From a virus: a stretch of DNA of 30,192 bases. Position numbers and translations under genes: made by a program. Location of the stretch: positions 1-30,192 of the IMG/VR virus record IMGVR_UViG_3300035698_005094, one strand, 5' to 3'. Below are positions 1 to 30,192 of this stretch, piece by piece (the stretch's first letter is position 1; each line of letters begins with the position of its first letter). The notes beneath the pieces are model-generated. The model was not told the origin of the DNA. It saw nothing but the letters and a program-made list of their open reading frames with translations, and searched no databases.

Positions 1-7
1 AACTATT

Positions 8-598
8 TTATTGTTTATTAAAATACACTATTTGCTGTGCTCTGTGGTCTGCGTTGTCTTCTTCGTCTTCTTCTCCACATTCCCAATCAGTCCAGTAAGA
101 ATCGCTGTCGTCGTCTCCTATCCCCATTGATACTATCTCTTCATCTGTTGAGTCTGCGTGCAAACATTCATCTGAGCAGTAGTAAGAGTCCCCACCAGCA
201 ATACAGTATCCAGTGAACATTCCAGCTCCGCAGTTGTCGCAGTATCTTGGGGCGTTTTCTTTTGATAATACTTGAATAAATTGCTCACTATTTGTTAATT
301 GGTAAGTATCAAGAGCCTTTTCTTTAGCTTCTTCAAAGCTGTCAACTTCAACTTCAACGCTGTTTTGGCTTATCTCTGTGACTAATATTGTATACTTAGT
401 AGGCTGTTTCATTAATGTGCTTCCGTAATTCTCCATTAAAAAGAATGAACAATCTTTTAATGTTTGCACTTCATAAAAACAAGCATCTAGTACAATATTG
501 TCGCCCTCAAAAATTATATCCTTGTCAATGTCTTTAAATACGCTCTTGATATCGTTCATGCACAATTCTCTGTATCCACCTTCTATTTTATAATTCAT
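8..598 (-). CDS. Zinc-cluster protein of unknown role (DpnD/PcfM-like middle part)
   Basis: This is the only convincing leftward gene, 196 aa. Residues about 67-100 (YTILVTEIS, then an EAKEKALDTY helix) resemble the short beta-alpha unit of DpnD/PcfM-type proteins; that is a weak resemblance from memory. Residues about 119-145 hold CDNC, then YC, then YYCSDEC, a treble-clef or FCS-like zinc site. The C-terminus is very acidic (runs of D and E with several W and Y). The start is set by AAAAGGA about 10 nt upstream on the minus strand. A leftward promoter lies at 633-660. It is separated from the rightward genes by a control region, so it may belong to a different regulatory class. Function unknown. 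Confidence 0.75.
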   Translation of the reverse strand: MNYKIEGGYRELCMNDIKSVFKDIDKDIIFEGDNIVLDACFYEVQTLKDCSFFLMENYGSTLMKQPTKYTILVTEISQNSVEVEVDSFEEAKEKALDTYQLTNSEQFIQVLSKENAPRYCDNCGAGMFTGYCIAGGDSYYCSDECLHADSTDEEIVSMGIGDDDSDSYWTDWECGEEDEEDNADHRAQQIVYFNKQ

Positions 599-632
599 AC
601 TAAATCACGTCCTTTTCTATAAGATAATACTA

Positions 633-660
633 AGTATATGCCCATATAAGTAAAAGTCAA
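633..660 (-). promoter_or_regulatory. Predicted sigma70-type promoter for the leftward gene
   Basis: On the minus strand there is TTGACT (655-660) and TATACT (633-638) separated by 16 bp, followed by a short leader and the AAAAGGA ribosome site of the leftward gene. Both hexamers are close to the consensus. The -10 overlaps the first of two dyads described next, which suggests repression at this site. Confidence 0.55.
635..648. promoter_or_regulatory. Candidate operator O1 (14-bp dyad)
   Basis: The sequence TATATGCCCATATA is a perfect inverted repeat of TATATG around a CC centre. It overlaps the -10 of the leftward promoter. A second copy of its core TATGCCCATA lies 71 bp away. Confidence 0.45.
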
Positions 661-706
661 ACATTAAAACATAAACAATCAAAGGAATATGACCCTAAAA
701 CAGACA

Positions 707-718
707 CTATGCCCATAG
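707..718. promoter_or_regulatory. Candidate operator O2 (12-bp dyad)
   Basis: The sequence CTATGCCCATAG is a perfect inverted repeat of CTATG around CC and shares the 10-bp core of O1. Centre-to-centre distance is 71 bp, near seven helical turns, which suits a looped or cooperative repressor pair. The repressor is not identified in this window. Confidence 0.4.
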
Positions 719-761
719 GTTATAAAGGCTAGAGCCAAATGCATGCTATATTCTTAATGTG

Positions 762-789
762 TTGCAATCCACTTGTGGCATACTATAAG
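762..789 (+). promoter_or_regulatory. Possible rightward promoter before the HTH gene
   Basis: TTGCAA (762-767), a 16-bp spacer and TATAAG (784-789) lie about 100 bp before the gene at 890. The spacer contains the small palindrome CCACTTGTGG (769-778). The rest of 599-889 has no gene that I can support; it ends in an A/T-rich stretch with repeated AGTTTAA blocks just before the start codon. Confidence 0.35.
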
Positions 790-889
790 ATAAGATAGTT
801 ACCCTAACACTAATACAGGGAACTTATAGTTACACCAGTGTATGAATGTATTAGGTTTAAAAGTTTAAGTTTAAAAGGATTTATTTAAT

Positions 890-1495
890 ATGGTTGTAAA
901 GAAGAAATCTAGCAACAATTCATTGATAGCATTAACTAAAGATATTAACGCTAAAAAAAAGAGAGTTCAAAAAAAGAAGGTTCAGCCAGAAGATGCTGCC
1001 TCAAAGTTTGATAAGGTTGAATTAGAGCGTTTAGTTATTTCAGGACTCAATTGCACAGAGATAGCCGAAAAGATGGGTAAAAAGCATTCAACCGTCTATC
1101 ATCATTACAGAACTATGGATGTGGTTCGAAAACGCTCTGAAACTTACAAGGCTACAAGAGACATAGCAAATCTAGACCTACAATCAAAGCTCGATGTAGC
1201 ACTAAACAACCTAATAGGCATTACCACAACAATTAAGAAGAAAGACATTGATATCAAGGATATTGGCGGTTTAATGCGTTCCTTGAGTCAGGCTAAGAAG
1301 GACTTATTTACTCAAGAGAAAGAGAATGCAGAAGGTGCGAGAGGTAACATAGCTAACTTCTGGATAACCATCACACAAGGGGGAGACAGCAAGCTAAAAG
1401 ACAGATACAAGAGCCAAGTTATTGATGTTGAAGCAATACCTCAATCTGACACAGACCAGTCACAGCAAGGGATAGAACCAAGCAGTGTCGCATAA
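890..1495 (+). CDS. HTH DNA-binding protein, possible terminase small subunit
   Basis: A 201-aa protein. The first 35 residues are Lys-rich. Residues about 46-72 form a clear helix-turn-helix of the recombinase/small-terminase kind (LNCTEIAEKMGKKHSTVYHHY). A helical region follows (about 90-145) and then a polar, Gln/Ser-rich tail. An HTH plus an oligomerising helical part, placed upstream of the large terminase, fits a small terminase that recognises the packaging site. It is, however, 3 kb away from the large subunit with other genes between. A transcription regulator acting on the nearby operators is the main alternative. The ATG is preceded by AAAAGGA at a suitable distance. Confidence 0.5.
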   Translation: MVVKKKSSNNSLIALTKDINAKKKRVQKKKVQPEDAASKFDKVELERLVISGLNCTEIAEKMGKKHSTVYHHYRTMDVVRKRSETYKATRDIANLDLQSKLDVALNNLIGITTTIKKKDIDIKDIGGLMRSLSQAKKDLFTQEKENAEGARGNIANFWITITQGGDSKLKDRYKSQVIDVEAIPQSDTDQSQQGIEPSSVA

Positions 1496-1642
1496 AGTTT
1501 ATTATGTCAATAGGGCTGAAAGCCTTAATATCAAAGGGATAGAGCCCATGGGGGGGGATAGACCCTCGATTCCAAATGTTCCAGGAACCCTATATTCAGT
1601 TCACCACTCTATTTTTTATCGACATACGTGTGGGCGTGCCTT

Positions 1643-2239
1643 ATGAGGATATTGGTAGGATGCGAAGAGAGCCAAGCTGTCACTATTGAGCTAAGGAAGC
1701 TTGGGCATGTGGCTTATTCGTGTGACTTGATACCTTGTAGTGGTGGACATCCAGAGTGGCATTTACAGATGGATATCTTCACTGCTATTGGATTCATGGA
1801 ATGGGACATGTTGATAGTCTTTCCACCGTGCACTGATTTATGTGTATCTGGGGCTAGATGGTTCAAGGAAAAGATAGCTGACGGAAGACAACAACGAGCG
1901 ATTGCTTTTTTCATGAGGATTGTAAATTGTGGTATAGCGAAGATTGCTATTGAAAACCCTATTGGGATAATGAGTAGTAAATATAGAAAACCTGACCAGA
2001 TAATACAGCCTTGGGAATATGGACACGAAACTACAAAAAGCACTTGTTTATGGTTGAAGGGATTACCGTTATTAAAACCTACAAATATAGTTTCAAAGGG
2101 AGATAGGCAAACTTATGCTAATGGGAAGACTAGTCCTATGTGGCATGCTAAGTCAGGAAAAGGTTGTGGTGTTCTAAGATCTAAGACCTTCCCCGGTATT
2201 GCAAAAGCTATGGCTGAACAATGGGGTGGTAGGTTATGA
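1643..2239 (+). CDS. Phage-type DNA cytosine methyltransferase
   Basis: The product is 198 aa from the ATG at 1643; an in-frame GTG at 1628 would add five residues but looks unlikely because MRILVGCEES is the natural N-terminus of the family. Residues 1-10 are the SAM-binding motif I. FPPCTDLCVSG (60-70) is the catalytic Pro-Cys motif IV in the form typical of short phage enzymes, and ENPIG (104-108) is motif VI (ENV in the classical family). The middle (YRKPDQIIQPWEYGHETTKST) and LWLKGLPLL are also typical. It would transfer methyl groups from SAM to cytosine C5 in DNA, probably as self-protection against host restriction. No partner nuclease is visible. It is much shorter than full-length C5 enzymes, so its target-recognition part is minimal. 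Confidence 0.8.
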   Translation: MRILVGCEESQAVTIELRKLGHVAYSCDLIPCSGGHPEWHLQMDIFTAIGFMEWDMLIVFPPCTDLCVSGARWFKEKIADGRQQRAIAFFMRIVNCGIAKIAIENPIGIMSSKYRKPDQIIQPWEYGHETTKSTCLWLKGLPLLKPTNIVSKGDRQTYANGKTSPMWHAKSGKGCGVLRSKTFPGIAKAMAEQWGGRL

Positions 2240-2385
2240 CATCTTTGACTTTGAAAAATATAGAAGATGCGAAAATTGAAATCGAATCTAACGATGTAAT
2301 GTCAAAAAAAGAAATAGACGCTTTTATTAGATTAGCGACTAAAGAAATATCGAAACGAGCTAAGAAGTTATTTTATGAGCGATAA
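2236..2385 (+). CDS. Small hypothetical protein, 49 aa
   Basis: Starts on ATGA overlapping the stop of the methyltransferase and ends 11 nt into the next gene, so it is translationally coupled on both sides. Composition is charged and helical (Lys, Glu, Ile), with no recognisable motif. The tight overlaps are the main evidence that it is real. Function unknown. Confidence 0.55.
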   Translation: MTSLTLKNIEDAKIEIESNDVMSKKEIDAFIRLATKEISKRAKKLFYER

Positions 2386-2704
2386 CATCCAAAAGAAAGG
2401 TCCTCAAAATAAATGGGCGAGTGAATATAGGAGGATATTGAAATTAGCTAAGTTAAATGATTGGAGTATAGTTAGTCACAGTTTATATGATCACCGATTA
2501 ACATTTTACCGAGGCGATGATGATGTAACGATGCATGTTTGGTATGGTCGAGTGAATAAGATAGTTACACAGATGAATCACACGAAGCATGGAGAGACTG
2601 ATTTAATGAGAAGAGAATTAAGTGGAGAGGAGGAAGAGAAGATATTTAGGAATCCTAGATACCACAGTCACAAGGGAGAATATTTAAAGACAAGGAGTTA
2701 TTGA
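2375..2704 (+). CDS. Hypothetical protein, 109 aa
   Basis: A basic, aromatic-rich soluble protein with a WSIVSHSLYDHRLTFYRGDD stretch (about 30-49) that looks like two beta-strands, then YGRVNKIVTQMNH and a charged tail. No family recognised. It overlaps its upstream neighbour by 11 nt and lies in the small-gene cluster between the methyltransferase and the large terminase. Confidence 0.65.
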   Translation: MSDNIQKKGPQNKWASEYRRILKLAKLNDWSIVSHSLYDHRLTFYRGDDDVTMHVWYGRVNKIVTQMNHTKHGETDLMRRELSGEEEEKIFRNPRYHSHKGEYLKTRSY

Positions 2705-2706
2705 AA

Positions 2707-2946
2707 ATGCCGAAAAAAGAAAAGTACTTGATATTAAAGAAACCACTAAACTTGAAGAATTTTTATAATGTCTGGAATAAAAATAGTGAAATGCTAGGTA
2801 GAATTACAAAAAAAAGAGTTGGTGCATTTATCCATTGGGGGTTTGTAACTAAAAAAGGATTTCATATTACTGGTGGATGCATGGATGAGATTAGAGCCAT
2901 GATAAAGAACCCTCAAAAATACCTAGAGGAGCAAAACAATGGGTAA
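2707..2946 (+). CDS. Hypothetical basic protein, 79 aa
   Basis: The start is set at ATG 2707 because AAGGAG (2692-2697) lies 9 nt upstream; an in-frame TTG at 2701 would be too close to it. The protein is Lys-rich with an aromatic/Gly core (GAFIHWGFVTKKGFHITGG, about 39-57) and a C-terminal helix. No family recognised. Its end overlaps the next gene by 8 nt. Confidence 0.6.
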   Translation: MPKKEKYLILKKPLNLKNFYNVWNKNSEMLGRITKKRVGAFIHWGFVTKKGFHITGGCMDEIRAMIKNPQKYLEEQNNG

Positions 2947-3160
2947 ACCAATATGTAGATATACAGGACATTGTGATACGCAAAACGGAAAACATTGTGA
3001 GTCTAAGCTTAATTGTAAACATAAGGAGCAAGACACAGAAATTAATTATTTTTTTGAGATTTTAACATTTTGGTTTGCAATGATGGTAGTTACATCTTTA
3101 GTTTCTATATTTTTCTGGAAGCTATTTGTTGAATATATTATAACGATTGGAGCAGCATAA
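2939..3160 (+). CDS. Small Cys-rich single-pass membrane protein, 73 aa
   Basis: The N-terminal half has five Cys and two His (CRYTGHCDTQNGKHCESKLNC followed by KH), suggesting a metal-bound knuckle. Residues about 42-67 form a hydrophobic membrane segment (FWFAMMVVTSLVSIFFWKLFV). Predicted N-in or N-out topology cannot be decided. It overlaps both neighbours. Function unknown. Confidence 0.6.
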   Translation: MGKPICRYTGHCDTQNGKHCESKLNCKHKEQDTEINYFFEILTFWFAMMVVTSLVSIFFWKLFVEYIITIGAA

Positions 3161-3267
3161 TGAGTGAAAAATTTCAATTTATTTTTGGGGTAGTTGTTGT
3201 AGTACTTGCATTAGTTATACCATTTATTTCATTAGGAATTGTTAAAATAAATAATAGGAGAGCATAA
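3160..3267 (+). CDS. Tiny membrane protein, 35 aa
   Basis: Begins at the ATG that overlaps the TAA of the previous gene and ends on the A that starts the next gene's ATG, so it is coupled at both ends. MSEKFQFIFG is followed by a Val/Leu/Ile-rich transmembrane helix (about 7-30) and a basic end (KINNRRA). It could act with the adjacent Cys-rich membrane protein. Function unknown. Confidence 0.55.
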   Translation: MSEKFQFIFGVVVVVLALVIPFISLGIVKINNRRA

Positions 3268-3545
3268 TGGGAAAAGATATTAAAATTAAAAGCGAACGTG
3301 ATTTGAAGTTAGAAAGAGCAGCTGAAGCGAACGATGAATTTGTTGCTGGGATTAAGGACATTATAAGCATGATGGAATTTGCATCTTTAAAAGATTGTGA
3401 TGATATCGAACTTGAGGAACTATATTTATTGTTTAATGAATTAACAGGCAAAACAAACGCTGTAGCTGCAATATTCTATAAAGTCTATAATCGTGATAAG
3501 GATCTGAAGGATAATGTTGTTGAAGCTGAAGTAGTGGAGGGTTAG
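3267..3545 (+). CDS. Hypothetical acidic helical protein, 92 aa
   Basis: A soluble, strongly charged protein, mostly helical by composition, ending in an acidic VVEAEVVEG tail that resembles tails seen on other proteins of this phage (for example the RecT-like protein). SD is AGGAG before ATG 3267. No family recognised. Confidence 0.6.
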   Translation: MGKDIKIKSERDLKLERAAEANDEFVAGIKDIISMMEFASLKDCDDIELEELYLLFNELTGKTNAVAAIFYKVYNRDKDLKDNVVEAEVVEG

Positions 3546-3548
3546 GCC

Positions 3549-3866
3549 ATGAAGAAATTTCTATGGTGTATAATTACACCGCTGTTAGTCTGTTGTATAT
3601 TTACACCAACATTTGGATCACCATATAGTGATTTTAACAATTACTTAAAAAATGAACCACAAACAATCTTTAGTATTGGGGATGACTATGTAATGCTGTA
3701 TGAAGATGGTGTTTATATCTCAATAGGGGATAAACCTATTGATTTATCTGATGAACAATTAAAAGTTTTGTATAGGATATTTTTAGAAATATTTGACGAG
3801 AGCATAGTGTATGGTCGTGATAAGAATGGAAAATTAGTCAAACAATTAAATGGGAGTGCATTATGA
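3549..3866 (+). CDS. Exported hypothetical protein, 105 aa
   Basis: Residues 1-23 are a Sec signal peptide: two Lys, a hydrophobic core with two Cys, and a cleavage-like TFGS site. The mature part (about 80 aa) is soluble and alternates acidic and aromatic residues. No lipobox at the predicted cleavage site. It overlaps the next exported protein by 4 nt, so the two are probably made together. Role unknown; it would act in the periplasm or at the cell surface. Confidence 0.6.
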   Translation: MKKFLWCIITPLLVCCIFTPTFGSPYSDFNNYLKNEPQTIFSIGDDYVMLYEDGVYISIGDKPIDLSDEQLKVLYRIFLEIFDESIVYGRDKNGKLVKQLNGSAL

Positions 3867-4339
3867 AAAAACATTTAATAAAAATCTTGTTATTAAGTTT
3901 TATGGTCATAAACTTTAATATGGCCTTTGCAGGGTTTGATATCATGAAACCAATTAAATCTAAGACATCTGAAGTTAAGCAGGACATTGTATTTAGCTTC
4001 ATACGTGAGATAGCCCATATCAAAGCATTTGCTCAACTGGGAAAGGTTACTAATGGGGACCATTGGTTTAATCTAGGATTTAGAGGGACTATCAACTTAT
4101 CAAAGGAAATGGATTTTAAGTTTGGATTCTCTGAATACTTCACAGGTCTAAGAGGTGGCAAAGGATTAAATCACGACTGTAGGAGATTAGATCTAGGATT
4201 CTTTTATAAGTTTGCACCTAACATAAGCGTAGGGTTTGTTTCAAGCCAGAGGTTCCCTATAGAGGGCTTTACGCAGACTAGCCTTGTTAATGAATTCCAT
4301 GATACTAAAGAGTGGATAGAATTTAGGTGGACCCTATGA
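3863..4339 (+). CDS. Exported beta-strand-rich protein, possible outer-membrane barrel
   Basis: A 158-aa protein with a clean signal peptide (residues 1-23, ending AFAG). The mature part has alternating hydrophobic/polar stretches with aromatic girdles (HWFNLGFRGTINLS, MDFKFGFSEYF, LDLGFFYKF, ISVGFVSSQRF) and ends in EWIEFRWTL. Such strand periodicity and an aromatic C-terminus fit a small outer-membrane beta-barrel, or a beta-sandwich exported protein. In a phage this could alter the host surface, for example receptor masking. Supported by composition only; no family recognised. Confidence 0.55.
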   Translation: MKKHLIKILLLSFMVINFNMAFAGFDIMKPIKSKTSEVKQDIVFSFIREIAHIKAFAQLGKVTNGDHWFNLGFRGTINLSKEMDFKFGFSEYFTGLRGGKGLNHDCRRLDLGFFYKFAPNISVGFVSSQRFPIEGFTQTSLVNEFHDTKEWIEFRWTL

Positions 4340-4340
4340 A

Positions 4341-4541
4341 ATGGCAGTAGTATCAGGAGCAAACAAAGACGATACGAGAAAGGAGGTCTTGAAATTATTG
4401 CAACGCATAGGTCAGTTGGAAGGTATCGAATACGGTACTATCAAGGTTGAGTATGAACTTAAATTTCAACAAGGTAAGCCAACAACGTTTACAGTTAAGG
4501 ATCCTATCGAACATAAATTTCAGGACTTTTCAAAATTATGA
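4341..4541 (+). CDS. Hypothetical protein before the large terminase, 66 aa
   Basis: A small basic protein with an N-terminal helix (KEVLKLLQRIGQLEG) followed by a beta-hairpin-like stretch (YGTIKVEYELKFQQGKPTTF). Its TGA overlaps the terminase ATG by 4 nt. Position makes a packaging or head-related role possible, but nothing in the sequence proves it. Confidence 0.55.
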   Translation: MAVVSGANKDDTRKEVLKLLQRIGQLEGIEYGTIKVEYELKFQQGKPTTFTVKDPIEHKFQDFSKL

Positions 4542-6142
4542 GTAATAAAGATTTTCTAAGCAAGTTTGAGGATAAGAGAAACGAATGGATATTTGACCCG
4601 ATACTATTTACAAAAGAGTTTCTTGGTATAGGCATATGTAATTGTGATCAACCATGTAAAAAAGGTTTAGATCCAATGCAGAAAGAAATTATTATAGAAT
4701 TTGCTGAATTAGTTCGTGCTAAACAAAAACATGGATTCAGTCTTGAACTTAACTTACGTGAGAAAGAGTTAATCAAGAAAATAGGCGTATCTGTTCAGTC
4801 AGGCAAGGGGGTGGGGAAAACCGCTATTGCTGCTATTATAGGCCTATGGTTCCTAATATGCTTTGAATACGCAAGGGTGGTTATATTAGGGCCTAAGTAT
4901 GATCAGATTAAGAATAACTTATGGCCAGAGATTGCTAAATGGCTTGGTCATGCTGAAAGAGTATTTGGAAAAGATTGTTTAGCAAATGAACTATTAACAA
5001 AACAATCCGATAAGATCTTTGTTAAACATGTACCTAAAGCAGAACTTGGTGAACGTTGGAGAATATTCATCTTAACATTCCCTAAGAATGCTGACATAGA
5101 AACACAGAAAGCAGCAGTACAGGGAAACCATGAGCAAAACATGTTATTTCTTATTGATGAATCTTCAGGTGTCCCGGATCACATCTTTGAACCGATTGAA
5201 TCTACATTAACATTTCCTGTGAACTTAGTTTTTTCTATATTCAACCCGAATAAAAATAATGGTTGGGCGATAGAAGCACAATATAAAATGAAAGATAAAT
5301 GGGTTACAAAACAAATAAGTGCATTAAACTCTACATTAGTTTCTGAAGAACAAATAGGCTATATGAGAGATAAGTACGGACTTGATTCTAATAAATATCG
5401 TGTATCGGTCTTAGGATTGCCACCATTAGCAGAGGAAGGTGCATTGATACCATGGATGTGGATACAAGAAGCTAAAGACAGATTTGAATTTACTATTCCT
5501 GATAAAGATGATCCTTTGTTACATGGTGATGATGTAGGTGGTGGTGGAGATCTAACTATTAATTGTAAGAAACATGGTGCTAAAGTACTGGGATTTAAAA
5601 AGTTTGATTCACAAGATACTAATGCGGTTGGTAATTTCTTAACTCAAGAAGCATACAAGGATATGCCTGACTATATTTTTGTTGATATGAATGGAATTGG
5701 TAATAAAGTTTATTACGACATGAAAGCGTTGAAGATATGGAAGATGAAAGGATTTAACTCACAGTCTCATGCTAGAAAAAATAAGTTTTATCGATTAAGG
5801 GATGAATGCTATTGGGCATTACGTCAAGAATTTGAAGAGAGTAACATTGCTATAGATCCTAATGATGAAGAATTAGAAGGTGAGTTATCAATATTGAAAT
5901 ATGATTCTGAATATGGGGATGGAAAAATAAAGGTTATTTCTAAAAAGGATCCTGACTTTAAGAAAGAAATGAAGTCTAGACTTGGATACGAATCACCAAA
6001 CAAAGCAGATGCTTTGATGATGACTTGTTATTATAATTATTTTATTCTTAATAAGAGCATTAATAGTACTAGGAAGGTTTCGGGAACTGGTTTCCCTAAA
6101 CAAAAGAAGCAACCTAATTATCTTAGTTGGATGGCTCGTTAA
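4538..6142 (+). CDS. terL: Terminase large subunit (packaging ATPase/nuclease)
   Basis: A 534-aa protein of normal length for the family. The ATPase half has Walker A SGKGVGKT (88-95), Walker B MLFLIDE (202-208) with the catalytic Glu, and a coupling motif region around FSIFNPN (232-238). The nuclease half has acidic residues at GDDVGGGGD (330-338), FVDMNGIG (381-388) and NKADALMM (488-495), the RNase-H-like metal-binding set. It drives ATP-dependent DNA translocation into the prohead and cuts the concatemer. It is followed by a promoter and the portal gene, the usual order. An N-terminal Cys cluster (CNCDQPC, 34-40) is unusual and might bind metal. Confidence 0.95.
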   Translation: MSNKDFLSKFEDKRNEWIFDPILFTKEFLGIGICNCDQPCKKGLDPMQKEIIIEFAELVRAKQKHGFSLELNLREKELIKKIGVSVQSGKGVGKTAIAAIIGLWFLICFEYARVVILGPKYDQIKNNLWPEIAKWLGHAERVFGKDCLANELLTKQSDKIFVKHVPKAELGERWRIFILTFPKNADIETQKAAVQGNHEQNMLFLIDESSGVPDHIFEPIESTLTFPVNLVFSIFNPNKNNGWAIEAQYKMKDKWVTKQISALNSTLVSEEQIGYMRDKYGLDSNKYRVSVLGLPPLAEEGALIPWMWIQEAKDRFEFTIPDKDDPLLHGDDVGGGGDLTINCKKHGAKVLGFKKFDSQDTNAVGNFLTQEAYKDMPDYIFVDMNGIGNKVYYDMKALKIWKMKGFNSQSHARKNKFYRLRDECYWALRQEFEESNIAIDPNDEELEGELSILKYDSEYGDGKIKVISKKDPDFKKEMKSRLGYESPNKADALMMTCYYNYFILNKSINSTRKVSGTGFPKQKKQPNYLSWMAR

Positions 6143-6143
6143 T

Positions 6144-6172
6144 TTGACATTAAGTAAAAATTTTGCTATTTA
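6144..6172 (+). promoter_or_regulatory. Predicted promoter for the portal gene
   Basis: TTGACA (6144-6149), a 17-bp spacer ending in TTTTGC, then TATTTA (6167-6172). The TG before the -10 makes it an extended -10 type. Predicted transcription start lies only about 10 nt before the portal ATG, so the leader is little more than its AAAAGGAGG ribosome site. Two other promoters here share the same TTGAC...TGC-TA layout. Confidence 0.6.
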
Positions 6173-6189
6173 TCGAAAAGGAGGATCAT

Positions 6190-8289
6190 ATGGCTAAACT
6201 AATGAATGCACTAGGGGAACATCATTCCCACATAGCGATTGTAAGAGACAATGACACAGGGGTTACAAGTAAAAAGTATAATCATACTCATTTAATCCGT
6301 TTAGAACAAACAGGAATTAATGAACAAACACAACAACCTACATTTGAATTAAAAGTATTGCCTGGAGGTAAAGATCCACACGTACATAAATTACAAGAAG
6401 TTGTTTTAAAGAAAAAAGACCAAAAGAAAAACACAGCTGAAGAAGAAGCTAAAAGGCTTAAAGAAGCAATAGAATTAAACAATGCTGCCTTTGGTAATGA
6501 AATAACATATAGGGATAAAGGTAAAGAGTCAGATGATTTTTATTTAGGTGGAGAAGGTCAATGGGATCCTAATGTATTACTAAAATTAATAACTGATGGT
6601 AGTGCTGCAATAACGCTTAATGAGATAAAAAGAATCATTAATATTCTTCATGGATATCACCAACAAAATGCAACTTCAATCAAGTATTCACCTACAGAAA
6701 ATGGTGATCAAGTTACAGCTGATATTCTTAATCATTTATCATCATGGGTATTAGAAAAGAATAATTATAAGCATGAGAAGGGCGAGGCTTTCCTTGACTT
6801 AGCGATTACTGGTAGAGGTAATCTTAATGCCTACATAGATGGACCTACGTATAAGAACGGTACGTTAGTTGTTAATGATAGAAACATTGAAGGTAATATT
6901 GTAATTGAAAAATGGCCATGGGATCAGGTTTCATATGGACCATACGATAAGAAGTCAGCTGAAGATTTAGAATACTTAACATTATGGCGTTGGGTTTCAC
7001 AAGGATATTTAAAACAACTAGTTCCTGAAAAAGAAAAACCAATAAGTGAATCTAACTATTTTGGTGGTGGCGAAACTTGGAAGAGTGAAGTACATGTTGT
7101 GCATAGAGAAGAAATATTTCCTGTGGATCCACAACAACTATTTGCTAACAGTGATGATTGGATAGATGTAAAAAATAAAAGAATGAAATTAGTTACAGTT
7201 TACAAAAAAGAGTATGTTTATAATAACTACGTCGTAGATATGAATAGTGATGTAGAGATTAATTTAGACGATTATGAAACTACAAAACCATTTATCAAAG
7301 AAGTTTTATCGTTAGATGGATTTGAGAGAATCACTAAGAGTAATGAAGTATTATGGGAAACTAAGTTTTGTGCAAATATCTTAGTATCAGCTGATATAAA
7401 AGAATTCAAGAAATTCCCTACTATACCTGCTCATGGCGTTAAAAGAGGAAAAGTAATCCAAGGCAAGGTTGAGGATCTAAAGGATCCACAAAGAGAGAAA
7501 AACCACCGTAGATCTAAAGTTAGTGATCAAGCTAATAGAACTGCAACTGTATTCTTTGCAAAACCTAATACGCTAGATGAGAGTGTAAACACAATGGATG
7601 ATTTTCAAAATAATGTATCTAAAGATGGATCTATTTTTATTATTAACGACGATGCTGAACCTCCAAAAGCTGAAAAGACATTACAGATTGACCAACAATT
7701 AGTAATGTTAGACCAATTGGCTAGTAAAGATATGGAACGTATCGCAAATGTAAACACAGAATTACTTGGTGGAGGAAATGCTAAATCTGCTATCTTATTT
7801 CAAGAACGTAAAGATGCAGCAATCCAAGGAAACGAATATATGTTTGAAGGTATGAGCCTATGTCAAAAGAACTTAGGATTAGTATTATTAGAAATGTTAC
7901 CGATAATCATGACTCCTGAAAGAGTTGTTAAAATTATAGGCACTAGAACAGCTAATGAGAATATACCAGACTCTTTAATTACTAAATATAGCCCAGAACA
8001 GATAGCCAAAATATGGGATACCGCTGATTTAACTCAATATGATGTTGCAGTTACTGAAAATGAATACTCACCAACTAAGAGACAATCAGACTTCAAGGCT
8101 TGGGCTTTTATTGTTGGACAAGTAAAGGATCCTGTTTATTTAGAATTCTTATTAGAACTTTCTGACTTACCACCTGACCAAAAAGAAAGGCTTAGAAAGA
8201 TTACTCAACAAGGTCTACAAGCTAAACAAGCAGACTCTCAGTTAAAATCTCAAACAGAGATACAGAAAACTGAAATAGCAAATCAATAA
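6190..8289 (+). CDS. P22-type portal protein with an N-terminal triple-HxH extension
   Basis: The true start is ATG 6190, 8 nt after AAAAGGAGG; an in-frame TTG upstream is inside the ribosome site. The product is 699 aa, in the P22 portal size range (about 725). The C-terminal half carries the P22 portal signature: RRSKVSDQANRTA, then GGGNAKSAILFQERKDAA, then a helix (CQKNLGLVLLEMLPIIM) and PERVVKIIG. It forms the ring at one vertex through which DNA is packaged and ejected. Residues 1-70 are an extra domain with HSH (12-14), HTH (32-34) and HVH (64-66), joined by a Lys/Glu-rich linker. That domain may bind metal. The C-terminus is a Gln/Lys-rich helix. Confidence 0.85.
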   Translation: MAKLMNALGEHHSHIAIVRDNDTGVTSKKYNHTHLIRLEQTGINEQTQQPTFELKVLPGGKDPHVHKLQEVVLKKKDQKKNTAEEEAKRLKEAIELNNAAFGNEITYRDKGKESDDFYLGGEGQWDPNVLLKLITDGSAAITLNEIKRIINILHGYHQQNATSIKYSPTENGDQVTADILNHLSSWVLEKNNYKHEKGEAFLDLAITGRGNLNAYIDGPTYKNGTLVVNDRNIEGNIVIEKWPWDQVSYGPYDKKSAEDLEYLTLWRWVSQGYLKQLVPEKEKPISESNYFGGGETWKSEVHVVHREEIFPVDPQQLFANSDDWIDVKNKRMKLVTVYKKEYVYNNYVVDMNSDVEINLDDYETTKPFIKEVLSLDGFERITKSNEVLWETKFCANILVSADIKEFKKFPTIPAHGVKRGKVIQGKVEDLKDPQREKNHRRSKVSDQANRTATVFFAKPNTLDESVNTMDDFQNNVSKDGSIFIINDDAEPPKAEKTLQIDQQLVMLDQLASKDMERIANVNTELLGGGNAKSAILFQERKDAAIQGNEYMFEGMSLCQKNLGLVLLEMLPIIMTPERVVKIIGTRTANENIPDSLITKYSPEQIAKIWDTADLTQYDVAVTENEYSPTKRQSDFKAWAFIVGQVKDPVYLEFLLELSDLPPDQKERLRKITQQGLQAKQADSQLKSQTEIQKTEIANQ

Positions 8290-8300
8290 ACTGCCATAAT

Positions 8301-8330
8301 TTGACATAGTATATTTATTTATGCTATTAA
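8301..8330 (+). promoter_or_regulatory. Predicted promoter for the scaffold/capsid genes
   Basis: TTGACA (8301-8306), an 18-bp spacer ending in TATGC, then TATTAA (8325-8330). Same layout as the promoters at 6144 and 24888. The predicted start near 8337 lies immediately before a ribosome site and a terminator. Confidence 0.6.
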
Positions 8331-8346
8331 TTGAATATGCGAGGAG

Positions 8347-8386
8347 AAACCGATGCTGTCATTTAGACAGTTGTCGGTTTTTTTTT
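8347..8386 (+). terminator. Intrinsic terminator / attenuator before the scaffold gene
   Basis: Outer stem AAACCGA (8347-8353) with TCGGTTT (8374-8380), small internal loop, inner stem CTGTC with GACAG, loop ATTTA, then nine T (8378-8386). It could simply end transcripts from the portal side, but it lies about 10 nt downstream of the predicted start of the promoter at 8301 and overlaps a small ORF, so it may act as an attenuator. Confidence 0.7.
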
Positions 8387-8427
8387 GTTATGGGGTACAA
8401 CGATTACTCGTTCCCAGAAAAATTTAA
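8353..8427 (+). CDS. Putative 24-codon leader peptide over the terminator
   Basis: GAGGAG (8341-8346) is followed after 6 nt by ATG 8353. The frame reads MLSFRQLSVFFCYGVQRLLV and ends at TAA 8425-8427. The start codon is inside the 5' arm of the terminator and the ORF covers the whole hairpin. If translated, ribosomes would unfold the terminator. The product itself shows no domain; the arrangement is what matters. Expression is unproven. Confidence 0.35.
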   Translation: MLSFRQLSVFFCYGVQRLLVPRKI

Positions 8428-8468
8428 ACAGTTGGGATACAGCTAAGGCTCCCAAGAAGGAGAAAAAA

Positions 8469-9539
8469 ATGAGCGGAGATATTGAGGTAATTGAAAACAA
8501 TGGTATACAGGAAATTGATGTCAATGAACTATTAAGTGGTGTTGATGATCCTGCATTCGCAAATCTTTTAGGTGCGAACATTTCTGATGATGATCTTACT
8601 GGAACTGTATTAGATCTAGAAAAGGATGATATCAAAATGGCTGAAGTCCCAGTTGATGAGTTAGCTAATTTGGATACAGCAGATGAAAATGCTTCAGATG
8701 AAGATGATCCTGAAAACAAAGAAGAGCCTAAAGAGAATGCAGACGATCCAGAAGCTGGCAGTGAAGATTCAGAAGAAGATCCAGCTAAAGATCCTAAAGC
8801 CAATGTTGAGGATACTGAAAATAAAGATTTTGTTTTTGATAAAGAAAAATATACTAAGATTGGTATTACTGACGAGAAAACTCTAGAAATACTTTCAGAA
8901 AAGGATAAGAAAGCTTTTAATCAAGACAAGGTTATCGGTCGCCAAGGTCAGAAGATGGGTGATATTAAGAAAGAGCACCAGATTAAACTTGATTCTGTTA
9001 ATTCTAAAATTAATGAATTGAAAAATAAGAAAACATTAACTGATGATGAGTTAAGAGATCTTTATAACGAGGATCCAGTAGAAGGTACTAAGGCTATGCA
9101 AAAAGCTAATAATGATAAGGCAGAATTGAACGCATTAGTTGAGCAGAGTTCTAGGATAGAGAATCAATCTATAACGGATCAATTAATCCCTGACTTAACA
9201 CAGAGAATTGATAGTATAACAGAGTTGCTACGTACTGAAGCAAATGATGATTATGCTAATGATTTTAAAAAGGATCCGTATTCTATTCACCCTGCTATTT
9301 TATTACAAATAACAAAGAGGATAGATTCAGTAGCTGCTTTAACAAAAGCAGAAACAAAGATTAAAGATCTTGAGTCTCAACTTACTAACAGCACGAATAA
9401 GGTTGTTAATAGGATGAAAAATATAGGTAAAAATAAGTCAGCTGCAGTAAAAGATGGAGAATCTGCTGACGCTAATAAGAAGAAGGGTCCTAGTGATCCA
9501 GTTTCTATTGGTTTAGCTTCTGAAGCTGATTTGCAATAA
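8469..9539 (+). CDS. Scaffolding (capsid assembly) protein
   Basis: The start is ATG 8469, just after AAGAAGGAG; the frame is open further upstream but through the terminator. The product is 356 aa. Residues 1-115 are extremely acidic (D/E/P-rich, with many DDP and EDP units), residues about 160-330 are helical and coiled-coil-like, and the end is Lys-rich. Acidic N-terminus, helical body and basic C-terminus between portal and major capsid genes is the classic scaffold profile: it directs coat-protein assembly and is then lost from the prohead. Identity rests on position and composition, as scaffolds have little sequence conservation. Confidence 0.75.
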   Translation: MSGDIEVIENNGIQEIDVNELLSGVDDPAFANLLGANISDDDLTGTVLDLEKDDIKMAEVPVDELANLDTADENASDEDDPENKEEPKENADDPEAGSEDSEEDPAKDPKANVEDTENKDFVFDKEKYTKIGITDEKTLEILSEKDKKAFNQDKVIGRQGQKMGDIKKEHQIKLDSVNSKINELKNKKTLTDDELRDLYNEDPVEGTKAMQKANNDKAELNALVEQSSRIENQSITDQLIPDLTQRIDSITELLRTEANDDYANDFKKDPYSIHPAILLQITKRIDSVAALTKAETKIKDLESQLTNSTNKVVNRMKNIGKNKSAAVKDGESADANKKKGPSDPVSIGLASEADLQ

Positions 9540-9559
9540 AAATTTAAGGAGGAACTATT

Positions 9560-10657
9560 ATGAGTGCTAACAATTTTGCAGACAATACTACCGTAAGAGC
9601 ACAGAAATATTCAGAAAGAGTTTGGAGAGAAAAACTTCCAAGTTTATTCTGGAATCGATTTATGAATTTCCCAATGCCTGGGCAAGAAGGGTTTACTAAG
9701 GATCAGTATATTATTAATGCTGAAACTGGAAAGATAACAGGATACAATTCAAAAGGTAATTCACCTGTTTATGTTGTAAGAGACTTAATGTCTGGATTCG
9801 GTGACAGGGTTACATTTCCACACGTTAAAGCATTAGAAGGAGACGGTATCACTGGTACTTCAGGGGTTACGCTAGAGGGTAACGAAGAAGCAATGGAAAC
9901 AAGTAATTTTCCTGTAACTTTAGAGGAATATGCTCACTCGGTTGCTGATAAATCTCCATTAGGAAGAAAGAGAACTCAATTTTCAATCGTACAAGAAATG
10001 GGTAATCAAATTCTTAGTTGGGGTGCTGTTAAAACAGATAAGCTTTTCTGGGAAGCATTATATTCTGGAACACCGACAACTATTATCTATCCAGGTAATA
10101 GAACATCTACTGCACAATTGACTGATGCTACAGCTGATAGAATGACTATGACTATCTTAAGGGATGCTAAAGTTATTGCTAAAACTAGAAACGAAGGTGC
10201 TAGATGGATTATTGAGCCAATTAAAATTGGTGGTAAAGAATGGTACATCGTTGTTATGTGTCCTGATGCGTTAGCAGATTTGAAAGAAGATGCTGAATTC
10301 AAGACTTCATTACAAAATGCAATGCCAAGATCTCAAGCAGATAATCCAATTTTTGCTGGAGCATCTTATGTAACTGTAGATGGATTGATCATTTATGATC
10401 ATGAAAGAGCTTTGCAAGTTACTAACTGGGGTGCTGGCGGAGACGTACCGGGGGCGAGAGTTAAGTTATTTGGTGTTAATGCACTTATGTATGCTATGAC
10501 TACTGCACCTGCATTAGTTGGTCAGGATACAGATTACGGTCGTAAGAAAGCTCTAAGTTTTCAAATGATTACTAAGGTTGAAAGACCTGTATTCGATTCT
10601 ATCGATTATGGTTCTTTAGAAATCAGAGTATCTAGAAGAAAAAGATCTGACGCTTAG
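9560..10657 (+). CDS. Major capsid protein, N4-gp56 family
   Basis: A 365-aa protein with the features of the N4-gp56-like major capsid family (HK97 fold): an N-terminal RAQKYSERVWREKL helix, GDRVTFPHVKALEGDGITG (about 85-103) leading to the GNEEAMET segment, an SVADKSPLGRKRTQF arm, a D-rich LFWEALYSG helix, and NPIFAGASYVTVDGLIIYDHER (about 260-281). It forms the icosahedral shell. Strong SD AAGGAGG precedes ATG 9560, as expected for a highly expressed gene. The pairing of this capsid family with P22-type portal and tail genes is a recurrent combination in environmental podoviruses. Confidence 0.9.
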   Translation: MSANNFADNTTVRAQKYSERVWREKLPSLFWNRFMNFPMPGQEGFTKDQYIINAETGKITGYNSKGNSPVYVVRDLMSGFGDRVTFPHVKALEGDGITGTSGVTLEGNEEAMETSNFPVTLEEYAHSVADKSPLGRKRTQFSIVQEMGNQILSWGAVKTDKLFWEALYSGTPTTIIYPGNRTSTAQLTDATADRMTMTILRDAKVIAKTRNEGARWIIEPIKIGGKEWYIVVMCPDALADLKEDAEFKTSLQNAMPRSQADNPIFAGASYVTVDGLIIYDHERALQVTNWGAGGDVPGARVKLFGVNALMYAMTTAPALVGQDTDYGRKKALSFQMITKVERPVFDSIDYGSLEIRVSRRKRSDA

Positions 10658-10687
10658 TAAAAAATAAAAATAGGAGGTAAACAAGTT

Positions 10688-11116
10688 ATGTCAATTAAAG
10701 ATTTCTTTTCAAAAGGACAAGTTGCTCAAGACGTGCCAAATGGCATAATGGGCATAAAGTACAATGTTATTGATTTTTCAGATGAAAATGTATTAGCTGG
10801 TGACGTTGTAGAAGCATTGAAAGTAGCAGCTGGAGAAACTATCTTCAAAGTATTTGTTAGAATTATTACTGCTGAAGGTGCTACTTGTACCATTACAGTT
10901 GGTGATGGAACACAGGCTGATGGATGGGATGCATCTGTTAATCTGAATGCTGCAGCTAATGTATTGACTGGTACATTAGAGGCTACTGATACTTATACAA
11001 CTGGTAAGTATTATGCTGCTGCCGATACTATTGATTTAGTTATGGGACATGATACGGATGTAGCGGTTATTGAGGTATTTGCACAGTTCATGGTAAATAC
11101 TAGACAGACAACCTAA
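10688..11116 (+). CDS. Probable head-associated structural protein, 142 aa
   Basis: An acidic, Ala/Thr/Val-rich beta protein directly downstream of the capsid gene, with its own strong AGGAGG site. The sequence has alternating strand-like stretches (TIFKVFVRIITAEG, ATCTITVGDGTQADGW, DTIDLVMGHDTDVAVIEVFAQF). Position, size and composition fit a head decoration or virion accessory protein. No signal peptide. I do not recognise a named family. Confidence 0.6.
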   Translation: MSIKDFFSKGQVAQDVPNGIMGIKYNVIDFSDENVLAGDVVEALKVAAGETIFKVFVRIITAEGATCTITVGDGTQADGWDASVNLNAAANVLTGTLEATDTYTTGKYYAAADTIDLVMGHDTDVAVIEVFAQFMVNTRQTT

Positions 11117-11140
11117 AAAAAGAAAAAAGGAGGACCTATT

Positions 11141-12313
11141 ATGAGAAAGTTATTATTATCGTTCTTAATGGTTCTCCTTTTTGGGCTTACCTTCGGTTAT
11201 GAGATAAAACCCGGAGGATTCCAAGAAGGGGATCTGTTTAAGTTTTTCAAAGGAGTCGAAACTGGACTTCTTAATTCAGCGTTAGAACCAGCTGGTTTAG
11301 AAATAAGTGCCACAGCTACTAATGTTAAGACAAACAACTCGTTTCAATATGTAATTAATGGCGTATTTTATAGTATGCCAGCGACTGCTGATATTGACCT
11401 TGTAATCTTAAGTACTAACGTTGATGTCCAGCCTCCAAGTAGATATAGAAAATATATGCTTGGTGTTAATAGTGCGAACTTAATGACAGTTATTGCAGGT
11501 GATTATACTAAATATAACAATGCAAAACTTCCTATTATGACTGATGGTTATGCACCATTTGGTTATTTTAAGGTGAAAACAGGAGCTACTACTACATTTA
11601 ATATGGGTAGTACTAATCTTGATGCATCTGGAGTTACAACTGTTTATAAGAATATTAGAGGTATTGAATCTGGAAGTAGATCTCAAGGCATGTCTGACGA
11701 TTCTACTATCAATGACGATACTTCAGATCCTACTAGCTTTGCTAAAGTTATTAGTGGTGTTCAAACATTTCCTGATGGCATAAAAGTAGATTCAATAGCT
11801 GAAGTAACTGTCGGGAATGGTGTCAGTATTGATGCTGTGCATACTCCATCTATCAATGTTGTTGGTAGATCAGAGTTTGGTGGAGATGTTGTGGTAACTG
11901 GAAAATTAAATATATCTTGGGGTGGTAGTATTAATAACAGACAAGGCTTGTTTGTTGGTGCTGATTCTGGTAATTTCGCAACAAGAACAAACTCCACAAA
12001 TAAAGATTTCACTATGGTTCAGGTAGGTTATAATACTACCGAACAACCTATGATGCTTATTAGGGCAAATTCTACAGATGATGATAATAAGATACAAATA
12101 GGTGGTGGGGCTCCTGGTTTTAATTGTGCTACAGAGATAATCCTAAGAACAGCAACAGATAATGTAACTGTTACTGGAACACCTGGAGTAACAATAGATA
12201 ACCACCAAACCGTAACTATTGGAGCTGGTGGATTAATTTTTCCTACATCTGATCCTGGAATAGCTGGTGCTTGGTGGGATAATTCTGGAACATTAACTAA
12301 ATCTTCAGGATAA
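11141..12313 (+). CDS. Virion fibre-like protein with a signal peptide
   Basis: A 390-aa protein. Residues 1-19 form a typical signal peptide (MRKLLLSFLMVLLFGLTFG). The middle is beta-rich (Thr, Asn, Gly, Val). The C-terminus PTSDPGIAGAWWDNSGTLTKSSG is the short end module often found on phage structural and fibre proteins. So the body looks like a virion decoration or fibre protein while the N-terminus looks exported. Either it is secreted, or the hydrophobic N-terminus anchors it in the particle. SD AAAAAGGAGG precedes ATG 11141. Confidence 0.65.
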   Translation: MRKLLLSFLMVLLFGLTFGYEIKPGGFQEGDLFKFFKGVETGLLNSALEPAGLEISATATNVKTNNSFQYVINGVFYSMPATADIDLVILSTNVDVQPPSRYRKYMLGVNSANLMTVIAGDYTKYNNAKLPIMTDGYAPFGYFKVKTGATTTFNMGSTNLDASGVTTVYKNIRGIESGSRSQGMSDDSTINDDTSDPTSFAKVISGVQTFPDGIKVDSIAEVTVGNGVSIDAVHTPSINVVGRSEFGGDVVVTGKLNISWGGSINNRQGLFVGADSGNFATRTNSTNKDFTMVQVGYNTTEQPMMLIRANSTDDDNKIQIGGGAPGFNCATEIILRTATDNVTVTGTPGVTIDNHQTVTIGAGGLIFPTSDPGIAGAWWDNSGTLTKSSG

Positions 12314-12339
12314 AGTTAATTTAAGTTTTGTTAATCAAA

Positions 12340-12361
12340 GAGGGGCGTTAATTCGTCCCTC
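12340..12361 (+). terminator. Hairpin between structural genes (weak terminator or processing site)
   Basis: GAGGGGCG (12340-12347) pairs with CGTCCCTC (12354-12361) with one G:U pair and a 6-nt TTAATT loop. It is followed by only three T and then the AGGAGG of the next gene, so full termination is doubtful; partial termination or RNase processing is more likely. Confidence 0.45.
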
Positions 12362-12376
12362 ATTTAGGAGGATCTT

Positions 12377-12721
12377 ATGAAAAAGAATAGTATATTAATG
12401 AGTATCATAGGGCTGGTTCTAATTAATGGACTAGCTTTAGGATCAATCGGATTACCTGGAAGAATCGTAGTAGTAAAAGAACAAACTTCACACACTTTAT
12501 CAGACAATGCAACTAATGTAGTAAGAACTGAAGCAGGATATGTTTCATTACTTTCAGGATCTAGTTATGTAGCCAATTTCATTGGTACTGACAATGTGCT
12601 TGCACCAATACCATCTGGGATTACTGATACTGAATGGTGGTTTAATACAGATGATGAGATATTCACAACTGGGAACGGAATTCTTCATGTTATAGTTTAC
12701 GATTATTATAGCGGAGGGTAG
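12377..12721 (+). CDS. Exported or membrane-anchored hypothetical protein, 114 aa
   Basis: Residues 1-23 are a signal peptide or anchor (MKKNSILMSIIGLVLINGLALG). The mature part is beta-rich with NFIGTDNVLAPIPSGITDTEWWFNTDDE, again like small virion domains. SD AGGAGG precedes the ATG. The first 20 nt of the gene and its ribosome site closely resemble those of the exported gene near 23877, suggesting duplication of this 5' module. Function unknown. Confidence 0.55.
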   Translation: MKKNSILMSIIGLVLINGLALGSIGLPGRIVVVKEQTSHTLSDNATNVVRTEAGYVSLLSGSSYVANFIGTDNVLAPIPSGITDTEWWFNTDDEIFTTGNGILHVIVYDYYSGG

Positions 12722-12730
12722 GTATAAATC

Positions 12731-12856
12731 ATGAAAAAGATATTATTATATTTAGTCTTACTAGCTAGTTTCAGTTTTTCAATACAACATTATCCTGTAA
12801 TTGATTCTGCTAATATAGCAGCAAATATTCCTGATAATGTAGCCTTAACTGATTAA
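12731..12856 (+). CDS. Short exported protein, 41 aa, possibly the 5' part of a frameshifted gene
   Basis: ATG 12731 opens a signal peptide (MKKILLYLVLLASFSFS) followed by about 24 residues (QHYPVIDSANIAANIPDNV...) and a TAA at 12854. The +1 frame continues in a coding-like way to a stop just before the next gene's ribosome site. The ribosome site in front is weak (GGAGGG about 12 nt upstream). Either it is a real mini-protein, a mutated gene, or one expressed by +1 frameshifting. Confidence 0.45.
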   Translation: MKKILLYLVLLASFSFSIQHYPVIDSANIAANIPDNVALTD

Positions 12857-12941
12857 GGGTAATGGCGAAGTAGAAGATGATGGTGCTGGAAATGATTACG
12901 TAGATTTAAGGTCAACTAAAGGATATAGATTACCATCCTAA
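12849..12941 (+). other. Continuation of the previous gene in the +1 frame
   Basis: This frame is open from 12849 to TAA 12939-12941 and reads IKGNGEVEDDGAGNDYVDLRS, then TKGYRLPS. It has no start codon or ribosome site. Its end lies 1-2 nt before the AAAAGGAG of the gene at 12955, exactly where a gene should end here. Removing one T at 12853/12854 would fuse it to the upstream frame. Confidence 0.4.
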
Positions 12942-12954
12942 AAGGAGTTTTGTT

Positions 12955-13251
12955 ATGAGTGGAAATATTGATGCTTTGAAAGAAATAGTTGATGAGCGAA
13001 ACACAAACATGAACGGAAGGTTTAAGGCTATTGATGAAGCTATAAAAAGCCTTAATACTAATCAGACTAATATGAGCAATATCTTAACAGTAATTCATGA
13101 TAGATTATTAGCGAAAGGTGGGGTATGTGATCTAAACGCTAAACATGAGAAGATTTTTAACATGCAAGGTGGGGTATTAAAGTTTGTTGGATTATTTAGT
13201 CTTATAGTTGGAATAACTGGCGGTATAGCCAAAATAACAGGAGTAATATAA
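12955..13251 (+). CDS. Holin-like / XhlA-like membrane protein, 98 aa
   Basis: Residues 1-55 are a polar coiled coil (MSGNIDALKEIVDERNTNM...), followed by residues about 58-72 with a Cys and charged stretch, and one hydrophobic C-terminal helix (LKFVGLFSLIVGITGGIAKI, about 74-94). Coiled coil plus C-terminal membrane helix matches the layout of XhlA-like and related phage membrane proteins linked to lysis. It lies inside the tail genes rather than beside the endolysin, so a virion or membrane-tethering role is an alternative. Confidence 0.5.
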   Translation: MSGNIDALKEIVDERNTNMNGRFKAIDEAIKSLNTNQTNMSNILTVIHDRLLAKGGVCDLNAKHEKIFNMQGGVLKFVGLFSLIVGITGGIAKITGVI

Positions 13252-14339
13252 TGGTATTTAAAACAGATGTAAAAATGTCAAATATTGTATTTTCTGCAAT
13301 GCGAAAAGTTAATGGATATTCAGACGGAGAAACACCTGATTCAACTAAAGTAAAAGAAGCCCTAGAGGCTTTAGCTAATATTATAGATAATTTAGAAAAC
13401 AAGGGTATTAGAATTTTCCAAAAGGAATGGAGACAAAAAGTAATTACAGATTCAGATAAAGTATTAGGATCTGATAGTCTTAATTATCGTTGTATTAGAT
13501 CTTATGATACCCCAGATGCTTCAGGTTGGGTTGCTGCTACAGGATATATTGTAGGTGACGCAGTACTTCCTACTACATATAATGGATTTTATTATCTTGC
13601 TACAGTTGCTGGTACTTCTGGAGCATCTGAACCAGATTTTCCAATAATACAAGATGAAACCGTAGCAGATAATGCGGTTACATGGGAAGCAGTACCTGAT
13701 ACAAAACCTGTAGTTGGCCTTAATTATAGGACCTATTGGAAGTCTGATGATAGTATAGATGATGCAGATGCAAGTGCTTTCGCTTATAATAATAGTTATC
13801 ATAGTGCTTCTGATTTTGATCTTAAAGAAGATGAAATATTTATTATTAGTGCAAATATTAGACTTAATGATTTTGATTATCAAGATTTAGATATAGTTAA
13901 TGATTTACAGTGGGAAGATATAGCCCAGAAATGGCAGTTAAGTACTCCATATTATTTATATGTGGATTATGTTAATAAATATAATGCTAAAGCTAGATTA
14001 TATCCTATACCTCAACTAACAGGATCTGATGGTTATATAGTCCACTATCAAATTTATAAAAGGATTGATATCCCTACTAGTGGAAACAAATCTTCACCGT
14101 TTCCTGACAATTGGACATTAGCATTAATTTGGCTTTTAGTTTCTGAAATTCAAAGCGAGTATAGCCTTGAAGATTTTACTAAAATCTATAATGACAAAAA
14201 GGCAAAGAAAATATTTCTAGAAGCGTTATCAAGAGACCAACCAAAGGTCTCTGGAAGGAGGGCAGTATCATGTACTGGAGAAAATTATTTAGGAAGTTAC
14301 CGAGGATATGGCAGCTTTCGATCATATCGACGACGTTAA
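13251..14339 (+). CDS. P22 gp4-like head-tail adaptor with inserted sugar-binding-like domains
   Basis: A 362-aa protein. The N-terminus (IVFSAMRKVNGYSDGETPDSTKVKEALEALANIIDNLENKGIRIF in sense, residues 11-55) matches the gp4/tail accessory factor start, and the rest (DLQWEDIAQKW, YLYVDYVNKYNAKARLYPIP, PFPDNWTLALIWLLVSEI) matches its core. It would dock under the portal and connect the tail hub. Residues about 75-170 are an insertion: NYRCIR...YRTYWKSD, a YRC-type module, itself interrupted by a GWVAATGYIVGDAV...GTSGASEPDFP...VTWEAV module known from phage tail and carbohydrate-binding proteins. It starts on the A of TAATG and overlaps the next gene by 70 nt. Confidence 0.75.
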   Translation: MVFKTDVKMSNIVFSAMRKVNGYSDGETPDSTKVKEALEALANIIDNLENKGIRIFQKEWRQKVITDSDKVLGSDSLNYRCIRSYDTPDASGWVAATGYIVGDAVLPTTYNGFYYLATVAGTSGASEPDFPIIQDETVADNAVTWEAVPDTKPVVGLNYRTYWKSDDSIDDADASAFAYNNSYHSASDFDLKEDEIFIISANIRLNDFDYQDLDIVNDLQWEDIAQKWQLSTPYYLYVDYVNKYNAKARLYPIPQLTGSDGYIVHYQIYKRIDIPTSGNKSSPFPDNWTLALIWLLVSEIQSEYSLEDFTKIYNDKKAKKIFLEALSRDQPKVSGRRAVSCTGENYLGSYRGYGSFRSYRRR

Positions 14340-16048
14340 TATTAACGTTTGGAGTACACGAAGCAAGGCAAATTGATTTTATTGTAGCAGGAACATTAGA
14401 CGAAGTAGGAAACCCGAATGCATTCGGGTATGCTTATTTTTACGAACCTTCAGATTCATCTACATTAAAAGATGTATATGATGATGGAAATAAATCAAAC
14501 GTATTAGCTAACCCTGTTTTATTAAATAATAGAGGACAAGCAACTATCTTTGCTGATGGTACTTATCTTATTGAGATTCGTGATAGATCTGATTCAAAAA
14601 TAGATGATTATGATTTATTCATATATGAATCTATACAAAAATTTGGTGGGATATATATAGACGTAAAAGAAACATATGGAACTGATACATCTGCAATGAC
14701 TAACGCTATAGCAGCGGTAGATCCAGATCTAAGCTATACGTATTTATTCACTACTGGAAACTATACTTTTTCAGCTGATTTAGTATGGCCAGAGAATGTA
14801 ACTATAAAAATGATTCGTGGTGCACAATGGGATGTAAGCGTAGGGAATCAAGTAATCATATCTGGTGATTTAGAAGCTGGTCAGTATGAGGTTTTTGTTG
14901 GTGCTGGTGAAGTTATCCCAGTATCTTGTAATAATATTATTCAATATAATATTTGGGGTGATAACCTTGATACTGATATTGCTATTAAAAAAGATGCTAT
15001 ATTTTATGAATCAGTAACTATTAATAATTTATATGCACCTACATTAAACTTTAATTATGCATCTATTAATACTGCTGTAATCAACAATGCAGATGTTCAA
15101 AATATAACTGTTAATACATTATCGGTTACAACTAACTATACTAAAATAATCATATTCAATGAGTTTTTAGACGTAGGTAATGGATCTGATGGTGCTTATG
15201 TTATTACAACAAATACCCAAGTAACTTTAGATGGAGAATATCAATATACTAATTTAACAATTGATACTACTTCAACATTAAACGTAGGAACTAAAGGGTG
15301 GTTGGTTTTAAGAGTTAATGAAACATTAACTATATCAGGTAATATCATAGGTGACGGCAAAGGATCTTCTGGAGGTATTGGTGGTGGTGGTGGAGGTGAC
15401 GGTGGTGACGGTGGTGACGGAAACTATTTTGCAGCTACTGGAGGCGGAGCAGGATCTGGCGGTAAAGATGGAACATCTAGCCCCAGTACTGGTGCTGGTG
15501 GTAATAGTGGGAGAGTATTAGGAAATTCATATAATACTTTTAATAAATCGGCTGCAGCTGGTGGAGTTGGCGAAACTGTAAGGGATAACTATGGTAATCC
15601 CGGAACTAATGGAGTATCAGCAAATTATACACTAAGAGAAGTATTGCATTTAATTAAAAACGGATATGTAGCTATAGGTTCAGCTGGTGGTGGAAGTTCA
15701 CGAGGACTAGATGATAGTTCTTATGACGCTGTATCTGTACATGGTGGTAATGGTGGTGGTGGAATACTAATATCTGCTAAAAACATTATAATAAATGGAA
15801 CTCCTGTAATTAGCTCTAAAGGCATAGATGGACTAAATGGTGGACATGATGGTAATGGTGGTGGTGGTGGAGGTTCAGGTGCTGGTGCTGGTGGATCTAT
15901 TATTATTCAATATAATAATCTTACTGGTGCATTTCCTACCCTAACAGTTACTGGTGGAGACGGAGGTGGTGGTGGTGGAGGTAATAGACCAGGCGGTGCT
16001 GGTGGAGACGGTGGAGACGGATTCTCTGCTTCTATAGAATATAATTAG
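14270..16048 (+). CDS. Glycine-rich tail fibre / tailspike adhesin
   Basis: A 592-aa protein with SD AAGGAGGG before ATG 14270, inside the end of the adaptor gene. A hydrophobic stretch lies at 15-28. Residues about 38-120 are a widespread fibre head domain (GTLDEVGNPNAFGYAYFYEP ... NPVLLNNRGQATIFADGTYLIEIRD) that attaches fibres to the particle. Residues about 130-350 are repetitive beta-strand sequence like a beta-helix. Residues about 355-590 hold several Gly-rich clusters (runs of G with D and S) as in adhesin tips built from polyglycine-II helices. It is the likely receptor-binding protein. The Gly clusters are encoded by GGT/GGA repeats, which favours recombination-driven change. Confidence 0.8.
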   Translation: MYWRKLFRKLPRIWQLSIISTTLILTFGVHEARQIDFIVAGTLDEVGNPNAFGYAYFYEPSDSSTLKDVYDDGNKSNVLANPVLLNNRGQATIFADGTYLIEIRDRSDSKIDDYDLFIYESIQKFGGIYIDVKETYGTDTSAMTNAIAAVDPDLSYTYLFTTGNYTFSADLVWPENVTIKMIRGAQWDVSVGNQVIISGDLEAGQYEVFVGAGEVIPVSCNNIIQYNIWGDNLDTDIAIKKDAIFYESVTINNLYAPTLNFNYASINTAVINNADVQNITVNTLSVTTNYTKIIIFNEFLDVGNGSDGAYVITTNTQVTLDGEYQYTNLTIDTTSTLNVGTKGWLVLRVNETLTISGNIIGDGKGSSGGIGGGGGGDGGDGGDGNYFAATGGGAGSGGKDGTSSPSTGAGGNSGRVLGNSYNTFNKSAAAGGVGETVRDNYGNPGTNGVSANYTLREVLHLIKNGYVAIGSAGGGSSRGLDDSSYDAVSVHGGNGGGGILISAKNIIINGTPVISSKGIDGLNGGHDGNGGGGGGSGAGAGGSIIIQYNNLTGAFPTLTVTGGDGGGGGGGNRPGGAGGDGGDGFSASIEYN

Positions 16049-16056
16049 GAGAAATA

Positions 16057-17541
16057 ATGTCAAATATAGCTTTACCAATAGATAGACCCAACAGAAATGT
16101 AGACTATACTAGTCTTACTAATAGTTTAGAGCTATTACAGGATTGTGTTGCTGAAATTGTTGATGGTACATTATCTGTTAGTCAAAGACCTGGGCTATCT
16201 TTATTTCTTGATTTAGGAACTGATAAACCTATTGATGGCCTACATTGGAGTGATAAACTAAAAAACGTTACTGCTGTATCTGGTTCAGGTGTTTATAACA
16301 TAACTAATAAGAATGCGTCTGTTAGTACTATTTCAGCAATTGGGATGCAAACTGATAGAAAGGTTTCTTTTTCAGAAAATTTTATAGGAGCAATCCCTTA
16401 TGTTTTTATGGCTAATGGTGGAAGAATTAAATATACTGAAGGTTCAACATTAGATACTGTTAGTGGAACTAATGCCCCAGAGAAAGCTACTAGCATTGGA
16501 AATTTAGATACATACCTAGTTACTAATTCATTAGATGATGGATTTAAAAATTCTTTTAAATATTCAGTACCTAATAATCCTATTGATTTTTCTAGTTCAG
16601 GATCTGGATCTTATGATGCAGAGTTCTCTACTGATGATATCGAGAATCTTTTTATAACTAAAAGAAGATTGTATTTAATGGGTAAAAACAGCATAGAGCC
16701 ATGGTATAACCAAGGTAAAGGTGGAGATCCATTTGCTAGGATTGGCACAGCTGCTTTTATAGATAGTGGAGTATTCTCACCTTATGCATCTACTCTAATA
16801 GATAAATTAAACGGTGAAGGTAAGGTAATAGCTTATCTCAATTCAGATAGACAGATTGCCATTATTGAAGGTGGTAATACTAGAATAATATCAGAGCCAT
16901 ATAATAAGGTCCTGCAAGACATAGAATTTGCTGATGATGCTATTATAGAAAGTATAAAAATAGGAGGGAAGTCATTTCTTCTTATAGTATTCAAAAATGC
17001 CCAAAAAACGTATGCTTATGATTTTGAACTCAATATATGGTCAGAATGGTCAGAATGGGAAAATAACGATTATAAAGCATTCAGAGGGCTTGTTTATACT
17101 TATGCGAAGGATTGGAATCTACATTTAATAGGAGATAGGTTTACTGGAAAGATCTATAAACTTGATATGGATGTCTTTGATGATGATGGAAATACTATTA
17201 GAGCATTGATCAGGACAGGGCTTTTAAACTTTGGCAATGATGCTGATGTTAAATTAAGCAAAGGATTGACTATAAGGATTAAAAGAGGCGTAGGGCTTAG
17301 TACAAATAAATATAAAGCTGGAGTTCTTAGATTAAGAAAAAGGGATAATGGTAACTTAAAATGGGGCAATTGGCATAATGTAGGTCTAGGTGCTGTAGGT
17401 AATACTAATACTAGAAGAACTATCATGCGTGGTAGAGGTGGTCTTTTCTTTAACAGACAATATGAAATTGTAATGGCCGATAAGACAAGGTTGACGCTTT
17501 CGGGAGCTTGGGAAAACTTAAAATCTAGGGAGACAGGCTAA
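16057..17541 (+). CDS. P22 gp10-like tail hub / DNA stabilisation protein
   Basis: A 494-aa protein, close to the usual size of the P22 gp10 family (about 470). The start LPIDRPNRNVDYTSLTNSLELLQDCVAEIV and SVSQRPGLSLFLDLG, and the repeated blade-like segments (KVIAYLNSDRQIAIIEGG, WSEWSEWENNDYKAFRGLVY, LHLIGDRFTGKIYKLD, LSGAWENLKSRETG) are typical of this beta-propeller hub. It closes the tail channel and retains packaged DNA. It follows the adaptor and fibre genes, consistent with tail assembly. Confidence 0.8.
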   Translation: MSNIALPIDRPNRNVDYTSLTNSLELLQDCVAEIVDGTLSVSQRPGLSLFLDLGTDKPIDGLHWSDKLKNVTAVSGSGVYNITNKNASVSTISAIGMQTDRKVSFSENFIGAIPYVFMANGGRIKYTEGSTLDTVSGTNAPEKATSIGNLDTYLVTNSLDDGFKNSFKYSVPNNPIDFSSSGSGSYDAEFSTDDIENLFITKRRLYLMGKNSIEPWYNQGKGGDPFARIGTAAFIDSGVFSPYASTLIDKLNGEGKVIAYLNSDRQIAIIEGGNTRIISEPYNKVLQDIEFADDAIIESIKIGGKSFLLIVFKNAQKTYAYDFELNIWSEWSEWENNDYKAFRGLVYTYAKDWNLHLIGDRFTGKIYKLDMDVFDDDGNTIRALIRTGLLNFGNDADVKLSKGLTIRIKRGVGLSTNKYKAGVLRLRKRDNGNLKWGNWHNVGLGAVGNTNTRRTIMRGRGGLFFNRQYEIVMADKTRLTLSGAWENLKSRETG

Positions 17542-17696
17542 TGGTAATTATAAGAGATTCTATTTCAAAAGAAACTACAGATGATGCTACCGATTTACCT
17601 ACAGCTATTACGCTTATTAATGCTTTAAAAGAAAAGGTTAATGATCTTATAGAAAACTATAATTTTAATATGGATGAATTAAGGGAAAATCAATGA
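17541..17696 (+). CDS. Small conserved-type phage protein, 51 aa
   Basis: ATG 17541 overlaps the TAA of the tail-hub gene and its TGA overlaps the next ATG. The product begins MVIIRDSISKE and contains LPTAITLINALKEKVNDLIENYN, a helix with heptad spacing. Small proteins with a LIN-LK-KVNELI pattern recur next to tail genes of podoviruses; that is from memory and unverified. It might be a trimeric tail-tip component. Function unproven. Confidence 0.55.
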   Translation: MVIIRDSISKETTDDATDLPTAITLINALKEKVNDLIENYNFNMDELRENQ

Positions 17697-18136
17697 TAAG
17701 GGAAATTAATATACAAGATATAAATAGCTGTATGCTTGAATTAGAGCAATATAGTAAAGAAGCAAAAGGTAATACTTGGAATTATAAAAATGCTAGAACA
17801 TCATTAGAAAATTTTATTCATAGTAAAGAAACTTTAGCTGTTATGTATGAAGAATTTAATAAAGTATTAGGCATAGGTATTATGAGCATTGTTCCTTCTA
17901 TCATGAATTATAATTATAAAATTGCGGTTGAGGTAGTTTTCCATAGTAAGATTAATATGTCTAAGATAAAAAGGTATAGAGTTTTGATGAGTATATTTGA
18001 AGCAATTGAATCTTGGTGTTTATCTAATAAAGTAAATAAAATATTATTCGGAGTAAATACTGATAATACAATATTAAGATTCTTAACTAAAAATGGATAT
18101 AGCATAAGTGAATTAACAATGGTCAAGGAGGTATAG
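17693..18136 (+). CDS. GNAT-family acetyltransferase
   Basis: A 147-aa protein with a GNAT layout: N-terminal IREINIQDINSCMLELEQYS, central strand VLGIGIMSIVPSI, VEVVFHSKINMSKIKRYRVLMSIFEAIESWC where the acetyl-CoA loop should be, and VNKILFGVNTDNTILRFLTKNGY as the last motif (a typical N..A..fyeknGF ending). The canonical Q/RxxGxG/A loop is degenerate (KIKRYRVL), so activity is uncertain. GNAT genes occur in the tail region of several P22-like phages. The target could be a tail or host protein. It overlaps upstream by 4 nt and is followed after one base by the next gene. Confidence 0.7.
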   Translation: MIREINIQDINSCMLELEQYSKEAKGNTWNYKNARTSLENFIHSKETLAVMYEEFNKVLGIGIMSIVPSIMNYNYKIAVEVVFHSKINMSKIKRYRVLMSIFEAIESWCLSNKVNKILFGVNTDNTILRFLTKNGYSISELTMVKEV

Positions 18137-18137
18137 A

Positions 18138-18809
18138 ATGGGATTAGATCCAGCAACACTAGCATTAATGGTCGCAGGTAAAGCGATAGAGGGTATATCT
18201 ACAGCTTCAGCAGCACAAACACAAGCTGAAGCATCTAAAAGATCTACAGAGTCAATAACTGGGGCATTTGATGATGCAGCAAAGGGAATAACAGATGCTA
18301 AAACAGAAGCTGTTAATATGTTTCAGCCATTTGTAGGAGCAGGTGAGCAATCTTTAGATAAATATCTACAAGCTATTACTCCAGGTGGAGAATTTAACTT
18401 TGAGGATTCTCCTGTATATAATGCAAGAAAAGATGTTTTAACAAGGGATGTTGGAGCAGCAGCTTCAGCAGCTGGCAAAGGAAGATCCGAAACTCAATTG
18501 CAAAATATTCTAGCACCTTCATTATTACAATTAGGTGCCGATGAGTCGCAAAGAGAATTAGAAAGATTAATGCCTTTACTTAACTTAGGATTTCAGGCAA
18601 CGTCTGGATCAGCTGGTGCGAGTAGTTCAGCTGGTGCTAACTTAGCTAATTTATCTGTTAATAAAGGACAAGCAATAGGTCAGGGATCACAAGATGTCGG
18701 AGCTATAAATGCTGGCAAAGATATTGGATTAGGTGGTTTATTATCACAAGGAATAGGTGATGTCCAAACCATGGCAATGTTAAAGAAATTTATGGATAAT
18801 TCTAAATAG
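18138..18809 (+). CDS. P22 gp7-like DNA ejection protein
   Basis: A 223-aa Ala/Gly/Ser-rich helical protein. MFQPFVGAGEQSLDKYLQ, FNFEDSPVYNARKDVLTRD, AAASAAGKGRSETQLQN and LGADESQRELERLMPLLNLGFQA are recognisable as the order of motifs in the gp7-type internal proteins that are ejected into the host. The N-terminal hydrophobic segment (ATLALMVAGKAIEG) may insert in a membrane. It is the first of three ejection-type genes in a row, the same number as in P22 (gp7, gp20, gp16). Confidence 0.75.
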   Translation: MGLDPATLALMVAGKAIEGISTASAAQTQAEASKRSTESITGAFDDAAKGITDAKTEAVNMFQPFVGAGEQSLDKYLQAITPGGEFNFEDSPVYNARKDVLTRDVGAAASAAGKGRSETQLQNILAPSLLQLGADESQRELERLMPLLNLGFQATSGSAGASSSAGANLANLSVNKGQAIGQGSQDVGAINAGKDIGLGGLLSQGIGDVQTMAMLKKFMDNSK

Positions 18810-18821
18810 GAGGATGAAATA

Positions 18822-19850
18822 ATGGCAGTACCAAAACCAGTTCAATTCGGACAACCAGTAGATATAGGAGCAAAGATAAAAGATGCTGCTAATATTGCAT
18901 ATACCCAAGCATTAATGACAAACATGAAAGCTAGTAGAGAACTAGATAATTCTAAGAAGATAGAAGCTGCTGCAAAACAAGCTACAGCAAAAGAGAATAA
19001 TGATATTAATATATTTATGGGTACTAGAAGATCAATGTATGATCAAATGTTAAAGGACCCTAATTTTACACAAGCTCAAATAGATAAAGAAGTTACAGCT
19101 GATAAAGCTAGAATATTAAATATGGCACCTACACAGGGGAAACTTTATCAAAACATGAGATTTATTAAGTCTTCTAAAGGTGTTTCGGTAGAAAATATCC
19201 TTGATGTAACTAATGATAATATTAATGAAATCAATAAATTTATGGGTGATGCTAAGATAGGTGATGCTGTTAAACAAGAAACCGATTCATTTGGTAATGT
19301 TAAATATACAGATCTATCATTAACTCCTAAAGAAAAGTTACAACAAGGCAAAGATTTCACACCATCTAATGTTATATCAATGTATAGAATTATAGCTGAT
19401 GAAGGGTTCCAAGGAGAAGAATTAATAACAGAAACTTTTGATAGATTAAAAAACTTAAATCCTAATACTAATTGGGATGTAGATAGATTAAGAGAAATAG
19501 ATCCTGATAACCCACCTGATGATGGAACTACACCACCTCCTGAAAATATTGGAGGAATAGACATAGAAGCATTAAAGTCAGAGATAAGTTCATATACAAG
19601 CAAAGAAGAAGCATTAGCAGACCTAGAAGCTTTTAAGGATCAAATAGGAGAAGCAAATGCTGAAATATTAAGAGATGAAATAGATAAGAAATTCAATGTA
19701 AGCATCCCTAATAAAGTGCTTAGTAGCATAAAAACTACAGCAAATAATGTAGGTGATGCGGTTGGAAATACTGCTGGTGAGGTTGGGAAATCTATAAGAA
19801 ATGCTATAAATCTACTTGAAAAATTAAGTGCCGAAAATGATATATTATAG
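18822..19850 (+). CDS. Probable ejection (internal virion) protein, gp20 position
   Basis: A 342-aa, helical, Ala/Lys/Asn-rich protein with no clear motif besides a Pro-rich hinge (DPDNPPDDGTTPPPENIGG, about 225-243) separating N- and C-terminal helical halves. Preceded by AGGAGG. Role is inferred from position between gp7-like and the large ejection protein and from the composition usual for such proteins. C-terminal TTANNVGDAVGNTAGEVG resembles amphipathic membrane-active helices. Confidence 0.6.
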   Translation: MAVPKPVQFGQPVDIGAKIKDAANIAYTQALMTNMKASRELDNSKKIEAAAKQATAKENNDINIFMGTRRSMYDQMLKDPNFTQAQIDKEVTADKARILNMAPTQGKLYQNMRFIKSSKGVSVENILDVTNDNINEINKFMGDAKIGDAVKQETDSFGNVKYTDLSLTPKEKLQQGKDFTPSNVISMYRIIADEGFQGEELITETFDRLKNLNPNTNWDVDRLREIDPDNPPDDGTTPPPENIGGIDIEALKSEISSYTSKEEALADLEAFKDQIGEANAEILRDEIDKKFNVSIPNKVLSSIKTTANNVGDAVGNTAGEVGKSIRNAINLLEKLSAENDIL

Positions 19851-19859
19851 GAGTAAAAA

Positions 19860-22799
19860 ATGGCATTTGGAGATATCTTAACTCAAACTCAAACACAACA
19901 ACCTGAAACTAAAGTGACAGGTTTTGGCAGTGTACTATCGAAACAACCTAAACCAACAGAGACTAATGTTAATAAAGGGTTTGCTAAAGTTGTTAATCAA
20001 GGTGAAGAAGAAAAAGCAAACAAGAAACAAAATTTACTATTCAAAGTTTTAGATGATATAAATAGACCACAATATGCAGTTGCAAATGCGATACACGATG
20101 CATTTGATGGTGGAGATTTCAACCTAGGGAAAAGTCTTTGGGAAGGCCTATCATTAAAAGAAAAAAAATCAGTTGGTGATACTTTAAGATTATACATAAA
20201 ACCTAAATCTACTGTTGGCAAAATAGCTTTAGGTGTCGCTGGATTTGCTGGTGATGTATTAACGGATCCATTAACATATTTAGGCGTTGGATTAGTAGAT
20301 GATGCTGCAAAGGCAGTTGGTAAATTATCAAAATTAGGTAAAGCTAAGTGGGTTAAGAATCTTGGATGGATTGATAACGGAGGTAGAAAGTTAGAGCAAT
20401 TTTCTCATTTAGATAAGTTCGGTAAAGTATTAAAAGGATCATCAGAAGAAGGAATAATAAAAGCACAAAGGTTGGTAGGAAAAAAACCTGCAGGTGCTAA
20501 ATTTACATTTGGTGGTAGACCTACCCCGATATCAGCTGAACCTTTAGTAAAAGGAATAGAAAAAGCTGGTATGGCCATAAGAGAAGATATCCCTGTATTA
20601 TCGAATATGATTAATAAATTACAAACTGTATCAACTAAATTAAGACCAAAAGGTGTTGATCCTGTAACTTGGAAGAAATTTCTAATAGCTAAAGAAACTG
20701 CTTCTAATATAGAAAAAACTATAAAAGGTGACTCAATTGAAAAAGCAGTAGAGTTAGGCAAGATGATTAAAAAACAAGGGTTAACTACTGAACAAGTAGC
20801 TAACATTACAAATCAGATAGAAAGTGGTGTTAAAGAGGGATTAGGTAGTGTAGGAGAGCAAGCTGTTGAGTTTACTGGTAAGTTAAAGAATATATATAAA
20901 GAAGTTGGAGAAACTGGAAAGAAATTAATTGATGAAGAAGGATATGAATATCTCCCCCATTTACTAAATGCTCAAAAAAAGAAAGCTTTAGGATTAGGAT
21001 CTAGAAAGTTCACTACTAAATCTGCTGCAGATATACAAAGACAAATCGTTAAATATTCAGATGGAGTTGATGATTTTGTACTTAATAAGCGAACTGGTGC
21101 TTTATTCAAAAAAGGTGAAATAGTTGATTATTTTGATAAAAAACAAATCGGTGATATCTCCTCTGAATTAAAACAAGCCACTATAAGAGAGATCAATGAA
21201 GCTGTTGGCGAAGAAGTATTTTCTACAAACTTACCTAAATTAGTTGCTACTCAAGGATTACGTACTGCAAAAGTAGTTGGTGGAGATGAACTATTCAAGA
21301 GATCAAAGCCTTTAGGATTAAGCAAAGAAGCTGCTTTAAAATCAAGCAAACAAGTTGGTACTGATTTAGTAGAAAGCACAGCCCCGGAACTAAAAGGATT
21401 ATACTTTGATACTGATATAGCAAAGCATATAGATGAAACATATAAGAAATTAACTAACGTAGATGAGATAAATAAGTTTGTAAAAACATATGATAAGATC
21501 CAAAATGCTTGGAAAACTACAGCTACTTTCTGGAATATCCCATTTCATACAAGAAACTCAATTTCTAACGTATGGCAAAATAGTTTAGCTGGTGTTAATA
21601 ATCCAGCTGATTATGCTAGAGCAACTAATATCCAAAAGACTATGATCTTAGGCAAAAAGTTAAATGCTGCAGATAAGCAAATACTTGATGAATTTAAAAA
21701 ACAAGGTTTGGCTAATACTGGATGGCTACATGGAGATATGTCTAGAAACTTAGATGATGAAATTATGGGCATGTTCGATTCTCTAAAACAAGCTGAATCA
21801 ATTAAAGGTAAAGCTATAGAGGCTGGTAAACTTCCATTTAAGGCTTTAAATAAAGCAAGTGGATTCGTGGGTAATGGAGTAGAAAACAATGCTAAATTAG
21901 CCCATTTCATAGCTAAGAAGAAAGCAGGATTATCTTCATTTGATGCTGGTACAAGTGTTAAAAAATACCTATTTGATTATCAAGATCTAACGAGATCTGA
22001 AAAAGAGATCTTAAAAAGAGTAATGCCATTTTATACTTTTACCAGGAAGAACGTTCCATTACAACTCGAGGCACTTCTAAAGACTCCATCAAGACAAACA
22101 AAGATTTTGAAGTTTAAAAATAATGTAGAGGTTATGGCTGGTGGTGATGATATAAATGAAATACTACCTGAATGGTTAAAAGATTCTGCACCAGTATATG
22201 TTGGGACCAGTAAAGACGGTAAGAAAAGGTATATTAAGCTAGAAGGATTCTTGCCAGTTGCGGATCTAAATAAACTTTCGGATCCAGCTAAAGAAATGTT
22301 AAATACAGTTTCGCCATTATTAAAAGCCCCAGTTGAACAAGCACTAAATTATAACTTCTTTTTTGGTCAACCTTTAACTAAACAAAAAGGCGTTAAGGGA
22401 TTTACTGGTTATGGGGAACGTGATTTTATGAATACTAGGATCCCCGGAAGATTAGAACATTTAGCAAGAATGTTTAGGCCATTATCAGAAGTTAATAAAA
22501 TACTAGGTAGAAAATATAAACATAAGAGTGGTCTTAATAAAGCATCCAATATGTTGTTAGGTAATAAGATCTATGAGTTTGATACAAGAAGATTAATGAA
22601 AACATTTAACAGATTAACCGAACAAGAAGCAACTGATTTAAAGTCTCAAATAGGTATACTTAGAAGAGAAATAAGACAAGAACCTAAGATGAAACAAGAA
22701 AATCTAGTATTAATAAATAAACTATTTATAAAACTTAAAAAATCACAAAGAAAAGCAACTAGCGTGAAACAAGAAACTAGAAAATCACTTAGAAATTAG
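19860..22799 (+). CDS. Large ejection / internal virion protein, 979 aa
   Basis: The longest gene here. The N-terminus has short repeats (QTQTQQ) and a hydrophobic/amphipathic region (IALGVAGFAGDVLTDPLTYLG, about 122-142). The body is Lys-rich and helical. Residues about 690-760 carry the pattern ENNAKLAHFIAKKKAG, YLFDYQDLTRSEKEILKRV, MPFYTFTRKNVPLQLEALL, well known from very large phage and polyvalent proteins. It occupies the gp16 position and should enter the cell to help DNA cross the envelope. No transglycosylase motif is evident. Very high coding density and SD AGGAG before ATG 19860. Confidence 0.7.
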   Translation: MAFGDILTQTQTQQPETKVTGFGSVLSKQPKPTETNVNKGFAKVVNQGEEEKANKKQNLLFKVLDDINRPQYAVANAIHDAFDGGDFNLGKSLWEGLSLKEKKSVGDTLRLYIKPKSTVGKIALGVAGFAGDVLTDPLTYLGVGLVDDAAKAVGKLSKLGKAKWVKNLGWIDNGGRKLEQFSHLDKFGKVLKGSSEEGIIKAQRLVGKKPAGAKFTFGGRPTPISAEPLVKGIEKAGMAIREDIPVLSNMINKLQTVSTKLRPKGVDPVTWKKFLIAKETASNIEKTIKGDSIEKAVELGKMIKKQGLTTEQVANITNQIESGVKEGLGSVGEQAVEFTGKLKNIYKEVGETGKKLIDEEGYEYLPHLLNAQKKKALGLGSRKFTTKSAADIQRQIVKYSDGVDDFVLNKRTGALFKKGEIVDYFDKKQIGDISSELKQATIREINEAVGEEVFSTNLPKLVATQGLRTAKVVGGDELFKRSKPLGLSKEAALKSSKQVGTDLVESTAPELKGLYFDTDIAKHIDETYKKLTNVDEINKFVKTYDKIQNAWKTTATFWNIPFHTRNSISNVWQNSLAGVNNPADYARATNIQKTMILGKKLNAADKQILDEFKKQGLANTGWLHGDMSRNLDDEIMGMFDSLKQAESIKGKAIEAGKLPFKALNKASGFVGNGVENNAKLAHFIAKKKAGLSSFDAGTSVKKYLFDYQDLTRSEKEILKRVMPFYTFTRKNVPLQLEALLKTPSRQTKILKFKNNVEVMAGGDDINEILPEWLKDSAPVYVGTSKDGKKRYIKLEGFLPVADLNKLSDPAKEMLNTVSPLLKAPVEQALNYNFFFGQPLTKQKGVKGFTGYGERDFMNTRIPGRLEHLARMFRPLSEVNKILGRKYKHKSGLNKASNMLLGNKIYEFDTRRLMKTFNRLTEQEATDLKSQIGILRREIRQEPKMKQENLVLINKLFIKLKKSQRKATSVKQETRKSLRN

Positions 22800-22864
22800 T
22801 AATATAACTAGAAAGGAGTAAAATAGATACTAAAGATAACAAATAAAATAGGAGGAAAGATACA

Positions 22865-23410
22865 ATGTCAACTATATCAAAGAGAAAGACAAGTAACGGA
22901 TTTGGAATTTATCAAGCAGGGGAACTTATCAGTGTTGATAATATGGATTCTGATCAAGCTAATAACTTTATTAAAAACATGGATAGAACAATGTCGAAAG
23001 ATTGGTACAAAGAGTTACAAAAGACTTCTAAAAACAATCAATCTACTGAAGAGGGAAAAGTTAAAAAGGTAGTAGATAGATTACATAAAGAAGAAGCTGA
23101 TGCTAAGAAAGCAGACGCAGAAGCAAAGAAAAGAGCTGATGCTGAAGCTAAAAAGATTGCTGATGCTAAGACTAAAGCAGATAAGGAAAAACTTATAGCT
23201 GCTGAAAAGGTTGCTAATGAAAAGAAAGCAGTTGAAGCTAAAGCTATTGTTGATGCAAAGGCAGTTGAAGCTGCTGCTAAACAGGCTAAAGCTGATGCAG
23301 AATCAAAGAAAAAATCAGTAGCTAGTCAAATACAGGATCCAGTAATAGCGGAGAAAAAAGTAGAAGTTCCTGTTTCTAATCAATCAGAGTCAAATAAAGC
23401 TAATGCCTAA
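22865..23410 (+). CDS. TolA-like Ala/Lys/Glu coiled-coil protein
   Basis: A 181-aa protein. Residues 1-60 are a small polar domain. Residues about 68-155 are a long continuous helix of Ala, Lys, Glu, Asp with repeated AEAKK/DAKK units, as in TolA domain II, then a polar tail. No membrane segment is seen. Its stop overlaps the endolysin start, so it is co-translated with it. It may be a virion rod or an envelope-spanning linker used at lysis. A second orphan AAAGGAG lies upstream at about 22813 without a usable start. Confidence 0.6.
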   Translation: MSTISKRKTSNGFGIYQAGELISVDNMDSDQANNFIKNMDRTMSKDWYKELQKTSKNNQSTEEGKVKKVVDRLHKEEADAKKADAEAKKRADAEAKKIADAKTKADKEKLIAAEKVANEKKAVEAKAIVDAKAVEAAAKQAKADAESKKKSVASQIQDPVIAEKKVEVPVSNQSESNKANA

Positions 23411-23810
23411 GTATGGCAAACGTTCATTAGAAAATCTTAACTCCTGTGATCCAAAGTTGCAGGAGTTATTTAATGAAGTAATCAAACATGTTGATTGTTC
23501 TATTATTTGTGGCCATAGAGGAGAAGAAGCACAAAATAAAGCATTTAATGAAGGTCACTCTAAGCTCAAATTTCCTGATTCTAAACATAACAAGAAACCA
23601 AGCAAAGCTGTAGATTCCCCACCATATTTCAAAGTTAAACCACATATAAGATGGAACGATAAAGAAGCATTCTGTTTATTTGCTGGTAAGGTTTTAGGAA
23701 TAGCTGCAATGATGGGCATTAAAATACGTTGGGGTGGGAATTGGGACGGAGACGATGAGCTCCATGATCAAACCTTTTTCGATGGACCCCATTTCGAACT
23801 TATAGATTGA
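23403..23810 (+). CDS. Endolysin, M15-type L-alanyl-D-glutamate peptidase
   Basis: A 135-aa protein matching the phage peptidoglycan peptidase family (M15; VanY/Ply500-like). GHRGEEAQNKAFNEG (37-51) is the entry motif. SKHNKKPSKAVD (60-71) contains the SxHxxxxAxD zinc motif (H62, D71). WGGNWDGDDELHDQTFFDGPHFE (110-132) supplies the last zinc His (H130) and catalytic acidic residue. It cuts peptide stems of peptidoglycan to release progeny. No signal peptide, so it needs a holin. It overlaps the TolA-like gene by 8 nt. Confidence 0.9.
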   Translation: MPKYGKRSLENLNSCDPKLQELFNEVIKHVDCSIICGHRGEEAQNKAFNEGHSKLKFPDSKHNKKPSKAVDSPPYFKVKPHIRWNDKEAFCLFAGKVLGIAAMMGIKIRWGGNWDGDDELHDQTFFDGPHFELID

Positions 23811-23816
23811 CACCCA

Positions 23817-23825
23817 TGTTATAAT
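23817..23825 (+). promoter_or_regulatory. Possible extended -10 promoter after the endolysin
   Basis: TGTTATAAT is a perfect extended -10 (TGnTATAAT). There is a TTGACA just upstream but only 7 bp away, too close to act with it, and no good -35 at 17 bp. If active it would drive the exported gene near 23877. Confidence 0.3.
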
Positions 23826-23892
23826 GTAATTGTTAGGCTTACTATTGCTTAATAAAACAATTTAAAGGAGGATCTTATGTAAAAGAATAGTA

Positions 23893-24465
23893 GTGTTATT
23901 AGCATTGTTAGGTTTTGTTTTTGCTGCAAAGATACAGGTTACTGGGTACGATGATAATGGTGAATATAAGCGAGGGATTGAGTACTCACTTAACTATTTA
24001 GAGGAACATAAACTGGAAACAAAGATAGTTGCTAGTTTATATGAATCTAATAATAATCATGATTTTAATTTAGGAATAAATGTAGATCTTGATTATGATA
24101 AAGAGTACCAAAAATTCTTATTTATTAATGCTAGAAACTCTAAACGAATGGGAGAATATGGACAAGTTGGTGTTGGTGTTGCTTGGTTAGCAAACGATAC
24201 TATCCTATCATATCCGTATTACCATAAGGTTAGTTTAGCTATTATCAACGGTAATAGTTTAAGTACTAGGTATAAGTTTAAAGCTTATATAAACAAAATA
24301 GGAATTGATTTTGTAGGGTCTATTATTGGTGATGGTTATTCAATTAAAAACTTAATAACTTACAAAATAGACAAGAATCTATCTTTATTTGGTGGACTAT
24401 ATCAGGAATCTAAAGGAAAAATATCTGATAATTCTACTAAGTTTGGTATAGAAATAAATATCTAG
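23893..24465 (+). CDS. Exported beta-barrel-like protein with a disrupted start
   Basis: The frame opens at GTG 23893 (190 aa) but has no ribosome site there. A perfect AAAGGAGG plus ATG lies at 23864-23879, and that ATG is followed at once by TAA in its own frame. Omitting one T (23880) would give MKRIVVLLALLGFVFAA, a perfect signal peptide, joined to the main frame. The mature part has many alternating strands with aromatic residues and ends in FGIEINI, fitting a small outer-membrane barrel. It lies between endolysin and a membrane protein, so a surface-altering or lysis role is possible. It resembles in style the exported protein at 3863. Confidence 0.65.
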   Translation: MLLALLGFVFAAKIQVTGYDDNGEYKRGIEYSLNYLEEHKLETKIVASLYESNNNHDFNLGINVDLDYDKEYQKFLFINARNSKRMGEYGQVGVGVAWLANDTILSYPYYHKVSLAIINGNSLSTRYKFKAYINKIGIDFVGSIIGDGYSIKNLITYKIDKNLSLFGGLYQESKGKISDNSTKFGIEINI

Positions 24466-24474
24466 GAGGATATT

Positions 24475-24816
24475 ATGGAAACTAATTTATATGGTGTAGG
24501 GATAATCTTAACAGGGCTTATTTCCCCTATTATAGCTAATAAAGCTAAGAAGATGGGTCTAAGTTTGAGATCTAAAGAAAAGCAGATTAAGGATGCAATG
24601 AAGGATCCTGATATTAAAAATGCATCCATATCTTTTATGGAAAAACTTAGAGATCTCGGAGATACTGTTGAAGGACATAAAAAAGAAGATCTAGCTATCG
24701 AGTTTGTAATTAATTTAATTATAAATAAAATACCTGGTCAGATAGATGATGTTTTATTGCCTCCAATTATAAGACCTCTTCTTAAGAATATTTATGACGA
24801 GTTTATTAAGAAATAG
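24475..24816 (+). CDS. Membrane protein of the lysis region, 113 aa
   Basis: SD AGGAGG precedes ATG 24475. Residues about 5-22 (LYGVGIILTGLISPIIAN) form one membrane helix; the rest is charged, helical and ends with an amphipathic segment (VINLIINKIPGQIDDVLLPPIIRPLLKNIYDEF). Position after the endolysin makes a holin or antiholin possible, but single-helix holins are usually shorter. The gene is followed by a strong terminator that closes the late operon. Confidence 0.55.
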   Translation: METNLYGVGIILTGLISPIIANKAKKMGLSLRSKEKQIKDAMKDPDIKNASISFMEKLRDLGDTVEGHKKEDLAIEFVINLIINKIPGQIDDVLLPPIIRPLLKNIYDEFIKK

Positions 24817-24842
24817 ATAAACCATAAAAACTTGATATTTTA

Positions 24843-24876
24843 AAAGGCAGGCTGTAACTGGTCTGTCTTTTTTTTT
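24843..24876 (+). terminator. Strong intrinsic terminator of the late operon
   Basis: AAAGGCAGGC (24843-24852) pairs with GTCTGTCTTT (24861-24870) over 10 bp with two G:U pairs; loop TGTAACTG; T tract to 24876 (nine T). It separates late genes from the early-type operon that begins downstream with its own promoter. Confidence 0.85.
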
Positions 24877-24887
24877 ATAAATTTCTC

Positions 24888-24917
24888 TTGACTTTCATAT
24901 TTGTATTTTGCTAATGT
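24888..24917 (+). promoter_or_regulatory. Predicted promoter of the replication/recombination operon
   Basis: TTGACT (24888-24893), an 18-bp spacer ending TTTTGC, then TAATGT (24912-24917). It shares the TTGAC...TGC-TA arrangement with promoters at 6144 and 8301. The predicted start near 24923-24925 coincides with the beginning of the first leader hairpin. Confidence 0.6.
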
Positions 24918-24922
24918 TGGAA

Positions 24923-25031
24923 CAGAAAAAAGAGTCTGGTATAAACAAATTTTTCTGAACAAATTATGGTCTACTAACTAGTTAATCCTCACCAGACTCA
25001 TCTAGTTAGTAGGCCTCCAGAAAAGGGGCTT
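24923..25031 (+). ncRNA. Structured 5' leader: predicted kissing-loop RNA with SD-masking hairpin
   Basis: Hairpin 1: CAGAAAAA (24923-24930) with TTTTTCTG (24950-24957), 8 perfect pairs, 19-nt loop. Hairpin 2: GGTCTACTAACTAG (24968-24981) with CTAGTTAGTAGGCC (25002-25015), 14 pairs with one G:U, 20-nt loop. The loop of hairpin 1 contains GAGTCTGGT (24932-24940), the exact reverse complement of ACCAGACTC (24991-24999) in the loop of hairpin 2. Downstream, AGGCCTC (25011-25017) can pair with GGGGCTT (25025-25031), covering the ribosome site of the gene at 25036 and competing with the base of hairpin 2. I know no named RNA family matching it. Confidence 0.6.
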
Positions 25032-25035
25032 AAAT

Positions 25036-25401
25036 ATGAGCGTTGAAATGAATACTGTTTATGTTAATGTCATTAGTTTTAAGGGTATATGCGACGATGC
25101 TGAACACTACTACATCAAGATAGATGGGGAAGATTTAAAATATAAGCTATCAGAAAATCAAGCTAATTATTTAAACAAAAAGGATCCATCATTTAAGTAT
25201 AATGAAGGTGATGAAACTAATAGATTTTTTAACGAATATCAAGGCATAAGCACAGCTATTAAAAAGGTTAAAGCTATGAAAAATATTGATACTATTATAG
25301 TCACTGACAGAATGAGATTAAGATATGAGATAGTTCTTAATCATAGAATATTAAGAAATTATTGGGATTCACTACAAGTAAAGGATAATAAAAGTGTCTA
25401 A
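25036..25401 (+). CDS. First gene of the early operon, unknown function, 121 aa
   Basis: A soluble 121-aa protein. The N-terminal half looks like beta-strands (NTVYVNVISFKGICDD, HYYIKIDGEDLKYKL), the rest is helical and charged; IDTIIVTDRMRLRYEIVLNHR is strand-turn-helix. No family recognised. It is the first gene after the structured leader, and its ribosome site AAAAGGGG (7 nt before ATG 25036) is the one that can be masked by the leader. It overlaps the replication gene by 8 nt. Confidence 0.65.
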   Translation: MSVEMNTVYVNVISFKGICDDAEHYYIKIDGEDLKYKLSENQANYLNKKDPSFKYNEGDETNRFFNEYQGISTAIKKVKAMKNIDTIIVTDRMRLRYEIVLNHRILRNYWDSLQVKDNKSV

Positions 25402-26065
25402 GAATCCATATTTCAAATTTTATCCTTCTGATTTTCTCATGGGATCAAATTATATGTCAGCTGAACAAGTTGGTGGATACATTAGATTATTATGTATGCA
25501 ATGGGATATGCGATATCTCCCAACAGACTATAAAATACTTTCAAGGATTTCTGGTTGTTCACATGAAGACCTAGACCAAATACTAGAAAAATTCACTGAA
25601 ACTGAGCTTGGTTATATCAACACTAGGCTAGACAATGAAAGGGATTTAATAGATAAAAGAAGTCAGATAAATAGAGATAATGCAAACAAGCGATGGGGTA
25701 GTAATGGCAATGCGAACGCAATGCAAACGGATATGCATAGTCAGAAGTCAGAAGTCATAGTTCAGAAGTTAGAGGTTAAAGTTCAGAAGACAGATAAATA
25801 CAATCCTGCGGATGATTTATATTTTTTTAATGATCCAGACTTTAAATTAGTATGGAAAGATTACCTACAAGTTAGAACAAAGAAGAAAGCAGTAAGTTCA
25901 GAAAGAGCCATTAAGGAAAGAGTCAAAGAATTATTAGATCTTTGTAAAGATAACAAAGAAAAAGCAATGAAGATAGTTGCAAAATCAGCAGATAAAGGAT
26001 GGACCTCTTTTTATGAATTAGAAAAAGGATCCATAGATGGGGGAAAATTACCATGGCAGTCATAA
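25394..26065 (+). CDS. DUF1376-like replication initiator / replisome organiser
   Basis: A 223-aa protein starting at GTG 25394 after AAGGAT. PYFKFYPSDFLMGSNYMSAEQVGGYIRLLCMQW (about 5-37 in sense) is the DUF1376 / YdaU-like winged-helix N-domain found in phage replication proteins. NANKRWG (about 97-103) marks its end. Residues about 116-140 are a low-complexity linker (SQKSEV, VQKLEV, VQKTDK) encoded by DNA repeats. The C-terminal part (FKLVWKDYLQVRTKKKA ... WTSFYELEKGS) resembles the helical end of phage replication proteins. It should bind the origin and recruit helicase or loader. The repeats inside the gene are a candidate origin. Confidence 0.75.
   Translation: MSKNPYFKFYPSDFLMGSNYMSAEQVGGYIRLLCMQWDMRYLPTDYKILSRISGCSHEDLDQILEKFTETELGYINTRLDNERDLIDKRSQINRDNANKRWGSNGNANAMQTDMHSQKSEVIVQKLEVKVQKTDKYNPADDLYFFNDPDFKLVWKDYLQVRTKKKAVSSERAIKERVKELLDLCKDNKEKAMKIVAKSADKGWTSFYELEKGSIDGGKLPWQS
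25679..25730 (+). repeat. Three AATGCRAAC direct repeats inside the replication gene
   Basis: AATGCAAAC at 25679, AATGCGAAC at 25709 and AATGCAAAC at 25720; the last two are extended to AATGCRAACG and 11 bp apart (one helical turn), the first is 30 bp away. They lie just upstream of the heptanucleotide array, as iterons do beside an origin. Confidence 0.45.
25741..25796 (+). repeat. Degenerate 7-bp tandem array (TCAGAAG) in the replication gene
   Basis: Eight consecutive 7-bp units. Exact TCAGAAG occurs at 25741, 25748, 25762 and 25783, all at multiples of 7; the intervening units are TCATAGT, TTAGAGG, TTAAAGT and the last ACAGATA. The unit length is not a multiple of three, so the array is not there for a 7-nt coding reason, although three units give a 7-residue peptide repeat. 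Confidence 0.7.
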
Positions 26066-26532
26066 AGAAAGAAGAAAGAAAAACGGAAATATTTAAAGAA
26101 CTAGTTAATATAAAAAATATTCTAGGACATAGACAAACAGATCAGTATTTCATGGAATTTGTGGCAAATTACGATGTAGAAGATTGGGATGTAGATTTAG
26201 TCACAGAAATGTTTAAAAGGTTAAAAAGAGGAGATACTACTAACTGGAAATTATTAAACATAGATTCAATAGTTGAATTATATATGAGTTTATTTAATAA
26301 AAAAGGTATGTTAGATAGAACTGGAAGCTTTGAAGAGTCAGTATCTAAAGCTTCAATAACATTAAAAGGTGATAGGAAAAAGAAAGCACAGTTTTGTTTA
26401 AAGGTAATTAGATTCTTAAAAACTTATGAATACACAACAGCACAGAATTTTAGATTAGATCTAAACTATACAGAAAAAACAACTTTTGAAAAAGAAATGA
26501 TAGAGGCATATATAAATGGAAAGAATAATTAA
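26053..26532 (+). CDS. Hypothetical replication-operon protein, 159 aa
   Basis: A Lys-rich helical protein overlapping the replication gene by 13 nt. IFKELVNIKNILGHRQTDQYFMEFVANYDVEDWDV and VTEMFKRLKRGDTTNWKLLNIDSIVELYMSLF are helical and aromatic. Position directly after a DUF1376-like initiator is where helicase loaders are often found, but no AAA+ Walker motif is present, so a classical loader is excluded. Function unknown. Confidence 0.6.
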   Translation: MAVIKKEERKTEIFKELVNIKNILGHRQTDQYFMEFVANYDVEDWDVDLVTEMFKRLKRGDTTNWKLLNIDSIVELYMSLFNKKGMLDRTGSFEESVSKASITLKGDRKKKAQFCLKVIRFLKTYEYTTAQNFRLDLNYTEKTTFEKEMIEAYINGKNN

Positions 26533-26650
26533 AAATAGATGCAAGAAAGTAGGATGCAATAGAGATTTAGTGATTAGGTATATTGACGGTAAAGAGTATT
26601 GGTATTGTTATAGGTGCGACGAATATACGGAGGTGGAAGATGAGCGATAA
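26516..26650 (+). CDS. Zinc-ribbon microprotein, 44 aa
   Basis: ATG 26516 lies inside the end of the upstream gene and the ORF ends at TAA 26650, overlapping the next gene by 11 nt. RCKKVGC (8-14) and CYRC (31-34) form a CX4C...CX2C zinc ribbon separated by a beta-hairpin-like LVIRYIDGKEYWY. The pairing of two Cys knuckles makes it very likely to be translated. Probably a nucleic-acid or protein-binding accessory of replication. Confidence 0.6.
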   Translation: MERIIKNRCKKVGCNRDLVIRYIDGKEYWYCYRCDEYTEVEDER

Positions 26651-26813
26651 AGAAAATTGCAGTGATTGTTTAGTTAATATAGCTTGTGATAGATTTTTGA
26701 ATGGTTTTAAAACAGGTTGCGACCAAGGGGAGTTTGATTTACAGGATAAAAAAGAGCAAGGAGTGTTGTTGTATGCCATATCTAAGAAAAAGAAAGAAAT
26801 GAATAATGTGTGA
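26640..26813 (+). CDS. Cys-containing microprotein, 57 aa
   Basis: Start at ATG 26640, after GGAGG at a proper distance; the frame is open further upstream but that overlaps the zinc-ribbon gene in another frame. Cys at 7, 10, 16 and 27 (NCSDC, AC, GC) could bind a metal. The C-terminus is Lys-rich (ISKKKKEMNNV). It overlaps the following gene by 8 nt. Function unknown. Confidence 0.6.
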   Translation: MSDKENCSDCLVNIACDRFLNGFKTGCDQGEFDLQDKKEQGVLLYAISKKKKEMNNV

Positions 26814-26898
26814 AAAATGCAAACATGAGCCATGTTGTACTTTGAAAGTTAAGTACATGCATTTAGAAATTCCATGTGGAAGGTATATAGAGAAATGA
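26806..26898 (+). CDS. Very small Cys-rich protein, 30 aa
   Basis: ATG 26806 to TGA 26898, overlapping neighbours on both sides. MCEKCKHEPCC gives four Cys plus His within 11 residues, then IPCGRYIEK. Such a CxxC-H-CC pattern suggests a single zinc knuckle. Evidence for translation is the overlap pattern and motif only. Confidence 0.4.
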   Translation: MCEKCKHEPCCTLKVKYMHLEIPCGRYIEK

Positions 26899-27065
26899 AA
26901 GGATTTGGAATAAAACTTAGTAATGGAAAGTTTTTTGTAGTTGATGTTGAATACTTCAGCGAAGATAGAGACGATGCTGATTTTGTATCTGGGTTTCTAT
27001 TAGACAAAAGCGAAGTAGTTGATGTTGAGTTAAGTGCAAAAGGCATAAGGGAGATAAAATCGTGA
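26895..27065 (+). CDS. Small acidic protein, 56 aa
   Basis: Start taken as ATG 26895, which overlaps the preceding TGA; an in-frame ATG at 26874 lacks a ribosome site. The protein is beta-strand-like (GIKLSNGKFFVVDVEYFS), then acidic EDRDDADF, then KSEVVDVELSAKGIREIKS. No family recognised. Ends 4 nt into the next gene. Confidence 0.55.
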   Translation: MKGFGIKLSNGKFFVVDVEYFSEDRDDADFVSGFLLDKSEVVDVELSAKGIREIKS

Positions 27066-27160
27066 GAACAGTATACGCATTAATAGTTACAGCAATGTTT
27101 GGGTTAGCAATTGGATCTATAGTTGGCATGAGTCAAATACAAAATATAATTAATATCTAG
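27062..27160 (+). CDS. Tiny single-pass membrane protein, 32 aa
   Basis: GTG 27062 starts a short frame: RTVYALIVTAMFGLAIGSIV then GMSQIQNIINI. Residues 4-22 are a membrane helix with small-residue spacing (GLAIGSIVG) suited to helix packing. GGAG lies 8 nt before the GTG. It ends right before an unusual full-length ribosome site. Function unknown. Confidence 0.4.
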   Translation: MRTVYALIVTAMFGLAIGSIVGMSQIQNIINI

Positions 27161-27172
27161 AGGAGGTGAATT
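27161..27172 (+). promoter_or_regulatory. Orphan full-length Shine-Dalgarno with an ATT codon
   Basis: AGGAGGTGA (27161-27169) is the full complement of the 16S tail and is the best ribosome site in the window, but no standard start codon follows. ATT at 27170-27172 is in frame with the RecT-like ATG at 27212, with no stop between, so either a standby site or a rare ATT start giving a 14-residue extension is possible. Confidence 0.35.
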
Positions 27173-27211
27173 AAGCAATTTAGCAAACAAATAAACTATA
27201 AGGAGAACGAA

Positions 27212-28108
27212 ATGGGAGAAAGTCAAGAATTAGTAAAAACAGAGAATACGCCATTAACATTAGCAACAATGTCAATGAAGGATATGAGGACACAAGCAGA
27301 AGTTATTTTAAAATCAAGCATATGTCCACCTAGTGTTAAGACACCAGAACAAGTAATGATGATCGGCATGATGGGAAAAGATATTGGGCTGAGATCTCTT
27401 TCTGAGTCTATGAGAAAAGTACACGTGTTTCCGGGTAAAGGTGGCGGACTTTTAACAATGTATCATTATTCAGTATTACTTGAAAAAGCAACTCAAAACG
27501 TTGAAGGATTTAGATATTCAGTATTAGAAGAATCTTCTGAAAAGGTTGTTGTTCTATACAAGAAAATAGTACGACTTCCTGGTGGGGTTATGGAGACAGT
27601 CGAATATAAATGTACTGCTACATATGAAGATGCTAAGAAAGCTGGTCTTGCTGGTAAAGATAATTGGCAGAAACATGCTGAAACTATGTTATGGGCTACT
27701 AATGCTCGTAAGATGATTAGAAGGTTTGCTCCAGAAGCAATGAAAGCTTATGTTGAAAGAGAACTTCCTTCAGAAGAAGAATCCATAAAAGCTATAGAGG
27801 ATCTTACAGGATCTGCAATAGAAATAATGGATGATGGTAGAAAAGTTGATACTGGTACTGGCGAGATTATAGAAGGTGAAATAGTAGAAGATACTCCAGA
27901 AGAAACAAAAACTGAAGTAGTAGAAGCTGAAGTAACTGAAGTAGTTGAAGAGAAGGTAGAAACAAAAGCACCATCGTTGATAGCTGAAGCTAAAAAGATT
28001 GTAAACATAGATCCATTGAAATGTGAAGTTTGCGGTGTAGCAATAAATGGTCAAGTAAGCGAAACTAGCAAAGCAAAGTTTGGCAAATACTTATGCTTCG
28101 ACCATTAA
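27212..28108 (+). CDS. RecT-like single-strand annealing protein with C-terminal zinc site
   Basis: A 298-aa protein. Residues about 20-190 match the RecT annealing fold: VMMIGMMGKDIGLRSLSESM (about 48-67), VHVFPGKGGGLLTMYHYSVLLEKA (70-93), an AKKAGLAGKDNWQKHAETMLWATNARKMIRRFAPEAM segment (about 141-177). It would coat and anneal ssDNA in phage recombination or replication. Residues about 200-262 are an acidic linker rich in E, V, T. The end has C271, C274, C295 and H298, a zinc finger unusual for RecT. It sits in the early operon with a replication initiator and an SbcD-like nuclease. SD AAGGAG precedes ATG. Confidence 0.75.
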   Translation: MGESQELVKTENTPLTLATMSMKDMRTQAEVILKSSICPPSVKTPEQVMMIGMMGKDIGLRSLSESMRKVHVFPGKGGGLLTMYHYSVLLEKATQNVEGFRYSVLEESSEKVVVLYKKIVRLPGGVMETVEYKCTATYEDAKKAGLAGKDNWQKHAETMLWATNARKMIRRFAPEAMKAYVERELPSEEESIKAIEDLTGSAIEIMDDGRKVDTGTGEIIEGEIVEDTPEETKTEVVEAEVTEVVEEKVETKAPSLIAEAKKIVNIDPLKCEVCGVAINGQVSETSKAKFGKYLCFDH

Positions 28109-28132
28109 GAAACTAAATAGGAGGAACAAGAT

Positions 28133-28780
28133 ATGGCAGTAGTACAAGGAGTAGAGGCAACTAAAAATGAGAGAGAAGCAGATTTGGCACGTGACGGTAA
28201 GATTGAAATATTAAATTCAGAATCAATTAATGACCTTAAAACTGAACAAGATGAAGTTCCATCTAATTTAAACAAAACCCAACAGGAAATTAAATTAGAT
28301 ATAGCAGTAACTAAACTTCCAGAAAAGGTAGTAGAAGTACGAGAAAAAGTTCCTCAAGAATTATCTGAAGGACCAGTAACCCCAATTGGTGTAATTACAC
28401 CTAATCCAGATACAGTAAATCAAGCGGTTGCAGCACAAGCAACTCAAGATCCTGCATTACAAAAAGATAATCTTATTGATACATACTTTGAATTAGAAGA
28501 AGAATACAGAAAAAGCAAAGATGTTGCAAAAAAGCTGTATGCTCAAATAGATCTAATGGCTAAAGTTCTTGGTGTAGGATCACATTTCCAAGATCCAAAA
28601 ACTAAAGCGGTATTTATTATTACAGATGTTTTAGAAGAAATGGAAGCAAAACAAAATACTGTTTATAGGAATCAAGCATTTCATAGATATGCTATGGACC
28701 ATACAAGGCGTACTCAATTTGGCGAAAAGCAAGGGTTTCCTTTAACGAAAGCCAAAGCGTTAGGGTATGTGGTCGATTAA
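28133..28780 (+). CDS. Hypothetical protein after RecT, 215 aa
   Basis: The N-terminal 110 residues are low-complexity and Gln/Pro/Val-rich (probably disordered). Residues about 113-155 are a helix (DTYFELEEEYRKSKDVAKKLYAQIDL), followed by FQDPKTKAVFIITDVLEEM, and a basic C-terminus AFHRYAMDHTRRTQFGEKQGF. It may be a recombination or exonuclease accessory given position between RecT and SbcD genes. No family recognised. SD AGGAGG-like precedes ATG. Confidence 0.6.
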   Translation: MAVVQGVEATKNEREADLARDGKIEILNSESINDLKTEQDEVPSNLNKTQQEIKLDIAVTKLPEKVVEVREKVPQELSEGPVTPIGVITPNPDTVNQAVAAQATQDPALQKDNLIDTYFELEEEYRKSKDVAKKLYAQIDLMAKVLGVGSHFQDPKTKAVFIITDVLEEMEAKQNTVYRNQAFHRYAMDHTRRTQFGEKQGFPLTKAKALGYVVD

Positions 28781-28783
28781 AAC

Positions 28784-28840
28784 AACTAGTCCCCTCTAGT
28801 TAAGGTGTGGTGGCGTGTCCCCCGATTTTGCCACCACATC
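28784..28840 (+). promoter_or_regulatory. Two tandem hairpins before the HNH-like gene
   Basis: Hairpin A: AACTAG (28784-28789) with CTAGTT (28796-28801), loop TCCCCT. Hairpin B: GGTGTGGTGGC (28804-28814) with GCCACCACATC (28830-28840), 11 pairs with one G:U, loop of 15 nt containing CCCCC. No T tract follows; hairpin B ends just before the AGGAG of the next gene. They could act as RNA processing or translation-control structures. Both loops carry C runs. Confidence 0.55.
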
Positions 28841-28851
28841 AGGAGATAATT

Positions 28852-29124
28852 ATGAACCAAAGAAACTATGAGAAGACAAAAAAAGGATTTCTAATGAGAC
28901 TTTATCACAATATGAAGTGTAGGGTTAATGGAGTCCAAACAAATAGAGCAAAGTACTTTAAAGGTGTTGAATTGTTGGGTAAAGAAGAGTTTTATGATTG
29001 GGCTAACAAGCATCTTTTGTTCCATAAACTGTTTTATGATTGGGAGATAAGTGGCTACGAAAGAAGATTAGTTCCGAGTATTGATAGAATTGATAGTAGT
29101 AAGGGTTATGTAGTAGCAAAGTGA
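28852..29124 (+). CDS. HNH-like homing-type endonuclease remnant, 90 aa
   Basis: Start is ATG 28852 after AGGAG; the frame is open upstream through the hairpins without a good start. KKGFLMRLYHNMKCRVNGVQ, GKEEFYDWA, LFYDWEISGYERRLVPSIDRIDSSKGY (about 58-84 in sense) are the typical N-part of phage HNH proteins, in which SIDRID is the conserved acidic motif. The usual following part (an N-M-x-W-x-T and the final His/Asn) is missing: the frame ends in VVAK. The +1 frame continues as DNSKRANSKKRMVAYA, like the normal end of the family. So the gene is probably truncated or decayed and inactive. Confidence 0.6.
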   Translation: MNQRNYEKTKKGFLMRLYHNMKCRVNGVQTNRAKYFKGVELLGKEEFYDWANKHLLFHKLFYDWEISGYERRLVPSIDRIDSSKGYVVAK

Positions 29125-29165
29125 TAATTCAAAGAGAGCAAATTCAAAGAAAAGGATGGTGGCTT

Positions 29166-30192
29166 ATGCTTAACATAATACACATACCAGATCTACATAT
29201 TTCTGGTAAGAATTACGGCGTATTAGCAATGTTATTAGTAAAACTGACAGCCTATATATTAGGGCTAACTGGTAAAATCATATTGATATTTAATGGAGAC
29301 ATATTCAATCGTTATAATATTTCTGATAGATATAAGACGGTTGGAGAATTACAAAGGATGTTGATAGATTTCCTTGTAACTTTATCAGCAAAAGGGAACG
29401 TGGAGTTTGTTTTTATTGTTGGGAACCATGATAAAAGAGGTCAGCAAAAGAGTGCCTTGGAATTCCTAAAGTCGTTTGATCATTGTGCTGTCTATGATGT
29501 CCCCGGATATTATATCCATGATGAATGTGAGATAGCGTTAATGCCTTGGATTGATAAAGGTAATTACTATGCATTAAATTGTGTGGGAAAGAGTAAAACA
29601 GAAAGCGAAAGCATGTTTAATAAAGCTATACACGACATGTTAGGATTTTATAAAGCTAAGTTTGATAAGACAGAAAAACTAACAATGTTATTTGGTCATA
29701 TGGAGATAGCAGGACAAAAGATCAATGAAGGATTTAGCCTACAATCAGGATCCTTTACATTTACTAAAGACTTCCTATTGTCAATAGGTGCTAAATATCT
29801 CAGTCTAGGCCATATCCATAAAAGAGGTGGTATTTATGCAGGATCACTTTATCAACAGAATTTTGGTGAAGAAGGAAATGATCAAGGATTCGAGCATATA
29901 ACAGTTAAAGATGGAAAGCATACAGAAAAGTATGTTGAATTAGACCTACCAAAATACATTACAAAGGAGATCAGAAATGTTGAGGAAATTAAAAGTATTA
30001 AGTGTGATCCTATTGATAATCTCAAGTTGCGTATTTATAGCGAAGAAGCATTTGAACAGATTCCAGCAGAACTTCTAAACAGAGCTATAGTTGAAAAACT
30101 ATGGGGAAAACATAAACATGTCCTAAGATCTTGGGAAGAACTACACAATGAAATGTCTGAAGCTGAATTGCTAGATGCTTTTATGAAACTTA
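29166..30192 (+). CDS. SbcD/Mre11-like metallophosphoesterase nuclease (3' end outside window)
   Basis: The frame is open from ATG 29166 to the edge of the window (342 codons so far). The five metal-binding motifs of the family are present: D9 and H11 (PDLHIS), D45 (FNGDIF), GNHD (86-89), H178 (FGHME) and LGHIHKRG (H216, H218). The C-terminal part (IYAGSLYQQNFGEEG) is the GS-Y module that follows in SbcD. It should act as an ssDNA endonuclease and 3'-5' exonuclease, usually with an SbcC/Rad50 ATPase partner, which would lie just beyond the window. In phages it serves recombination-dependent replication (as in T4 gp46/gp47). Confidence 0.9.
   Translation, partial: MLNIIHIPDLHISGKNYGVLAMLLVKLTAYILGLTGKIILIFNGDIFNRYNISDRYKTVGELQRMLIDFLVTLSAKGNVEFVFIVGNHDKRGQQKSALEFLKSFDHCAVYDVPGYYIHDECEIALMPWIDKGNYYALNCVGKSKTESESMFNKAIHDMLGFYKAKFDKTEKLTMLFGHMEIAGQKINEGFSLQSGSFTFTKDFLLSIGAKYLSLGHIHKRGGIYAGSLYQQNFGEEGNDQGFEHITVKDGKHTEKYVELDLPKYITKEIRNVEEIKSIKCDPIDNLKLRIYSEEAFEQIPAELLNRAIVEKLWGKHKHVLRSWEELHNEMSEAELLDAFMKL

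Follow-up and report, generated by a model that had tools for sequence, protein, structure and literature searches.

The RNA leader of the early replication operon in this viral contig very probably forms a strong hairpin that is able to pair, through its loop, with a segment a short way upstream; RNA switches that govern protein synthesis typically have such a shape. The feature is genuine, a predicted strong fold at the start of the operon with a likely pseudoknot, and the best-supported reading overall is that of a cis-acting translational or stability element. An earlier note on this DNA had proposed a folded leader for an early replication/recombination operon, a proposal that the analysis supports.

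The leader in its genomic setting

The window, i.e., the whole stretch of DNA that was analysed, is an orphan viral contig (virus record) of 30,192 bases that is AT-rich (34% GC). It encodes a P22-type portal (Pfam, 3.7e-68) and also carries terminase and major head protein genes. An endolysin-like gene (23403-23810) codes for a protein about 50% identical to Vibrio phage endolysins, a resemblance that suggests a Gram-negative host. The other window proteins that were checked found only distant matches among phage records, or none.

The endolysin-like gene is followed by a terminator, a gap, and the early operon, which comprises P0001, P0002, P0003, a RecT-like gene at 27212-28108 (weak match), a gene of HNH type, and, cut by the contig end, a metallophosphoesterase gene. 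The element occupies positions 24923-25015, inside the 219-nt gap between the terminator and the first early gene. Its 3' end lies about 20 nt before the P0001 AUG and 7 nt before the AAGG of the ribosome site. The two hairpins (H1 and H2), the loop complement (K), and their neighbors are as follows.

24842-24871, + strand: intrinsic terminator at the end of the lysis/late genes upstream (found in a scan for terminators; 13-pair stem followed by a T-run)
24888-24917, + strand: candidate promoter, TTGACT-18-TAATGT, with TG before the -10 (sequence and scoring; start expected near 24924)
24923-24957, + strand: H1, an AT-rich, marginal 8-pair hairpin (arms 24923-24930/24950-24957) with a 19-nt loop (sequence, energy, chance level)
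24932-24940, + strand: 5' strand of K, GAGTCTGGT, exactly complementary to 24991-24999
24968-25015, + strand: H2, a 14-pair hairpin (arms 24968-24981/25002-25015; 13 Watson-Crick pairs and one G-U) with a 20-nt loop (complementarity, energy, chance level)
24991-24999, + strand: 3' strand of K, ACCAGACTC, in the 3' part of the H2 loop (sequence)
25021-25028, + strand: ribosome-binding site, AAAAGGGG (sequence)
25036-25401, + strand: P0001, first gene of the early operon, 121 aa, an orphan (no Pfam, PHROGs, or NCBIfam family)
25394-26065, + strand: P0002, DUF1376/primosomal-type replication protein (Pfam PF07120, 2.1e-10; PHROG primosomal, 2.3e-14)

The predicted structure of P0001 is poor (pLDDT 49). 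Its gene shares an 8-nt overlap with that of P0002, through which translational coupling of P0002 to P0001 is expected. Further down the operon, the HNH-type endonuclease frame (28807-29124, 105 aa) looks short and has weak PHROG matches only; it is possibly truncated.

H1 had been placed at the predicted start of a promoter. That promoter is plausible, with a start near 24924, but its score is equalled at 34 sites on the + strand of the window, which makes it weak evidence. No plausible reading frame runs through the element. A leader peptide was considered and rejected, as the only frame is a 26-codon one that opens with TTG, has no ribosome site, and lies in A/T-rich sequence.

Pairings, chance levels, and architecture

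Upon re-reading the sequence, the coordinates given earlier for H1, H2, and K all proved correct. The description of the pairings as perfect holds for K, which is exact over 9 nt and stops there without extension, but not for H2, where one of the 14 pairs is U-G and the arms are 93% complementary. The H1 loop is laid out as 1+9+9 nt and the H2 loop as 9+9+2 nt (K being the middle term), which puts K on the 5' side of loop 1 and on the 3' side of loop 2. Read from 5' to 3', the order is best taken as that of an H-type pseudoknot: the 5' strand of K, a 27-nt crossing, the 5' arm of H2, 9 nt, the 3' strand of K, 2 nt, and the 3' arm of H2.

Chance levels were simulated with first-order Markov models at the 219-nt length of the leader. 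A stem of at least 14 pairs arises in 0.05% (window composition) to 0.15% (leader composition) of the simulations, and, given H2, a 9-nt loop complement within the 116 nt of flanking leader is found in 0.25% by chance. Given K, on the other hand, a stem of at least 8 pairs enclosing its 5' strand arises by chance in 3.7%, a level due to the runs of A and T that flank K. Real sequence was also used as a control. H2 is the longest of only three + strand hairpins with at least 12 pairs (loop up to 30) in the 30-kb window, and the 110-nt stretches that hold it (z = -3.6 and -3.9) rank in the top 13 of 1003. A survey of 98 viral loci, related or unrelated, that covered 0.9 Mb on both strands gave 160 hairpins with 12 or more pairs, eight of which carry a loop complement of at least 8 nt within 100 nt. 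The longest of these complements (L043, L055, and L056) lie inside origin-looking arrays of repeated words. H2 and K exceed chance and therefore stand as real candidates for selection. H1 is doubtful and does not count as independent evidence. The earlier statement that three independent pairings were very unlikely by chance is therefore upheld for H2 and K, which are improbable, but was overstated with respect to the marginal H1.

The predicted energies are -19.4 kcal/mol for H2 alone (pair probability about 1.0), -3.5 kcal/mol for H1 alone, and -14.2 kcal/mol for the duplex of K. Once H2 has formed, both 9-mers of K are nearly free in the ensemble and cost 1.9 kcal/mol to open, leaving a net gain of -12.3 kcal/mol for K before any pseudoknot penalty. 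With both 9-mers held open, the fold with H1 reaches -28.4 kcal/mol vs -29.9 kcal/mol for the one in which the 5' arm of H1 is unpaired, and the H1-less fold is favored by about 1.4 kcal/mol.

The most fitting description of the element is a hairpin of 14 bp together with a 9-bp helix between its loop and the upstream segment, an H-type pseudoknot, which accounts for the strong parts. As a predicted fold, such a pseudoknot upstream of the ribosome-binding site agrees with the pairing potential, the position, and the energy. The label of kissing loops, under which the element was first described, retains a solid H2 and a solid 9-nt complement, but its first hairpin is marginal and is not favored when K is open. 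A kissing complex would form only if the weak H1 also did, and is one possible form of the leader. In kissing-loop RNAs such as ColE1 RNAI/RNAII, two hairpin loops are perfectly complementary. In the leader, both partners are in cis, the hairpin around loop 1 is marginal, and the contact falls on opposite sides of the two loops. Since K lies on the 5' side of loop 1 and on the 3' side of loop 2, the loop layout implies that the two hairpins would emerge from one end of the K helix, which differs from a classical coaxial kissing complex.

In the minimum-energy fold, UUUUUCUG (24950-24957) pairs with CAGAAAAG (25018-25025) over the ribosome site and replaces H1. A switch between H1 and the ribosome site was nevertheless rejected as evidence, as this pairing is at control level: 11 of 29 other start regions in the window pair equally long with the UUUUUCUG octamer, as do 5.8% of shuffles. 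The cost of opening the ribosome site barely shifts with the K loops held open (6.9 against 7.6 kcal/mol), which counts against the operator reading given below.

Proposed function and rival explanations

Tentatively, we read the element as a cis-acting leader pseudoknot that acts as translational operator of the early replication operon. This reading builds on H2 and K exceeding chance, the favorable energy of K, the location in the gap, and the precedent of T4 gene 32. Transcription would start from the promoter at 24888-24917, and in vivo the leader would fold into H2 with its loop pairing to the upstream K segment, with or without H1. The pseudoknot would end at the upstream edge of the would-be 30S position and, while folded, keep the upstream part of the leader clear of the ribosome-binding site. 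Binding or melting of the pseudoknot, for example by an early protein of the phage acting in feedback or by a factor of the host, could then change initiation at P0001, and this change would be passed on to the coupled genes downstream. What the analysis shows is the potential for base pairing, its departure from randomness, its energies, and its position, whereas transcription from this promoter, folding in vivo, the regulatory effect, and any ligand are inferred. As P0001 belongs to no known family and its model is poor, autogenous control is put forward without a candidate RNA-binding protein. The lack of any homolog in the collections searched also counts against this reading.

The nearest mechanism is the T4 gene 32 operator, where a 5' pseudoknot in the leader, upstream of the ribosome site, serves autogenous control (PMC535899). 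Both systems would share a 5' leader pseudoknot, a weakly structured ribosome region, and a replication/recombination gene (PMC535899). They differ in that the folded part of T4 measures about 28 nt vs about 84-93 nt here with a 14-bp hairpin, in that no series of UUAAA repeats was found in this leader, and in that P0001 is not recognizable as a ssDNA-binding protein. Membership is not claimed, and the regulator is putative. Going further, the leader could represent a cis-regulatory phage RNA of a new class, built of three helices with two hairpin loops locked over 9 bp, that gates translation of an early replication operon according to a host signal or a phage protein, but we consider this decidedly unlikely. 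If functional, the element would add an unlisted folded leader to the few phage RNAs known to control replication genes and offer a compact pseudoknot open to compensatory mutation; at present, it is a single-copy prediction.

Several other explanations deserve to be weighed against the operator. The folded leader may be a passive 5' stabilizer or spacer that guards the early mRNA against decay at its 5' end and leaves the ribosome site unpaired, without any switching. The structure indeed starts at the expected transcription start, stops just upstream of the ribosome site, and contains a very stable H2, but a bare H2 would suffice for this purpose and K (0.25% by chance given H2) would be left unexplained. 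We find this role unlikely. Somewhat more improbable is a role at the DNA level, in which inverted 9-bp protein sites within palindromes, located where the replication operon begins, form an operator pair or a replication-origin element. In origin-like control loci (L043, L055, L056, and L122), the loops of hairpins do complement copies of one word that recurs nearby, and the 9-mer of the leader sits at an equal offset in both loops when viewed from opposite strands. These control loci are many-copy iteron arrays, however, and the leader, unlike L055, L056, and L122, has no array of repeated words but only two copies of its 9-mer. The one further exact copy is 17 kb away inside the portal gene, no GC-skew switch is seen at the site, and the 9-mer itself is not palindromic, while the G-U pair of H2 is natural for RNA. 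A similarly low probability is given to a chance or decayed feature without function. There is one known copy, and the structures of interest were chosen by eye from 30 kb; yet the joint probability of H2 and K (the product of two simulation figures) is of the order of 1e-6 per leader-length stretch, and the element occupies the only position at which one would expect a leader.

The remaining two alternatives assign the RNA another mode of action. The put RNA of phage HK022 consists of two hairpins starting an early transcript (PMC9378689), and a put-like RNA here would modify RNA polymerase from the start of the early operon. The likeness to putL in HK022, namely an early phage transcript that opens with a pair of hairpins (PMC9378689), is set against a different build: put is about 70 nt long, V-shaped with a triplex, and conserved in sequence, and the leader is distinguished by its 20-nt, complementary loops. 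We located putL in HK022 by its published residues, collected relatives, and built a covariance model from nine put RNAs. The model recovers putL and putR (96 and 52 bits) but finds no match in the leader, whose alignment to putL is no better than that of shuffles. Membership of the put family was rejected on these two results, and put-like antitermination as such appears very improbable. Finally, the exposed loops could join two leader molecules, or bind some other RNA of the phage or the host, as well as pair within one molecule. For such a trans-acting or dimerizing RNA, we see scarcely any probability: no second non-coding locus in the window carries the loop sequence, proximity favors intramolecular pairing, and no independent terminator follows H2.

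Relatives, known RNA families, and other structured loci

The earlier remark that no named RNA family has this layout was borne out by Rfam. In the window, no family of Rfam 15 reaches its gathering threshold, and in a permissive scan of the leader the best score is 15 bits vs thresholds of 38 or more, under biologically irrelevant names. STAXI, a pseudoknot found near genes for ssDNA-binding and DNA-handling proteins (PMC2864571), and c4, a structured RNA of antisense type with a link to phages, are both phage or mobile-element RNAs in Rfam; they match neither the window at gathering score nor the leader in the permissive scan.

The leader DNA has no match among 50,697 phage records, and P0001 has no homolog in phages, viral contigs, or genome contigs (bacterial genome collections). 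Scanned one protein at a time, the terminase, the RecT-like protein, and P0002 gave no match either; the collections searched may omit records very near the window's own genome. The closest relatives are about 27-34% identical for the terminase, 25-31% for the capsid, and 22-32% for P0002, and P0001 is absent from all nine relatives' records checked. In viral contigs, the exact K pair pattern occurs in 12 stretches, none with comparable flanking hairpins, which by our own estimate is roughly the chance expectation for a collection of this size. The pattern of the H2 arms occurs there in nine stretches, none of which shares the loop or any window protein; the only one with a 9-nt loop complement (L122) was discarded as an iteron array. 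As far as these comparisons indicate, the leader has a single known copy and belongs to a lineage without a close relative in the collections searched.

A second structured leader (28784-28852) precedes the HNH-type gene (ATG at 28852). It combines a 6-pair AACTAG/CTAGTT hairpin with a 12-pair hairpin (28804-28840), and no similar DNA was found in phages. The strongest fold of the window (8281-8420, z about -7) directly follows the portal gene and is a terminator hairpin that leads into a long run of T. Outside the window, two related contigs carry origin-like repeat arrays on the minus strand (L055, about 9970-10130; L056, about 7850-8010), in which the repeated word differs as a set, being ACTGTCGCA in one and ACTGGAGCA in the other, the copy in the hairpin loop included. 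This looks like a coordinated iteron replacement, perhaps together with the protein recognizing it. In L043 (minus strand, 15480-15700), tandem CAACGCGTCAC-type repeats adjoin a hairpin with a related word in its loop.
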